The notes under the pieces were generated by a model, which worked only from the letters and a program-made list of their open reading frames with translations, was not told the origin of the DNA and did not search any database. A DNA stretch of 56,305 bases, taken from contig NZ_AXAC01000034.1 in the NCBI RefSeq assembly GCF_000472665.1, positions 1 through 56,305 of the forward strand, given 5' to 3'. Positions 1 through 56,305 of this stretch are shown piece by piece (the stretch's first letter is position 1; the number at the start of each line of letters is the position of its first letter). The DNA comes from Acetobacterium malicum subsp. dehalogenans DSM 11527. Its GTDB lineage: Bacteria; Bacillota; Clostridia; Eubacteriales; Eubacteriaceae. The position numbers and the translations under genes were made by a program.

Positions 1-250
1 CAAAGGTAGTGGTGAAAAGATGGCCGTGACGAAATGGAAGAATTCAAATGTCCATATCATCCATATGTTACTCCCAAACCAGTACTTTGAAGATCTGGGA
101 CTCATCGATTTATGTCAATATAAAGTTGGGTTACTGTCGAATTATTATTAATTCGGTGAGAGATTTCAGGAGCCGTGTACGGCAAACGTAAGCACGGTTC
201 TGTGAGAGCAAAGAAATCCGGACTAATTACCCGGATTTCTAGCTACTCGA
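1..250 (+). mobile_element. Group II intron, 3' end (domains V and VI)
   Basis: The end of an intron-encoded reverse transcriptase (stop at 149-151) is followed about 20 nt later by a domain V-like hairpin at 170-200: GAGCCGTG at the 5' side pairs with CACGGTTC at the 3' side, around a short distal stem. A second hairpin follows (AAATCCGG near 216 with CCGGATTT near 231), placed where domain VI should be. The intron probably ends near 250 at a CTACTCGAT-type sequence; that exact boundary is an inference. The 5' part lies outside the window. It sits just upstream of the tetR promoter. Confidence 0.8.
2..151 (+). CDS. ltrA: Group II intron reverse transcriptase/maturase, C-terminal fragment
   Basis: This partial reading frame is cut by the window's left edge and gives the last 49 residues, ending in QYFEDLGLIDL and then LLSNYY. 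Such an ending is typical of the maturase/DNA-binding tail of bacterial group II intron proteins, which help splice the intron and copy it into DNA. The identification rests on this tail and on the domain V hairpin that follows at the usual distance. The catalytic reverse transcriptase domain is outside the window, so activity cannot be judged. Confidence 0.75.
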   Translation, partial: KGSGEKMAVTKWKNSNVHIIHMLLPNQYFEDLGLIDLCQYKVGLLSNYY

Positions 251-314
251 TCCCGGATTTCTCACTGCTTGTTCCCTTGTGGTCCGGTTCAAACGCTAAT
301 TTGAGTCCGCAAGG

Positions 315-344
315 ATTGACATGGGCGGCTTATCGTGGTAACAT
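315..344 (+). promoter_or_regulatory. Promoter of the tetR gene
   Basis: A perfect -35 box TTGACA (315-320) is followed after 18 nt by TAACAT (339-344) as a -10 box. The -10 box runs into the palindromic operator at 340-355, so a bound repressor would block it. The promoter lies downstream of the intron end. Confidence 0.55.
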
Positions 345-355
345 AACACTGTTAT
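340..355. promoter_or_regulatory. TetR operator, copy 1
   Basis: The 13-bp near-perfect palindrome ATAACACTGTTAT (343-355) lies within a 16-bp sequence that recurs exactly at 1075-1090, ahead of the ABC transporter genes. One copy before the regulator and one before the transporter is the usual arrangement of a TetR repressor that controls itself and an efflux operon. Confidence 0.7.
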
Positions 356-382
356 CTAAAATAGTTAGACTAAAGGTGAAAA

Positions 383-1003
383 ATGGGGAATGAAACAGAA
401 ACACGAGAACGATTGTTAGAAGTTGCGAAGGATGAGTTTCTTGAATTGGGCTATGAAAAAGCTTCAATGCGAAAGATTTGTAAAAAAGCCGGGGTTACAA
501 CAGGCGCTTTGTATTTCTTTTTTAAAGATAAGAATGACCTGTTTGCAGCATTAGTAAAAAAAGTTGCGGATGAAATTAAAATGGTCATTATCCATCATAC
601 TGAAAAAGAGCAAGCAATCTATGTGGATGAAAAAACGACGCCAGAGGCATTAATCGCCGATGGGATTCAACAGGGTCGAGAGTTCGTAACCTATATGTAT
701 GCCAATAAAGATGCGTTTATTTTACTTCTCAGTAAAGCCAATGGATCCGCATATGAGAATTTCTATGATGAACTGGTCGACTTAATGGAAAAAAATACGC
801 TGCAATTTCTGGATCACATAACTCTTGAAAATGGCAAAGAAAATGGTATCAAACCCTATACCATGCATTGGCTGGCTCATCTGGAGACGTCTTCCTTTGC
901 CCAATTGCTGACCCATGGATTGACTTTAGAAGAAGCCTTGATTCAAGCAGAGGTCATTGCCAAATACCTGACCGGAGGTTGGCTGGAAATACTAAAAAAG
1001 TAA
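383..1003 (+). CDS. TetR/AcrR-family transcriptional regulator
   Basis: The 206-aa protein has an N-terminal TetR helix-turn-helix (about residues 8-55) with the family pattern MRKICKKAGVTTGALYFFFK, then a helical ligand-binding and dimer domain with no recognisable ligand signature. The ATG at 383 is preceded by AAAGGTG. Identical palindromes before this gene (340-355) and before the ABC exporter (1075-1090) suggest that it represses both, and that the exported compound or a related effector releases it. A rho-independent terminator directly follows, so the exporter has its own transcription start. Confidence 0.9.
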   Translation: MGNETETRERLLEVAKDEFLELGYEKASMRKICKKAGVTTGALYFFFKDKNDLFAALVKKVADEIKMVIIHHTEKEQAIYVDEKTTPEALIADGIQQGREFVTYMYANKDAFILLLSKANGSAYENFYDELVDLMEKNTLQFLDHITLENGKENGIKPYTMHWLAHLETSSFAQLLTHGLTLEEALIQAEVIAKYLTGGWLEILKK

Positions 1004-1034
1004 GATGATAAAATTATTAACAAAGAAAAATACG

Positions 1035-1068
1035 ATTGAATTCGAATCTGGAATTCAATTTTATTTTT
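1035..1068 (+). terminator. Rho-independent terminator after tetR
   Basis: A perfect 9-bp stem, ATTGAATTC (1035-1043) with GAATTCAAT (1051-1059), has a 7-nt loop and is followed by a T-rich run (1060-1068). Confidence 0.85.
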
Positions 1069-1074
1069 GCATTG

Positions 1075-1090
1075 AACATAACACTGTTAT
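1075..1090. promoter_or_regulatory. TetR operator, copy 2
   Basis: This is an exact 16-bp repeat of the sequence at 340-355 and contains the palindrome ATAACACTGTTAT. It lies about 90 bp before the exporter ATPase gene, inside the region that must hold its promoter. I could not assign convincing -35 and -10 boxes here. Confidence 0.7.
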
Positions 1091-1177
1091 GCTACGCAAA
1101 CATCAAATATTTAAACTTGTCTGCAAAAATAAGTTATAGAATAAGCGATTGATATTCAAAATATGAAAGGGGCAAAA

Positions 1178-1876
1178 ATGTTTATTGAAGTGAATGATAT
1201 TAAAAAAAGTTATGGCGAAGGAGGCAGCTATGTCCAAGTGCTTAAAGGGGTATCCACAGGCATTCAAAAAGGTCAAATCTGTGCGATATTGGGGCCAAGC
1301 GGATCGGGGAAATCGACGCTGCTTAATACCATCGGCGGGTTGGATACCATCGATAGCGGTAGTATAAAAATAAGTAACATTGAAATCACCAGGCTGAATC
1401 CCAAAGAATTATCACTATACCGACGAAATTTGCTGGGTTTCATTTTTCAGTTTTATAATCTTGTTCCCAATCTTACGGTTAAAGAAAATATCCAGGTTTG
1501 CGAATACCTGACAAAAACACCGCTGGATATTAATGAACTGCTGGAAGTATTGGGGTTAACCGAGCATCAGAAAAAATTTCCCTCCCAATTATCGGGGGGG
1601 CAGCAACAGCGGTGTGCGATTGCCAGAGCACTGATTAAGAATCCCGAGCTGCTATTGTGTGACGAACCGACCGGAGCGCTGGACTATCAGGCATCCCGGG
1701 AGATTCTGAAGCTGATTGAGAAGATTAATAAAAAATATGGTACCACCATGCTCATCGTTACCCATAATACTGCGATTAAAGAGATGGTTCATCGCGTCAT
1801 CAAAATCAAAGACGGTCAAATCAGTGAAGACTATGCCAATACGGTATTGAAACCGGCCAGTCAACTGGAATGGTAG
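1178..1876 (+). CDS. ABC transporter ATP-binding protein (MacB/LolD type)
   Basis: This is the ATPase subunit of an ABC exporter, about 232 aa. Walker A is GPSGSGKS (about residues 39-46), the signature is LSGGQQQR, and Walker B reads [12 protein letters not shown], the form typical of the MacB/LolD/FtsE class that works with FtsX-type permeases. I chose ATG 1178 over the in-frame ATG 1163 because AAAGGGG lies 5 nt before 1178. The permease gene begins 9 bp after the stop. The regulator and paired operators upstream suggest a TetR-controlled efflux or cell-envelope stress pump; the substrate is unknown. Confidence 0.92.
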
Positions 1877-1885
1877 GTTATTTCA

Positions 1886-4150
1886 ATGATTTTGAATAAG
1901 CGAATCATCCGGGAGTTAAAAGAAAACTGGGTACGATATGGAGCATTGGCATTTTTAATCATCTTTTCGCTGGGGTTGGTCGTGAGTATGGCTGGCTCTA
2001 CGGATGTGGTCAATTATACGATTGATAAAAATAATGAAAAGAATCAACTGGAAGATGGAGAATTTTCGGTTTATGTTCCCCTAACCGAAAACCAGCAGCA
2101 GGAACTTGAAAAAATGGGCGCAAGAACCGAAGCAGCCTTCTATGTTGAGTTGTCTGGTCCAGAAAAATCGGTTCTCAGGATTTTTAAGAATCGAAATAGT
2201 ATCAATACCATTGAGCTGGAAGAGGGACGACTGGCCGATCAAAGGGGTGAAATCGTTCTGGAGAAACACTATGCCGAAAAGCATGGAATTAGGGTTGGCC
2301 AATCTATTGAAGTGAATCAAAAAAACTATCAGGTAACGGGGATCGGAACAGCGCCGGATTATTCCAATGTGGTCCAAAATGTTTCGGACGTGTTGGCGGA
2401 TTTAAAACAATTCAGCATTGGATTTGTATCTGAAGTGGAATTTAATCAACTGTTAGCAGAAGATATCAATGTCGAATATAATTACAGCTATAAGTTGGAT
2501 GGGAATCTGACTGCTTCAGAACTTAAAGAAAAATTAGTTGATCTGGATTTTGATAAAACAAAGGTCACCGATTTTATCAATAAAAATATGGATTATCAAT
2601 ATGTCAATCTGATCATTTTTTTAGAAGCTGATGATAATCAACGGATTACAAGCTGTAAAAGCGATGCCGCCATCAATAAAAACTCTGCTTTAATAGCAGG
2701 GATGATTATTATCACCTTAATTGCCTATATGATTTCAGTATTTGTGATTCATACCATCGATAAGGAAAGTGCCGTGATCGGGGCGCTTTATTCAATGGGT
2801 TATGTAAAAAAAGAACTGCTCAGACATTTTATGATCCTGCCGATGCTGGTTGTCACCGTATCAGCAATGCTGGGGACCGGCTTAGGGTTTCTGCTGATTG
2901 GCGAAAATATTAAAGAGAATGTTGCCTATTATTCTTACCCCGGTTATACCATGGTATTTCCACCATATCTTTTAATTTATGGGGTTTTAATACCAGTACT
3001 GATTGCTTTGCTTGTCAATTATACAGTTATCAACAGCAAATTATCCTTAGCACCACTTAAATTGCTCAGACGGGAAAAGAAACAGCTTCAGCTGGCAAAT
3101 ATCGACCTGAAGGAGATGGGCTTTATTAATCGCTATCGGATTCGCCAGTTGCTGCGAGAAATTCGGGGAAATATCACTATGTTTTTTGGACTGTTTATTG
3201 CCATTCTACTCATGGTTTTTGGATTTAGTATTTATGGGAGCATTAGTGCCTATGTCAATAATGTGGCATCCGATGTCGAGTACAATTATCTTTACTTGCT
3301 GAAATATCCCATGGAAACCGCCCCCAACGATGTCACTAAAGCTTATACCGAGTCCTTGACGGCAGACCTTTATTTAACTGGGAGCGAGATGGACGTGACG
3401 GTCCAGGGAATTGATGATGAAAACCCCTATTTTGATTTCCCGTTGGATGGCGAAAAAAATGAGGTGATCATTTCTGATTCAGTTGCCAATAAGTTCGGTT
3501 ATAAAGTGGGCGATGAGATTACATTGTCTGATAATCTTGCCGATCGAAATTACAACTTTACAGTTAAAGAAGTTGTGGATTTTGCCAGTGGCCTCTATAT
3601 TTTCATGGACATTAAAGACATGCGCGAGCTGTTTGGGCAGAAAGATGACTATTATAATACGCTGATGTCTGATCAGGAACTGGATATTGAAGCGGGAAGA
3701 ATTGCCACGGTCATAACGGTCGATAAAATGGTCGCTGCTGCCAGACAAATGTTCACCATGATGTATGGGTTGGTTATTACCATTCTGGGTGCATCGGTAC
3801 TGCTCTTTGCGATTGTGATGTATTTACTAGTAAAAATGATGATTGATAAATCAGCCTTCAGCATTTCGTTAATCAAGGTGTTTGGTTATAATGAACGGGA
3901 AATAAAAAAACTATACCTTGGCACCACCTTTTATACGGTTGCGCTGACGACCCTCATTGCCATTCCGGCCTCTAAAATGATTATTAATAAGATTTACCCC
4001 TATATGGTATCCAATGTTTCAGCCGGGATGAATGCCACCATGTCACCCCAATCCTATCTGATCATGGTGGCGGTTATTTTAAGTGCTTACGCCATCGTGA
4101 ATTTTATGGTTGGCAGACATTTGAAAAAGATTTCCAGGCAGAGATTTTAA
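1886..4150 (+). CDS. FtsX-like permease of an ABC exporter
   Basis: The 754-aa membrane protein has one N-terminal membrane helix (about residues 18-38), a large external domain, three helices at about 270-390, a second external domain, and a final group of helices near 640-745. This two-fold FtsX layout matches the long single-chain permeases of Gram-positive exporters in the MacB superfamily. It directly follows its ATPase and probably forms the complex as a homodimer or pseudo-dimer. No accessory membrane-fusion protein gene is next to it. Substrate unknown. Confidence 0.88.
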   Translation: MILNKRIIRELKENWVRYGALAFLIIFSLGLVVSMAGSTDVVNYTIDKNNEKNQLEDGEFSVYVPLTENQQQELEKMGARTEAAFYVELSGPEKSVLRIFKNRNSINTIELEEGRLADQRGEIVLEKHYAEKHGIRVGQSIEVNQKNYQVTGIGTAPDYSNVVQNVSDVLADLKQFSIGFVSEVEFNQLLAEDINVEYNYSYKLDGNLTASELKEKLVDLDFDKTKVTDFINKNMDYQYVNLIIFLEADDNQRITSCKSDAAINKNSALIAGMIIITLIAYMISVFVIHTIDKESAVIGALYSMGYVKKELLRHFMILPMLVVTVSAMLGTGLGFLLIGENIKENVAYYSYPGYTMVFPPYLLIYGVLIPVLIALLVNYTVINSKLSLAPLKLLRREKKQLQLANIDLKEMGFINRYRIRQLLREIRGNITMFFGLFIAILLMVFGFSIYGSISAYVNNVASDVEYNYLYLLKYPMETAPNDVTKAYTESLTADLYLTGSEMDVTVQGIDDENPYFDFPLDGEKNEVIISDSVANKFGYKVGDEITLSDNLADRNYNFTVKEVVDFASGLYIFMDIKDMRELFGQKDDYYNTLMSDQELDIEAGRIATVITVDKMVAAARQMFTMMYGLVITILGASVLLFAIVMYLLVKMMIDKSAFSISLIKVFGYNEREIKKLYLGTTFYTVALTTLIAIPASKMIINKIYPYMVSNVSAGMNATMSPQSYLIMVAVILSAYAIVNFMVGRHLKKISRQRF

Positions 4151-4197
4151 AAGAACGCGAGTAGCAGGGGGGGAGGACTTAATTATCGCAACCGGGC

Positions 4198-4638
4198 TTA
4201 AGATTCCTGATCAAAAGCTGCCAGAATGACGTCAAGGGCGTGAAGGACATTCATTTTTTCGTCATTGGGGATGTTATCAAAAATATCGGCAAAGAAAGTG
4301 TCGTTATTGCTTTCAATCGTTTCAAATATAACCATACCAGAATCAGTCAGGGATATGTCAACACTGCGCCGATCTTCAAGTGAAGGGATGCGTTGGACAT
4401 ATCCCTTTTTTACAAGTCCGTCCACGGTGCGGCTGGTGGTGCTTATATCGATGGCCAGGATGACGGCTAAGTCCTTTAAAGAAATGCTGTTAACACGGCC
4501 GATTTCGACTAAGGCATGGCATTGGGCCAGAGTCAGAACGGCGGCGCAGCAGCTGCCATTATTTTTTTTTAAGAGTCCCAGTTTTCGCTCCAGGATTCGG
4601 ATTTGTTCTCGAAATTGTTTTGGTTGTGCAGGATTCAT
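4198..4638 (-). CDS. MarR-family transcriptional regulator
   Basis: The 146-aa protein has a winged helix centred on ISLKDLAVILAIDIS and the MarR wing region, with DRRSVDISLT as the usual DxRxxxxxLT signature. A cysteine pair followed by another cysteine (SCCAAVLTLAQC, about residues 29-40) sits ahead of the helix-turn-helix and might sense thiols, metals or oxidants; that is inference. I chose the ATG at 4638 because GGAGGTG lies just before it; the longer upstream reading has no ribosome site. It is divergent from the aminotransferase gene, and the shared intergenic region holds inverted repeats. Confidence 0.88.
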   Translation of the reverse strand: MNPAQPKQFREQIRILERKLGLLKKNNGSCCAAVLTLAQCHALVEIGRVNSISLKDLAVILAIDISTTSRTVDGLVKKGYVQRIPSLEDRRSVDISLTDSGMVIFETIESNNDTFFADIFDNIPNDEKMNVLHALDVILAAFDQES

Positions 4639-4681
4639 AATAGCACCTCCTTTAAGATGGGTATATTGTAGCATGATTAAT

Positions 4682-4717
4682 TTGCATTTGCAATGTTTGA
4701 TATAAGCAATAATTGCT
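4682..4717. promoter_or_regulatory. Likely MarR operators in the divergent promoter region
   Basis: Two inverted repeats stand next to each other: TTGCATTTGCAA (4682-4693) and AGCAATAATTGCT (4705-4717, perfect around a central base). They share a TTGC/GCAA core and end three bases before the -35 box of the aminotransferase promoter. Confidence 0.5.
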
Positions 4718-4719
4718 AC

Positions 4720-4748
4720 TTGCAATTAAAATAACCATGTGTTACAAT
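4720..4748 (+). promoter_or_regulatory. Promoter of the class III aminotransferase gene
   Basis: TTGCAA (4720-4725) and TACAAT (4743-4748) are separated by exactly 17 nt. The promoter lies between the MarR inverted repeats and the start codon at 4780. Confidence 0.65.
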
Positions 4749-4779
4749 TACAAACAAATTTGAAAGGACGTGTAAAATA

Positions 4780-5991
4780 ATGAATCAGACCATTAAAAAA
4801 GCTGACAACTATTTTTTGAAAACATATAATCGTTATCCGATTGTATTAGAATCCGGTGAAGGTGTTTATCTCGTTGACGATGCGGGAAAAAAATATCTTG
4901 ATTTTGTAGCGGGCATTGGCGTGTTTGCCTTAGGTTATCAAAACAAAACATATAACGAAGCCTTGAAAACACAGATCGATCAACTCATTCATACCTCCAA
5001 TTTGTTTTATAACAAGCCATCCGCCGAGGCGGCCGAGAAGTTTGCCCAGGTATCGGGAATGGAAAAGGTGTTTTTTACCAATTCCGGAACAGAAGCCATT
5101 GAAGGGGCGTTAAAGATTGCCCGTAAATATTATTTTAATAAGACCGGCAGTCCCGCAGGCGAAATTATTGCCATGGATCATTCCTTTCATGGCCGCAGCA
5201 TGGGGGCATTGGCGGTTACCGGACAGCCCAAATATCAGGAAGCTTTCGGGCCGATGATGCCAAATATCAAGTTTGCCCAGTTTAATAATCTGGCCAGTGT
5301 CAAAGCGCAGATCAATGACAAAACCTGTGCCATATTAATGGAAACCATTCAGGGCGAAGGGGGCCTGTATCCGGCCACCGCCGAGTTTGTAAGCGGGGTG
5401 AAAAAGCTTTGCGAAGAACATGATTTACTGTTGATGCTGGATGAAATCCAATGCGGTATGGGACGGGTGGGAGAAATGTTTGCTTACCAGGCATATGGCG
5501 TCATCCCAGATGTGATTACCGCAGCCAAGGCCCTCGGATGCGGAATTCCTGTCGGTGCTTTTGCGGCCCGGGGCAAAGCCGCAGCGGTATTAGAACCGGG
5601 GGATCACGGCACCACCTATGGCTTTAATCCCTTGGCTGGAGCAGCCGTTGATGTGGTGTTGGATATCTATGAACAGACTGCTTTGCTTAATCATGTAAAA
5701 GTGGTCAGCAGCTATCTGGAAGCGAAACTGGATGAGCTGGTCAGCGATTATCCGGGGGTAAAGGAACGACGCGGGATGGGATTAATGCAGGCTCTTGAGC
5801 TGGATCGACCGGTTGCAGACATCATCGCAAAAACCCAGGAACGGGGACTGATCATTATCACCGCCGGACCAAATGTATTGCGATTCCTACCGCCATTAGT
5901 GATCGAGGAAAAACAGATCGATGAAATGATTAGGATCTTGAAACGCAGTTTGGATGCGAGTATGAAAATGAGCGACAACGATGCTCAATGA
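4780..5991 (+). CDS. Class III PLP-dependent aminotransferase (acetylornithine aminotransferase-like)
   Basis: The 403-aa fold-type I transaminase has the family landmarks: FTNSGTEAIEGALKIAR (phosphate-cup region), HGRSMGALA, LDEIQCGMGR with the PLP-binding Asp, and the Schiff-base lysine K250 in AAKALGCGIPVGAF. It closely resembles ArgD/AstC-type N-acetylornithine or omega-amino-acid:2-oxoglutarate aminotransferases. No arginine biosynthesis genes are adjacent, and the gene appears MarR-regulated from a divergent promoter. A role outside arginine synthesis, such as use of GABA, ornithine or a polyamine, is therefore possible. I leave the symbol open. Confidence 0.85.
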   Translation: MNQTIKKADNYFLKTYNRYPIVLESGEGVYLVDDAGKKYLDFVAGIGVFALGYQNKTYNEALKTQIDQLIHTSNLFYNKPSAEAAEKFAQVSGMEKVFFTNSGTEAIEGALKIARKYYFNKTGSPAGEIIAMDHSFHGRSMGALAVTGQPKYQEAFGPMMPNIKFAQFNNLASVKAQINDKTCAILMETIQGEGGLYPATAEFVSGVKKLCEEHDLLLMLDEIQCGMGRVGEMFAYQAYGVIPDVITAAKALGCGIPVGAFAARGKAAAVLEPGDHGTTYGFNPLAGAAVDVVLDIYEQTALLNHVKVVSSYLEAKLDELVSDYPGVKERRGMGLMQALELDRPVADIIAKTQERGLIIITAGPNVLRFLPPLVIEEKQIDEMIRILKRSLDASMKMSDNDAQ

Positions 5992-6044
5992 GAGTGGAAC
6001 TCGGGCAATCCGACGAACGGCCTCACATTTTATCCGGCGTTTAT

Positions 6045-6596
6045 TCAGGAATCAGAGTTTATAAACGTCAGGGTTGTCTTCACATCGGCAAAGGTATTTT
6101 GCAGGGCTGCCATAAAAGCGGCGTGAACAAGTTTGGCAGGAACCGGGGTATTTTCCCAGATTAAATCCCTGGTGGTACAGGCATCGCTTAATAATTCAAT
6201 TTCGAATCCCAGTCTTTTGGCGGAACGGACCGTTGTGTCAACACACATATGGCTCATCATGCCGCAGATTACCAGCTGTCCGATGCCCAATTCTTTCAAA
6301 AGCGGAAACAAATCCGTATTGAAGAAACTATCCGGGGTATTCTTGATAACTATTTGTTCCCCGGGAAAGGGTGATACCAGGGCATTGATATTGCCCCCCT
6401 CGGTATCAGCGATAAAAAAAGGAGCCTCTACGTTTATGCTGATATGCTGAACATGAAAGACGGGAAGCTCTTTTTTCCTAAAATAGGCTAACGCGCTTTT
6501 GGCGTTTTGGGCAGCGGCATCCGGCTGATTAAGCTCAAAACGGCCACCCGGAAAATAATCATTTTGAATATCAATTAGAATAAGTGCTTTTTTCAT
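6045..6596 (-). CDS. Isochorismatase-family cysteine hydrolase
   Basis: The 183-aa protein has the catalytic triad of the isochorismatase/nicotinamidase fold: D9 in LILIDIQND, K85 in VIKNTPDSF and the nucleophile C118 in GMMSHMCVDTT. The cis-peptide glycine-methionine stretch and missing nicotinamidase metal-binding pattern suggest a general amidohydrolase, with the exact substrate unknown. GAGGAGG precedes the start. Two strong tandem palindromes and a promoter lie upstream, and the neighbouring gene on the same strand encodes an HxlR regulator, so it is probably controlled by that regulator. Confidence 0.85.
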   Translation of the reverse strand: MKKALILIDIQNDYFPGGRFELNQPDAAAQNAKSALAYFRKKELPVFHVQHISINVEAPFFIADTEGGNINALVSPFPGEQIVIKNTPDSFFNTDLFPLLKELGIGQLVICGMMSHMCVDTTVRSAKRLGFEIELLSDACTTRDLIWENTPVPAKLVHAAFMAALQNTFADVKTTLTFINSDS

Positions 6597-6620
6597 TTAT
6601 TAAACCTCCTCGTTTTTGAC

Positions 6621-6649
6621 AGTATAAGTCATCTTGATCAGGAGGTAAA
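6621..6649 (-). promoter_or_regulatory. Promoter of the cysteine hydrolase gene
   Basis: On the minus strand TTTACC (6649-6644) and TATACT (6626-6621) are spaced 17 nt apart. The first of two regulator palindromes touches the upstream edge of the -35 box. Confidence 0.5.
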
Positions 6650-6650
6650 T

Positions 6651-6715
6651 TACCCACTTTTTTGTGGGTACTAGGTTATCTTTTTTGACAGTCTGTTACC
6701 CACTTTTGGTGGGTA
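6651..6715. promoter_or_regulatory. Two tandem operators, probably for the HxlR regulator
   Basis: Site A at 6651-6670 has TACCCAC and GTGGGTA arms around a T-rich centre. Site B at 6697-6715 has arms TACCCAC and GTGGGTA with a shorter centre. Their centres are about 45 bp apart, or roughly four helical turns. They lie between the HxlR gene end and the hydrolase promoter. Confidence 0.7.
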
Positions 6716-6744
6716 TGTTTATAGGTATGGAAAAATCAGAGCAA

Positions 6745-7110
6745 TTATTTGGGATAACAGATTCCCTTTTGCTCTAAGCTGTTAGTCAGGTGGTGTTCAA
6801 CCATATAGTCAATTCCGACTTCTTGCATAATTTCGATGGCTTTGAGGATCTGTTTGCCACGTTCAGTAAGAGAGTAATCAACATGAAGCGGATAACCCGG
6901 CGCATTTTTTTTGGCGACAAGACCAAAATGCCGAAGCTCATTTAATTGCTGCAAGAGCATCTTTTGGCTGATGCCAGTGATGCTTTTCTCCAGTTGAGAA
7001 AGAGAAACAGAACCAGCTCTCATTTGAAAAATGATAATTGTTTTCCATTTGCCTTTGATAATATCGTGGACAATCTCGAGCGGGCAGGTGTAATCAGTGC
7101 GGATTTTCAT
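6745..7110 (-). CDS. HxlR-family transcriptional regulator
   Basis: The 121-aa winged-helix protein has the HxlR pattern: an N-terminal cysteine (TCPLEIVHDIIKGKWK), LSQLEKSITGISQKMLLQQLNEL as the recognition region, and VDYSLTERGK as the wing. HxlR proteins often sense reactive carbonyls or oxidants through that cysteine; here C10 fits. It sits upstream of the cysteine hydrolase on the same strand, with two palindromic sites between them, suggesting that it controls the hydrolase gene. Confidence 0.88.
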   Translation of the reverse strand: MKIRTDYTCPLEIVHDIIKGKWKTIIIFQMRAGSVSLSQLEKSITGISQKMLLQQLNELRHFGLVAKKNAPGYPLHVDYSLTERGKQILKAIEIMQEVGIDYMVEHHLTNSLEQKGICYPK

Positions 7111-7399
7111 TCAAACCTCCTAAAAATTAAAAAAAGACTTTGGCTAAAGTACCCTGGTGAACCGAGGATCAGGCAATTTATCGTGAGGTAAAACCATGAT
7201 TGCCAAACGTGTTTGAGATTATTATAACAGATACAATTCTGACCATAACAAATAAAACGGTAATAGTTTTTTTGTTTATTCAACCCCGGCTTTGTTCGGG
7301 GCTTTATTATATAACTCTGACGATATCAACATCTTTTGAAATATTGCTGGATTTTATGATGAAAAGTAGTAGAATAAAGAAAAACAAGGAGAGTGAGAA

Positions 7400-7816
7400 A
7401 TGATTTCTTATCGCAAAGAGTTGCATTTTAATTTACCCAGACGAAGAGGGCTGGTCAATATTACCAGAGATGTTGAGAAAGTCCTGGTAGAAAGTGGTAT
7501 TCAGGAAGGGCTGATTTTGGTCAACGCGATGAATATTACAGCCAGTGTTTTTATTAATGACGATGAGAGTGGCTTACATCAGGATTATGAGGTCTGGCTG
7601 GAAAAACTGGCGCCGGAAAAACCCTATAGCCAGTATCGTCACAATGGTTATGAAGATAACGCCGATGCCCATTTGAAGCGAACGATTATGGGCAGAGAAA
7701 CCGTGGTGGCCGTCACCGCCGGCAAGCTGGATTTTGGCCAGTGGGAACAGATCTTCTATTTCGAATTTGACGGCAAACGGGACAAGCGGGTGCTGGTCAA
7801 AATCATTGGTGAGTAA
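7400..7816 (+). CDS. YjbQ/UPF0047-family protein
   Basis: The 138-aa protein covers the whole UPF0047 (YjbQ) fold. It has the conserved block [14 protein letters not shown] (about residues 90-103) with a histidine thought to bind metal, and an ending [19 protein letters not shown]-like beta strand typical of the family. Members have weak thiamin-phosphate synthase activity in genetic tests, but their real function is not settled. The start is preceded by AAGGAGAGTG. It stands upstream of, and probably with, the nicotinamidase-like gene. Confidence 0.85.
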
Positions 7817-7874
7817 GGTGATTTAGAGGCTCATCAATAGGATCAGCATAAGAAAAAAGGGGAGATTGAAATAG

Positions 7875-8405
7875 ATGAAAAACATCCTATTAGTAATTGA
7901 TTACCAGCAAGATTTTGTCGATGGGGCCCTTGGCTTTCCCCAGGCGGTTCGTCTTGAGGAACCGATTGCCCAAAAAATAATGGAATATCGTCAGAACGGC
8001 CAGGAAATTCTGTTTACCTATGACACCCATACCGCCGATTATCTAAATACCCAGGAAGGCAGAAATTTACCGGTTGTTCATTGTATCAAAGGAACCGCCG
8101 GGTGGGAGCTTTATGGCAAGGTGGCTCAGCTGCGGCGTGATACTGACACCTGCATCGAAAAAATCGCCTTTGGATCAATGGAACTGGCTGAGTTTCTGGC
8201 GGCGAACCAGTATGACCGGGTCGAGCTGGTCGGGGTAGTGTCAAACATTTGTCTGATCTCGGACGCCGTGCTGGCCAAGGCGGCGCTGCCGGAAGCGGAG
8301 ATTATTGTCGATGCCAGCTGCGTCGCCAGCAATGAAGACCGTCTTAATGAGGCGGCTCTGGAAGTGATGGCAAGCATGCAGATCCATATAATTAACCGAA
8401 GATGA
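7875..8405 (+). CDS. Nicotinamidase-like isochorismatase-family hydrolase
   Basis: The 176-aa protein carries the catalytic triad D9 (LLVIDYQQDF), K96 (CIEKIAFGS) and C126 (GVVSNICLISD). The YDTH segment (residues 49-52) gives an Asp and a His that resemble the metal-binding residues of nicotinamidases, and the lysine region fits that group better than the isochorismatases. It probably hydrolyses a small amide such as nicotinamide, but other amidases share this pattern. AGGGGAG lies 10 nt before the start. Confidence 0.78.
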   Translation: MKNILLVIDYQQDFVDGALGFPQAVRLEEPIAQKIMEYRQNGQEILFTYDTHTADYLNTQEGRNLPVVHCIKGTAGWELYGKVAQLRRDTDTCIEKIAFGSMELAEFLAANQYDRVELVGVVSNICLISDAVLAKAALPEAEIIVDASCVASNEDRLNEAALEVMASMQIHIINRR

Positions 8406-8475
8406 AGCAAGCAAAATTTCAATTTTCTCAGCTGAAATTGCTAAGTTATGATAAACAAAACACTAGGAGGACACA

Positions 8476-8817
8476 ATGGGAACCAGTAAGGAATTTGCGG
8501 ACTATGTCTGTGATCAGTTAATAGCAGCGGGAAATATCAGCTGCAAAAAAATGTTTGGTGAATATGGCGTTTATCTTGACGAAAAGATTGTCGGACTGAT
8601 CTGCGATAATCAGTTTTTTCTCAAGAAAACAGAAGCGGGGCAAGTCATGATTGAAGATCACTTGGGAACCGTTGAAGAAGGTCTGCCATATCCGGGTGCC
8701 AAGCCACAGTTTTTGATTGATTCACTGGATGACCGGGAATGGTTGGCTGAATTGCTGCGGGCCAGTTATCAGGAACTGCCAATGCCCAAGCCCAAGCCCA
8801 AGAAAAAGAAAAAATGA
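8476..8817 (+). CDS. TfoX/Sxy N-terminal domain protein
   Basis: The 113-aa protein consists of a single TfoX_N domain (KKMFGEYGVYLDEKIVGLICDNQFFLK), followed by a lysine-proline tail (PKPKPKKKKK). In Gamma-proteobacteria TfoX promotes competence, but stand-alone TfoX_N proteins in Firmicutes have no proven role. The gene has a strong ribosome site (AGGAGG) and overlaps the next gene by 4 bp (ATGA), so the two are co-translated. A decayed copy of this junction is present near 12.46 kb. Confidence 0.82.
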   Translation: MGTSKEFADYVCDQLIAAGNISCKKMFGEYGVYLDEKIVGLICDNQFFLKKTEAGQVMIEDHLGTVEEGLPYPGAKPQFLIDSLDDREWLAELLRASYQELPMPKPKPKKKKK

Positions 8818-9266
8818 TCGATCAGCAGTCTTATAAAAAAACCTATAAACCATTGATCCTGTGGATGATATTATTCATAGCAGTGTGTACCTTGATACCA
8901 ATGTTAATTAATCAAATATTTGAGCAGCTGTTCCAGATAACCTGGGGTGAGGGTGGCGAGGTTAGAGTGATCTTGATGTTTATGGTTATTTCAATTGATG
9001 GTTTAATGTGGATGATTTATGCGGGGGAATATGTCTATTGGATTAATGGCGGCCCCAGCTTTGAGGAAGCAAAAGCAGCGGGCAGTGAAAAAAGAAAAGC
9101 CTATGCAGGCGCACATTTAAGCGTGTTTTTAAAAATGACACTGGTTTGTTGTGTTTACATAGTAATCAGTTCATTTTTTAGATTGCCGATGTTGATTGAT
9201 ATTGTTGTGGTAGCATCAGCCATTGTTGCAGCAGCGATCAAGACCATACCGATCCGTTTTAATTAA
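8814..9266 (+). CDS. Hypothetical membrane protein
   Basis: The 150-aa protein has four predicted hydrophobic segments (about residues 14-32, 52-72, 104-122 and 124-143) and a short charged loop (EAKAAGSEKRK) between helices two and three. I do not recognise the family. Its ATG overlaps the tfoX-like stop, so both are expressed together; a terminator hairpin follows at 9378-9409. Confidence 0.7.
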   Translation: MIDQQSYKKTYKPLILWMILFIAVCTLIPMLINQIFEQLFQITWGEGGEVRVILMFMVISIDGLMWMIYAGEYVYWINGGPSFEEAKAAGSEKRKAYAGAHLSVFLKMTLVCCVYIVISSFFRLPMLIDIVVVASAIVAAAIKTIPIRFN

Positions 9267-9377
9267 AAAATTAGTCAAATTTGATGTGGGTATGGAAAAC
9301 GGATGCAGAATGATTCACTAATGAACCTTAAAATTATGGAGAATATCATTATAATTGGATTATACCAGACAGAAGAC

Positions 9378-9409
9378 AAAAAACTGCTATTGTGAGGTAG
9401 CAGTTTTTT
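9378..9409. terminator. Bidirectional rho-independent terminator
   Basis: AAAAAACTGCTA (9378-9389) and TAGCAGTTTTTT (9398-9409) form a perfect 12-bp stem with an 8-nt loop. A near-identical hairpin occurs at 12617-12650. Confidence 0.85.
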
Positions 9410-9493
9410 CATGGGGTTCCTTTCTTTAAATATTGATCCAAGAGAATGCCAGATACACTGTCATAAATATCCATATCGAATAGATAATGATTT

Positions 9494-10005
9494 TTAGAGT
9501 GTCATCTCGACATCAATCAATAGTTCGTTATGCCTTAAGAATGAAGGTGTAAAGGGTGAGTTATAACGTGCCAGACGGAAATTGCCATTTGTCTTCAGAT
9601 TTTTACCCTGAAGCCATTTGAGTAATTTCGATTCCAGTGCATCAAGCTTTTCTTTTTTCACTGAACCGGAAAAAGTAATTGAAGCACTTAATTTTTCCGG
9701 GATCTTTTGAATAATAATTCTTGAATTACCAGGTTCAGGGGGGATTCGTTGGCATACTTAGCGGGAAGAACAAAGGCTGTTATTGAGATGCCTGCGCCGA
9801 GCTCATTGAACACTGGTACTGTCATAGCAATTTTTTCCCGTTTGGAATTGTTTCCGCTGATGTAATCAAAGATCTGATTAAATCCGCTGGGACTTTCGCT
9901 TTTAAGATCTTCAATAGAGGCCGTCAGATAGCTTTTGTAAGTGCGAAGCTCCAATTCACCATCTTTTTCAACAACTGCGTATTCAGGGGTTTCATAATTT
10001 GACAT
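9494..10005 (-). pseudogene. SOUL heme-binding family gene, frameshifted in a C run
   Basis: From ATG 10005 (after GAGGAGGAC) the frame encodes an N-terminal SOUL domain (ETPEYAVVEKDGELELRTYK, then SKREKIAMTVPVF), but it drops out at the CCCCCC run near 9740-9745 and would stop at 9688. Adding one base restores a complete protein of about 170 aa: PEPGNSRIIIQKIPEKLSA, then NFRLARYNSPFTPSFLRHNE, with a stop at 9494-9496. The lost part is the conserved C-terminal half. SOUL proteins bind heme or related hydrophobic ligands. A real frameshift, phase variation and a sequencing error in the C run are all possible. Confidence 0.8.
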
Positions 10006-10077
10006 GATATGTCCTCCTCGTAGTTTATAAACTTATTATTACCCTCAAATTTGATTTTTGCACAATTGATTTTTTAG

Positions 10078-10434
10078 ATGATAAAGCTAGGAATCCTTCA
10101 TGAAACACATTTGAACAAATATCTGGAATATTCAATGAACAGAATTACGCGTGCGATTGCGAATAAAGAATCCGATAATGTTCTGGTTGAAGCCAGACAA
10201 GAAAGGTATGATGAATGCGGTGTCGTTGATGGATTGGTTGATATGACAGTGATAGATAGTTACTATCGGAATAATGATAACAAAGTCGGAATGATGGATT
10301 TGAATGCGGTTGTTAATGACTTAAAAGAATCTTTGAGCAATCAGTTATTATTTAACTTTGGCGCTGATTCCAAATTTAATTACCTGTTTGGGGCAGATAT
10401 CGGCACACTCCAGACAGCTGATACATTCATTTGA
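10078..10434 (+). CDS. Short hypothetical ORF, uncertain
   Basis: This 118-aa reading frame has no recognised homology and no convincing ribosome site before ATG 10078. Its last 29 codons overlap the end of the 4Fe-4S membrane protein gene on the other strand. Its first 90 residues occupy otherwise empty DNA and have ordinary composition with several charged stretches, so it could be a truncated gene whose end was lost. I keep it only as a weak candidate. Confidence 0.25.
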   Translation: MIKLGILHETHLNKYLEYSMNRITRAIANKESDNVLVEARQERYDECGVVDGLVDMTVIDSYYRNNDNKVGMMDLNAVVNDLKESLSNQLLFNFGADSKFNYLFGADIGTLQTADTFI

Positions 10435-11061
10435 ATCCATTTGACTGGTTTTAACCATTTCCACAACATCAAGGCTCATCGGGCATTTTTTGCTGCAGCG
10501 TCCACAGGAAATACAATTCTCAGTTTCAGCCTTAAGTCTGAATCGGGGAATGTGCAAGAAATCAGCGCATTTTTCTCCGATGATCATAAAAGGTGCCATC
10601 CAACATAAGCTATGACACATACCCCTTTTTCCTGTTGCCAAGGCAAAGACATAGATCAGGGTGACAACAATCATATAGATGACAAAAATGTGGCTATCCA
10701 GACTATACATATTGAAAAAATTGACAGCGAGGGGACCGTTGCTGATCCATAAAAAGACAACAAAAGCTAACCAGAAAAACCAGATTATGTATTTTGAGCT
10801 GTTTTTCCATTTGCCATTCCAGGCTTTGTTGTTGGAATGCGCGGCCTGTTCCTGAATGGCGCCTCCCGGACAAAGCCAGCCACAGAACAGGCGACTTCCG
10901 ATCATTGAGAACAGCAGCAAGAATCCAAAAAATAAGGCACTGCCGTTTACGATACCATAGGCGGCCGACATGATAATGACATAAGGCGACATAAAGAAAA
11001 AGGTTAAGGGAAAAAGCAGGGCCGAATAGGTGAGAATTCCTTTACGTATTTTTTGTTTCAT
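10348..11061 (-). CDS. Polytopic membrane protein with two 4Fe-4S clusters (NapH/MauN-like)
   Basis: The 237-aa protein has four or five membrane helices, a CGWLCPGGAIQ motif (about residues 60-70) as in NapH/CcoG-type proteins, and a C-terminal ferredoxin-like domain with CISCGRCSKKCPMSL and CISCLECADICPKQ (about residues 183-228), enough for two 4Fe-4S clusters. Such proteins pass electrons between the membrane and cytoplasmic partners. Its start overlaps the end of the PadR gene by 20 bp, so the two form one operon and this protein may be the main PadR target. The electron partner is unknown. Confidence 0.85.
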   Translation of the reverse strand: MKQKIRKGILTYSALLFPLTFFFMSPYVIIMSAAYGIVNGSALFFGFLLLFSMIGSRLFCGWLCPGGAIQEQAAHSNNKAWNGKWKNSSKYIIWFFWLAFVVFLWISNGPLAVNFFNMYSLDSHIFVIYMIVVTLIYVFALATGKRGMCHSLCWMAPFMIIGEKCADFLHIPRFRLKAETENCISCGRCSKKCPMSLDVVEMVKTSQMDSNECISCLECADICPKQVIKFGISAKVK

Positions 11062-11623
11062 GTTCTAACTCCTTCTGATCCAAGATCTTTTTTTTCGCTG
11101 CCACAGCCCAATCTTTCATGGCGGTGTATAAATATTTCCCGCAAAGCGCTGTCAGTTCGCTCCCCAATCGCTCACAACCTTGGTCTTCAAGGCCGTTTAA
11201 AAAAGCCAGGAAGCCTTCCATTTCGGCAAGGGCTTTTTCGTTACGTCCAATGAATGCGTCCAGATGCTGATCAATGGTGTCAAGATCTGTTGCGGTACCA
11301 AAAGATACTTTCAGCAGAATTTCATATCTCAGTTTTTCAACATCGGGCGCTTCTGATAACCATCGTTTTAGTTTGGCCCGGCCTTTTTCGGTGATCGTGT
11401 AGGTGATTGTCTGTCGTCCATTCTGGACGATTTCAGTTTCAGTCGTTTCTGCCAAACCCTGTTCAACCAGCAGCTTTAAGGTCGGATAAATTTGTCCAAA
11501 GCTTTCCTGCCAGAAATGCCGAAACTCATTTTCGATTGATTTTTTTATTGAATAGCCAGTTTGTGGTCGTTTGGACATCAATCCCAATAAAATATATCTG
11601 GTTTTTCCCGTATCTTTTTTCAT
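11042..11623 (-). CDS. PadR-family transcriptional regulator
   Basis: The 193-aa protein has an N-terminal PadR winged helix (RYILLGLMSKRPQTGYSIKK, then GQIYPTLKLLVEQGL) and a C-terminal helical Vir_act_alpha_C-like dimer domain. It is translated ahead of the 4Fe-4S membrane protein gene with a 20-bp overlap. A 43-bp near-perfect palindrome at 11633-11675 touches its ribosome binding site (GGAG), indicating autoregulation at DNA level and possibly at RNA level. Confidence 0.9.
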   Translation of the reverse strand: MKKDTGKTRYILLGLMSKRPQTGYSIKKSIENEFRHFWQESFGQIYPTLKLLVEQGLAETTETEIVQNGRQTITYTITEKGRAKLKRWLSEAPDVEKLRYEILLKVSFGTATDLDTIDQHLDAFIGRNEKALAEMEGFLAFLNGLEDQGCERLGSELTALCGKYLYTAMKDWAVAAKKKILDQKELEHETKNT

Positions 11624-11632
11624 TACATATCT

Positions 11633-11675
11633 CCGTCTGCGCTAATGTATCATAATGATATATTAGCGCAGACGG
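11633..11675. promoter_or_regulatory. 43-bp palindromic operator before the padR gene
   Basis: Arms of 21 nt (11633-11653 and 11655-11675) surround a central A with a single mismatch. The outer arms read CCGTCTGCGCTAAT and the core TATCATAATGATA is itself a palindrome. One end overlaps the Shine-Dalgarno sequence of padR. Confidence 0.7.
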
Positions 11676-11836
11676 GTGGATTTGTCAATAAATAAATCGC
11701 AGTTTAACATAGGGCGTAGGACGGAGATAACAAACCAAATAATTTCGTGTTATTCTCATGTCATAAAAAAATATTTATGATAGAATTGGAAGGACAATCA
11801 ATAGATCCCACTTTATCAGAACAGGAGTAAATTTAA

Positions 11837-12316
11837 ATGGCAATCGAAAAAGTCAGAGATTATTTCAAACAATGGCATATTGAAAGCCGAATTCTGGAAT
11901 TCCAGACCTCATCGGCAACGGTGGAACTGGCGGCGCAAGCGGTCGGTTGTGCCCCGGAACGAATCGCCAAAACCTTGTCCTTTAAACTAGCGGAAAAATG
12001 TGTTCTCATCGTGACGGCCGGTGATGCCAAAATCGATAATTCAAAATTTAAAGCTCATTTTAAAACGAAGGCAAAAATGCTTTCAGCGGAAGAGGTCGAG
12101 CACCTTGTTGGGCATGGTATTGGCGGCGTCTGTCCCTTTGCCGTCAACGGCAATGTGGATATTTATCTGGATGATTCACTGAAACGATTTGATACGGTCT
12201 TTCCGGCCTGCGGAAGTAGTAATAGTGCGATTGAGCTGACAATAGCGGAACTGGAAAAATATTCCAACTGTGCCGGCTGGTTTGATCTGTGTAAGGGCTG
12301 GCAACCGGTCTCATAA
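11837..12316 (+). CDS. YbaK/EbsC-family aminoacyl-tRNA deacylase
   Basis: The 159-aa protein matches the YbaK/ProX editing-domain family: an N-terminal helix, CAPERIAKTLSFK, the substrate-pocket lysine region (GDAKIDNSKFK), and GIGGVCPFAV as the conserved GGxxPF/GVCPF motif (about residues 95-104). These proteins remove wrongly attached amino acids from tRNA, for example Cys from tRNA-Pro; the exact specificity here is not known. The gene appears monocistronic, with AGGAG 13 nt before the start. Confidence 0.88.
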   Translation: MAIEKVRDYFKQWHIESRILEFQTSSATVELAAQAVGCAPERIAKTLSFKLAEKCVLIVTAGDAKIDNSKFKAHFKTKAKMLSAEEVEHLVGHGIGGVCPFAVNGNVDIYLDDSLKRFDTVFPACGSSNSAIELTIAELEKYSNCAGWFDLCKGWQPVS

Positions 12317-12439
12317 ATAGCCACTGAAAATAAAATAATAGCGAACACAAATATAATGCCTAAAAAGAGGTAAGAAACAGAATTGAAAAAAAACAAAGGG
12401 GCTTAAAATAAAGAGCGGTATGGGATGAGGTGGCAAGTA

Positions 12440-12600
12440 TGCAGCGCCGTATTATCAACCGATAATGCCCAAGCCGAAGAAAAGAAAAAATGATTGATCA
12501 GAAATGGTGAAAAACCCCGAAATATAGCATTTTTGCCGTTGGAATGCTGCTTTTAGCAGATTCGAAACGGTTGCAATGCGTGTATCTTTCAAATTGAATC
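12440..12600 (+). pseudogene. Decayed copies of a tfoX junction and a membrane-protein gene
   Basis: Two recognisable scraps lie side by side. At about 12466-12502 a stretch repeats the 3' end of the tfoX-like gene and the first codons of its partner (compare 8785-8825). At 12521-12592 about 72 bp repeat the start of the membrane-protein gene at 16295-16367 with roughly a quarter of bases changed. Neither is open. The rest of 12317-12652 holds nothing else that I can support. Confidence 0.65.
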
Positions 12601-12616
12601 ATCTCAGTCGGAAGAC

Positions 12617-12650
12617 AAAAAAACTGCTATTGTGTGATAGCAGTTTTTTT
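12617..12650. terminator. Bidirectional terminator downstream of the glutaredoxin gene
   Basis: AAAAAAACTGCTAT and ATAGCAGTTTTTTT form a perfect stem with a short loop. It ends the minus-strand glutaredoxin gene and closely copies the hairpin at 9378-9409. Confidence 0.8.
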
Positions 12651-12652
12651 GA

Positions 12653-12919
12653 TTAATCCTTCTTTTCATCAATTAAAGTAGACAATTCACCCTTTTCGTC
12701 AAGTTCTTTAAGGTCAGAAAAGCCGCCAATGCAGGTATCGCCGATAAAAACAAAAGGGATACTGTAATGATGGGTTTCTGCCTGCAACTGATAGCGAAGG
12801 TCATCATTTTTGAAGATGTCGACATCTGTATAGGCAATACCTCTGTCATCAAGCAGTTTTTTGGCACCATTGGAATAAGGACAAAAAGGCCAGGTGTACA
12901 GTTTTATTTCTTTTTTCAT
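12653..12919 (-). CDS. Glutaredoxin
   Basis: The 88-aa thioredoxin-fold protein has a CPYS dithiol active site (C13-S16), a TIPFVFIGD-like cis-proline segment (SIPFVFIGD) and the GG of GGFSDL, matching GrxC-type glutaredoxins (normally 80-90 aa). It reduces disulfides or glutathione/low-molecular-weight thiol adducts in the cytoplasm. GGAG lies ahead of the start at 12919. No partner gene is adjacent. Confidence 0.9.
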   Translation of the reverse strand: MKKEIKLYTWPFCPYSNGAKKLLDDRGIAYTDVDIFKNDDLRYQLQAETHHYSIPFVFIGDTCIGGFSDLKELDEKGELSTLIDEKKD

Positions 12920-13159
12920 GGGTCTCCTTTCTTGACATAAACAGGAATCACTTTGATGCTATTATTCTACCCACCGATGACTATTTAAAACACCTAGGTA
13001 TTTCGGTCAAAAATTTCGGGAAATAATCGAGACTAAAGAAAACTTCGCAATTGGTTGAGACGGAAACATCCTGGCGGTGGTATAATCTAAAAAAATTCAC
13101 GAGCAAAACCAATTTGAAACAATGAAGATTTTATAGGCATGGATTAGGAGAGCAACGGG

Positions 13160-13621
13160 ATGTTATTTAAAGAATTTGGAAATAAGCAGAATAAAGCGAT
13201 CATTCTCATCCATGGATATGGCATATCCTGGCGAATGTGGAAACCTCAAATAGATGTTTTAAGTAATGATTATTTTGTTATTGTGCCGGTATTGGATGGA
13301 CATGACATAGAAAATAATTCGACGTTTACGACGGTTGAAAAAGCGGCTGCCGATATAAGTGATAATGTTTTACAAACATATGGGAAACTTGTCTTTGCAA
13401 TTTGCGGCGCATCGCTGGGGGCTACAATTGTGGTTGAGATAATTGCTCAAAACAGACTTGAAATACTCCCCCCAAAGACGCTGGAAACCTGCATAAATAA
13501 TGGGTTTTCAGCGTTTCTTTTATTGGAGAATAACTTCTCCTTTTTCGATACCGGTAACGGATGGCGTACCATCTATTGTGACACTCATCTGTGTTTCATA
13601 AGATTTCCATTCAAAATCTGA
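13160..13621 (+). pseudogene. Alpha/beta hydrolase, truncated
   Basis: The first 100 codons encode a normal alpha/beta-hydrolase start: LIHGYGISWRMWKPQ (oxyanion-hole HG) and the nucleophile elbow ICGASLGATI (G-x-S-x-G form). Similarity ends near 13470, where a terminator hairpin begins and the frame runs on into the antisense of the next gene. The lid region, catalytic Asp and His are missing, so the gene is broken. The ribosome site AGGAGAG is still intact. Confidence 0.75.
13479..13524 (+). terminator. Terminator after the truncated hydrolase
   Basis: CGCTGGAAACC (13479-13489) pairs with GGTTTTCAGCG (13503-13513) through one G-U pair, and a T-rich run follows (13514-13524). Confidence 0.7.
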
Positions 13622-14296
13622 CCAGCTAACACCTTGAGTAGCAGCGTCGCTTTTACTTGTTTCTTTATTGCCTGTTATTTGAGTTTCAGTCTGTTTTTCT
13701 TGGCTTTCAGCTATAGCCTTTGCAGCCATTGCCATCGCATAAAGCTGTGGACTTGTCTCCATCAATTTTTTCAGGTCAGAACTGGATACTTTTCTACCCG
13801 CGGAAATTTTGGCGGCTATTTCAATCGCTTCCGCTAAATCTTTGTAGGCACTTGCCCATGCTTCACTTTGTTGTTTGGCGACCGCCAGATCATGCGCCAT
13901 AGTAGATTGATAAAATGCGGCTTCACGGTCAGCTTGTGCCTGTTTATCTATTTCAGTTAATTGCTTTTTCAAATCATCAGAAAGCGGGATATCGACACCG
14001 TTAACGGTAAGATAGCCCCTCGAAATAGCTCTGCTTACCATTGCTGAATCAGAAAAATGGATCACATAACTGTTTGCTTTCTCGCCCTTTGTTATTCCAA
14101 GTGAGTCTTTTCCTGATGTGGCACTCATCGTCTCGTCACTTACCGGCGTTTTATAGGCTTCTTTTGAAATATCAAGCGTATCCGTTTTTTTTGAAACTGC
14201 CTGGCTGGATGGTTGGCTTTTCGCCATCGATTTTTGCCTTTCGGTCATTTGACTGGAGCTGCTATAGAAATTTTTAACAACAGCATTTATTTTCAT
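13520..14296 (-). CDS. Hypothetical protein, low-complexity helical
   Basis: The 258-aa protein has no signal peptide and no family that I recognise. Residues 1-85 are rich in Ser, Lys, Thr and Gln and look disordered; residues 95-160 are a long charged helix with Gln/Ala heptads (KQLTEIDKQAQADREAAF), and 165-205 form a second helix. The composition resembles small secreted or cell-surface helper proteins of Firmicutes, but this is a guess. AAGGGGG precedes the start. Confidence 0.65.
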   Translation of the reverse strand: MKINAVVKNFYSSSSQMTERQKSMAKSQPSSQAVSKKTDTLDISKEAYKTPVSDETMSATSGKDSLGITKGEKANSYVIHFSDSAMVSRAISRGYLTVNGVDIPLSDDLKKQLTEIDKQAQADREAAFYQSTMAHDLAVAKQQSEAWASAYKDLAEAIEIAAKISAGRKVSSSDLKKLMETSPQLYAMAMAAKAIAESQEKQTETQITGNKETSKSDAATQGVSWSDFEWKSYETQMSVTIDGTPSVTGIEKGEVILQ

Positions 14297-14558
14297 CGAA
14301 ACATGGCCCCCTTTTTGTGAATAAGTGTGTCTTGATGTTCAATATCTATTTCTGTTATCGGCAATAATTCTAATTTCGTTAATATCGCCAACATTTAATC
14401 CGCAATGTTACTGCTCTCGAACCGTCCCCTTGTGCTGTAGATCTTTAAGATCCATGCTATGGAGTTTCAAAGTAACGAATTGAGGCATTTGCGTTTTGCT
14501 GTTGAATATAACATCAAATAAGGGTACAATTCAATCAACAGGAAATGAGTTTTTGACA

Positions 14559-14804
14559 ATGCCAAATATCAAACCAATATCAGATTTAAGAAACTATACG
14601 GAAGTATTGCGGGATGTTGCGGTGGGCGAACCAGTCTTTTTAACAAAAAATGGTCGAGGTAAGTTTGCCATTATTGATATCAATGAATATGAATCATTGA
14701 AGGCTTCTCTGAAGCTCATGTCACAGCTATCGAAAGGCGAACAGGCAGGTCGTGAAAAGGGCTGGCTGACCATCGATGCGGTGGAATCGGAGTTGGAAAT
14801 TTAA
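14559..14804 (+). CDS. Phd/YefM-family antitoxin
   Basis: The 81-aa protein starts at ATG 14559 with the family hallmark MPNIKPISDLRNYTEVLRDV, followed by GEPVFLTKNGRGKFAIIDINEYE, a Phd/YefM DNA-binding and dimer domain, and a C-terminal toxin-wrapping tail. The longer upstream reading has no support. The expected RelE/ParE toxin begins 2 nt later (ATG 14806) but is cut after about 13 codons, so the antitoxin is now without its partner. Confidence 0.88.
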   Translation: MPNIKPISDLRNYTEVLRDVAVGEPVFLTKNGRGKFAIIDINEYESLKASLKLMSQLSKGEQAGREKGWLTIDAVESELEI

Positions 14805-14805
14805 A

Positions 14806-14850
14806 ATGACCAGGCTTCAGATTTCTCCAGAAGCAAGAGATGATTCCACA
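14806..14850 (+). pseudogene. RelE/ParE-type toxin, only the first codons remain
   Basis: ATG 14806 starts two bases after the antitoxin stop. Its first 13 codons (MTRLQISPEARDD) are the standard beginning of RelE/ParE toxins that pair with Phd/YefM antitoxins. After that the toxin sequence is lost and the frame continues into the repeat protein starting at 14866. Confidence 0.7.
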
Positions 14851-14865
14851 ACAAAAGGAGCCAGT

Positions 14866-15255
14866 GTGAATAAATACACCAACGAAGAATTAAATGAAGC
14901 GCTTCGGCAAGTAGCGTCAACGATTAGCAGATGCGAAAAAATGCAAGGCAAATTTGCGGAAGGAACCTCCCAGTGTTCACTGCTTAGAAATAGAATTAAA
15001 GCAATGGTTATTTCAAAGCTTTTGATTGAAAGTGAACTATCCCAAAAGGAAAAAATCACAGATAGTCTGGGGCAGTATACAAAAGAAGAATTAACCGAAG
15101 CACTCAGGCCAGTTGATTCGGTAATTAGCAAGTGTGAAAAAGCACAGATGAAATTTGATCAAGGAACCTCACATCATCGGCGTCTTGAAAATTTAATCAA
15201 GGCAATGGATATTTCTAAAGGTTTGATCGAGGATCAGCTTACTTTGCTGGAATGA
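14866..15255 (+). CDS. Two-module helical repeat protein of unknown function
   Basis: I chose GTG 14866 because AAAGGAG lies 5 nt before it, giving about 129 aa. The protein is two copies of a module of about 57 aa (roughly residues 4-58 and 71-125), each with the pattern Y-T-x-E-E-L-x-E-A-L-R, then S-x-C-E-K-x-Q, K-F-x-x-G-T-S and I-K-A-M-x-I-S-K-x-L-I-E. Both modules should fold as helical hairpins. No known family comes to mind. It sits exactly where the toxin of the Phd cassette should be and can also be read in frame with the toxin remnant. A third, decayed copy of the module lies at 18120-18308. Confidence 0.7.
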   Translation: MNKYTNEELNEALRQVASTISRCEKMQGKFAEGTSQCSLLRNRIKAMVISKLLIESELSQKEKITDSLGQYTKEELTEALRPVDSVISKCEKAQMKFDQGTSHHRRLENLIKAMDISKGLIEDQLTLLE

Positions 15256-15315
15256 GTGGTGATTTGTAATAAATACAAATGGATAAAACAAGAAATCAGC
15301 CCCTTAGTGTGGAAC

Positions 15316-15420
15316 GGATATGACGAACGAAATGTCTCCGAATTCTTCTAATTTTTTGAGTTCAGTAAAAAAGCCTTTTTCACAGGACCGGTAACGTCCT
15401 TTAGACATGCAAATGGATAA
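15316..15420. repeat. REP-like repeat with a repeated coding scrap
   Basis: At 15316-15340 a copy of the GATATGACGAACGAAA/TCTCCG repeat is present. Next to it, on the minus strand, lies a short scrap ending GFFTELKKL (about 15349-15385) that recurs at 18668-18706 as KKAFFTELKKL. These look like 3' ends of the same vanished gene with a REP element attached. Nothing else in 15256-15540 appears to be coding. Confidence 0.55.
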
Positions 15421-15540
15421 AAATGGCGACTTTGAATAAAATAATGGGTGAATAAAATGCGCAATGTAATTATATTTAAGGACAATGTCAATAAAATGGA
15501 CTGTAATATCTTTAAATATTAAGAAAAGGGGTGACAAATT

Positions 15541-15809
15541 ATGGCACAAACAAATATCAACATTCGGATGGATGAAGAATTGAAAAAAACTTTGATATGA
15601 TTTGTACAGAACTGGGCTTAAATATGACAGCAGTGATCAATGTTTTTGCAAGAGCGGTGGTTCGTAAGCATGGGATTCCCTTTGATTTGACAATTAATGA
15701 TGATTTTTTCTATAGTGAAGCAAACCAGGAAAGATTAAGAAAATCCATCGCAAGTCTTGAGGTTGGCAAGGGAACCGTTCAGGAGCTAATTGAGGCTGAT
15801 GATGAATAA
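15541..15809 (+). pseudogene. RelB/DinJ-family antitoxin, frameshifted in an A run
   Basis: ATG 15541 (after AAAAGGGGTG) starts MAQTNINIRMDEELKK, the classic RelB/DinJ ribbon-helix-helix beginning, but stops at 15598-15600. Shifting by -1 at the AAAAAAA run (15579-15585) restores LKKNFDMICTELGLNMTAV and a full protein of about 89 aa, ending at 15809. The slip site would read AAA AAA AAC after re-pairing. Loss of one A by mutation, slippage, or a sequencing error are all possible. The toxin gene overlaps its end. Confidence 0.82.
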
Positions 15810-16059
15810 GGTCTGGACGGATGAGGCTTGGAAAGATTACCTGTTATTGGCAAAAACAGGATAAAAAGACATTAAAGCGAATCAATGTACTTTTGCAGGA
15901 CATTGATCGGAATGGTTATGAAGGAATTGGGAAACCGGAACCATTAAGGTATGAATTTCAGGGCTTTTGGAGTCGCCGAATTGATGACACCAATCGTATT
16001 GTATACCGATAAAAGACGGTCAAATTGAAGTTGTGCAATGTCGTTTTCACTATAAATAA
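15799..16059 (+). pseudogene. YoeB/RelE-like toxin with two frameshifts
   Basis: ATG 15799 or 15802 overlaps the antitoxin end and gives MNKVWTDEAWKDY, typical of YoeB/Txe toxins, which cut mRNA at the ribosome. A one-base excess near 15842-15848 shifts the frame (restored: YLYWQKQDKKTLKRINVL), and a one-base loss near 16010 shifts it again (restored: RIVYRIKDG, then QCRFHYK with a stop at 16057-16059). The catalytic His-Tyr ending is preserved only in the restored reading. As written the toxin cannot be made whole. Confidence 0.8.
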
Positions 16060-16080
16060 ACGGATATAGCAAAATGATGA

Positions 16081-16121
16081 CCAACAAATGGGGCCTAAAT
16101 AAAAAAGGCCCCGTTTGTTGG
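16081..16121. repeat. Long inverted repeat after the toxin remnant
   Basis: CCAACAAATGGGGCC (16081-16095) pairs with GGCCCCGTTTGTTGG (16107-16121) with one mismatch around an A-rich loop. It has no T run after it on the plus strand, so it may be an old terminator or a fold-back repeat. Confidence 0.6.
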
Positions 16122-16222
16122 AAATGAAAAATCGCAGATAAGATAGTGTGGCTGAATAAATCCGTGCCCGATACATTCCGGTTTAATAGTCGCGGCTTGA
16201 TGCTAACTTATGATGTGTAGTT

Positions 16223-16248
16223 GGGATATGACGAAACATCCCCAGGTC
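16223..16248. repeat. REP-like repeat copy
   Basis: GGGATATGACGAAACATCCCC (21 nt counted in two parts: GGGATATGACG and AAACATCCCC) followed by AGGTC is a shortened copy of the dispersed repeat also found at 15316, 16749 and elsewhere. Confidence 0.5.
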
Positions 16249-16282
16249 ATAGAAGAAAAAGAAAAACGAGGGATCGGAAACA

Positions 16283-16654
16283 ATGAAAGACAGAAAAAAC
16301 ATAGTATTTCTTGCCATTGGAGTGCTGCTTTCAGCAGTTTCAAAACTGTTGCAATTTGTGTATCAATCGACCGTTGGCGACTTAATTGTTTTACCAGCAG
16401 CGGTATTTTTTGTGTTGGCGATTTTGCACTCGCTGACAGCCTTTAAAGCCCTGTATTACACCGCTCAAGGTGCCAGACAAGCCAATATGATGGCAACCCT
16501 GGCTTGTTCGGCAGTGGTGTCGTTTCAGATTATGATGATCCTGATTATTGGGAATAACAATTGGCTGGGGTTATTACTGCTGGTGCCTTTCGTAGCAATG
16601 GGGACACTATTTGGTTTCAAATGGTTTCAAAATATTGTGAGGCCAAAAGGCTGA
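16283..16654 (+). CDS. Hypothetical four-helix membrane protein
   Basis: The 123-aa protein has four hydrophobic segments (about residues 6-24, 31-53, 68-88 and 96-112) and a basic C-terminus (FQNIVRPKG). I do not know the family. ATG 16283 follows AGGGATCGG. A diverged, broken copy of its first 70 bases or so lies at 12521-12592, so the gene has been duplicated in this region and one copy has decayed. Confidence 0.65.
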   Translation: MKDRKNIVFLAIGVLLSAVSKLLQFVYQSTVGDLIVLPAAVFFVLAILHSLTAFKALYYTAQGARQANMMATLACSAVVSFQIMMILIIGNNNWLGLLLLVPFVAMGTLFGFKWFQNIVRPKG

Positions 16655-16668
16655 CGCTGGTAAATCAA

Positions 16669-16783
16669 ATTTTTAGAGGGGGATAGGGGAATGTGACAAA
16701 TGAAACGTCCCCGATGTCTCCCTGTCTCCCCACTATGTCTCCCAAAGTGAGGGATATGACGAACGAAACGTCCCCGAGGTCTC
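16669..16783. repeat. Two adjacent REP-like repeats
   Basis: The first copy (about 16669-16724) contains TTTTTAGAGGGGG, then AATGTGACAAATGAAACG, TCCCCGATGTCTCCC. The second (16749-16783) reads GAGGGATATGACGAACG, AAACGTCCCCGAGGTCTC. The first has a long near-identical match at 18740-18794. Confidence 0.65.
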
Positions 16784-16880
16784 TTGCAAAAAAAACTGTT
16801 GAAATATAGAATGAAAATGTTTATAATATATTCACGATTTATGTCATAAATTTCCTCATTATTTAAAGGAAAATAGACAC

Positions 16881-16919
16881 AAAAAAAGCCCTGAGATTGC
16901 AAGTCAGTGCTTTTTTTTT
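16881..16919. terminator. Terminator of the ChW-repeat protein gene
   Basis: AAAAAAAGCCCTGA and TCAGTGCTTTTTTTTT form a stem with one mismatch and T runs on both strands. It ends the minus-strand gene at 16965. Confidence 0.7.
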
Positions 16920-16964
16920 GTCTTTTTTTATTTTAATAAAGCCGTTACGTCATACAACGTTCAT

Positions 16965-17849
16965 TCATAATCTGGTAAACGTCGCGTTAAAAAAGATGAT
17001 CGCATTCGGTTGATCCATCAGCGCCTTTACTGGTATGGTAGAAAAATTCGGTGTAATACCATAATCAATTACACTATTCATATCCATATTAAGGGTTGCG
17101 GTACCATCTGAATTAACACCGTTGATCTTGAAATCAAATTCCATGCTGTCACCGCCGCCGATATATTGCTCATAGCCCATGTGTCCGGTCGTCGGACTGG
17201 TTTTGGTAACTCTGAGAATCGTTTTACCCTTGCTGGACTGATAGACCCAATCACCATTCATTTTATTGAGCAGCTGTTCCACGGAAGAGGGTTGGACAAA
17301 AGCATTGCTGGTTGACCCAGGGGCCACACTGCCTTTGGGAACGATTTTGATCCGGATACCTTCCAGTCGATAAGCATAACCAGCGGTGCCAGCTGATTCA
17401 CCATTTTTGGCCCAGCCCATCCAGCCGATATTTTGGGCATGGACCTGATAGTACAGATCAAATTGATCGGCATCAGCGCCAGTCAGTTTAATCTGGATCG
17501 CTTCCAGGCGATAGGAAAGGCCTTCGGTGCCGCTCATCAAATCATCTGTTTTCCAGCCTCTGGTAGTTTCGGCTTCCCATCCGATATTTTGGATATGGGT
17601 TTGGTAAGTGAGGCCCAGATCATAACCCTGGTTGTCCAGTTTGATCTTGATCCCCTCCAACCGGTAAGACTTTCCTTCGGTACCGCTCATGGTACCGTTG
17701 CTGACGTATTTCTGCCAGCCCTCGTTTTGGACATGGGTGCAATAAGACACCGATGGCACCACCTCTGCCATTGCGGTGATAGAAAACCCGCCGCCGCACA
17801 TCAATGCAACCAACAGGAATACCATCAACTTTTGAATACTTTTTTTCAC
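16965..17849 (-). CDS. Secreted protein with three ChW repeats
   Basis: The 294-aa protein begins with a Sec signal peptide (KKSIQKLMVFLLVALMCGGG, cleavage near AMA-EV). Three ChW repeats (clostridial hydrophobic with conserved Trp) follow at about residues 33-78, 79-127 and 128-175, each with the core H-x-Q-N-x-G-W and then GTEG/GTAG-x-x-Y-R-L-E-x-I-x-I-K. The remaining 110 residues form a separate beta-rich domain (GDWVYQSSKGKTILRV) that I cannot name. ChW repeats occur on clostridial surface and secreted proteins and are thought to bind glycans or other surface partners. Confidence 0.88.
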   Translation of the reverse strand: MKKSIQKLMVFLLVALMCGGGFSITAMAEVVPSVSYCTHVQNEGWQKYVSNGTMSGTEGKSYRLEGIKIKLDNQGYDLGLTYQTHIQNIGWEAETTRGWKTDDLMSGTEGLSYRLEAIQIKLTGADADQFDLYYQVHAQNIGWMGWAKNGESAGTAGYAYRLEGIRIKIVPKGSVAPGSTSNAFVQPSSVEQLLNKMNGDWVYQSSKGKTILRVTKTSPTTGHMGYEQYIGGGDSMEFDFKINGVNSDGTATLNMDMNSVIDYGITPNFSTIPVKALMDQPNAIIFFNATFTRL

Positions 17850-18119
17850 ACGTTTTCCCTCCTTCTCTTCTGCCGCTATTTAAACGCGGGCTTATAAAGA
17901 TATATTCACAATAATGTTTCTTTTAATCATAAAAAAGCCATTTAGACGTTAAAATCGATTTATTTTTAATTTGAAAAAATTTCATATGACATGGGGGCGT
18001 TTAACGGCAAAGGGTTTAATACCAACAGTTTTCTTAAATTCTTTGGTGGCATGAACATAGGCCGACCAAACAGTGAGGATTTAAGGAATGCAGCGGAATT
18101 TGCGTTGAACCTGGAATGA
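17850..18119. other. Intergenic stretch with a short coding remnant
   Basis: This stretch holds the promoter area of the ChW gene and, on the minus strand at 17982-18085, an open remnant encoding AYVHATKEFKKTVGIKPF, bounded by stops. It looks like the C-terminal scrap of a lost gene, perhaps an AraC-type regulator, but it is too short to assign. Confidence 0.35.
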
Positions 18120-18308
18120 GTATCGATCATAAAGAAAATAGAATTAACAGAAGCACTCAGACCAGTGATTTCGGTAATCAGTAAGTGTGAAAAAGCACAG
18201 AGTAAATTTGCAGAAGGAACCGTTCATTATCGCCGTAATAAAAATTTAATCAAAGCGATGAATATTTCCAAAGTTTTGATTGAGGGTCAGCTTGATCTGA
18301 TGGAATAA
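18120..18308 (+). pseudogene. Decayed third copy of the helical repeat module
   Basis: The frame ending at TAA 18306-18308 encodes LTEALRPVISVISKCEKAQ, then KFAEGTVHYRR and LIKAMNISKVLIEGQL, a clear single copy of the module present twice in the protein at 14866-15255. The only nearby ATG (18116) is in another frame, so a frameshift near 18130 has cut the start. It stands before a small antitoxin-like gene. Confidence 0.7.
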
Positions 18309-18406
18309 GTGTCACTTTGACATCGGGGCAATTCTGAAAAAGCAATTTTAAATTTTAGAATAACCGTCTATAATGTAGTTAAGAGCGATGAGATGGAGGG
18401 TATGAA

Positions 18407-18571
18407 ATGGGCGCAACGGAAAGAGTTTTATACACACTGGAAGAAATAGCAAAAATGGAAATAAGAAACTTTGTCAATACTGGTTTAAAAGATGTGCAGA
18501 ACAATGACCGCTACGATTTTGATGAAGTTTTTGATGAATTGAAAAACCGGTATCAACGTTCTGAACGATGA
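18407..18571 (+). CDS. Small antitoxin-like hypothetical protein
   Basis: The 54-aa protein (MGATERVLYTLEEIAKMEIR, then FDEVFDELKNRY) has ATG 18407 placed 6 nt after GGAGGG, and TATAAT at 18369-18374 as a likely -10 box. Its size, acidic helix and ending resemble the small antitoxins that come before RelE/ParE toxins, but no toxin follows. I cannot assign a family with certainty. Confidence 0.5.
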   Translation: MGATERVLYTLEEIAKMEIRNFVNTGLKDVQNNDRYDFDEVFDELKNRYQRSER

Positions 18572-18600
18572 AGTTGTTTTAACGAGGACGTTATATAAAA

Positions 18601-18626
18601 TAACCCTAGGTTTTTAAACCTGGGTT
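18601..18626 (+). terminator. Hairpin, probable terminator
   Basis: AACCCTAGGTTT and AAACCTGGGTTT form an 11-12-bp stem with one G-U pair. The following T run is short. Confidence 0.55.
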
Positions 18627-18654
18627 TCAGACTAAAGACAGAGGTTCGGAAAGT

Positions 18655-18794
18655 CCGGCCTTTTTTAATTTTTTGAGTTCAGTAAAAAAAGCCTTTTTCT
18701 CGGGTTCCGAAACGTCTCAACTGTTTTGGGGGAATCATATTTTTAGAGGGGGCTGGGGGAATGTGAAAAATGAAACGTCCCCGATGTCTCCCTG
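18655..18794. repeat. REP-like repeat with the repeated coding scrap
   Basis: 18668-18706 repeats the minus-strand scrap FFTELKKL seen near 15.36 kb. 18740-18794 repeats the unit at 16669-16724 almost base for base (TTTTTAGAGGGGG, AATGTGAAAAATGAAACG, TCCCCGATGTCTCCCTG). Confidence 0.65.
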
Positions 18795-18878
18795 AATTAG
18801 GTTAGTTGGGTCACCTTCGGGTGGTTTTTTTTTATTTTTTGGAGTATACTGAAATAAAAAAGATTGAAAAAGGTTTGT

Positions 18879-19664
18879 ATGATGAATAAGAAACGATTTT
18901 TTATTATAATTTCATTGATATTGTTTGGCTGTTTTAGTCCGTATTTAGTTCCTTGGATTATAAATGTTTTTTTATTCCTGTTTAGAAATACATCTGGTCA
19001 ATTTGATTTATCAATATTTTGGAGTGCTTTTTCTGGAGTAGCAACTTTTTTTCTTGGAATAGTGGCTTTAGGGCAAACAAGCATTTTTAGAAAAAATGAT
19101 TTGGTTCTGAGTCATAAAGTAATATTATATAAAATACCAGAAGTGCATGAAGAAAAATATAATAAAATCGAAAAAAGTTATTTGTATAGACTTGGATCAA
19201 TACCAAAAAACATTTTTATAGTATTTGCAAATGAAGATTCAAAAGCAGCACTTTCTTTAAAGGTTAGATTCGTTACTGCAAATGGAATTATACCAAAACA
19301 ATTCAGAATTAAAAGTATTACCATTCGCACTTTAAAAGAAAATAAAATGATATTAAGCGACGATCTAAAATATCAGAAAGATCCAGCTGATATTATTGAT
19401 TTGAATGAAAAAGGGTTTAATTGCAACATTGATATTGCCGACGAAAAACTAAGAGAAATTAATTATGAAGATCTATATATATCTTTTCAAATTTCATTTT
19501 ACAGCGACCTAAATAATGGATTTATTGAAACTGATTATGTGTATGGTTGCAATATTGATTTTATTATAAAGGAAGATGATGATCTAAATTTTAGCGGTCG
19601 GGCAAATTTTAAAGATTTGTATATACATGAAAATGGGTCAAGATTTATTAAAAAAATATTTTAA
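18879..19664 (+). CDS. Hypothetical membrane protein, AT-rich
   Basis: From ATG 18879 (after AAAAAGG) this gives about 261 aa with two N-terminal membrane helices (about residues 4-30 and 42-66) and a mixed beta-rich soluble part of about 190 aa. I do not recognise the family; two-helix proteins of this plan occur in defence islands as putative membrane effectors, but nothing in the sequence proves that here. The codon use is more AT-rich than that of the chromosomal genes, like the methyltransferase gene that follows, which suggests that both were acquired. Confidence 0.65.
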   Translation: MMNKKRFFIIISLILFGCFSPYLVPWIINVFLFLFRNTSGQFDLSIFWSAFSGVATFFLGIVALGQTSIFRKNDLVLSHKVILYKIPEVHEEKYNKIEKSYLYRLGSIPKNIFIVFANEDSKAALSLKVRFVTANGIIPKQFRIKSITIRTLKENKMILSDDLKYQKDPADIIDLNEKGFNCNIDIADEKLREINYEDLYISFQISFYSDLNNGFIETDYVYGCNIDFIIKEDDDLNFSGRANFKDLYIHENGSRFIKKIF

Positions 19665-20022
19665 TGGAGAATTGATATTGTTCAAAAAGAACCCAATCTA
19701 GTCGAATAAAAAGACCGATGATTAAGCCGGTCTTCCCTACTATATTTTTGATAACGCATGATATGGGAGACCAATTGTCTGACATATTCGTTAGTCAATT
19801 GGTGCCAGTGACCCCCCAAGTGAGACGGTTTTAGGCTGAAAGATCATGGTGGAGCTGGTGTTGTGAAATGATGAACATGACAAAGAAAACGTCCCCATAT
19901 CTTGGAGAAATCATATATTTACAGGGGTTTATGGTAACGATAATGTGACAAATGAAACGACCCCGATGTCTCACAATATGTTATCTAAACAATTTGGAAA
20001 ATGAACAAGGAAAGGTTAGTTA
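19665..20022. other. Intergenic stretch with terminator and REP-like repeats
   Basis: A terminator hairpin (19711-19734: AAGACCG with CGGTCTT) and two further diverged REP-like copies (19871-19926 and 19942-19972, the latter AATGTGACAAATGAAACG followed by ACCCCGATGTCTC) fill this region. No gene seen. Confidence 0.6.
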
Positions 20023-22578
20023 ATGAAAGAAAAAATAGAAAAACTAAACAGAAGAAAAGCAACAAAAAAAAGAACGAAACAATTTAAGACAATGTTGAAA
20101 ACAGCTACTTGCGAAAAAGATGTCGAAAATGCTTATAGAGCCATCCTTCATGATGTCTATGTTGACGATTTTACTAGTGTTTCTTCGCCGCATAATTGCG
20201 ATGGTTACTTTAGTAATTCAATGTTTTTAAGACTTTTATTAGAAGCAAAACATGAAAAAGATTTTTATAAAAAAACTATCCAATGTGAGACGCTGCTTCA
20301 GGCATTGTACTATATTAAGCAATTCTCAGAATCAGGAGAGTCGTTACCTAATGTTATTTTTTGTGCAGACAAAAACGAAGCTTTTGTCGTTTCAGGGAGT
20401 GTTTTGTATGGGTATCTTAATGAAGATATAGATTGGTCGATTGCTCCATCAGCTTCAGCAAAGAATAACAGTCCAATTATCATGAAGATGGTTGAAGATA
20501 TGAACATAAGTCCATTTGTGTTTGCGATTAATAACAATTTCGAATTTGAAGATGTATGTGAGTTAATTGATGCAATTGCAATTCGCGGGGCATTTGTTAA
20601 ACTTGATGTTACGGAACATAATCTTCGAAGAATATATGATGATTTTTTACGAACCGTAATAATCAAAGAATCAGATTACACAACAAACCAACTTGTAACA
20701 ATTTTCATTCAGTCTATGACAAACCCTGAAAATTGTTATCTTGTACCCACAAAGAAAAATATGTTACATCTCCCAAATGGTTCGGAAATTAAAGTGTACG
20801 GGCCGGCCTGTTATGCTTTTTTCAGTCAGTTCAATAGAAATTACAGTACAACGGACCTTTTGAGTTTCAGTAGTATAGCAGATCGACTTTTAGTAGAAAC
20901 AGACAGACGATTTCAAGGAAGTTTTTGGACACCCTCAATTTGGGCGGATCGAGCAAATGAAATGATGGAAGAATCATTAGGTGAAGACTATCGTAATAAA
21001 TATATTGTTTGGGATCCTTGTTGTGGAAGTTTAAATCTAACAAGGGATTACGATTATAGAGAATTATACGCATCAACATTGTTTGAAGAAGAACTGGAAT
21101 TAGGAGAACAATACAATTCAAAGTCAACGAAATTCCAATATGATTTTCTTAATGATGACATAGAGATAAATCCAACAACACAAGTAGCGGATTTAAAAAA
21201 GATACCTGTAGATCTGTTTGATGCTTTAAAGGAAGATAAACCAATAATATTTTATGCTAATCCACCTTATGCAACGGCTAATAATTCAGGAGCTAAAGGA
21301 ACTGCTAAGACTGGAGTCGCTAGTAAAACTAAAATTAATGATCTTATGAAAAAAGAAGATGCTGGTAAAGCCTCTCAGCAACTTTATGCGCAATTTATTT
21401 GGAGAATTTTAAAAATAAAGAAGGATTTCAACCTGACAAATGTTGTAATAGCTTTTTTCGTCAAGCCAAATTTTTTAGCAAGTAATGAATATTATAAGAA
21501 GTTTAGAGACCGATTTTTCTCTGAATTTGTGTTCTTGAAGGGGAATCTCTTTAATGCTTCAGAATTTGATAGTTGTTCAAATAAGTGGGGCATTACTTTT
21601 TCAATTTTTAAAAGTCAACAAAACGCTATTAATCCTGAATTATGGAAACTGGGCATAGAAGAAACTTATGAAAATGGGATACGAAAAATAGGTGAAAAAT
21701 ACTTTCGTGTTTTTTCAAAAGAAGAGGCGTGTTCTGCATGGATAAGGGAACCAGTACAAAATGTTCAAGATGAACCTTTGTTGTATCCACAATTTAGTTC
21801 TGCTTTTAATGTGAACGAAAAAAACACTTGTAGCGGCAATTTGAAAAAAGGTTCGATTGGTTATTTAGTAAATGTTGCTAATAATATTTATAAGAGTGAA
21901 AATGATGTATTCATATTATCTGGCGCAGCTTATATGGGACATGGAGTAGCAGTGTTAGACGAGAATTTTGAGCGTGTTTGTTCGAATTATGCGGCAAGAA
22001 AGTTGTCAATAAAAAACTGGATTACAGATAAAGATGAATTTCATATACCCAATACAAAGGATATTCGCTATGCAGAATGGACGACGGATAGTGTTGTCTA
22101 CGCTGTATTCGGACCGGCATCATATCAAACATCACTAAGAAATGTTGAATATAAAGGTAACACTTTCAATGTGCAAAATCAATGGTTCTGGATGTCTAGA
22201 AGCGAAATACGGGAACTTGCCGATTCTCCTAAGCACATCAATAAAGAAGTCGGATTTGATGAGTACAATGATAGAACGGGAGAACGTTTTGTAAGTCGTT
22301 ACCTTGCCACGAAAAAAGCTGAAGGCGCTGTTTCGAAAGAGGCTCAAGCGGTAATTGCGGTTGCTTCGAAAATTGTTAGAGTTACATTTGAGTTTAGAAA
22401 TAACTATGATCAGGAAAACGAAGAAATCTGCATAAATACGTGGGATGCAGGTTGGGTGCAAATAAAAAAATTACTATCTTTTCAGCCGGATCTAAAAAAA
22501 GAATTTGACGTGGCAATGAAAGTACTCACGACAAAAATGGAACCATTGGTTTATGAATTACGCTTTTTAGAAAAGTAG
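20023..22578 (+). CDS. Large DNA adenine-methyltransferase-type protein
   Basis: The 851-aa protein has a methyltransferase core in the middle: an AdoMet-binding motif I-like DPCCGSLNLTRDY (about residues 329-341) and the catalytic motif IV NPPY (about residues 412-415). The order and the NPPY form place it with amino-methyltransferases that act on adenine N6. The first 320 residues are unknown, and the last 290 may be a target recognition domain. No nuclease motif is visible in it, so it is not an obvious type IIG enzyme. It is AT-rich and a YhcG-type nuclease gene follows about 670 bp later, so it may act in a host-defence pair, or be an orphan methylase of mobile origin. Confidence 0.8.
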   Translation: MKEKIEKLNRRKATKKRTKQFKTMLKTATCEKDVENAYRAILHDVYVDDFTSVSSPHNCDGYFSNSMFLRLLLEAKHEKDFYKKTIQCETLLQALYYIKQFSESGESLPNVIFCADKNEAFVVSGSVLYGYLNEDIDWSIAPSASAKNNSPIIMKMVEDMNISPFVFAINNNFEFEDVCELIDAIAIRGAFVKLDVTEHNLRRIYDDFLRTVIIKESDYTTNQLVTIFIQSMTNPENCYLVPTKKNMLHLPNGSEIKVYGPACYAFFSQFNRNYSTTDLLSFSSIADRLLVETDRRFQGSFWTPSIWADRANEMMEESLGEDYRNKYIVWDPCCGSLNLTRDYDYRELYASTLFEEELELGEQYNSKSTKFQYDFLNDDIEINPTTQVADLKKIPVDLFDALKEDKPIIFYANPPYATANNSGAKGTAKTGVASKTKINDLMKKEDAGKASQQLYAQFIWRILKIKKDFNLTNVVIAFFVKPNFLASNEYYKKFRDRFFSEFVFLKGNLFNASEFDSCSNKWGITFSIFKSQQNAINPELWKLGIEETYENGIRKIGEKYFRVFSKEEACSAWIREPVQNVQDEPLLYPQFSSAFNVNEKNTCSGNLKKGSIGYLVNVANNIYKSENDVFILSGAAYMGHGVAVLDENFERVCSNYAARKLSIKNWITDKDEFHIPNTKDIRYAEWTTDSVVYAVFGPASYQTSLRNVEYKGNTFNVQNQWFWMSRSEIRELADSPKHINKEVGFDEYNDRTGERFVSRYLATKKAEGAVSKEAQAVIAVASKIVRVTFEFRNNYDQENEEICINTWDAGWVQIKKLLSFQPDLKKEFDVAMKVLTTKMEPLVYELRFLEK

Positions 22579-23246
22579 TGCAAAATTGCCAAAAGTTAAG
22601 AAATGGCTAAAGGAACTGTGCCCGACACAAACTTATAAACTTATCAGAATAAGTCGGCCAAGAGCAGAATCCAGCTGTCCTTCATCCCGGAGGCCATCAC
22701 TGCCGCTGGTTTAGACCTTTCATTTGGCCAATTCCTCAAAGGCAGCCTGATGTTTTTTAAGAATGCGTTTGGCAATGGCGTCAACTGCTTCGTCATCGAT
22801 CACTTCTTCTTCCTGAAACTGGCTGAACTCAATCAGGTCATAGTGGGGGGACTGTTTTTAAAAATAATGGCCGCTATTTTCATCCTTATGCCAGCCAACC
22901 GATGAAGCGACCATCGCCGGTAATTATGGCGAATTATGTGGCTATCATTTATTTTCAGTTATGAAACCAATCGAAAGAGCAAAAATGAACAAGAATTTGG
23001 CCTTGTCAAAGGTGCTTTTGAGAAATGCATCTTTGACAAGCAGATTACTAAAAAGAAAAATTCAGTCAATGCCATATAGGCTGTTGGCAAAGGAGATGGC
23101 GTCTATCTTAGAGTCCTAAATCCAGATGGTTCCCTTAAAGAAATTAAATTTTTTAAAAAGTGGTCTTCAAGGTAAACTATTGATGATATGGATGCGGTTC
23201 AAGTATTAATAAAATAGCTAGCTGTCAAAGTGAAAGGGTGTAAAAA
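22579..23246. other. Remnants between the methyltransferase and nuclease genes
   Basis: No intact gene is present. On the minus strand 22720-22845 encodes HYDLIEFSQFQEEEVIDDEA, then AKRILKKHQAAFEELAK, preceded out of frame by HKDENSGHYF near 22860-22890: the C-terminal half of a broken gene. On the plus strand about 23085-23175 encodes GKGDGVYLRVLNPDGSLKE, also a scrap. So at least two genes have decayed here, and the methyltransferase and nuclease genes were once separated by something else. Confidence 0.55.
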
Positions 23247-24281
23247 ATGTCAGAGCTTCAAAATCAGGCAATTATTAATGAGATCAGACAAATACTACAA
23301 TCAGCTCGGGAAAATGTTGCAAGAGCTGTTAATAATGAGCTTTTATTCGCTTACTGGAACATCGGCAAAATCATTGTTGAGAATGAACAGGCTGGTTCGG
23401 AAAAGGCAGAGTATGGAAAGCAGTTATTGAAGTCATTATCAAAAGAACTGACCCGGGAGTTGGGCAAAGGGTTTTCGCGTTCGAATCTACAGAACATGCG
23501 ATTATTATATTTAAGTTATCCAATTTGCCAGTCACTGTCTGGCAAATTGAGTTTTACCCATTACTGCGAATTATTTACGGTATCTGATAAAAACGCAAGA
23601 TCTTTTTATGAACAAGAAGCATTGAATTCAAACTGGTCAGTGCGTGAAATGAAAAGACAGATTGATACGTCGCTTTTCGAGCGAATGCTTCTCTCGGAAG
23701 GAAAAACGAATAAAGAGAAGGTATTGATGTTAGCTAAAGAAGGTATCGTTTATCGGAAACCGAATGATATTTTAAAAGATCCCTATGTTTTTGAATTTCT
23801 TGGAATACCGGAAAACAAGCCTATGCTAGAAAAAGACCTGGAAAAAGCGCTAATTATTAAGATTGAAAATTTTTTACTTGAACTTGGGAGAGGATTTATG
23901 TTTGTTGGTTCTCAGCAGAGAATTACGCTTGGGAACACACATTATTATGTGGATATGGTTTTTTACAATAAAATACTGAAGGCTTATGTTTTGATTGATC
24001 TAAAAATGGGAAGTCTCAAACCTGAAAATATTGGGCAAATGAATATGTATGTTAATTATTATGCTAGTGAAGTAAATGACGAGGACGATGAAAAACCAAT
24101 GGGTATCATTCTGTGTGCGGATACATCTGAGATCGTTGCAGAATATGCATTGGGTGGACTTGAAAATCAGATTTTTGCTTCCAAATACGTCTACTATATT
24201 CCAAATAAACAAGAACTAATTGAACAGGTCCAATCAGTTCTTAATGAAATTGGCGAAAAAAACAAGAAAATTTTGGACTGA
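23247..24281 (+). CDS. YhcG-type PD-(D/E)XK nuclease (DUF1016)
   Basis: The 344-aa protein has the DUF1016 N-terminal domain (RENVARAVNNELLFAYWNIG, then GKGFSRSNLQNMRLLY) and a C-terminal PD-(D/E)XK nuclease domain: D236 in YYVDMVFYN and D251-x-K253 in VLIDLKMG, followed by IGQMNMYVNYY. Members are found next to restriction-modification genes and in defence islands; no activity has been settled for most. ATG 23247 follows GAAAGGGTG. It ends the AT-rich island; a terminator follows at 24331. Confidence 0.88.
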   Translation: MSELQNQAIINEIRQILQSARENVARAVNNELLFAYWNIGKIIVENEQAGSEKAEYGKQLLKSLSKELTRELGKGFSRSNLQNMRLLYLSYPICQSLSGKLSFTHYCELFTVSDKNARSFYEQEALNSNWSVREMKRQIDTSLFERMLLSEGKTNKEKVLMLAKEGIVYRKPNDILKDPYVFEFLGIPENKPMLEKDLEKALIIKIENFLLELGRGFMFVGSQQRITLGNTHYYVDMVFYNKILKAYVLIDLKMGSLKPENIGQMNMYVNYYASEVNDEDDEKPMGIILCADTSEIVAEYALGGLENQIFASKYVYYIPNKQELIEQVQSVLNEIGEKNKKILD

Positions 24282-24330
24282 CAAGAAGACAAGGGTGGTT
24301 TTAATCCCATTCGATTTCCGCCAAATAAAA

Positions 24331-24362
24331 AGGGCCAGCATAAACGCCGGCCCTGGTCCCCG
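24331..24362 (+). terminator. Terminator after the nuclease gene
   Basis: AGGGCC and GGCCCT arms (about 24331-24356) form a strong GC stem downstream of the nuclease stop. Minus-strand transcripts from 24467 also approach it. Confidence 0.55.
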
Positions 24363-24466
24363 ACAGGACGTAAAACGTCTCGGGCAACTCTGTTAATGTC
24401 ATTATACCATTAAAATTAGAACAATCAAGATTTGGGTCTGAAATAATTCAGTTTTTGTGTTGACCT

Positions 24467-25465
24467 CTACTTACTTGCTTCCTCAATCGCCACCGCAACC
24501 GAAACGGTTGCGCCAACCATCGGGTTATTACCCATTCCAATCAGTCCCATCATTTCAACATGGGCAGGAACAGATGAAGAACCGGCGAATTGAGCGTCGG
24601 AGTGCATTCGGCCCATGGTGTCGGTCATCCCGTAGGAAGCAGGGCCTGAGCCCATATTGTCAGGATGGAGGGTTCGGCCGGTACCGCCGCCGGAGGCAAC
24701 GGAGAAATATTTTTTGCCTTGTTCCAGGGCTTCCTTTTTATAGGTACCGGCAACAGGGTGTTGGAAACGGGTTGGGTTGGTGGAGTTTCCGGTGATGGAA
24801 ACATGAACCCCTTCGTGATGCATGATGGCAACGCCTTCTTGAACATCATTCGATCCGTAACAGTTAACCGCAGCGCGTTCGCCATCGGAATAAGGTGTTC
24901 GTGATACAATGTTAAGTTCGCCGGTGGCAAAATCATAATCGGTTTTAACATAGGTAAAGCCATTGACCCGGGAAATAATCAGCGCCGCGTCTTTGCCTAA
25001 ACCGTTTAAGATAACCCGTAACGGTTTGACCCGAACCTTGTTGGCTGAGCGGGCGATGCCGATGGCACCTTCAGCAGCAGCAAAGGATTCGTGGCCGGCC
25101 AGGAAGGCAAAACATTCGGTGTCTTCTCTTAAGAGCATCGCGCCTAAATTACCGTGACCTAAACCAACCTTACGTTGTTCAGCAACCGAACCGGGAATAC
25201 AGAAAGCCTGTAAGCCTTCGCCGATCACTTCGGATGCGTCGGCAGCATTGGTAATGCCGCGTTTAATCGCCAGGGCAGCACCTAAGGTGTAAGCCCAGCA
25301 GGCGTTTTCAAAACAGATGGGCTGAATGCTTTTAACAATGCCAGCTACATCAATGCCTTTTTCATCACAGATAGCTTTTGCTTCTTCTAAAGAGGCAATG
25401 CCGTTGGCAGCTAAAACTTCTTCAATTTTAGCAATTCTTCTTTCATAACTTTCAAATAATGCCAT
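24467..25465 (-). CDS. GGGtGRT protein
   Basis: The 332-aa protein carries the family-defining SVASGGGTGRTLHPDN (about residues 257-272), then GSGPASYGMTDTMGR and a conserved run near the C-terminus. The family is restricted to anaerobes and has no known function; it is nearly always encoded beside the Fe-S scaffold-like gene that precedes it here on the same strand (11 bp apart). Conserved Cys (CFENACWAYTLGAA) and Gly-rich loops suggest nucleotide or cluster handling, but that is inference. Confidence 0.92.
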   Translation of the reverse strand: MALFESYERRIAKIEEVLAANGIASLEEAKAICDEKGIDVAGIVKSIQPICFENACWAYTLGAALAIKRGITNAADASEVIGEGLQAFCIPGSVAEQRKVGLGHGNLGAMLLREDTECFAFLAGHESFAAAEGAIGIARSANKVRVKPLRVILNGLGKDAALIISRVNGFTYVKTDYDFATGELNIVSRTPYSDGERAAVNCYGSNDVQEGVAIMHHEGVHVSITGNSTNPTRFQHPVAGTYKKEALEQGKKYFSVASGGGTGRTLHPDNMGSGPASYGMTDTMGRMHSDAQFAGSSSVPAHVEMMGLIGMGNNPMVGATVSVAVAIEEASK

Positions 25466-25476
25466 GTGATTTCCTC

Positions 25477-26169
25477 CTATTCTTTTCTTGGATCGATGTA
25501 TTTGACAGCATCGTCGAATTGTCCGTATTTACCAGAAGCTTTTTCCAAAGCAGCTGCTGGCTCAACGCCGTTATTGATACTTTCCATCATTTTTCCAAGA
25601 TGAACGAAGGAGTAACCAACAATCTCGTCGTTTTTGTTTAACGCCAATTTCTGGATATAACCTTCGGCAATTTCAAGGTAACGCGGTCCTTTGGCAAGGG
25701 TACCATAGGTAGTCCCAACCTGGCTTCGTAAACCTTTGCCCAAATCTTCAAGTCCGGCACCAATTGGCAATCCGCCTTCGGAGAAAGCCGTTTGGGTACG
25801 GCCATATACGATTTGTAAAAACAATTCCCGCATCGCGGTATTAATTGCATCACAAACTAAATCTGTGTTAAGCGCTTCTAAAATAGTTTTTCCTGGCATA
25901 ATTTCAGAGGCCATCGAAGCTGAATGAGTCATTCCCGAACAACCGATGGTTTCAATCAGACATTCCTCGATGATGCCATCCTTTACATTAAGGGTTAATT
26001 TACAGGCGCCTTGTTGCGGGGCACACCAGCCAATACCATGAGTTAAACCGGAGATGTCGGTAACATCTTTTGCCTGAACCCATTTTCCCTCCTCTGGGAT
26101 TGGGGCACAACCGTGGTTTGCATTATTACCAACGGTACACATTCTTTTAATTTCGTGAGAATATTCCAT
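25477..26169 (-). CDS. NifU/IscU-like iron-sulfur cluster scaffold protein
   Basis: The 230-aa protein has IscU/NifU_N features: CLIETIGCSGMTHSASMASE (about residues 71-90) with the conserved Cys and GCSG, and further cysteines at GWCAPQQGACK. It is longer than IscU (about 130 aa), with an added C-terminal helical region. It precedes the GGGtGRT gene by 11 bp, a linkage seen widely in anaerobic Firmicutes. The pair probably builds or repairs an Fe-S-containing target, which has not been identified. Confidence 0.9.
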   Translation of the reverse strand: MEYSHEIKRMCTVGNNANHGCAPIPEEGKWVQAKDVTDISGLTHGIGWCAPQQGACKLTLNVKDGIIEECLIETIGCSGMTHSASMASEIMPGKTILEALNTDLVCDAINTAMRELFLQIVYGRTQTAFSEGGLPIGAGLEDLGKGLRSQVGTTYGTLAKGPRYLEIAEGYIQKLALNKNDEIVGYSFVHLGKMMESINNGVEPAAALEKASGKYGQFDDAVKYIDPRKE

Positions 26170-26447
26170 TCATTAATCTCCCTTCAAAAAATTACTCCTT
26201 TAATTATAAACTTTAAAATTCAAAAAAAACAGGTAATATTTTGTTATTTTGGAAAAACGGGGAAAAATACCCGAATTGGACAAAAAGTTTAATTGATGAA
26301 ATGGGGAAATCGATGTAGAATAGGGCAAGAACCTAAAATAGGTGAATTTTATCTTTGGTTCGGGAACTTATCTTAAAAATTAATTAAACATATTGATACA
26401 TATTTGGTCGATTGATCTGCGGATTGATTGAGAAGGGATGTAAACGA

Positions 26448-27875
26448 ATGGAATTGAAAAACAAACTTAGCCTGGGAGCAAAACGAGTGGAGTACTTAAT
26501 GGAAGAGTATTTCAATCGCGAAAAAGCGCTGGGCTTTTGTAAGGCATGTCCAAATTTTTCCAAATACTGGTCCTGCCCTCCTTACGCATTTGATGAAGCA
26601 ATCTTTTTAAAACAGTTTAAATATATGCATATTATCGGCAGACAGATGGAGGTCCCCCGGGAAGATCTCAGGAATGTTCGTGATCCCGAGGCGGTTAAAA
26701 ACTATTGTACCGATAAACTCCAGGCGATCAAGGTGATGACCTGGAAAACGCTGCTGGAAATTGAAGACGAGGTCGATGGGGCCATCGGCCTGATTCCCGG
26801 CAATTGCCCGATCTGTGAAACCCAGGGGATGGAATGTGCCCGAAAAATCAATCAGCCCTGTCGTAACCCCAAGCTGATGCGTTTTTCATTGGAGTCGTTG
26901 GGCTTTAATGTGGCGGATCTGTTAAAATACGAAGTCGGGATGACGATTAAATGGGGCGACACCTACCGTCTGCCGGAGGTGCTGACGTCGGTGTCGGCGA
27001 TCCTCTGCAATGAAGAAATTCCTAAAGATATCCTGAAGAAATATTTCCCGGATAAAAAGAAAAGCTGGGAAAAGAAAGATCAGCGAAATCCCGAGACAGA
27101 ATTTCATACCTCAGAAACCATCAAGCCGGAAGAAACCATCCACGGCGGCAGTGCGGCGGTTCAGGCCAAGGCCAAAATCATTGATGATGAGATTCCGCCT
27201 TATCGGCCCCAGAAAAGCTGGGTTGGCTACAAGGCTGAAAAGAACCCCGAAGATGATGCCATGAAAAAGGGTTACACTGTCACGATTCAAGGTGAAGAAG
27301 AGCTGATTGCAGAAAAAACAGCGAAAGAAATGGAAGCTGAAAAAATCTATGACGAAGAGTGTGCCCCGGATGTCAAAGCCGAAGAAGCGGCCGTGGAAGC
27401 GGTTGTCGAAGTAGCGCCCCCTGAGCCGGAAGTGGTTGAAGAAGAGGATGATACCAAGTATCAATGGCTGGGCTTTAAAGCGTCCCTTGATGACGACGAA
27501 ATCGTCAAACGCCCGATCCCCAAAATGACCGAACTGATTCTGGATGGTGAAGAAGTGCCAGCCGGTGAAGATACTCAGGAACCGGCCGCAGCGGCTGAAG
27601 TTGCTCCGGAAGTTGTTCCCGAAGAAGATTGCACCCCATATTATGATAAAACCGATGCGGAAATGGCAGCGGATGACGCAGCGATGGAAGAACCGGCGGT
27701 CAGTGTGGCAGCAGTTGAAGAAGCGGTTGCGGAAGTTGTTGAAATGCCAGTCGAAGAACCAGTTGAGGAAGAAGACGACTCCAAATATCAGTGGCTGGGC
27801 TTTAAGGCCCCGCTGGATGACGATGAACCAATCGTTAAAAAATCCAGCCTGGCCAGCCTGAAAATTCCCGAATAA
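26448..27875 (+). CDS. DUF2284 metal-binding protein with a long acidic repeat tail
   Basis: I chose ATG 26448 (after AGAAGGG), giving 475 aa. Residues 1-205 are a DUF2284 domain with cysteine-rich motifs CKACPNFSKYWSCPPY and GNCPICETQGMECARK, able to bind a metal or Fe-S cluster. Residues 206-475 are acidic, rich in Glu, Ala and Val and probably disordered, and carry a motif three times near residues 255, 336 and 445: KSWVGYKAE, then KYQWLGFKA twice, the last two followed by DDDE. Ordinary DUF2284 proteins stop at about 190-210 aa. It is divergent from the GGGtGRT operon. Confidence 0.8.
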   Translation: MELKNKLSLGAKRVEYLMEEYFNREKALGFCKACPNFSKYWSCPPYAFDEAIFLKQFKYMHIIGRQMEVPREDLRNVRDPEAVKNYCTDKLQAIKVMTWKTLLEIEDEVDGAIGLIPGNCPICETQGMECARKINQPCRNPKLMRFSLESLGFNVADLLKYEVGMTIKWGDTYRLPEVLTSVSAILCNEEIPKDILKKYFPDKKKSWEKKDQRNPETEFHTSETIKPEETIHGGSAAVQAKAKIIDDEIPPYRPQKSWVGYKAEKNPEDDAMKKGYTVTIQGEEELIAEKTAKEMEAEKIYDEECAPDVKAEEAAVEAVVEVAPPEPEVVEEEDDTKYQWLGFKASLDDDEIVKRPIPKMTELILDGEEVPAGEDTQEPAAAAEVAPEVVPEEDCTPYYDKTDAEMAADDAAMEEPAVSVAAVEEAVAEVVEMPVEEPVEEEDDSKYQWLGFKAPLDDDEPIVKKSSLASLKIPE

Positions 27876-28005
27876 AATAAAATTGATGATCTAGATTGTG
27901 TTTGGGATGGGTGTATCGTCCCGGGCACAATCTAATTTGCGCTATGGCAGTCATCACTATTTTTGATAAATAGACAATGAAGCTCATAAACATCGAACAA
28001 TTATT

Positions 28006-28204
28006 GCTTTGCGTTTAGTTTCCACAACCAGAAGAAATCGCTAAGCGAATTTCTTCTGGTTCGCGGGCAGTCGCCAATTACAAGCAAGCTTGTGAATGGC
28101 TCGTTGCCTTCACGAAAACAATTGTGTAACGTGTAGGCGAACAGTTCCTGGAACTGTCCGCCGCACAGTGTAACAATTGTTTTGTGCGAAACTGATCGTA
28201 AAGC
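28006..28204. repeat. Fold-back palindromic element, copy 1
   Basis: Imperfect terminal inverted repeats (GCTTTGCGTTTAGTTTC at 28006-28022 and GAAACTGATCGTAAAGC at 28188-28204) enclose a row of stem-loops: one with arms AACCAGAAGAAAT and ATTTCTTCTGGTT (28026-28061), one around AAGCAAGCTTG (28062-28110), and an outer AAAACAATTG/CAATTGTTTT pair holding a GGCG/CGCC hairpin (28114-28182). The middle module is shared with the element at 48937. The rest of 27876-28257 shows no gene. Confidence 0.75.
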
Positions 28205-28257
28205 TCAAGGCAGTAATTTTAAATTACCTAAATAAAACAATTTGAAGGAGAGAAATC

Positions 28258-29013
28258 ATGTATTATTCAGCAGATATTGGCGTTATTGGCGGTTCAGGTC
28301 TCTATGAATTAAGTGCAGACGTGAAGAAAATTGAAGTGGATACCCCTTACGGCAAGCCCTCGGATGATATCAGCCTGGTCAAGGTGGGCGAAAAAACCGT
28401 GGCATTTTTGCCGCGACACGGCAAAGAACATACATTGAACCCTTCCGAAATTAATTATCGGGCTAACATCTATGCTTTAAAAAGCCTGGGGGTCAAAGCG
28501 ATTATTTCACCCTGTTGTGTCGGCAGTTTGAAGTTTGACATGAAACCCGGTGATTTTGTGGTTACTGATCAGTTTATTAATATGACCTCTGGCCGTAAAG
28601 ACACATTTTTTGAAAAGCCCAAGGTCAATCATATCAGCTCGGCCCATCCCTATGACCATAAGCTACGTGTCATGGCCATGGAAGCGGCGAAAGAGTGTGG
28701 CATTACCGCCCATTTCGGCGGTACCGTGATCGTTATCAACGGTCCCCGTTTTTCGACCGTCGCCGAAAGCCGGATGTTTGCGATGATGGGTGCCGATGTC
28801 GTTAATATGACCCAGTATCCCGAAGGGTATCTGTGTTTGGAACAGGAAATCCCGGTGGTGAACATTGCCCTGATCACTGATTATGATGCCGGTCTGGAAG
28901 GCCATCCCGATATTAAACCGGTCACCAATGAGGACGTTATCCGGGTTTTAAACGAAAATACTGAAAAAGTAAAAGCGCTGATCTTTAAGCTCATCGATAA
29001 ATTAGAGGTGTAG
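28258..29013 (+). CDS. mtnP: S-methyl-5'-thioadenosine phosphorylase
   Basis: The 251-aa purine-nucleoside-phosphorylase-fold enzyme splits methylthioadenosine with phosphate to adenine and 5-methylthioribose 1-phosphate. Family signs: GVIGGSGLYEL at the N-terminus, the PRHG phosphate-site motif (FLPRHGKEHTLNP), VINGPRFST with the phosphate-binding Thr region, and VNMTQYPEG, where the methionine typical of 6-amino purine specificity contacts substrate. GAAGGAG precedes the start. mtnA follows after 2 bp, so both steps are made together. Confidence 0.93.
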   Translation: MYYSADIGVIGGSGLYELSADVKKIEVDTPYGKPSDDISLVKVGEKTVAFLPRHGKEHTLNPSEINYRANIYALKSLGVKAIISPCCVGSLKFDMKPGDFVVTDQFINMTSGRKDTFFEKPKVNHISSAHPYDHKLRVMAMEAAKECGITAHFGGTVIVINGPRFSTVAESRMFAMMGADVVNMTQYPEGYLCLEQEIPVVNIALITDYDAGLEGHPDIKPVTNEDVIRVLNENTEKVKALIFKLIDKLEV

Positions 29014-29015
29014 GC

Positions 29016-30047
29016 TTGAAACCCGTTTATTTAGAAGCTGGGGAGCTGAAGCTGATTGATCAGACTAAGCTGCCCACCGAGTTTATTGTCCATTCGTATA
29101 CGGATTATCGCAAAATTGCCCAAGCCATTGTCGATATGATCGTTCGCGGAGCACCGGCCATCGGGGTAACCGCTGGCTACGGTGTTTATTTTGGTGCCTT
29201 GGAATATCAAAATGAGCCAAAAGACGTTTTTTATGATAAAATGAAAGAAGTTTGCGAATTACTGGCGTCTACCCGTCCCACCGCCGTGAATTTATTCTGG
29301 GCGATTAAGCGGATGGAAGACGTGATGGCGGCTAATGTTGATAAAGAACCGGCTCAGTTGGTTGCGATCCTGAAGGATGAAGCTCGGGCCATCTGTGCCG
29401 AAGACATTCAGATGTGTCGGGATATGGGCAAGCATGGTGCCGAACTGATCCATCAGAATGATACCATTTTGACCCACTGCAACGCTGGCGCCCTGGCGAC
29501 CGCCGATTATGGTACCGCTCTGGGCGTGATCCGGGCGGCCCACGAAGCGGGCAAAAATATTTCCGTTTATGCTGATGAAACCCGGCCTTTTTTACAGGGC
29601 GCCCGACTGACAGCCTATGAGCTGCACGCCGACGGTATTCCGGTGACGTTGATCACCGATAACATGGCCGGCTGGATGATGAAACTGGGCAAAATTGACG
29701 GTGTTATTGTCGGTGCGGATCGGATTGCTGCTAATGGCGATGTGGCCAATAAAATCGGGACCTATTCGGTATCGGTATTGGCCAAAGCCCATGGCATTCC
29801 GATGTATGTGGCAGCGCCGACCTCAACCATTGATTTCGCCATGAAATCTGGGGATGAGATCGTCATCGAACAACGGGACTGCCGGGAGATCAGCCATATC
29901 TGTGGAATTCAGGTGGCACCGGACGGGGTCGCCATGGAAAATCCGGCCTTTGATGTCACGCCGCACCAGAATGTCACCGCCATCATCACCGAAAAGGGTG
30001 TGGTCTATCCCCCCTATGACATTAATATTCCCAAGCTGAAAGAATAA
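29016..30047 (+). CDS. mtnA: S-methyl-5-thioribose-1-phosphate isomerase
   Basis: The 343-aa enzyme of the eIF2B-like fold converts 5-methylthioribose 1-phosphate to methylthioribulose 1-phosphate. Signs: RGAPAIGVTAGYG, THCNAGALATADYGTALGV with the catalytic Cys, DETRPFLQGARLTA, and VGADRIAANGDVANKIGTY with the catalytic Asp. The start is TTG 29016, placed after GAGGTG; mtnP ends 2 bp before it. The later enzymes of the Met salvage pathway are not next to it, as is common in anaerobes that send the product into a shunt. Confidence 0.93.
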   Translation: MKPVYLEAGELKLIDQTKLPTEFIVHSYTDYRKIAQAIVDMIVRGAPAIGVTAGYGVYFGALEYQNEPKDVFYDKMKEVCELLASTRPTAVNLFWAIKRMEDVMAANVDKEPAQLVAILKDEARAICAEDIQMCRDMGKHGAELIHQNDTILTHCNAGALATADYGTALGVIRAAHEAGKNISVYADETRPFLQGARLTAYELHADGIPVTLITDNMAGWMMKLGKIDGVIVGADRIAANGDVANKIGTYSVSVLAKAHGIPMYVAAPTSTIDFAMKSGDEIVIEQRDCREISHICGIQVAPDGVAMENPAFDVTPHQNVTAIITEKGVVYPPYDINIPKLKE

Positions 30048-30069
30048 GAATAAAGCTAAAGGATGAATC

Positions 30070-30807
30070 ATGAAAGTAAATATATTATTTCCCGTTCTTG
30101 ATGAAGAGCGGCGCCTGGAAAAGGGGATTTTGAAAACCCTGGTTTTCCTCAAAAAAAACAAGCTGTTTGATTATCAACTGACCATCATCGATAACGGTTC
30201 CACTGATGCCACTGAGGCCATCAGCCGTCGTTTGTGCCAAAAGCATCCCGAGGTTCATTATCTGAAAACCCCACAGCGGGGAGTGGGAGTCGCCCTGCGA
30301 ACCGGCGCAGCGGACAATCGCTGTGAAGTGATTGGCTATATGGATATTGACCTGTCCACCAATATTGAACATCTCAGACAGGTTAAGGATATTTTTGAAA
30401 ACCAGCCGGAGATAAAAATTATCAAGGGCTCCCGGCTAATGAAAAATTCCACCGTGATGGGACGGAAGCCGACCCGGGAATTTACCTCCCGGGGACTCAA
30501 TGGCCTCTTGCATGTGGTGTTTAAAAATCAGTTTACCGATGCCCTCTGCGGCTTTGATTTTTATCGTAAAGAGACCTTTGACGACTTGATTGCTGCTTCC
30601 AGCCAGGACAATGGCTGGTTTTATTGCGTTGAGCTGCTGCTGCGCGCCGAGCGCCTAGGCCTTGAAGTGCATGATATTCCGGTGATCTGGGAAGATGATT
30701 ATGATACTAAGGTAAAGGTTGTTAAAACTGTGGTATCCTATCTCAAGCAGATTAAATTTTTAAAGTCAGAATTTATCAGAGAAGATCGTCAAAAGACTAA
30801 ATCCTGA
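30070..30807 (+). CDS. GT2-family glycosyltransferase (dolichyl-phosphate mannose synthase-like)
   Basis: The 245-aa protein has a GT-A fold: ILFPVLDEERRL at the nucleotide-sugar site, IIDNGSTDAT, and the metal-binding GYMDIDLS (DxD) near residue 95, followed by KIIKGSRL and a CGFDFYRKE acceptor region. It has no membrane helix. It probably transfers a sugar from a nucleotide donor to a lipid or peptide acceptor. It follows mtnA by 22 bp and begins the run of four sugar-related genes. Confidence 0.85.
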   Translation: MKVNILFPVLDEERRLEKGILKTLVFLKKNKLFDYQLTIIDNGSTDATEAISRRLCQKHPEVHYLKTPQRGVGVALRTGAADNRCEVIGYMDIDLSTNIEHLRQVKDIFENQPEIKIIKGSRLMKNSTVMGRKPTREFTSRGLNGLLHVVFKNQFTDALCGFDFYRKETFDDLIAASSQDNGWFYCVELLLRAERLGLEVHDIPVIWEDDYDTKVKVVKTVVSYLKQIKFLKSEFIREDRQKTKS

Positions 30808-30823
30808 CAGCAGAGGAGACAAG

Positions 30824-31936
30824 ATGAAGGTACCAGCAAATAATTTACTACGACATTTTGAAGAACATCAGCAAGAATATGAAAATAAAGCATTGGAAAT
30901 TTTAAGAAGCGGCAACTACATTCTCGGGAATGAAGTGGACCGCTTTGAAAAAGATTTTGCCAACTATATTGGCACCAATTACTGCGTTGGCCTGGGGAAC
31001 TGTTTAGATGCCCTATGGCTTTCTTTTCGTGTTTTGGGCATTGGCACCGGCGACGAGGTCATTGTTCAGGCCAACACCTATATTGCCAGCGTGATGGGCA
31101 TCACGATCAATGGGGCCACCCCGATTTTTGTCGAGCCGGACGCTTTCCATAGTATTGATGCCGATAAAATAGAAGCGAAGATCACCGAAAAGACCCAAGC
31201 CATTCTGGTGGTCCATCTTTACGGCACCAGTTGCGAAATGGATAAGATTGTCGCGATTGCCCAAAAATACAATCTCCGGCTGGTGGAAGATTGCGCTCAA
31301 AGCCATGGTGCCACTTATCAGGGTCAGATGACCGGTTCGTTTGGCGATATCGGCTGTTTCAGCTTTTATCCGTCAAAAAATCTCGGCGCATTTGGTGACG
31401 GCGGTGCCATTACCACCAACAGTGCCGAACTGGATCAGGCCTTTCGGATGTATCGTTTTTACGGCAGTGAAAAGCGCTATTATAATAAGGTCGTCGGCAC
31501 CAATTCCCGGCTGGATGAGCTCCAGGCCGGGCTGCTAAACGTCAAGCTGAACTATCTGGATCAGCTTAATGCTGACCGTAACCGCGTTTGCACAGCCTAT
31601 CTAAACAAGATCAACAACCCGGTGATCCAGTTGCCTAAACTGCGGGACCAGGCCACCACGGTCTGGCATCAGTTTGTCGTGACCACCCCCTATCGGGATG
31701 AACTAAAGGATTATCTGGAAGCCGCGGGCATCGGCAGCATCATCCATTATCCGATTCCACCCCATTTGTCGGAAGCCTATGCCGATCTGAACATTGGCCG
31801 CGGCAGTCTGCCAATTACCGAAAAGCTGGCCGACGAGGTTCTTTCGCTGCCGTTATATTATGGGATGAACGATGCCGAAATTGACACCGTTGTGGCTGCC
31901 ATCAATGCTTTTGTGCCCAGGTTGCTGGAGTCATAA
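30824..31936 (+). CDS. DegT/DnrJ/EryC1/StrS-family sugar aminotransferase
   Basis: The 370-aa fold-type I PLP enzyme has an N-terminal NRYILGNEV-type core (GNYILGNEVDRFEKDFA), the family motif LVEDCAQSHGATY (PLP Asp/Gln), and the Schiff-base lysine in FSFYPSKNLGAFGDGGA (about residue 185). Such enzymes add an amino group to a keto-sugar nucleotide. Its place between two glycosyltransferases and an FAD oxidoreductase suggests production of an amino sugar for a surface glycan; the precise substrate is unknown. Confidence 0.92.
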   Translation: MKVPANNLLRHFEEHQQEYENKALEILRSGNYILGNEVDRFEKDFANYIGTNYCVGLGNCLDALWLSFRVLGIGTGDEVIVQANTYIASVMGITINGATPIFVEPDAFHSIDADKIEAKITEKTQAILVVHLYGTSCEMDKIVAIAQKYNLRLVEDCAQSHGATYQGQMTGSFGDIGCFSFYPSKNLGAFGDGGAITTNSAELDQAFRMYRFYGSEKRYYNKVVGTNSRLDELQAGLLNVKLNYLDQLNADRNRVCTAYLNKINNPVIQLPKLRDQATTVWHQFVVTTPYRDELKDYLEAAGIGSIIHYPIPPHLSEAYADLNIGRGSLPITEKLADEVLSLPLYYGMNDAEIDTVVAAINAFVPRLLES

Positions 31937-31937
31937 G

Positions 31938-33104
31938 ATGATCCAAAATAAAAACAATTCAAACAAAAATAAATCAAACAAAAACATTTGGGATAAAATA
32001 ATCATCGGCGCCGGTCTTTACGGTCTATATGCCGCGAAGACCTGTGGCGAGCGGGGTGAGCGGGTGCTGGTTCTGGAATGGGAAGACGCGCCCTTTAAAC
32101 GCGCCACCTATATCAACCAGGCCCGGGTTCATATGGGTTACCACTACCCCCGGTCCTATGCGACGGCGATCAAATCGGCCCATTATTTTAATCGTTTCAT
32201 TAAGGATTATGATTTCTGCATCCACAGTGAATTTGATCAGGTTTACGCCACCAGCGACAGTTTCAGCTGGACCAACCGGGAACAGTTTACCCAATTTTGT
32301 CAGGCGGCGGAGATTCCCTGTGAAGAATTATTTCCTGAGAAATATTTTAAAAAGGGGCTTTGTGATGGTGCCTACCTGACCAAGGAATATACCTATGACG
32401 CCGGGATTCTGGGTCAGTATTTTGTCGATGCGCTGGCAAAAATGAAGAATGTCGAAATTAAATACGGGGTCCGGCTGCAACGGATTGAAAAGGACAGTGA
32501 TGTTTATGCCCTGACACTGGCAGGCGGCGCGGTCGCAGAAACCGCTTTTCTTTTGAACGCCACCTACGGGTCAACCAATCAGATCCTCGATCTGGCTGGT
32601 TTTGAGCCGTTTAAAATTAAGTATGAGCTCTGTGAAATCATTCTCTGTCAGCCGGAAAAGAAGCTGCCCGAGGTGGGCATCACGGTGATGGACGGGCCTT
32701 TTTTTTCGGTGATGCCCTTTGGTAAAAGCGGCTATCATTCCCTGACCTCGGTGACTTTTACGCCCCATGTATCGTCCTTTGACAGTTTGCCTAAATTTAA
32801 CTGTCAGGAAAAGAGTCGCGGTTATTGCAGTCCCAAACAACTGGGAAACTGCAATGATTGCATTGCCAAACCACAATCCGCCTGGCCCTATATGTCCAAT
32901 ATGGCTGAGAAATATCTAAAGGAAGATTACGGCTTTAGCTATGCCGGCTCGCTCTATTCGATGAAGCCGATCCTAAAGGCTTCCGAGGTGGACGACTCGC
33001 GGCCCACGGTGGTCCGCAAGGTCGGTGAAAAACCGACCTTTGTCTCGGTATTGTCGGGGAAAATAAATACGGTTTATGATTTGGATGAGGTATTGAAAAC
33101 ATGA
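31938..33104 (+). CDS. FAD-dependent oxidoreductase (DAO-like fold)
   Basis: From ATG 31938 (after GGAG) this gives 388 aa. An Asn/Lys-rich start is followed by the Rossmann dinucleotide motif KIIIGAGLYGLYAAKTC, a second FAD-contact region (VLVLEWEDAP) and a middle substrate domain with many aromatics. A cluster of cysteines (CQEKSRGYCSPKQLGNCNDC, about residues 291-310) is unusual for simple flavoenzymes and could bind a metal or Fe-S cluster. It overlaps the next glycosyltransferase gene by 4 bp. It may oxidise or epimerise a sugar; UDP-galactopyranose mutase is not supported. Confidence 0.75.
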   Translation: MIQNKNNSNKNKSNKNIWDKIIIGAGLYGLYAAKTCGERGERVLVLEWEDAPFKRATYINQARVHMGYHYPRSYATAIKSAHYFNRFIKDYDFCIHSEFDQVYATSDSFSWTNREQFTQFCQAAEIPCEELFPEKYFKKGLCDGAYLTKEYTYDAGILGQYFVDALAKMKNVEIKYGVRLQRIEKDSDVYALTLAGGAVAETAFLLNATYGSTNQILDLAGFEPFKIKYELCEIILCQPEKKLPEVGITVMDGPFFSVMPFGKSGYHSLTSVTFTPHVSSFDSLPKFNCQEKSRGYCSPKQLGNCNDCIAKPQSAWPYMSNMAEKYLKEDYGFSYAGSLYSMKPILKASEVDDSRPTVVRKVGEKPTFVSVLSGKINTVYDLDEVLKT

Positions 33105-34069
33105 CAAAACAGCAAGAAAATAAAGGGGTCGGGCCGGATAAAGAAAAGAACTTTGTCTCGGCGGTGATCTACATTTATAATGATGAAGAGCGGATTCGGG
33201 ATTTTCTGGGAAAAATTAACGGGGTGTTAAACGCCAATTTTGAGAACTATCAGATTATCTGCGTCAATGACGCCTCGGATGATAACAGTCTGGCAGTGAT
33301 CCGGGAGATCGGCAAAAGTATCGCCGGAACGGTCATCAACGTCGTCAATATGAGCTTTTACCAGGGCGTCGAACTGGCTATGAATGCCGGCATTGATCTG
33401 TCTATCGGCGATTTTGTTTTTGAATTTGACAATATGGTCATGGATTATGAGGCTGAGCTGATGATGGAAGTCTATCATCACAGTCTGACCGGGTTTGATA
33501 TCGTCAATGCCGCCCCGAAAAAATGCGGGCGCAAGACCTCCCGGCTTTTTTACACGGTCTTCAACCGTTATTCCCACAGCCCCCATCCACTGCGGACCGA
33601 AAACTTCCGGGTGCTGTCACGACGGGCGATTAATCGGGTTCATTCGATGAGCAAGACGATCCCTTACCGCAAGGCGGTTTATGCCAACTGCGGCCTGAAG
33701 ATCGACACCATCGAGTACGACAATGATCTGTCCTGCACCAAGGCCTACGACAAGGAAACCCGGCATCAGCGTAAAGAAATGGCCGCTGATTCACTGATCC
33801 TGTTCACTAATGTGGCCTATAAGATGACCCTGTTGGCGGCGGTCTTTATGATGGTGGCCACCTTTGGCATCGGCATCTATACCCTGGTCAGCTATGTTAC
33901 CGAAGAAGTGGTGTCCGGCTATACCTCGATGATGCTGGTCATCGTCTTTGGCTTCTTCGGCGTCTTTGTGATTCTGGCCGTCATCATCAAATACTTATCA
34001 ATGCTGATGGAACTGGTTTTCAGCAAACAGAAATACACCATCGAGTCGGTGGAAACGATCAGCGAGTAA
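33101..34069 (+). CDS. GT2-family glycosyltransferase with C-terminal membrane helices
   Basis: The 322-aa protein begins with a GT-A domain (VIYIYNDEERIRDFLGKING, ICVNDASDDNSL, FEFDNMVMDYE for the metal site) and ends with two membrane helices (about residues 243-266 and 278-305). This matches DPM1/GtrB-type enzymes that move a sugar to a polyprenyl carrier at the membrane. It overlaps the FAD oxidoreductase gene by 4 bp, so the four genes from 30.07 kb are translationally linked. A fold-back element follows. Confidence 0.88.
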   Translation: MTKQQENKGVGPDKEKNFVSAVIYIYNDEERIRDFLGKINGVLNANFENYQIICVNDASDDNSLAVIREIGKSIAGTVINVVNMSFYQGVELAMNAGIDLSIGDFVFEFDNMVMDYEAELMMEVYHHSLTGFDIVNAAPKKCGRKTSRLFYTVFNRYSHSPHPLRTENFRVLSRRAINRVHSMSKTIPYRKAVYANCGLKIDTIEYDNDLSCTKAYDKETRHQRKEMAADSLILFTNVAYKMTLLAAVFMMVATFGIGIYTLVSYVTEEVVSGYTSMMLVIVFGFFGVFVILAVIIKYLSMLMELVFSKQKYTIESVETISE

Positions 34070-34100
34070 GATCAAAAAGCTATTTGTTGTCTCAAGATAA

Positions 34101-34207
34101 CCCAGTACCGACAATTGTTACATCATGTTGTACGCATCGGAGCGGACATGGCATCGCCTGTCCGATTCCGCGGCGAACAACAGATTAACAATTGGTCGGT
34201 ACGGTAG
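34101..34207. repeat. Fold-back palindromic element, copy 2 (short form)
   Basis: The 107-bp element runs from CCCAGTACCGACAATTGTTA to AACAATTGGTCGGTACGGTAG (21 nt: read as AACAATTGGTC then GGTACGGTAG). Its ends are imperfect inverted repeats and its centre is a GGACA/TGTCC hairpin. It matches the ends of the element at 48937-49134 on the other strand, but lacks about 90 bp of that element's inner stem-loops. Confidence 0.8.
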
Positions 34208-34243
34208 TTGATCGATAACCCTAAAGGTTGAGAAGAACGTTGG

Positions 34244-34984
34244 TTATTGAATTTCGACTTCGGCATTGGGATCAAAGGGGTTGGTCCGAATCGAAAAGGA
34301 GTACAGGAAGGGATAGGACTTCCGCAGATGGTTCATATACAGCAGCCATTCCACCAGCAGCAGTTTATAGGCCCGTTCAATATCGGTCATCAGGTGGCGG
34401 TAGTCATTCTCGTTGAGTTCCAGCAGATTCTTGCGGCTGGACAATTCCTGCTCAGCATGGGAAAGTGACATAATCAGGTCGGTGAAGGTTTCATGCTCAA
34501 CCAGAAACGGATTTTCCAGCAGTTTTAGGAAAAGATCCCGGTGAGATGTGAGGAAGTCGCGGAGACTGATCAGACAGGGCCCGCTAAAATTTAGATGATG
34601 GTTGATCGCTTTCAGATTTTTTAGGGCGTTTTTATAATCTCTGGTATCCCATTGGGGTTTAATTAACAGGAATTCCTGAAAATCAGATAAATTGTCATCT
34701 TCCCGGGAAAAGAACTGCATCAGTTCGACGCCGGCTTCGGAAAAGTAAACACTGAGGACCATATTGATTTTCTTCAAACGTTCCTTTTTATCTTTATCTT
34801 CGATGACTTTGTGGAAAATTACCGAAACCAGCAGCACTTCAATTGGTAAAAAAGCAATGTCGCCAAGGAGATAGAGAAAGATATGATGGGAATCTTTAAA
34901 GATTAAAAAATGTGCATAATAAAGAATGGCGGATAAGGTGATAAAGCCGATGCCGATCAGGATGCCCTTGGAATATTTTTTCAT
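34244..34984 (-). CDS. Hypothetical two-helix membrane protein
   Basis: The 246-aa protein has two N-terminal membrane helices (about residues 9-29 and 35-58) followed by about 185 soluble, mostly helical residues facing the cytoplasm (KVIEDKDKKERLKKIN begins it). Helical segments carry many charged residues and leucines. I recognise no family. It is transcribed against the neighbouring operons and appears alone. Confidence 0.7.
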   Translation of the reverse strand: MKKYSKGILIGIGFITLSAILYYAHFLIFKDSHHIFLYLLGDIAFLPIEVLLVSVIFHKVIEDKDKKERLKKINMVLSVYFSEAGVELMQFFSREDDNLSDFQEFLLIKPQWDTRDYKNALKNLKAINHHLNFSGPCLISLRDFLTSHRDLFLKLLENPFLVEHETFTDLIMSLSHAEQELSSRKNLLELNENDYRHLMTDIERAYKLLLVEWLLYMNHLRKSYPFLYSFSIRTNPFDPNAEVEIQ

Positions 34985-35130
34985 AGATTATCTCCAATTT
35001 TGTATGTTTGATTTTGATTGTATTATAACGCAGTTTAAAAAAGTTGACCAGCGTTTCAATTGTGGTCGTGGGGTAAATATAAGCAATAAAATTTTGTTTG
35101 GTAAAATTTATTTTAGAATGAGAGATCGTT

Positions 35131-35925
35131 ATGAACTATAGTATGTTTTCCTGGTTTGGTTATTTTATGAATTTTGAGGATCGGATTAAAGTCATTGCCG
35201 ATGCCGGTTTTGAAGAAGCGATGATTTCCTGGGAGGATGAGTTTGAACCCTGGGCCTTAAAGAAAGAGGAATTCCCGGAGCTGGTCAGAAAAAACGGGTT
35301 GGAGATCACCAATATTCATGCCCCCTTTATCGGTTATAGTGATATCTGGACAGCCTCGCGGATGGAGATTCAGCCCAAGCTGCAGATGTTCAAAGATTAT
35401 TTAAAAGACTGCCAGGCTTTTGAGATTCCGGCGATGGTGATGCATACCAATGATCTTGATGAATTTCAGCCGGATCTTGATAAGGGGCGCGCTTTTTTCT
35501 CGGAGCTGGCGGATGCCGCTGAAAAATACGATGTTGATCTGGCGGTGGAAAACGTCTCCCGGCAGCATCTGCTTAGTTATCTGTTGGAGCAGATTGATGC
35601 CCCCCGGTTTGGGATGTGTTATGACAGCTCCCACGATTTTCTGGAAGAGCAGAACTGCGGCCGGATTTTAAAAACACACAAGCACCGGATCAAGGCCCTG
35701 CACCTTTCTGACAATGACTTTCAGGCCGACCGTCATTGGATCCCCGGCGAAGGTGAGATCCCACTGGATGAAGTGATGGCCGAAATTCTGACAGTCCCAA
35801 CCATTACAACCATTTCTTATGAGGTGCTGGCTAACGAAGCCTGGCAGGAAAAAGAGCCTGGGGATTTTGCCCGGGCAGTGCTTCACAGTCTGGCAGTAAA
35901 CGATGGAAAACCACGGCAAAAATAA
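35131..35925 (+). CDS. Sugar phosphate isomerase/epimerase family (AP endonuclease 2-like TIM barrel)
   Basis: The 264-aa TIM barrel has the family's metal-binding pattern: a Glu in AVENVSRQHLLSYL, Asp and His in CYDSSHDFL, and HLSDNDFQADRHWIPGEGEI near the C-terminal half. Members are sugar isomerases, epimerases or inosose dehydratase-like enzymes; the substrate cannot be read from sequence. The gene stands just before the corrinoid riboswitch and ends before that promoter, so it is probably not part of the B12 operon. Confidence 0.82.
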   Translation: MNYSMFSWFGYFMNFEDRIKVIADAGFEEAMISWEDEFEPWALKKEEFPELVRKNGLEITNIHAPFIGYSDIWTASRMEIQPKLQMFKDYLKDCQAFEIPAMVMHTNDLDEFQPDLDKGRAFFSELADAAEKYDVDLAVENVSRQHLLSYLLEQIDAPRFGMCYDSSHDFLEEQNCGRILKTHKHRIKALHLSDNDFQADRHWIPGEGEIPLDEVMAEILTVPTITTISYEVLANEAWQEKEPGDFARAVLHSLAVNDGKPRQK

Positions 35926-35929
35926 TCAA

Positions 35930-35958
35930 TTGAAAAGTTGCCGATTCTATGATACACT
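35930..35958 (+). promoter_or_regulatory. Promoter of the corrinoid operon
   Basis: TTGAAA (35930-35935) and TACACT (35953-35958) are 17 nt apart. The B12 aptamer begins a few bases after the predicted transcription start. Confidence 0.6.
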
Positions 35959-35966
35959 GCCACTAA

Positions 35967-36112
35967 TATAATAGAAAATTGATGAGGAAAGGGGTGGAAG
36001 ACCCCTACAGCCCCCGCTACTGTAATTGCCAACGCGGTTCTTGTACCACTGTCTCAGGACGGGAAGGGAGAACCAAGGATACGCATAAGTCAGGACACTC
36101 ATAATCATTGAA
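35967..36112 (+). ncRNA. Cobalamin riboswitch, ahead of btuF
   Basis: Clear landmarks include GAGGAAAGGGGTGGAAGACC early in the aptamer, GCCCCCGCTACTGTAATT, GTCTCAGGACGGGAAGGGAG and the B12-box ATAAGTCAGGACACTC (36085-36100). An intrinsic terminator follows at 36154, so coenzyme B12 would stop transcription before the uptake and synthesis genes. Confidence 0.93.
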
Positions 36113-36153
36113 ATTCTTCGGTGGGAAGAACAGGATTAAACCTTTTGTTTAGT

Positions 36154-36186
36154 ATCCAGCCTCCACAGGAAGCTGGATTTATTTTT
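36154..36186 (+). terminator. Riboswitch terminator
   Basis: ATCCAGC (36154-36160) and GCTGGAT (36172-36178) form the stem, followed by a T-rich run. It lies about 40 nt before the btuF start. Confidence 0.85.
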
Positions 36187-36225
36187 GCAAAAAATGCAAA
36201 AAAATAAAGAAAAAGAAGGAAGAAA

Positions 36226-37182
36226 ATGAAAAAGAAAAGCATGACAAATCTGTTTGCTGTTTTAGTTGTTTTAACCCTGATGGTATCCTTTACGGGATGT
36301 CAGCAAAGCAAAACGACAGGGGCTGGAGCAGGCGTCGAAACAAAAAGCGGCTCAACCACTTACCCGGTAACGGTAACCGATAATGCCGGCAATTCCGTGA
36401 CCATTGATAAGGAACCCCAAAAGATTGTCTCGCTATCGCCGGCGACAACCGAAATCCTCTTTGCCCTAGATCAGGGCGACAAGGTGGTGGGACGGACCAA
36501 ATACTGTGATTATCCCGAAGCCGCTTTGGCGGTAACGGATATTGGCAGCTTTAACGCACCGACCCTGGAAAAAATCATTGAGCTGGCTCCGGATATTGTG
36601 GTGGCCTCAGACTTTGTTTCCGATGATATCAAACAACAGTTGGAAGCCACCGGCGCTAAGGTCATCACCTTTAATGCGGCCGATATCGACGGGGTGCTGG
36701 CCAATATTGTCCAGGCTGGCGAAGTGACCAATGCCAATGATGAAGCGACCGAAATCGTCGAAAAAATGGCCGCCGACCGAGCAGCCTTAATCGAAAAGGC
36801 TAAAACCGCTAAAACCCCAAAATCAGTCTTCTTTGATATCGGAAAATTCTACACCGCCGGCCCCGGTTCCACCCTGGACTCGATGCTGACTGATTTGAAC
36901 GCGGTGAATATTGCGGCTGACGGAGCGGAACAGTGGCCGCAGCTTAGCACCGAAGAAATCATTGCCGACAACCCGGATGTTTATATTTCGCTATACACAA
37001 AACCAGAGGATGTTAAGGCCACTCCTGGTTTTGACAAGATCAATGCGATTATCAATGATCAACTGGTCTACTTTGAATATCTGACCCCGGAAAGCGATAT
37101 GATTCAGCGCCCCGGTCCCCGGATTATTGACGGAATGGCCCTGATTGCGGAAAGCATTTATCCGGAAATATTTACTAAATAA
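36226..37182 (+). CDS. btuF: Corrinoid ABC transporter substrate-binding lipoprotein
   Basis: The 318-aa protein is a lipoprotein: its signal peptide ends in a lipobox (VSFTGCQQ, Cys about residue 25). The mature part is a helical-backbone periplasmic-binding domain of the BtuF/FepB class (KIVSLSPATTEILFALDQGD, IGSFNAPTLEKIIELAPDIV). The B12 riboswitch directly upstream and the cobalamin synthesis genes downstream make corrinoid its likely ligand. It hands substrate to the BtuC permease encoded next. Confidence 0.92.
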   Translation: MKKKSMTNLFAVLVVLTLMVSFTGCQQSKTTGAGAGVETKSGSTTYPVTVTDNAGNSVTIDKEPQKIVSLSPATTEILFALDQGDKVVGRTKYCDYPEAALAVTDIGSFNAPTLEKIIELAPDIVVASDFVSDDIKQQLEATGAKVITFNAADIDGVLANIVQAGEVTNANDEATEIVEKMAADRAALIEKAKTAKTPKSVFFDIGKFYTAGPGSTLDSMLTDLNAVNIAADGAEQWPQLSTEEIIADNPDVYISLYTKPEDVKATPGFDKINAIINDQLVYFEYLTPESDMIQRPGPRIIDGMALIAESIYPEIFTK

Positions 37183-37274
37183 ACCTGTCTTATGGGGCGA
37201 AGGCTGTTCGCCCCCTGGTTTTCTTAATGAGAGGCCCAGGGGGTGAACAGACAAAACGATCAATGGGAGAAATC

Positions 37275-38306
37275 ATGAAAAATAGCGTCAAAAAATACAG
37301 TATCATCATATCCATTGCCATTTGTATCATCATCATTTACGTCTGTACCTTATTGGGGGTGGCATCGATATCTTTTTGGGATGCCAATAAAATTTTGTTG
37401 GACCAGCTCTTTCATATCGATCTGGGCATGGAGAATATCAGTGCCGGCGCCGTTGCGATTATCTGGAATGTCCGGCTGCCGCGGATTATTCTGGCTTTTA
37501 TTACCGGTGGAGTGCTGGCCATCTGCGGCGCCGCCTACCAGGGCATTTTTAAAAACCCCATGGCCGATCCCTATATTTTAGGGGTGTCCTCCGGGGCGGC
37601 TCTGGGGGCAACCATCGGCATTGTCATGAATTTTTCCAGCAGTTTGTTCGGGATGAATGGCACGGCGATTTTAGCCTTTGTCGGATCTTTTGCATCAATT
37701 CTGGTGGTTTATAATATTTCCCGAGTCGGCCGCAAGGTGCCGGTCGCGACGCTGCTGCTCAGTGGCATCGCCATCGGCCAAACCATCAGTGCGATTATGT
37801 ATTTGCTGATGATTTTCAATCAGGAAGAAATGACCCAGATTATGTTCTGGATCATGGGCAGTTTAAATGGCAAGGGCTGGGGCCAGGTTTTAACGGTGTT
37901 GCCCTATGTGCTGGTTGGCGGGGTGATCATGCTGACCTCGGTGCGGGAGCTGGATATCATGCTCTTGGGCGAGGAAACGGCCACCCAGCTGGGGGTGGAT
38001 ACCGAGCGGTTAAAAAAGAAAATTCTGATTACCTCATCGCTGCTGACCGCCGCCGTGGTCTCGGTGACCGGGATCATCGGCTTTGTCGGATTGGTGGTAC
38101 CGCATATTGTCAGGTTGGTAACCGGGCCCAAACACCGGGTGTTGATTCCTTTTTCGCTGTTGTTTGGCGGGGCCTTTCTGATTCTGTGCGATACCCTGGC
38201 CCGCACCGTGGCCGGACAGGAGATCCCGGTAGGGATTATCACCGCCGCCTTCGGGGGTCCCTTCTTTGTTTATCTCTTGAGAAAACGCAAGCAAGGGGGT
38301 GCCTGA
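37275..38306 (+). CDS. btuC: Corrinoid ABC transporter permease
   Basis: The 343-aa FecCD/BtuC-type permease has about nine or ten helices. Markers are RLPRIILAFITGGVLAICGA, NPMADPYILGVSSGAALGA and GFVGLVVPHIVRL, the latter in the region that contacts the ATPase. I chose ATG 37275 (after GGGAGAAATC) rather than earlier in-frame starts. Its stop overlaps the beginning of the ATPase gene area, which starts at 38308. Confidence 0.93.
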   Translation: MKNSVKKYSIIISIAICIIIIYVCTLLGVASISFWDANKILLDQLFHIDLGMENISAGAVAIIWNVRLPRIILAFITGGVLAICGAAYQGIFKNPMADPYILGVSSGAALGATIGIVMNFSSSLFGMNGTAILAFVGSFASILVVYNISRVGRKVPVATLLLSGIAIGQTISAIMYLLMIFNQEEMTQIMFWIMGSLNGKGWGQVLTVLPYVLVGGVIMLTSVRELDIMLLGEETATQLGVDTERLKKKILITSSLLTAAVVSVTGIIGFVGLVVPHIVRLVTGPKHRVLIPFSLLFGGAFLILCDTLARTVAGQEIPVGIITAAFGGPFFVYLLRKRKQGGA

Positions 38307-38307
38307 G

Positions 38308-39600
38308 ATGGAACGGTTAATGCCAAGAATCATGCTGGATTTCAAGGATGTGGTATCTGGCTATGGTGAAAAAGATATCCTGCAGGGCTTTAACGCCACT
38401 ATCTGCCAGGGCGAGTTTGTCGGACTGATCGGTCCCAACGGCACCGGCAAGTCGACCCTGTTAAAATGTTTATCGGGACTGTTGCCGGTGAAATCCGGGG
38501 TCATTACCCTGGAAGAAAAGGACAACACCAGCTATACCCAACGGGAACGGGCCCAGATGATTGCAGTGGTGCCCCAGTCCTTTGATATCGACTATGATTT
38601 CACCGTCGAGGACATCGTTCTGATGGGACGAAACCCTTATCTGAGTTATCGAACCAAGGAAAGCCAGAATGATTATACGATTGTGACCGAGGCGATGCGG
38701 GCTACCAAGACCCTCCAGTTTCGAAAACGGCTCTACAATAATCTCAGCGGCGGCGAAAAACAGCGGGTGATTATTGCCCGGGCGATTGCTCAGGAACCGG
38801 ATATCATTCTCTTGGATGAACCCACCTCGGCCCTGGATATCCACCACCAGATTGAAGTAATGGAGTTGATCCGCAATCTGAATTTAAAAAAATCAATGAC
38901 CGTGGTAGCCGTGCTGCATGATATTAATCTGGCGGCCCGTTACTGCAACCGGCTGATTTTAATGAAAGATGGCCGGGTGGTTGTGGACGGCACCCCTAAA
39001 GATGTGATCACCGAAGCCAATCTCAAAAAAGTCTATGAGATGAAAATGTTTATTCAGGAGAATAAGCTGTTTGGAAAACCGGAGATTATTCCGCTGCGGG
39101 TGATTAAAGAATCGGAAGATTACCGTAGTTTGCGGATTCATGTCATTTGCGGCAGCAACAAGGCTTCCCAGGTGTTGGAAGAACTGGAGGCGATGGGCCA
39201 TCAGGTTACTGCCGGGGTGGTCAACCAGGGCAGTGACGACTGGACCATCTGTGATGTGCTGGGGATTCCGATGATTGAAGAAAGCCCCTTTACCGCCATC
39301 AGCAGCGAAAAACAGGCCGAAAATCTGGCCGTGATGGCGGAGAGTGACGTGATTCTGATTTCCGATCTGCCTTTTGGTCACGGTAACATTGCTAACCTGA
39401 TCGGTCTGGAAAAGCTGACCGGGGAGATTTATTTTCACCGCAATTGTCTGAACAATGATTTCACCGAAGGCCAGCTGAAAAAGCGACTGGCGGCGATTAA
39501 AAAGCAAAAGAAGGTCAACGAAATTGATGATCATCAGGAATTTATCGAAATAATCAAAGCGTTGACCCTGATTGAAGAAAAAAGCATTGACTCAAATTGA
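38308..39600 (+). CDS. btuD: Corrinoid ABC transporter ATPase with a C-terminal extra domain
   Basis: The 430-aa protein has a standard FepC/BtuD ATPase in its first 255 residues: Walker A GPNGTGKST, signature LSGGEKQR, Walker B IILLDEPTSALD, and the H-loop in AVLHDINLA. Residues 256-430 add a second domain (VICGSNKASQVLEELEAMGH, then VGNAES-like helical parts, ending DFTEGQLKKRLAAIKK) that is absent from ordinary BtuD proteins (about 250 aa). It looks like a small Rossmann-type domain and may sense corrinoid, nucleotide or an amidated intermediate; that is inference. ATG 38308 follows AGGGGG. Confidence 0.9.
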   Translation: MERLMPRIMLDFKDVVSGYGEKDILQGFNATICQGEFVGLIGPNGTGKSTLLKCLSGLLPVKSGVITLEEKDNTSYTQRERAQMIAVVPQSFDIDYDFTVEDIVLMGRNPYLSYRTKESQNDYTIVTEAMRATKTLQFRKRLYNNLSGGEKQRVIIARAIAQEPDIILLDEPTSALDIHHQIEVMELIRNLNLKKSMTVVAVLHDINLAARYCNRLILMKDGRVVVDGTPKDVITEANLKKVYEMKMFIQENKLFGKPEIIPLRVIKESEDYRSLRIHVICGSNKASQVLEELEAMGHQVTAGVVNQGSDDWTICDVLGIPMIEESPFTAISSEKQAENLAVMAESDVILISDLPFGHGNIANLIGLEKLTGEIYFHRNCLNNDFTEGQLKKRLAAIKKQKKVNEIDDHQEFIEIIKALTLIEEKSIDSN

Positions 39601-39697
39601 AGAAAAATAGTTTGGCAAGGGGTCGGTATGCTGGTAGCAGCCGCCGCTTTGCGAAATTGCTAAGATAGATCGTGTCATTAAAAAAGGAGGCAGAATT

Positions 39698-41062
39698 ATG
39701 AATTATTTTATGCTGGCCGGAGCCAGCAGTAATGTCGGCAAAACAACGGTTACCATGGGCATCATGGCGGCCTTCAAGAAACGGGGCCTGCGGGTAAAAC
39801 CCTTTAAAACCGGTCCGGATTATATCGATCCGATGTTTCATCGCTTTGTAACCGGCGAACCCTCGATTAATCTGGACACCTGGATGTTAGACGAAGAAAC
39901 GATCCGGGGCCTCTTTTTTAGGCGGCTGGAGTCGGATGATCTGGGTATTGCGGAAGGGGTCATGGGTCTCTATGACGGTCATAGTCTGGAATCGGACGTG
40001 GGCAGCAGTGCCTATTTGGCCAAAACCATTGGGGCACCGGTGATTTTGATCATCGATGGCCGGGGCATGGCTAAAAGTGCTGCGGCGCTGGTAAAAGGCT
40101 ATGTCGATTTTGATCCCGAGGCTAATATCGTCGGAGTCATCATCAATCGGATCTCATCCGAATCCCATTATTCTTTATTAAAAGAAATGATTGAAGCCTA
40201 TAATGATGTGACCTGCCTGGGCTATTTTCCCAATAATCCCGACATTGTCATGGACAGCCGTCATCTGGGACTGGTACCGGTCGAAGAGATTGCCGATTTC
40301 CGGGACAAGGTGGATAAGGCTGGGGAACTGGCTGAAGCCCATATTGATCTCGATAAATTATTGGAAATCAGTCAGCATGACCAGGTGGTGAGTCCCTTTA
40401 TGGATCCTTTTTCAGGCTATGCTGACAAATATCAGGGGCTGCGGATCGGCGTTCCTAAAGACCGGGCCTTTAATTTTTACTATGATGACAATTTTATGGC
40501 CCTGGCCAACGCCGGGGTGGAAGTGGTTCCTTTCAGTCCCTTGAATGATGCTGCTTTACCAGCGCATCTCGATGGTTTATATATCGGCGGTGGCTTTCCG
40601 GAAATATTCGGCGCCGAGCTGGCGGCCAACACGGCGATGATCGCCGATATCAAAAACAAACTGGAAGCCGGACTGCCCTGTTATGCGGAGTGCGGCGGTC
40701 TGATGTATCTGACCAACTCGATGACCTTAAACAGCGGTGAAACCAATCCGGCCGTGGGCTTTTTCGCGGCTGATTCCCAGATGACCAAACGGCTGCAGCG
40801 GTTTGGCTATGTGAATATTACCGCCTATCTTGGTGGTAAAACCATTGAGATCCGCGGCCATGAATTTCATCACAGTCTGGTGACCACCGCGGAAGCCTTG
40901 CCCACCGCCTATGTGATCACCAAAAAAGGCAGAACCTGGACCTGTGGGTACCGCCAGAAAAACGTCCTGGCCGGCTATCCTCATATTCATTTTTACAGCA
41001 ACCCGATGTTTTTAACCAGTCTCTTAAATGCCGTCCTGGAGCATCAAGCGGGGCAGGCATGA
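39698..41062 (+). CDS. cbiA: Cobyrinic acid a,c-diamide synthase
   Basis: The 454-aa enzyme amidates cobyrinate side chains a and c using glutamine and ATP. The N-terminal domain is a P-loop NTPase (GASSNVGKTTVTMG) with GPDYIDPMFH; the C-terminal domain is a class I glutamine amidotransferase-like module with LYIGGGFPEIFGAEL, the nucleophile CGGLMYL (AECGG), and EFHHS as the catalytic His. AAAGGAGG precedes the start. Its last codons overlap the pduX-like gene by 4 bp. Confidence 0.94.
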   Translation: MNYFMLAGASSNVGKTTVTMGIMAAFKKRGLRVKPFKTGPDYIDPMFHRFVTGEPSINLDTWMLDEETIRGLFFRRLESDDLGIAEGVMGLYDGHSLESDVGSSAYLAKTIGAPVILIIDGRGMAKSAAALVKGYVDFDPEANIVGVIINRISSESHYSLLKEMIEAYNDVTCLGYFPNNPDIVMDSRHLGLVPVEEIADFRDKVDKAGELAEAHIDLDKLLEISQHDQVVSPFMDPFSGYADKYQGLRIGVPKDRAFNFYYDDNFMALANAGVEVVPFSPLNDAALPAHLDGLYIGGGFPEIFGAELAANTAMIADIKNKLEAGLPCYAECGGLMYLTNSMTLNSGETNPAVGFFAADSQMTKRLQRFGYVNITAYLGGKTIEIRGHEFHHSLVTTAEALPTAYVITKKGRTWTCGYRQKNVLAGYPHIHFYSNPMFLTSLLNAVLEHQAGQA

Positions 41063-41943
41063 GGCGGGTCAGGGTCGAAACCCCGGGCACCTGCGGCGAA
41101 TATATTCAGGGCTGGTATGACGGCAATCCCTGTCTGGTATCCAGTCCGATTGATCGCTATTCCCGGATCACGATCGCCGAAGGACCGGGAAATCTGGCAA
41201 CGTTAAAACCCAAAACCCGAAAACAGGTCGAAGCGGTTTTCCGGCGCTTTGCGATTCCTCAGCGGGAAAAAGAGCATTTGCATGTTACCATGACCAGCGA
41301 CATTCCGCTGGAAAAGGGGATGGCCAGCAGCACCGCCGACATTGCCGGCATGGCCGCCGGGCTTTCTGCCTATTTCGGGCTGGATCTGACCCAGGCGGAT
41401 ATTGGTTCGCTGTGTACCGGCATTGAGCCGTCCGACAATCTAATGTTTACCGAATTGAATTTATTTAATCATATCAGTGGTTCGGTATTAAAGGAATTTG
41501 AGGGCACCGTGGCAGCGGATATCCTGATTATTGATTTTCATGGCGGCATCGATACGATGACCTTTAATGAAACCCAGGATGACTATTCCCCCGCTGATTT
41601 GGATACCTTTGCCGAAATTGTGGCGCAATTTGAAAAAGGCGTCCGCAGTAACAACCTCAAGGATATTGGCGCGGCCTGTACCCAAAGTGCTCTGCTTAAC
41701 CAGAAACGGTTACGGAAGAACTATTTGGATTGTCTGATCAGTCTGTCCCGGGATTTTGGCGGGCTGGGCACCGTCATCGGCCATAGTGGCACGGTGATTG
41801 GGATTATGTATGACAAGATTGATTTTCAGGAAGAGGAGTTCCTCAAGGCCTTCAAAAAATTTGTTCCCAATTCGGTTTACGCCGAAATCTACCAGAATCG
41901 CCTGATCCCGGGCGGCATAAAAATTACCACCGACGCGGTGTGA
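41059..41943 (+). CDS. pduX: GHMP-family kinase, L-threonine kinase (PduX-like)
   Basis: The 294-aa GHMP kinase has the ATP-binding motif PLEKGMASSTADIAG (about residues 87-101) and an N-terminal PGTCGEYIQGWYDG, both typical of L-threonine kinases that make O-phospho-L-threonine for the aminopropanol linker of cobalamin. It overlaps cbiA and precedes cbiC, so the location supports a cobalamin role rather than propanediol use. No CobD decarboxylase is seen here. Confidence 0.85.
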   Translation: MRRVRVETPGTCGEYIQGWYDGNPCLVSSPIDRYSRITIAEGPGNLATLKPKTRKQVEAVFRRFAIPQREKEHLHVTMTSDIPLEKGMASSTADIAGMAAGLSAYFGLDLTQADIGSLCTGIEPSDNLMFTELNLFNHISGSVLKEFEGTVAADILIIDFHGGIDTMTFNETQDDYSPADLDTFAEIVAQFEKGVRSNNLKDIGAACTQSALLNQKRLRKNYLDCLISLSRDFGGLGTVIGHSGTVIGIMYDKIDFQEEEFLKAFKKFVPNSVYAEIYQNRLIPGGIKITTDAV

Positions 41944-42000
41944 CCATAGAGCTTTAAATGACAAAAAAATAAAAAAATTGAACGAAGAGAGTGAGAAAAT

Positions 42001-42630
42001 ATGGAATATATTAACAACCCCCGAGAAATTGAAGAGCGTAGTTTTGAGATTATCACCGCTGAAATGGGCGATAAGGTTTTCCCGGAAGCGATTGCCCCGA
42101 TGGTCAAACGGATCATTCATACCACCGCTGATTTTGAATATGCGGATTTATTGGAAATTCTGAACAATGGCTACGAAAGCGGGATGGAAGCCCTTAAACA
42201 AGGCAAGAAAATCTACGCCGATACCCGGATGATTCAGGTTGCCGTTAATAAAAAAGCTCTGGCCGATCACGGTATTGAAATTGTCAATTTTGTCCACGAC
42301 GCCGATGTGGCGGCCGAAGCCAAAGAACGGGGCGTGACTCGATCGACAGTCAGCATGGAAAAAGCCTTGAAGGACGACAGCGTCGGTATCTTTGCCATTG
42401 GTAATGCCCCCACCGCTTTATATACCCTGATTGAACAGGTCAAACTGGGCAATGCCAAACCGGCTCTGATCATTGGCGCTCCGATTGGTTTTGTTGGGGC
42501 AGCTGAATCTAAGGAAGCATTGGATCAGATCGACAGCCCGATCATCCGGATCAACGGACGAAAAGGTGGCAGCCCAGTCGTGGCCGCCATTCTTAACGCC
42601 ATGCTTTATCAACTGGGAAGGGAATGGTAA
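42001..42630 (+). CDS. cbiC: Cobalt-precorrin-8 methylmutase
   Basis: The 209-aa enzyme moves a methyl group on the corrin ring, giving cobyrinate. Family motifs: PREIEERSFEIITAEM, RMIHTTADFEY-like RIIHTTADFEYAD with the catalytic His, IYADTRMIQVAVN, and GNAPTALYTL with GAPIGFVGAAESKE. GAGAGTGAG precedes the start. The next gene begins before this one ends. Confidence 0.94.
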   Translation: MEYINNPREIEERSFEIITAEMGDKVFPEAIAPMVKRIIHTTADFEYADLLEILNNGYESGMEALKQGKKIYADTRMIQVAVNKKALADHGIEIVNFVHDADVAAEAKERGVTRSTVSMEKALKDDSVGIFAIGNAPTALYTLIEQVKLGNAKPALIIGAPIGFVGAAESKEALDQIDSPIIRINGRKGGSPVVAAILNAMLYQLGREW

Positions 42631-43364
42631 GGATGATGACCGCAGCAAAAAAAGGGATTTTTTATGGCATCGGGGTTGGTCCCGGTGATCCGGATCTGCT
42701 CACCGTTAAGGCCGCTAAGGTTTTAGATGCCTGCGATATGGTGATTACCCCAGTAAAAAAGATGGGCAGCACCAGTGTCGCCTTTGAAATTGTTAAAAGT
42801 CATATTTCCGATCTGTCCAAGGTTATCGAAATGAATTTCCCAATGATTTCCCTGTCTCAGGAACGGGAAGCACTGCAGAAACAATGGCAGGAGAATGCCG
42901 ATGAAATTGAAGTGCTGCTCAATCAGGGCAAGGATGTCGCCTTTATTACCTTGGGTGATCCGATGGTCTTCAGTACCTATTCTTATGTGATGGAATATCT
43001 GTTAAAACGCGATATCGAAGTGATAACCCTGTCCGGGGTGCCGTCATTCTGTAATCTGGGAGCGCAACTGAACATTCCGCTGACCCAGGGGGAAGAGTCT
43101 TTGGGGATTGTGGCGATGACTCAGCCGGTGGAAGAAATCCGGGCGATTCTGGATGCCCACCAGAATATTGTGGTGATGAAAATTTCCGCCAACAATGCCT
43201 GGATGGCTGAGGAACTTGAAGCCCGCGGTCTGGAAAAAAGCTTTGTGCTGGTATCCAACATCGGGATGGAAACCCAGCAGGTAGTCCGGGATATTGAGGT
43301 GTTAAAAGGCAAGATTCCATACTTATCGACCCTATTAATCAAAAAGAATTATCCCCTTCAGTAA
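42624..43364 (+). CDS. cbiL: Cobalt-precorrin-2 C(20)-methyltransferase
   Basis: The 246-aa tetrapyrrole methylase has the N-terminal GIGVGPGDPDLLTVKAAKVL loop, FITLGDPMVFSTYSYVMEYL for AdoMet and substrate, and a C-terminal NIGMETQQV end typical of CbiL/CobI, which methylates C20 of (cobalt-)precorrin-2. ATG 42624 and the two ATGs at 42633 and 42636 are all possible starts; the difference is only three or four residues. It overlaps cbiC by 7 bp. Confidence 0.92.
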   Translation: MVRMMTAAKKGIFYGIGVGPGDPDLLTVKAAKVLDACDMVITPVKKMGSTSVAFEIVKSHISDLSKVIEMNFPMISLSQEREALQKQWQENADEIEVLLNQGKDVAFITLGDPMVFSTYSYVMEYLLKRDIEVITLSGVPSFCNLGAQLNIPLTQGEESLGIVAMTQPVEEIRAILDAHQNIVVMKISANNAWMAEELEARGLEKSFVLVSNIGMETQQVVRDIEVLKGKIPYLSTLLIKKNYPLQ

Positions 43365-43376
43365 GGGAGGTAAGCG

Positions 43377-44522
43377 ATGTTAGATAAAACCATTGAAAAA
43401 AACGGTAAAACCCTGCGCTATGGTTATACCACTGGTTCCTGTGCCACGGCGGCGACCAAAGCAGCCTTGCTGATGTTTTTAAATCAGCAGAAATGGGAAA
43501 CGGTTGAAATCAATACGCCCAAGGGCTGGGTGCTGGATCTGGTGCTGCACGATCAGAATTTTTCAGAAAACGAAGCCTCCTGTTCAGTGGTCAAAGATTC
43601 CGGCGATGACCCGGATGTGACCAATGGCGTCAAGATCTTTGCGAAAATCACCCCATCCGATCAGGACGGAATCGCGTTTGCTGCCGGCCTTGGCGTCGGC
43701 ACCGTGACCTCGGTGGGACTCAGTATTCCACCCGGTGAACCGGCGATTAATCCGACTCCCAGAGAGATGATTACTCAGGAGATTAACACGATTTTGAATT
43801 CTGACGCGGTACGACAGCGGTCAAATTTACCCAAGGGCTGGCGGGTGGAATTGTCAATTCCCCAGGGGGTGGAACTGGCCAAGCGTACTTTTAATCCCAA
43901 GTTGGGAATTGAAGGGGGCTTGTCAATAATCGGCACCACCGGGATTGTCGAGCCGATGAGCGAAGAGGCCTGGACAGCTTCATTAAAATTGGAGTTGTCA
44001 GTTTTGCATGCCAGAGGCTTTAAAGAAATCATCTTTGTCCCTGGTAATTATGGGAAAGATTTTTCAGACGAATTGGGGCTTGATGAAAATGTGCTGGTGA
44101 AGACCAGCAATTTTATGGGTTTTATGCTGGATGAGGCCGAACGGATGGGCTTTGAGAAAATTCTGTTGATCGGACATCTGGGGAAACTGGTCAAAGTGGC
44201 GGGGGGGATTTTTAATACCCACAGCAGCGTTGCCGACGGCCGGATGGAAATTCTGACTGCCCATGCCGGTTTACTCGGGGCAACCCGGGAAACGATGGCA
44301 AAAATTATGGCGTCCAAAACCACCGATGAAGCGACCGATATTATTCTGGCCGAAAATCTGCCAGACTATTTTAATCATCTGGCCGAGGTCGTACGAAAAA
44401 AGGTCACTGATCGAGTTTATGGAACCATTGAAATAGAAGTCGTGCTATTTTCCAAGATCCATGGCTTGCTCGGACAAAGCAAAGATGCAGAAGAGTTGAG
44501 GAAACGATTATGTACCCATTAA
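43377..44522 (+). CDS. cbiD: Cobalt-precorrin-5B C(1)-methyltransferase
   Basis: The 381-aa enzyme shows the CbiD markers LRYGYTTGSCATAATKAA at its start, KDSGDDPDVTNG, GEPAINPTPREMI and a long AdoMet-binding domain with IGHLGKLVKVAGGIFNTHS. CbiD methylates C1 during the anaerobic ring-contraction route. GGGAGG precedes it. Its end overlaps cbiE by 13 bp. Confidence 0.94.
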   Translation: MLDKTIEKNGKTLRYGYTTGSCATAATKAALLMFLNQQKWETVEINTPKGWVLDLVLHDQNFSENEASCSVVKDSGDDPDVTNGVKIFAKITPSDQDGIAFAAGLGVGTVTSVGLSIPPGEPAINPTPREMITQEINTILNSDAVRQRSNLPKGWRVELSIPQGVELAKRTFNPKLGIEGGLSIIGTTGIVEPMSEEAWTASLKLELSVLHARGFKEIIFVPGNYGKDFSDELGLDENVLVKTSNFMGFMLDEAERMGFEKILLIGHLGKLVKVAGGIFNTHSSVADGRMEILTAHAGLLGATRETMAKIMASKTTDEATDIILAENLPDYFNHLAEVVRKKVTDRVYGTIEIEVVLFSKIHGLLGQSKDAEELRKRLCTH

Positions 44523-45136
44523 AAATTATTGGACTGGGACCGGGACATCCGGATTATATATTACCGATCGCATTAAAAGAAATTGAGGCGGCAGAAGTGA
44601 TCCTTTGTGGCACCCGCCACGCTGAAAGCTTTGATGCCAGTGGTAAAGAAATGCTTTTTATCGGTAAAGGAACCCCTCTGAGCGAGCTGATGGACAAGGT
44701 TGCCCAGGTGTACCAGAACCGGAAAACCGCACTGGTAGTTTCCGGCGACTGTGGCTTTTACAGTCTGCTGACCTATGCCAAAAAAGTGGTGCCGGAAAAG
44801 GACATTGTCTGTATCCCGGGGATCAGTTCGCTGCAGTATTTTTTTGCCAAATTGGCAATTAGTTGGGAGGATGCCAAGCTGATCAGTCTTCATGGCCGCG
44901 ATCAGGATTTGGCGGCGGCCCTGGCTGAAAATAAAAAGCTGGGTATTCTCACCGATAAGAATAATAATACCGCATTCATTGCCGGGATTCTTCAATCCGC
45001 CGGTTGTGAAAACAGCATGCTTTATGTCGGCGAGGAGTTATCCTATCCCAATGAAAAGATAACCCGCTTAACCGTGGCAGAAGCCCTGAGCTATCAGGAG
45101 GAAGGACTGGCAGTCGTGGTGGTAATCAATGAGTAA
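44510..45136 (+). CDS. cbiE: Cobalt-precorrin-7 C(5)-methyltransferase
   Basis: The 208-aa tetrapyrrole methylase has GLGPGHPDYILPIALKEIE at the start, the nucleotide-contact region VVSGDCGFYSLLTYA and VCIPGISSLQYFFAKL. It methylates C5; in many bacteria it is fused to CbiT, which is encoded separately here and overlaps by 8 bp. Confidence 0.93.
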   Translation: MYPLKIIGLGPGHPDYILPIALKEIEAAEVILCGTRHAESFDASGKEMLFIGKGTPLSELMDKVAQVYQNRKTALVVSGDCGFYSLLTYAKKVVPEKDIVCIPGISSLQYFFAKLAISWEDAKLISLHGRDQDLAAALAENKKLGILTDKNNNTAFIAGILQSAGCENSMLYVGEELSYPNEKITRLTVAEALSYQEEGLAVVVVINE

Positions 45137-45707
45137 GATCGCAGGATATAAGGACGATGCCTATATTCGGGGTAAGGCCCCGATGACCAAACGAGAAATC
45201 CGCATCCTGACCATTTCATTGCTGGGGATAAATCCTGGCGATGTCGTGGTGGATATCGGCGCCGGTACCGGCGGTCTCACCATGGAAGCGGCCTATGCCG
45301 CTGACCAGGGTAAGGTCTATGCGGTGGAAGCCAAGGAAACGGCGCTGGAGCTGGTCCAAAAGAACAAAGAGCATTTTAACGCCGACCATGTAGTGATTAT
45401 TCCCGGTAAAGCGCCAGAGGCACTGGTCGAAATCAAAGAACCGGTGGATCGGGTCATCATCGGTGGTTCCGGCGGTAACATGGAAGGTCTGTTCCAGTGG
45501 TGCAAGGCCAACACCCGCGCTGGCGGTCGGGTCATTGCCAACTTCGTTACCCTGGAGAACGCTGCCCAGGCCACCACCCTGATGAACCAGTATTTTCAGA
45601 ATGTGGAATTGATTCAGGTAGGGATCAGCCGAGGCGAAGGCATCGGTGGTTTAACGATGCTGAAGGCCGCCAACCCGATTTTTATTATTACTGGCGACGT
45701 GAATTAA
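45129..45707 (+). CDS. cbiT: Cobalt-precorrin-6B C(15)-methyltransferase (decarboxylating)
   Basis: The 192-aa class I methyltransferase has an AdoMet motif I VVDIGAGTGGLTMEAA (about residues 40-55) preceded by the CbiT-type MTKREIRILTIS, and ends in RGEGIGGLTMLKAANP. It methylates C15 and removes the acetate side chain at C12. It ends the biosynthetic operon; an independent promoter and riboswitch follow about 30 bp later. Confidence 0.94.
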   Translation: MSKIAGYKDDAYIRGKAPMTKREIRILTISLLGINPGDVVVDIGAGTGGLTMEAAYAADQGKVYAVEAKETALELVQKNKEHFNADHVVIIPGKAPEALVEIKEPVDRVIIGGSGGNMEGLFQWCKANTRAGGRVIANFVTLENAAQATTLMNQYFQNVELIQVGISRGEGIGGLTMLKAANPIFIITGDVN

Positions 45708-45735
45708 ATTAACGATTTAAAGGTGCAAAAGGCTA

Positions 45736-45764
45736 TTGACAAGAAGCATGACCTGGTGTAAAAT
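45736..45764 (+). promoter_or_regulatory. Strong promoter of the second cobalamin riboswitch
   Basis: A perfect TTGACA (45736-45741) and TAAAAT (45759-45764) are spaced 17 nt apart, shortly after the cbiT stop. Confidence 0.7.
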
Positions 45765-45779
45765 GAATTCAATTAAATA

Positions 45780-45960
45780 GTGAACTTGTCCTATATTCAA
45801 GGGAAAAAGGTGTAAATCCTTTGCTGTAATCGCAGCTGTAAAACATGATGACCGTCTCAAAGCCACTGTTAAGAAATTAATGGGAAGGCAGATGGAAAGT
45901 TGATTGTTGAGCCAGAAGACCTGTTTGTAGTGATTTCTTATGAAACCTCCGATTTAGAGG
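45780..45960 (+). ncRNA. Second cobalamin riboswitch, no gene directly downstream
   Basis: Features of a cobalamin aptamer are visible: the GGGAAAAAGGTGTAAATCCTT-type early helix (read as GGGAAAAAGGTG and TAAATCCTTTG), GCTGTAATCGCAGCTG, TGGGAAGGCAGATGG and the B12-box GAGCCAGAAGACCTG (45909-45923). A terminator follows at 46004. No uptake or synthesis gene lies within the next 400 bp. Confidence 0.85.
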
Positions 45961-46003
45961 ACTGTAAGAGCATTATATTTAAATTTGTAAGTATGATTCT
46001 TTT

Positions 46004-46037
46004 ATCCTTCTCCATTGGAGAAGGATTTTTTTCGTTT
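46004..46037 (+). terminator. Terminator of the second riboswitch
   Basis: ATCCTTCTCC (46004-46013) and GGAGGAAGGAT (46017-46027) pair with one bulged base, followed by a run of seven T's. Confidence 0.82.
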
Positions 46038-46039
46038 TC

Positions 46040-46200
46040 TAGCCGTCAGCGACCAGAAGCGAACCCGGGAAGTGTGTGATTCTTGGGAGTTGGTTAATTT
46101 CTCCTAGCCAATAGTAGAATCTCTTCGAATAGAAGGACATCTCCAAGTCAGTATTTAATGCCCTTCCTCGGGGATGGTGTGTGACATCCCCGAATTTATT
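46040..46200 (+). ncRNA. Candidate structured RNA with an intrinsic terminator
   Basis: The segment has several well-paired parts: CCCGGGAA (46065-46072) with TTCTTGGG (46081-46088) allowing G-U pairs, TTGG near 46091 with CCAA near 46109, CTTC/GAAG near 46123-46135, and a perfect 9-bp terminator TCGGGGATG/CATCCCCGA (46169-46194). TTCTTGGGAG can also pair with CTCCAAG (46142-46148), which would exclude the first hairpin. Both main hairpins have the same loop, GTGTGTGA. No protein fits here. It does not match any RNA class I know. Confidence 0.5.
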
Positions 46201-46271
46201 TAGCTTTCATTAATTTACATTTTTGATAGAACATTATTCCTCTGCTTAGATTTTTCTGGCCAAAAATTTGA

Positions 46272-46321
46272 GCACCAATAAAAGAAGTGCATTCGCTTTC
46301 GGATGCGCTTTTTTTATTGGC
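46272..46321. terminator. Strong bidirectional terminator
   Basis: Nested arms CCAATAAAA and TTTTATTGG enclose AGTGCATTC/GGATGCGCT, forming a long stem with T runs on both sides. It excludes a start for the next gene at 46268. Confidence 0.8.
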
Positions 46322-46429
46322 GCGTATGGGTCTTCCAATTTAAAAAAGATTTTTAAATATGCACCTAAAATGGTATACTTGCATAAAAAAACAAAGATAC
46401 TGATAAATAATCAGATAGGAAGGTCACAG

Positions 46430-47143
46430 ATGAGAATTCACTATTTACAGCACGTCTCCTTTGAAAACCCCGGCAGTATTCTGGAATGGGCAAAAGCCAA
46501 TAACGGTCTCGTCACCTCAACGCAATTGTATAACGATGAAGCGCTACCAGAGGTGAACGAATTTGACTGGCTGGTGGTGATGGGGGGGCCGATGAACATT
46601 TATGAAGAAGAGCAATATCCCTGGCTGAAGGCCGAAAAAGCGCTGATCAAAGCCGCCATTGAAGCCAACAAGGTGGTCCTTGGTATGTGTCTCGGCAGTC
46701 AGTTAATTGCTGACATCATCGGCGGGAAGGTCGTTCAAAACAACCAAAAAGAAATCGGCTGGTTTCCGATCACGTTTTCGGAAGAAGCCAAAGCGTCACT
46801 GCTGTTTGCCTTTTTTCCGGAGCATCCGGTGGTCTTTCACTGGCATGGCGATACCTTTGTCGAGCTGCCTGAGGCAGCCACGGTCATTGCTGCCAGTACC
46901 GCTTGTAAAAACCAGGCCTTCGTCTACCAACAAAGAGTTTTTGGCTTTCAGTTTCACCTGGAAAACACCTTGCCGATTATTGAAGATCTGATTGCAAATT
47001 GCGGTGATGAAATGATTCCCGGTGATTATGTGCAGTTACCGGAGGAAGTCCTGGCCCACCCGGAATACATCCTTCAGGACAATCAGTGGATGGCAGCCTT
47101 TCTGGATCAACTGAAACAACTGGCTGAGGAAGGCCGGATTTAA
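46430..47143 (+). CDS. Class I glutamine amidotransferase-like protein (GMP synthase-like)
   Basis: From ATG 46430 (after AGGAAGG) this is 237 aa. The glutaminase motif is GMCLGSQLIADIIGG with the nucleophile Cys, and the His and Glu come in FGFQFHLEN. A conserved WHGDTFVELP marks the group near GuaA and small stand-alone amidotransferases such as those acting on gamma-glutamyl compounds. No synthetase partner is next to it, so its substrate is unknown. Confidence 0.85.
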   Translation: MRIHYLQHVSFENPGSILEWAKANNGLVTSTQLYNDEALPEVNEFDWLVVMGGPMNIYEEEQYPWLKAEKALIKAAIEANKVVLGMCLGSQLIADIIGGKVVQNNQKEIGWFPITFSEEAKASLLFAFFPEHPVVFHWHGDTFVELPEAATVIAASTACKNQAFVYQQRVFGFQFHLENTLPIIEDLIANCGDEMIPGDYVQLPEEVLAHPEYILQDNQWMAAFLDQLKQLAEEGRI

Positions 47144-47235
47144 TAAAAATTTTCTTTCACAACAAATGACTGCTGAAAATTTGGGTAAATATAAACCAGG
47201 ATGTTTTAAAATATTTTGTGTAAAGGAATTTTAAG

Positions 47236-47997
47236 ATGAAAAAGGTAATGCTTAACGAAATGACCGCACTGGAAGTTCAGGAGATGTTAAAAAATGCCGA
47301 TCAGGTAACCGCCATTGTGACCTTTGGCTCCTGTGAGAGCCATGGCTGGCATTGCTGCCTGGGGCCGGATTTTTTCGTGCCATCAGAGGTGGCCAAACGC
47401 GTGGCGCAGAAGCTGGACAATGTGGTGGTGCTGCCCTGTGTCCCCTTTGGGACCTCGATTCATTATAACCGTTACCCGCTGTCGATTACGCTGCGCTACG
47501 AAACGGAAATTGCCATTGCCGAAGATATTTTCGAGAGCCTGATTAACAACGGCATCACACACATTTATATTTTAAATGGTCATGACGGCAATATTCCGGC
47601 GCTGGAAATCGCCGCCCATAAGGTTAAGGATCGCCATGGCGATGCTAAATTCCTGTATTTGTCGGATTGGTGGACCAAGGTTGGACCGATTATGGGTGAC
47701 CGTTTTGAGGTCTGGAATGGACTGGGACATGGTGGCGAAGGGGAAACCTCGATCATGATGGCATTACGGCCGGAACTGGTCAAGCTGGAAGATGCGGTTT
47801 CCCAGGTGCCGGGAAACGTCATTAAGATTAATGAGAAGGCGGACATTATCTGGGACATCAAGGAACTTACGGCCACCGGTGCCACCGGCGATCCCACCAA
47901 AGCCAGCATTGAAAAAGGCGAGCAGATGCTGGAGATCTTTGTGGATCTGGTGGCCAGCGCCATCGAAGAGATGAATCAGCGGGGCTGGGAATACTAA
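47236..47997 (+). CDS. Creatininase-family hydrolase
   Basis: The 253-aa protein matches the creatininase family, a two-metal amidohydrolase fold: FGSCESHGWHC and PDFFVPSEVA supply metal ligands, and NGHDGN and GLGHGGEGETS are strong family signatures. The real substrates differ (creatinine, or a step in riboflavin-like and other pathways), and nothing adjacent settles it. An unusual C replaces the usual second residue in the first motif (SCESHG). It is followed closely by the MORN lipoprotein gene. Confidence 0.88.
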   Translation: MKKVMLNEMTALEVQEMLKNADQVTAIVTFGSCESHGWHCCLGPDFFVPSEVAKRVAQKLDNVVVLPCVPFGTSIHYNRYPLSITLRYETEIAIAEDIFESLINNGITHIYILNGHDGNIPALEIAAHKVKDRHGDAKFLYLSDWWTKVGPIMGDRFEVWNGLGHGGEGETSIMMALRPELVKLEDAVSQVPGNVIKINEKADIIWDIKELTATGATGDPTKASIEKGEQMLEIFVDLVASAIEEMNQRGWEY

Positions 47998-48068
47998 TCT
48001 TTAGGTTTAAGAAAAGGTTTGATAAACAGAAGAAGCATTTCTGAATAAAAGAAAAGAGGTGGTCAATC

Positions 48069-48911
48069 ATGAAAAAATTAATGTTGATACTGACAGCTAT
48101 TGGTTTAGCCTTATTCCTGTCAGGCTGTTCGTTGATCCCGGGGATTTTTGGTAATAAATCGGAGTCGGTGAAAAATCAGGAAATTACCCTGGCCTTGTCA
48201 TTTGGTGAAAAAACTGGCACCTATACCGGGCAGCTGGTCAAAGGTTTGCCCCAGGGCACCGGTGTCTTCACTGTTTCCAACGAGGAAGAAGTGGCCTGGA
48301 CCTATGAAGGGGAATGGGAACAAGGTCATTTCCAGGGCGTCGGGGAAACCGTCTGGGAAGATGGGTTTATGCAGGAAGGTAACTACCAGAATGATCTTTT
48401 AAATGGGCTGGGACAAGAATATCTTGATAAGAATCTTTTATATGATGGCAATTACACCGATAATCGTTATGACGGACAGGGTACGCTTTACAATTATTAT
48501 GGCGAGGTGATCTACGAAGGCGATTTTGACATGGGCTACTACAATGAGACCGCTGTCCAGAGAAAGGTCCGATTGGATCCATTTAAAGCTCAGACCGCGG
48601 AATTATCTTATACCGAAATACTTGAAGCGGCCAAAAATGAAACCGGAAATAAGGTCAAGATGACGGGGCGGGTTTATCAGGTTTATGAAAACTTTGAAAA
48701 TCAACCATACTTCTGTGATTTTATCATGGATTTAAATGATGATCCCAATCAAATGGTGCAGGTCTACTATCGCTTAAACTCCGGAGAATCACCGCTGGTT
48801 GAAGGCCAGATGGTGACAGTCTGGGGCACCGTTGAATATCTCTATACCTACACCACCGATGCCGGTCAGGAGAACACCATCCCCAATGTGGAAGCCTGGA
48901 GCGTGGAGTAA
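48069..48911 (+). CDS. Lipoprotein with MORN-like repeats
   Basis: The 280-aa protein has a lipobox (FLSGCSLIPG, Cys about residue 21). Residues 50-155 contain four or five MORN-type repeats with Y-x-G-x-x-x-x-G-x-x-x-G spacing (TYTGQLVKGLPQGTGVF, EGEWEQGHFQGVGETVW, YDGNYTDNRYDGQGTLY). The rest is a beta-rich domain, perhaps an OB fold (VKMTGRVYQVYENFENQPYF). MORN repeats mediate membrane or protein contacts. The role is unknown. AAGAGGTGG precedes the start. Confidence 0.85.
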   Translation: MKKLMLILTAIGLALFLSGCSLIPGIFGNKSESVKNQEITLALSFGEKTGTYTGQLVKGLPQGTGVFTVSNEEEVAWTYEGEWEQGHFQGVGETVWEDGFMQEGNYQNDLLNGLGQEYLDKNLLYDGNYTDNRYDGQGTLYNYYGEVIYEGDFDMGYYNETAVQRKVRLDPFKAQTAELSYTEILEAAKNETGNKVKMTGRVYQVYENFENQPYFCDFIMDLNDDPNQMVQVYYRLNSGESPLVEGQMVTVWGTVEYLYTYTTDAGQENTIPNVEAWSVE

Positions 48912-48936
48912 AACTTAAACGCTGTAACACCTCAAA

Positions 48937-49134
48937 CTACCGTACCGACCAATTGTTAATCTGTTGTTCGCCGCGCCATGCGAAATCCGCTTTGCTCCTT
49001 TCGCATTGGTCGCGGGCAGTCGCCAACTACAAGCAAGCTTGTGATTGGCTCGTTGCCTTCGCGCAGAATCGGACAGGCTCTGCCGTGTCCGCTCCGATGC
49101 GTACAACATGATGTAACAATTGTCGGTACTGGGT
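48937..49134. repeat. Fold-back palindromic element, copy 3 (long form)
   Basis: The 198-bp element has the same ends as copy 2 but in the opposite orientation (CTACCGTACCGACCAATTG at 48937 and TGTCGGTACTGGG near 49121). Between the ends lie an added ATGCGAAA/TTTCGCAT hairpin (about 48979-49006) and a module (49011-49060: GCAGTCGCCAA, AAGCAAGCTTGTGA, TGGCTCGTTGCCTT) shared with copy 1. Confidence 0.8.
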
Positions 49135-49152
49135 TATCGTTTTGGACAGTCT

Positions 49153-49182
49153 AAAACTCCCAGACACGCGACTGGGAGTTTT
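49153..49182. terminator. Bidirectional terminator
   Basis: AAAACTCCCAG (49153-49163) and CTGGGAGTTTT (49172-49182) form a perfect 11-bp stem with an 8-nt loop. It serves the minus-strand gene that ends at 49203. Confidence 0.8.
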
Positions 49183-49202
49183 GACGTTAGTGGCGAAGAA
49201 AT

Positions 49203-50261
49203 TTAATCAAAGGTGAAGATATCTTGACCAGCGAATAAGAAAGGAATCCGATACTGGCCGCTGCCGAGGTATTCAGCGGCGGTATAATTCAACCAGGATT
49301 TACCGGCATAGCGGCGTTGAATCTGGTTGTCTCCGATTGTTCCAAAATCGAATTCTACCAGCGTATCGCCAGCATTATAACCATCATAGGTGAAATCCAG
49401 AACCTTGATGGTACCGCCGTTTTCAGTGGTTGAGACAACAATATAATCACCGCTGGCCACACTGAGCGGCGTGGGGATGTATTCACGATAGGTGGCTTGT
49501 GATACCGATAAAACTGTTCCAGAGTCGGAATTATACCAAATCCCATATAATTTATTGATGAACTCCTCCTCACTAAGAACGGATTGGGTCGTGGTTGGGG
49601 GACTAGTCAGGATATAATGCCCTTCAATTGCCGGGCTGGAAAAACCTTTAGCACTCACCGCAATGGCCTTGACGGTAGTTTCACCAATCGCCAGGGGGAT
49701 CGCAGCGGTATATTTAGCGGAAGTCTGATTTGGGAGGCTGCCATCGATGGTATAATAGACCGCATCGTCAGCACTGCCTTTGATGATTTCCAGATTCTGG
49801 GAGCCCTCATAGGTTCCTGGCGCCAGGTTGAAGTTGGGCTTTTTAACCAGGTAACTGTCCTTATTTGTTATATAGCTTTGATCTCCGGTTTCTGTGGCAG
49901 CCCGTTCCAGCAAAGCGAGAATCTCGGCTTCAGATTTTCCCGACGATAGATAGGAACTGATTAATTCATCATAGAGCTTTTTCAATTCGGCCTGATCCGT
50001 GGTTTTTTCAATTTTTTCTTCACTGGTCAGATTTGAAACGACAAATTGATTGTAAAGAAAAAAAGTGAGACCGGCCAGAATCAGTACCCCCCCGACAATT
50101 GCCAGGATGATGATCAGTGTTTTTTTGCTTTTCTTCGGCGGGGGACGTCTGGTTGGAACAATTTCAGAATCAACTTCAGTCCGTTCCAGTTCAGCCCAAT
50201 TTAATTCGTCGTTAGCCGGGGTACCTTCATAGTTGTTCGATTGGTGTTCGTGATCCTTCAT
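49203..50261 (-). CDS. Membrane-anchored protein with a CHB_HEX-type domain
   Basis: The 352-aa protein has a cytoplasmic, acidic N-terminus (residues 1-45), a single membrane helix (about 49-69: IIILAIVGGVLILAGLTFF), a helical spacer with charged residues and, at about 145-225, a chitobiase/beta-hexosaminidase C-terminal-like domain (APGTYEGSQNLEI, VYYTIDGSLPNQTSAKYT). The remaining 125 residues are beta-rich. The layout suggests a surface protein bound to the cell membrane, with its main part outside. Function unknown. Confidence 0.82.
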   Translation of the reverse strand: MKDHEHQSNNYEGTPANDELNWAELERTEVDSEIVPTRRPPPKKSKKTLIIILAIVGGVLILAGLTFFLYNQFVVSNLTSEEKIEKTTDQAELKKLYDELISSYLSSGKSEAEILALLERAATETGDQSYITNKDSYLVKKPNFNLAPGTYEGSQNLEIIKGSADDAVYYTIDGSLPNQTSAKYTAAIPLAIGETTVKAIAVSAKGFSSPAIEGHYILTSPPTTTQSVLSEEEFINKLYGIWYNSDSGTVLSVSQATYREYIPTPLSVASGDYIVVSTTENGGTIKVLDFTYDGYNAGDTLVEFDFGTIGDNQIQRRYAGKSWLNYTAAEYLGSGQYRIPFLFAGQDIFTFD

Positions 50262-50431
50262 TTTAAACCCTCCTTGTCCGGGTTGGAATCAAAACGCAAA
50301 ATAGTTATGGTAGCGAAAATTTGAAACGAATGGCCAGCAATTTACAATTGGAAAGATCGATCAGGGTCTATATTAAATCTATACCCATAAATCTCTTTTA
50401 TATGGCAGTTGAGACATTTTTTATAAAAAAA

Positions 50432-50480
50432 ACAACCGAAAAGACCACGGCCAAATAAAGGCCATGGTCTTTTCGGTTGT
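50432..50480. terminator. Long bidirectional terminator
   Basis: A 21-bp stem (50432-50452 with 50460-50480; outer part ACAACCGAAAAGACCA) has a single mismatch and T runs on both strands. It ends the minus-strand regulator gene at 50537. Confidence 0.88.
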
Positions 50481-50536
50481 CTTTTTCAAGGTTTGTGAAA
50501 GAAATGTAGATCTTGTTACATTACAGCGGCATATTT

Positions 50537-51211
50537 TTATTTATTAAGTTTGCTGAGGTAGCGATAAATGCTGGGATCTGAACAACGAAGTTGATTTGCG
50601 ACTTCGCTAACTGCTCCTTTGAGCATAAAAATGCCTTTTTTGTTTAATACATCAATGATATCAAGACGTTCGCTTTGTGTCAACCGATCAATAGGGATGT
50701 TTTTGTCAGCTAATATCTTATTTAAAACAGTTTCGGTTAACTCAGCAACAGAACCGGAGAAACTTTCGCTTTCATCATCTAAAAGAGAATTGATAGATTC
50801 ATAAGTGACGTTTTGTTCAATTAGATTATCAGGCTGACAAAGGCTTAAAACCTGATTACTTATATCTACGTATTTTTTATTATCAAAATTAATGCATAAT
50901 AATCCCACCAGCTCATCAGTTTCATCCTTGATGAACATGGTTGAAGATCTTAAAATGCGAAGTTCTTTAGAAATTCCTTTGTAATTGATTTTGTAATTGC
51001 TGTTTCTATAGCTTTTGTCTGAAACAATACTCAGCGCAAGATCGGTCATTGGGGCACCAATGGTTCGACCGCTGATATTGCCATTGGAAATCGCAACAAT
51101 GGAATTGGTATCGTATCCAATGTCGTGTAAAGCGACTTCGTAGTCTGGACCTAGTGATTTTCCCAAAAAATCCACAAGAATGCTATATTGTTTTAACATA
51201 AAATCAGTCAT
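50537..51211 (-). CDS. DauR/YheO-type regulator (PAS-like plus helix-turn-helix)
   Basis: I chose ATG 51211 (after AGAAGGTG), giving 224 aa. The N-terminal YheO-like PAS domain is recognisable (VALHDIGYDTNSIVAISNGN, ISGRTIGAPMTDL, FIKDETDELVGLLCINFD), and the C-terminal HTH (SERLDIIDVLNKKGIFMLKG, DPSIYRYLSKL) matches DauR, which controls D-amino-acid use in Pseudomonas. It is divergent from the RidA-tryptophanase-transporter operon and probably senses an amino acid or its product to control it. Confidence 0.9.
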   Translation of the reverse strand: MTDFMLKQYSILVDFLGKSLGPDYEVALHDIGYDTNSIVAISNGNISGRTIGAPMTDLALSIVSDKSYRNSNYKINYKGISKELRILRSSTMFIKDETDELVGLLCINFDNKKYVDISNQVLSLCQPDNLIEQNVTYESINSLLDDESESFSGSVAELTETVLNKILADKNIPIDRLTQSERLDIIDVLNKKGIFMLKGAVSEVANQLRCSDPSIYRYLSKLNK

Positions 51212-51587
51212 TTTTTCACCTTCTTTAATATATTCATTGAAACACCTTGTCATGGGTTGTAAATTATTTTAAGATTGAATACTAAATAACAGATGTAAAT
51301 TTCGAATAAAAAATCAATCCTAATTACTATAGAGAACCTAAAAATATTCATATAATACTAGTGAATTGTACAATCCAAGATAGAAAGGTGTATGGGCGGG
51401 CTCTAGTATATAATAACACATTAATAAATAGTCTACAATAATGTGTTGATAAAATTTATTAAAAAGATAAAAAGTTATCTGTATGATAATAATATTATAA
51501 GAAAACACCGCTAAGATCAAAAAAATACGTGTTTTTAGCAAGAATAAAAATAGTTTATAATTAATATAATAAAAAATAATAATATCG
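51212..51587. other. AT-rich divergent intergenic region
   Basis: This region of about 375 bp has no gene. It is very AT-rich and must hold the promoter of the DauR-type regulator and upstream control sites of the ridA operon. No tryptophan-rich leader peptide (tnaC-type) is visible before ridA or tnaA. Confidence 0.55.
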
Positions 51588-51616
51588 TTGACTAATTATC
51601 ATTATCGTGATAAAAT
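51588..51616 (+). promoter_or_regulatory. Promoter and operator of the ridA-tnaA operon
   Basis: TTGACT (51588-51593) and TAAAAT (51611-51616) are 17 nt apart. The inverted repeat TTATCA (51596-51601)/TGATAA (51608-51613) lies in the spacer and -10 region, so a bound regulator would compete with polymerase. Confidence 0.65.
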
Positions 51617-51643
51617 AATTTCATAAGAAAGGAGGTGCAAAAA

Positions 51644-52027
51644 ATGAAAAAAATTATTGCAACTACAAAAGCTCCATCTGCCATTGGACCATATTCTCAA
51701 GGGACAGTAGGGGCGGGTTTATTATTTATCTCTGGTCAGCTTCCGATAGACCCAGAAACTGGAGAATTTGTTAAAGGAAGTATCAAAGAACAAACAAAGC
51801 AATCACTTGGAAATTTAAAACAGATATTAGAAGCTCAAGGATCCGAATTGAAAAATGTACTTAAAACGACGGTTTTTTTGAGTGATATGAATAATTTTGG
51901 AGACATGAATCTGATTTATCAAGAAGTATTTGGAACGGATAACTTTCCGGCAAGATCTGCTGTAGAAGTTGCCCGATTACCAAAAGATGCGCTAGTAGAA
52001 ATAGAGGCGATTGCTTTACAAGGTTGA
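51644..52027 (+). CDS. ridA: RidA-family reactive enamine/imine deaminase
   Basis: From ATG 51644 (after AAAGGAGGTG) this is 127 aa. The YjgF/RidA signs are [56 protein letters not shown], with the substrate-binding Arg in the ARSAVE segment. RidA hydrolyses 2-aminoacrylate and similar enamines to ketoacids and ammonia. Its place just before a tryptophanase, which releases aminoacrylate, makes its task here clear. Confidence 0.93.
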
Positions 52028-52092
52028 TATACAATGTTTTATCAAATTGAAAATGATTGCTTTTTAAATAATTTAAAAAACGGAGGTTTGAA

Positions 52093-53475
52093 ATGAGTGT
52101 AAAATATGTACCAGAACCATTTAGAATTAAGATGGTGGAAACGATTAAGATGCTTACCCGTGAGGAAAGAATTCAAAAGATTGCCGAAGCAAAATATAAT
52201 ATGTTTAACCTGAAGGGTGAAGATGTTTATATTGATTTGCTAACAGACAGTGGAACGAACGCAATGAGCCAGGAACAATGGGCTGGTGTCATGAGAGGTG
52301 ATGAAGCTTACGCTGGTTCATCAAGTTATTTTAAACTTGTGGCGGCAGGACAAGATATTTTTGGTTATGAATATATTCAACCTGTTCATCAAGGTCGTGC
52401 CGCTGAAAAAGTTATGTTTGAATTATTGATGGGAAAAGGCCAATACTCGATCTCAAATACGTTTTTTGATACAACAAGAGCTCACGTAGAAGCAACCGGC
52501 GCCAGAGCGATTGACTGTGTTGTTGCTGAGGCTAAGGATCCATCTATACGTGCTCCTTTCAAAGGAAATATGGATGTTGTAAAACTGGAATCTTTAATTA
52601 ACGAGTATGGAGTCGATAAGATCGGTCTTGTTGTTATGACGATTACAAACAATTCCGCCGGCGGTCAACCAGTTTCCATGGAGAATGTCAGAAAAACAGC
52701 TGAAATTTGCAAGAAATATGGAATTAAATTATGTATTGATGCAGCTCGCTATGCTGAAAACGCTTTCTTTGTCAAGCAAAGAGAAGAAGGCTATGCAGAT
52801 GTGTCGATTAAAGACATTGTAAAAGAAATGTTCGGTTTTGCGGATATGTTTACAATGAGTGCCAAGAAAGATACCATTGTAAATATGGGTGGATTAATTG
52901 GAATTAAAGATGATAAAGAACTGGTTACCCTTTGTAAAGCACGTACAATTCTGTTTGAAGGTTTCATTTCTTATGGAGGGCTTTCTGGTCGAGACCTTGA
53001 AAGTTTAGCAATTGGTCTTTATGAAGGACTCAACGAAGATTATTTAAAATATCGTATTGGACAGATGGAATATCTTGCTGGCAGACTTGACGAAGCCGGG
53101 ATTGCTTATCAGGCGCCAGTAGGCGGACATGGTGTATTTGTAGACGCTAAAGCTTTATTGCCTCAGATTCCATACTATGAGTTCCCTGGTCAAGCTCTGG
53201 CGATTGAACTATATATCGAAGCTGGAATTCGAACATGTGATATTGGATCATATATGTTAGGGAACGATCCTGACACATTAGAACAACTCCATTCAGAATT
53301 TGAGTTTACACGCTTTGCAATTCCACGACGTGTTTATACCCAATCACATATCGATATTATGGCAGATGCTTTAATTGCGATAAAAGAAAGATCAAGCTCA
53401 ATTAAAGGATACAAAATCACATGGGAGCCACCTGTTCTCAGACATTTCCAGGCAAGTCTTGCACCAATAGAATAG
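52093..53475 (+). CDS. tnaA: Tryptophanase-type beta-eliminating lyase
   Basis: The 460-aa PLP enzyme belongs to the tryptophanase/tyrosine phenol-lyase family: [19 protein letters not shown], the PLP Lys K259 in SAKKD, and [13 protein letters not shown] near the C-terminus. Several positions read like tryptophanase rather than tyrosine phenol-lyase: [23 protein letters not shown] (the phenol-lyase has an Arg-bearing ERG here) and PVLRHF. It splits tryptophan or a related amino acid to indole (or another leaving group), pyruvate and ammonia through 2-aminoacrylate. AACGGAGG precedes the start. Confidence 0.88.
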
Positions 53476-53502
53476 AAAAAAACCGGTTTCTGTTGTAAAC
53501 AA

Positions 53503-53543
53503 GAGGTTTTAACAATAACCGTAGGTGTTATTGTTAAAACCTC
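53503..53543. repeat. Perfect 17-bp hairpin between tnaA and the transporter gene
   Basis: GAGGTTTTAACAATAAC (53503-53519) pairs perfectly with GTTATTGTTAAAACCTC (53527-53543) around a 7-nt loop. It has no T run, so it looks like an mRNA-stabilising or attenuating hairpin inside the operon rather than a full terminator. Confidence 0.75.
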
Positions 53544-53606
53544 AAACTAAAAAGTATTACCCCCCCGATAAAAAAAATAGCAGATATTTCCAAGGAGGAG
53601 CAATCG

Positions 53607-55142
53607 ATGAGAGAGGTTTGGCAGAGCAGGAAAGGCTTTATTTTTGCAGCGGCAGGAGCTGCGATAGGTTTAGGTAATTTATGGCGATTTCCATTTCAAG
53701 CATATAAAAATGGGGGCGGTGCTTTTCTTTTACCCTATTTAGTAGCGTTGATTACTTGCGCTATCCCATTAATGATTATGGAATATGCCTATGGCAGAAA
53801 AATCCGTGGTGGATCAGTAAAAGCATTTTCCAAACTACAGAAAAAATTAGAAGTAGTAGGTTGGATTCAGGTTATGGTACCAATTGTTGTTATGACTTAT
53901 TATCCAACAATCATTGCAGTAGCCGTTGTTTTCATGGTCTTTTCATTAGGACATGCATTTGGAATTATAAACTGGCTTTCAGATCCGGGACCTATCATGG
54001 GTATGGTCACGGGTACCGCAGATAGTGCATTGGATTTTGGCGCTGGGATCAGTATGTATATCTTGGCTGCAGTCGTTTTAGTCTGGTTTTGCAACTGGAT
54101 TATTGTCAAAAAAGGTATCTCAGGTGGGATCGAAAAAATGTCAACCATCTTCACCCCTATGTTGATGGTGTTAATGATCGTATTTATGATTAATGCAGTG
54201 CGTTTAGACGGCGCTACAATCGGACTGGAAGCGCTTTTTAAACCGGATTTTTCAACAATCTTAAATCCGAGCATTTGGGTTGCCGCTTACGCCCAGGTAT
54301 TCTTTTCGACGACCTTAGCGGTTGGTGTTATGATTGCATATGGTTCATATCTGCATAAAAAAGCAGATGTTGTCAACAGTGCCGTCATAACCGTTTTAGC
54401 AAATTCCAGTTTTGATCTGATTGCCGGGATATTGGTATTTTCAACTCTTGGTTATTTGGTAAATAGTATGGGTGTAGAATTCACATCTTTTGGTACCGGC
54501 GCAGGCGTAGCATTTATTGCATTCCCGATTGCAATTTCGACAATGTCGTCAAACATAGTTGTCCAGGGTTTGCTGGGATTTGTCTTTTTCTTCTGCTTGT
54601 TTATTGCCGGGATATCCTCCAGTATTTCAATGTTGGAATCGTTCACAACGGCAGCGCTGGATAAGTTTAGTATTTCGAGATCAAAATTGGTTTCAATTAT
54701 TAGCATTGTGGGTTTAACAGGAAGTGCATGTTTTGCGAGCTATGCGGGTTTCAATTTTATCTTGGACATCGTCGATGCTTATGTTGGAAATATTATTATC
54801 GCTAGTTTGGGTTTGGTAGAAGTTATTTTAATTAGCTATATTTATGGTACAAGCAAGCTCCGGGAAGAAGCAAATCAGTATTCCGATTACAAAATTGGAA
54901 AATGGTGGGATTATCTATTAAGATACTTTACCCCATTATTACTTGGAATTGTAGTTATTACTAATACATTTAATTTAGTTACCGGATTGTTTAGTTCAGA
55001 AACAGTTGTCGTACTGTCGAATATCATATTTGGTTGGGGAACAGTAGTCATCATGGTCGGTGTAGCATATATGTTTTATAAGAGAAAATGGACTACAGAT
55101 GTAAAACTGGATTCATTGGAAACAAGTCCCGATGAAGAATAA
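53607..55142 (+). CDS. NSS-family sodium-dependent amino acid transporter
   Basis: The 511-aa protein has about 11-12 membrane helices and the neurotransmitter:sodium symporter start: GFIFAAAGAAIGLGNLWRFP followed by AYKNGGGAFLLPYL, which form the Na+ and substrate site of helix 1 and the following region. The nearby small-subunit gene places it in the MetP/MhsT-like group that takes up hydrophobic or aromatic amino acids. Beside tryptophanase, tryptophan or another lyase substrate is the likely cargo. GGAGGAGC precedes the start. Confidence 0.92.
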   Translation: MREVWQSRKGFIFAAAGAAIGLGNLWRFPFQAYKNGGGAFLLPYLVALITCAIPLMIMEYAYGRKIRGGSVKAFSKLQKKLEVVGWIQVMVPIVVMTYYPTIIAVAVVFMVFSLGHAFGIINWLSDPGPIMGMVTGTADSALDFGAGISMYILAAVVLVWFCNWIIVKKGISGGIEKMSTIFTPMLMVLMIVFMINAVRLDGATIGLEALFKPDFSTILNPSIWVAAYAQVFFSTTLAVGVMIAYGSYLHKKADVVNSAVITVLANSSFDLIAGILVFSTLGYLVNSMGVEFTSFGTGAGVAFIAFPIAISTMSSNIVVQGLLGFVFFFCLFIAGISSSISMLESFTTAALDKFSISRSKLVSIISIVGLTGSACFASYAGFNFILDIVDAYVGNIIIASLGLVEVILISYIYGTSKLREEANQYSDYKIGKWWDYLLRYFTPLLLGIVVITNTFNLVTGLFSSETVVVLSNIIFGWGTVVIMVGVAYMFYKRKWTTDVKLDSLETSPDEE

Positions 55143-55176
55143 CCATTAAGTAAACGTTTGAAATGGAGGAACTACT

Positions 55177-55302
55177 ATGTCGGCAAGTGCAATAGCAATG
55201 ATGGTGGTCGGGTGTGGAATCGTTTGGGGTGGAGTAATCTTAGCAATTACAATCGCGTTAGTTGTGGATAAGAAAAAGGCCGCAGACGAAAGGCTAAAAT
55301 AG
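55177..55302 (+). CDS. MetS-type small subunit of the NSS transporter
   Basis: This 41-aa protein has one membrane helix (about residues 5-30) and a short basic-acidic tail (DKKKAADERLK). Small single-helix proteins of this form are encoded after NSS transporter genes and, in Corynebacterium MetPS, are required for transport. ATG 55177 follows TGGAGGA. It lies 34 bp after the transporter stop. Confidence 0.88.
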   Translation: MSASAIAMMVVGCGIVWGGVILAITIALVVDKKKAADERLK

Positions 55303-55396
55303 AGAAATTTTCCAAAATAGTAAAAATGCTACGAAAAAATCGATAAATTAAGTCAAGAAACAATTTTGAGCAGTACAAAGAAACTGATTATATTAG

Positions 55397-55442
55397 AACT
55401 GAGGAAGAGTTGAATAATTTAACTCTTCCTCAGTTTTTTTAT
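55397..55442 (+). terminator. Terminator of the ridA-tnaA-transporter operon
   Basis: AACTGAGGAAGAGTT (55397-55411) pairs perfectly with AACTCTTCCTCAGTT (55421-55435), followed by a T run. Confidence 0.92.
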
Positions 55443-55562
55443 GTGCAAAAAATTGTGAGAAAAAAGAATAACGAAAGCTCAATACTAAATAAATAGAATA
55501 TGTTATGATATTTAGGATAAAAAATCACGCGCAATGCCCTTAAATAAAGAAAAGAGGTTCGC

Positions 55563-55724
55563 ATGTATAAAATACTAATTATAGAAGACGATCAGATTAT
55601 TGCCAAGGCACTGAAAAATCATTTGGACAAATGGGAACTTGAAACCCAAATAGTTGAGGATTTTCATCATATTCTGGATCAGTTTGTGGGAGTGTTTCAA
55701 GTTTTGTGTATTTGCGAAAATTGA
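55563..55724 (+). pseudogene. Response regulator, cut by an IS256-family element
   Basis: ATG 55563 (after AAAGAGG) starts YKILIIEDDQIIAKALKNHL, the beginning of a receiver domain with its acidic pair, similar to BceR/GraR-type regulators. After about 40 codons (HHILDQF) the similarity ends and the frame runs into IS sequence, stopping at 55722-55724. The phosphoacceptor Asp and the DNA-binding domain are missing, so it is inactive. Its histidine kinase may lie beyond the IS. Confidence 0.8.
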
Positions 55725-55745
55725 TGTAGAATAGAGAATTTAATT

Positions 55746-55780
55746 AAGGGGCAAGGGCATTAAAATGACGCTTGCCCCTT
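55746..55780. terminator. Hairpin near the IS end
   Basis: AAGGGGCAAG and CTTGCCCCTT form a perfect 10-bp stem with a 15-nt spacer, positioned between the transposase stop and the IS terminus. Confidence 0.6.
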
Positions 55781-55867
55781 ACCTGTATTATAATCCGAAT
55801 TGATTGCATGTCAATAAAAAGCAAGACTGAATCTAACTCTGGAATGCACGGATGTGATTTTTAGGAA

Positions 55868-56305
55868 TTAATCCAGCCGCTCAGAAAAAAAGATTTCCAG
55901 CTGGGAGTGAATCTGGCCCCAATCTTTCCTCCGACCCGTCCACTTTTGGGTGATATCCATGGTTGCCAGATACAGCATTTTAAAGAGACTATCATCCGTT
56001 GGGAATACGGTTTTGCTTTTCGTTACTTTTCGGAGCTGCCGGTTGAATCCCTCGATGGAATTGGTCGTATAAATGAGGGTTCGAACTTCCTGCGGATATT
56101 TGAAATAGGTCGCGAGTTTCGGCCAGTTGTTTCGCCAGGAATCCGGAATTTTAGGATATTTTTTGCCCCATTTTCCCTCAAATGTAGCCAGTTCGCTCAA
56201 AGCAGCATCTTCAGTTGGCGCCGTATAAACCCGCTTCAGATCGGCCATGAGTGACCGGATATCTTTATAGGAAACAAACCGGGTGGTATTTCTGATCTGG
56301 TGGAT
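55868..56305 (-). CDS. IS256-family transposase, C-terminal part
   Basis: The 145 residues up to the stop at 55868 include the IS256/MULE-type C-terminal block VRTLIYTTNSIEGFNRQLRK with the catalytic Glu, then TIL-like helical parts (FKMLYLATMDITQKWTGRRK) and the typical W-x-Q end. The frame is open through the right edge, so the N-terminal part including the first two catalytic Asp residues is outside the window. The piece seen shows no defect. Confidence 0.9.
   Translation of the reverse strand: MHQIRNTTRFVSYKDIRSLMADLKRVYTAPTEDAALSELATFEGKWGKKYPKIPDSWRNNWPKLATYFKYPQEVRTLIYTTNSIEGFNRQLRKVTKSKTVFPTDDSLFKMLYLATMDITQKWTGRRKDWGQIHSQLEIFFSERLD

Follow-up and report, generated by a model that had tools for sequence, protein, structure and literature searches.

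Tryptophan catabolism in Escherichia coli relies on the tnaCAB operon, which specifies the leader peptide TnaC, the tryptophanase TnaA and TnaB. A different type of transporter, the NSS protein TnaT, is linked to tryptophanase in Symbiobacterium, and a third relevant system is the methionine/alanine importer MetPS of Corynebacterium glutamicum, whose small subunit is represented by the equivalog model NF033494. No paper on a tryptophanase-linked TnaT was among the titles listed in a literature search. Clustering of RidA and tryptophanase genes was published in 2015 (PMC4433059), and that paper names RidA, Rid1 or Rid2 genes beside tryptophanase, an association shared by the locus analyzed here. 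Finally, a table in PMC7789669 assigns PF08348 and PF13309 to DauR, encoded in dauBAR of Pseudomonas aeruginosa.

The locus lies at positions 50537-55302 of the window (the whole 56,305-nucleotide stretch of Acetobacterium malicum subsp. dehalogenans DNA that was analyzed) and comprises a divergent regulator gene, ridA, tnaA, an NSS transporter gene and a gene for a 41-aa MetS-like subunit. This content had been claimed in a preliminary description; all five ORFs lie where it placed them, and profile models match each to its family. As in E. coli, tryptophanase is co-located with a transporter, and PLP-dependent β-elimination would yield indole, pyruvate and ammonia. Unlike in E. coli, RidA is encoded inside the operon, an NSS symporter with its subunit replaces TnaB, no leader peptide ORF was found, and a local PAS_6/HTH_22 regulator is accompanied by a candidate operator overlapping the promoter. 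Judging from sequence comparisons, the locus is probably a self-contained tryptophan-use cassette, horizontally acquired, with its own importer, tryptophanase, RidA and PAS-type regulator.

Co-transcription of the genes from ridA (first coding position 51644) to the subunit gene is suggested by their common strand, their spacing and a terminator-like hairpin (55395..55437, plus strand) that follows the operon close to the insert's right-hand border. A second terminator-like hairpin (50433..50479, minus strand) stands 3' of the regulator gene at the left insert edge; 20 pairs were counted in it, 11 of them G-C, and a T run follows. No riboswitch or T-box was detected by Rfam in 50400-55600, and the best sub-threshold matches, considered as possible known RNA elements, turned out to be the terminator hairpins. 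The 131-nt gap between tnaA and the NSS gene contains a strong hairpin with a perfect 17-bp stem (53503..53543, plus strand); the spacer folds with -31.7 kcal/mol (z -4.7 relative to shuffles). Perfect stems of 10-17 bp also occur between tnaA and the NSS gene in 11 of 35 other such loci, with differing sequences. A PHROGs search gave no result.

The product of tnaA (52093..53475, plus strand; 460 aa) matches the NF009709 subfamily model over its whole length (721.5 bits, cut-off 285) and scores below the cut-offs of both tryptophanase equivalogs (579 of 826 bits for TIGR02617, 608 of 750 for NF053783). It does not look like a tyrosine phenol-lyase (TPL), as TIGR02618 gives 539 of 721 bits and none of T, R and F is found at the discriminating positions. 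Its residues K259, R219, Y73, R413, D126, I384 and H451 are those which we take to be the PLP lysine, the catalytic or binding residues and the tryptophanase-specific D, I/V and H. The comparison of active sites that the preliminary description had proposed thus came out on the tryptophanase side, with D126, I384 and H451 at positions occupied by T, R and F in the tyrosine phenol-lyase 9j3u. Among 92 aligned TnaA-family proteins, the window's included, K259, R219, Y73 and R413 are kept in all, and the D, I/V and H states in 91; the exception, from locus L014, has T, R and F and serves as a TPL-like control. Because the discriminating residues are of the tryptophanase kind, tryptophan is the likeliest substrate of TnaA. 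Tryptophanases accept S-substituted cysteines, and these may be side substrates here.

The transporter gene (53607..55142, plus strand) encodes a 511-aa NSS (SNF) family protein of a long type (PF00209, 297 bits; NF037979, 66 bits against a cut-off of 50). The short hydrophobic protein encoded behind it (55177..55302, plus strand; 41 aa) matches NF033493, MetS_like_NSS, with 37.5 bits (cut-off 25) and PF16951 with 25.0 bits, slightly below the cut-off of 26.2, in keeping with the importer and small subunit predicted from the letters alone. The pair resembles MetPS in that a small membrane subunit is encoded behind a long NSS transporter. It differs from MetPS in that the subunit reaches only 20.7 of the 70 bits of NF033494 and the transporter's close relatives keep company with tryptophanase-type genes: the eight closest (480-518 bits), drawn from three families with five of the eight from one, are all encoded behind a TnaA-family gene, versus none in the 21 weaker loci examined (eight more weaker places were left out). 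A small ORF like the subunit follows the tna-linked long NSS gene in 10 of 10 other loci, and similar small ORFs, judged by eye, follow the weaker NSS genes in at least 11 of 21 cases, so that such a subunit is no peculiarity of tryptophanase loci. Relatives in the PDB did not settle what the NSS protein transports. Taken together, the linkage suggests that the long NSS subfamily with a MetS-like subunit carries tryptophan.

One could envision instead that the operon serves the breakdown of cysteine or S-substituted cysteines, the tryptophanase fold acting as a C-S lyase or desulfhydrase, and that the NSS pair brings in a sulfur amino acid. The affinity of the small subunit to the MetS-like family, MetPS being an importer of methionine, would fit such a function, as would the substrate range of tryptophanases noted above; S-o-nitrophenyl-L-cysteine is named as a substrate in a 1979 title cited by PMC12172467, and RidA clusters with cysteine desulfhydrases too, according to PMC4433059. 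Yet the substrate-side signature residues of TnaA are of the tryptophanase type, the insert holds no further sulfur-metabolism gene, and the tryptophanase linkage of all eight close NSS relatives points the same way, which makes this explanation very unlikely.

The locus shares with the TnaT type an NSS symporter gene directly behind tnaA; its transporter, unlike that type, falls into a long subfamily of its own and has a MetS-like subunit. A shorter NSS type, scoring merely 113-151 bits against the window's protein, lies directly behind tnaA in 24 of 80 related loci (the best 80 of 530). In 41 of the same 80, a number of which are truncated by contig ends, neither RidA, this regulator nor an NSS gene was found next to tnaA; tryptophanase can therefore do without these partners.

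RidA (51644..52027, plus strand; 127 aa) matches TIGR00004 with 163.3 bits (cut-off 106.25) and retains the conserved arginine, presumably the catalytic one, inside a 14-residue stretch. The ATG at 51644, behind AGGAGG, is a better start than the GTG at 51635. A RidA gene adjoins tnaA in 8 of the best 80 of 530 related loci. The proposal that tryptophanase releases 2-aminoacrylate and RidA removes it agrees with these model matches and with the residues of TnaA.

The predicted ridA operon promoter (51588..51616, plus strand) has a -35 element TTGACT, a 17-nt spacer and a TG ahead of the -10 element TAAAAT, and similar geometry is seen 5' of related operons. The leader would be about 21 nt long. 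As the ten plus-strand short ORFs (of at least 4 aa) listed 5' of ridA are all free of tryptophan codons, TnaC-type control is unlikely, and the absence of such a leader noted earlier holds. A TnaC-like peptide of the E. coli type was also sought as a short W-x3-D-x5-9-P ORF; there was none, either here or in the 81 related loci with sufficient upstream sequence, and this candidate was rejected.

Control would instead fall to the regulator (50537..51253, minus strand), which contains PF08348 PAS_6 (128.6 bits) followed by PF13309 HTH_22 (71.7 bits), both above cut-off. This is the YheO/DauR-type architecture, so that the divergent regulator of this kind claimed beforehand is borne out; the architecture is that of DauR and the pathway a different one. 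In an AlphaFold2 model (mean pLDDT 81.9) the N-terminal part resembles PAS/LOV domains and the C-terminal part is helical; the likeness is to generic PAS/LOV folds only, so we infer no ligand from it, and the sole PDB sequence match listed has an E value of 0.38. Divergent PAS_6/HTH_22 regulators are present in 22 of the best 80 of 530 related tnaA loci. No paper on a YheO-type regulator of tryptophanase was among the titles listed in a literature search with poor coverage of subscription journals.

A candidate operator for this protein is the palindrome TTATCGTGATAA, which has an exact match in the window at 51602..51613, overlapping the promoter spacer and the -10 element; TTATCRYGATAA is shared by the window and loci L002 and L016 in the region 5' of their tna genes. 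The combined promoter/operator motif, written as a regular expression after the sequences had been viewed, occurs in 8 of 25 regulator-tna spacers versus 0 of 300 shuffles and, window copies set aside, once elsewhere in 1.29 Mb. Among 24 divergent regulators compared, it accompanies five of the six most similar versus two of the 18 others. It is absent from 17 of the 25 spacers, that of L017 included, whose regulator ranks fifth in similarity among the 24. TTGAC, TG and TAAWAT would be expected in any promoter; the part that would be the actual operator is the TTAT/GATAA dyad, imperfect in the register of the window's promoter. In 19 A+T-rich spacers this dyad has 8 sites; 200 shuffles gave 0.9 on average and never more than 5. 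A possible upstream copy, TTATC-N5-GATAA (51475..51489), is weak by itself, the form occurring in 2 of the 19 spacers (shuffle mean 0.065 sites) and at four places elsewhere in 1.31 Mb. Another shared word, AATACTTGAT, found in eight spacers, was discarded, being the tnaA coding start in seven (Pleomorphomonas).

These patterns might merely reflect promoter conservation among related operons, the regulator being an activator or having no control over the operon. The conserved letters do coincide in part with promoter elements, a TG ahead of the -10 included, and Clostridium bowmanii keeps the motif with a regulator gene reduced to disrupted fragments. Against this, the dyad exceeds its frequency in shuffles, the motif turned up once elsewhere in 1.29 Mb and tracks regulator similarity, and the candidate operator covers the -10 element, a position that favors repression. 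We consider this alternative unlikely.

The operon is an insertion, probably acquired horizontally as a self-contained set. Of the 19 genomes searched for the genus, one has a full-length TnaA, as does one of the 37 searched for the family; two more matches in the genus are partial (E 3e-4 to 5e-4). Twelve congeners have a long match to the left flanking gene; six of them were fetched, and in each of the six the flanking genes adjoin each other. The closest TnaA and NSS proteins are those of C. bowmanii, and the window's TnaA is sister to the former in a quick tree (SH-aLRT 97). The G+C content of the insert is 36.0% versus 43.5% for the rest of the window; it was dismissed as proof of transfer, since another same-length stretch of the window is as low as 34.1%, and the claim rests on the empty site and the phylogeny. 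To the right lie a truncated response-regulator gene and then a Mutator-family transposase. Such surroundings could mean that the cassette is a non-functional, unexpressed passenger beside a decaying region; however, five intact ORFs, a promoter, terminator-like sites and the preservation of the TnaA catalytic residues tested make this highly improbable.

A functional cassette would work as follows. The NSS transporter and its small membrane subunit would import tryptophan with Na+, and TnaA would convert it to indole and 2-aminoacrylate. RidA would speed the turnover of 2-aminoacrylate/2-iminopropionate into pyruvate and ammonia, which the cell would then use, and is therefore proposed to protect the PLP enzymes of the cell. 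The regulator would bind the GATAA-type dyad overlapping the single promoter before ridA and repress until its PAS domain meets a ligand: tryptophan, a relative of tryptophan, or a product. In this scheme, we infer the direction of regulation, the ligand, the transporter substrate and co-transcription.

The company kept by the regulator elsewhere may bear on its ligand. Twelve of 14 regulator homologues have ridA no farther than 1.5 kb away, and in most cases a threonine or serine ammonia-lyase is encoded there too. Between 22 tna-linked and 13 ridA-linked regulators, many positions are at least 90% conserved in both groups, E39, D44, N57, R63, K109, N122 and D124 among them, and group-specific positions are few; this is compatible with one common ligand. 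The regulator-RidA association sets the present findings apart from the RidA clusters of PMC4433059, whose main text, by term search, lacks YheO, PAS domain, HTH and "transcription". According to PMC5619798, DauA releases an imine, and iminoarginine is handled by Rid2/Rid3, not RidA. It is tempting to speculate that Bacillota PAS_6/HTH_22 regulators are RidA partners controlling amino acid catabolism that yields reactive enamines or imines, and that they sense the common reactive product or its keto acid and not the particular amino acid of each operon, a generalization we regard as unlikely to hold, the more so as two samples of regulator loci overlap in 13 loci. The enzymes it would embrace are tryptophanase, TPL, and threonine and serine ammonia-lyases.

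The enzyme set is ordinary and RidA-tryptophanase clustering is known; the recurring regulator-RidA company is a testable lead. The locus would represent a clean case of a catabolic cassette arriving whole, with its own regulator and terminators, and a control point for tryptophanase operons outside the TnaC paradigm, built on one local regulator, one candidate operator and the short leader. It also points to tryptophan as what the long NSS proteins paired with a MetS-like subunit may transport. If the RidA partnership were true, the window would hold the tryptophanase version of an enamine-stress module; if it were causal, the PAS_6-RidA pattern would show what a little-known regulator family senses, and bacteria would regulate enamine stress as such.

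The preliminary description of 50537-55302 as a complete amino-acid-cleavage operon (regulator, RidA, tryptophanase, transporter and small subunit) is correct, and the finding is mostly of a known kind. All five genes are intact, with the regulator gene on the minus strand and the ridA, tnaA, NSS transporter and 41-aa subunit genes divergent from it. We identified all five products by domain or family models above curated cut-offs; the 41-aa subunit clears the NCBIfam MetS-like cut-off and lies slightly below that of Pfam (25.0 vs 26.2 bits). Terminator-like hairpins stand behind the regulator unit (50433-50479, minus strand) and behind the ridA-tnaA-NSS-subunit unit (55395-55437, plus strand), and a strong 17-bp hairpin occupies the gap between tnaA and the transporter gene (53476-53606). 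Of 35 other loci examined, 11 also have a perfect stem of 10-17 bp behind tnaA, with differing sequence. What sequence comparison adds is the anatomy of control (a candidate operator and a leader of about 21 nt), a tryptophanase-tied long NSS subfamily, a clean insertion and, as a lead, the company that the regulator keeps with RidA.

The best solved relative of TnaA is "Tryptophanase 1" (8sij; 793 bits over the whole length), followed by 1ax4 (520 bits); the protein scores below the cut-offs of both TnaA equivalog models. At the three positions separating tryptophanase from tyrosine phenol-lyase (TPL) it carries D126, I384 and H451, as against T, R and F in the aligned TPL chain 9j3u. This difference points to a tryptophanase and not a TPL. 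In an alignment of 92 TnaA-family proteins, made up of the window's and those from the retrieved loci, the tryptophanase states are present in 91 (ten of them with V for I), and K259, R219, Y73, R102, T55 and R413 are invariant in all 92. The single exception (L014, G037:C6:23470-24846) is a TPL-like enzyme with the T/R/F signature and a short NSS gene upstream; its genome also carries a tryptophanase.

No TnaC-type leader had been seen at first reading, and this holds: the listed short ORFs upstream of ridA are free of Trp codons, and none of 81 related loci has a TnaC-like ORF. The predicted ridA promoter (-35 TTGACT at 51588; -10 TAAAAT ending at 51616 and preceded by TG) would start transcription near 51623, some 21 nt ahead of the ATG at 51644. 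Counting that of the window, 8 of the 25 spacers between regulator and tna genes match the pattern TTGAC-N5-11-T[TC]AT-N5-TGATA. Dinucleotide shuffling never reproduced it in 300 rounds, and 1.29 Mb of sequence from other loci, window copies excluded, gave a single hit (L037). As a caveat, any promoter conserves its -35 and -10 letters, and the patterns were devised with the sequences already in view. Among the 24 other regulators, five of the six most window-like carry this pattern, as do 2 of the remaining 18. Inside the promoter pattern lies a candidate operator, the palindrome TTATCGTGATAA (51602-51613). Window-region copies aside, TTATCRYGATAA was found upstream of tnaA in L002 and in the Clostridium bowmanii tna locus, L016, and nowhere else in 172 loci; the own genome contains it four times, the other three copies reading TTATCGCGATAA. 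The 19 A+T-rich spacers hold 8 dyads of the form TTATM-N5-KATAA, where 200 shuffles gave 0.9 on average and 5 at most. The shared promoter and candidate operator, together with the lack of a TnaC-like ORF, make local protein control the best reading, probably by repression. In C. bowmanii, the PAS_6 regulator gene upstream of tnaA is disrupted and reduced to two fragments (L016:5605-5743), with a promoter and TTATCACGATAA still present. Elsewhere in the window, two cobalamin riboswitches (35936-36120 and 45758-45942) exceed the gathering score, as does a group II intron match (168-251; 45.4 vs 40 bits).

A search of 398 genomes of the phylum placed the closest relatives of the NSS transporter (480-518 bits) at eight loci, L133-L140; one family accounts for five of them and two further families for the rest. 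In all eight, a tryptophanase-type TnaA-family gene lies directly ahead of the NSS gene, an arrangement seen at none of 21 weaker NSS loci (≤411 bits, about 1.5 kb of flank each; eight further weak places left out). A MetS-like small ORF follows the NSS gene in all eight, in L016 and in L035; since comparable ORFs stand behind 11 or more of the 21 weaker genes too (by eye), the subunit accompanies the long NSS type as such. None was found behind shorter NSS genes in 28 loci, some ending close behind the gene. The long type, which the window has, is the rarer one beside tnaA (2 of 80 loci vs 24 short; best 80 of 530). Tryptophanase has thus recruited two NSS lineages, and the linkage of the window's type points to tryptophan as its likely substrate.

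Searching 61 genomes (own and 60 relatives), we found full-length TnaA in one of 19 genus genomes, the window's own, and in one of 37 family genomes; in the genus only two further matches turned up, both partial (G013 and G016; E values 3e-4 to 5e-4). Twelve congeners show a long match to the left-hand gene (49203-50261), and in all six of those compared (L126-L131) this gene adjoins the response-regulator gene (window 55563 on). Congener homology ends at 50294-50442 and restarts at 55546-55563, the congeners holding about 110-260 bp between these breakpoints (three of the six also aligned). The breakpoints and the short spacer argue that about 5.1 kb, both transcription units and their terminators, arrived or was assembled there as one block. 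At window 55563-56305 the response-regulator gene is truncated after about 42 codons and followed by a Mutator-family (PF00872) transposase running off the contig end; parts of this stretch recur at several other genome places. In congener L126 the ORF is full length, then come kinase-like and ABC-transporter-like ORFs (by eye). Window 48934-49161 also matches congener places elsewhere (L126 about 9760-9891, L131 about 6555-6717) and is possibly a dispersed intergenic repeat.

In a quick tree (92 rows) the sister of this TnaA is that of C. bowmanii (SH-aLRT 97), whose locus also holds the closest NSS (83-85%) and the closest subunit (69% over 35 residues). That locus has no ridA match within 6 kb either side of tnaA, and its regulator gene survives only as disrupted fragments. 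Because the nearest RidA proteins (69-70%) are those adjoining tnaA in L024 and L028, either the five-gene set is a mosaic or C. bowmanii has lost parts. RidA and the long NSS occur together in none of 80 loci (best 80 of 530).

RidA adjoins tnaA in 8 of 80 loci (best 80 of 530): upstream as in the window in five, directly downstream in one and downstream past an NSS gene in two. Clustering of Rid genes with tryptophanase was published in 2015 (PMC4433059). The regulator is divergent upstream of tnaA in 22 of 80 loci and nearby in other arrangements in five (best 80 of 530). Its homologues' company with RidA away from tryptophanase was unexpected. Fourteen homologues from outside the own genome (37-45% identity; 398 genomes) were compared, at loci L221-L234 from G310, G177, G097, G415, G147, G139, G108, G209, G358, G286, G141, G175, G406 and G287, and in 12 of them a ridA gene lies no more than about 1.5 kb away. 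Neighbour clustering, with clusters named from one representative each, places threonine ammonia-lyase around 10 of the 14, iron-sulfur serine ammonia-lyase alpha and beta around 8 and 7, and an SDF-family transporter around 8. In L234 a TPL adjoins a ridA lying some genes from the regulator, and L233 has a class I/II aminotransferase-fold enzyme. In a second sample, the 30 top-scoring PF08348 loci of these genomes, 13 have ridA and six a tryptophanase/TPL-family gene, without overlap, and 11 neither; the control sets scored 0 of 21 and 0 of 34 loci (not counting a 35th locus, L096, which is that of the window). This sample is not independent, 13 of the 30 being also in the search behind the 14 homologues, and the remaining 17 have ridA beside two and a tryptophanase/TPL-family gene beside six. 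The 13 ridA-bearing loci come from seven families, six from one (f52).

The own genome has a second such pair (L265, C1:103457-104615), in which a PAS_6 regulator gene (C1:103457-104125) comes directly after the RidA gene (C1:104232-104615); no lyase was recognised beside it, the neighbours being seen as ORFs only. A third Rid-family match is weak. A simple rule tying this regulator type to RidA is opposed by DauR, whose imine product is handled by Rid2/Rid3, not RidA (PMC5619798), and likewise by the weak ridA link beyond the nearest homologues and by the 41 of 80 tnaA loci (best 80 of 530) where none of the three partners (regulator, RidA, NSS) was found. The recurring company of regulator homologues and ridA, the second pair of the own genome included, suggests that a clade of the PAS_6 regulator family follows enamine-forming metabolism.
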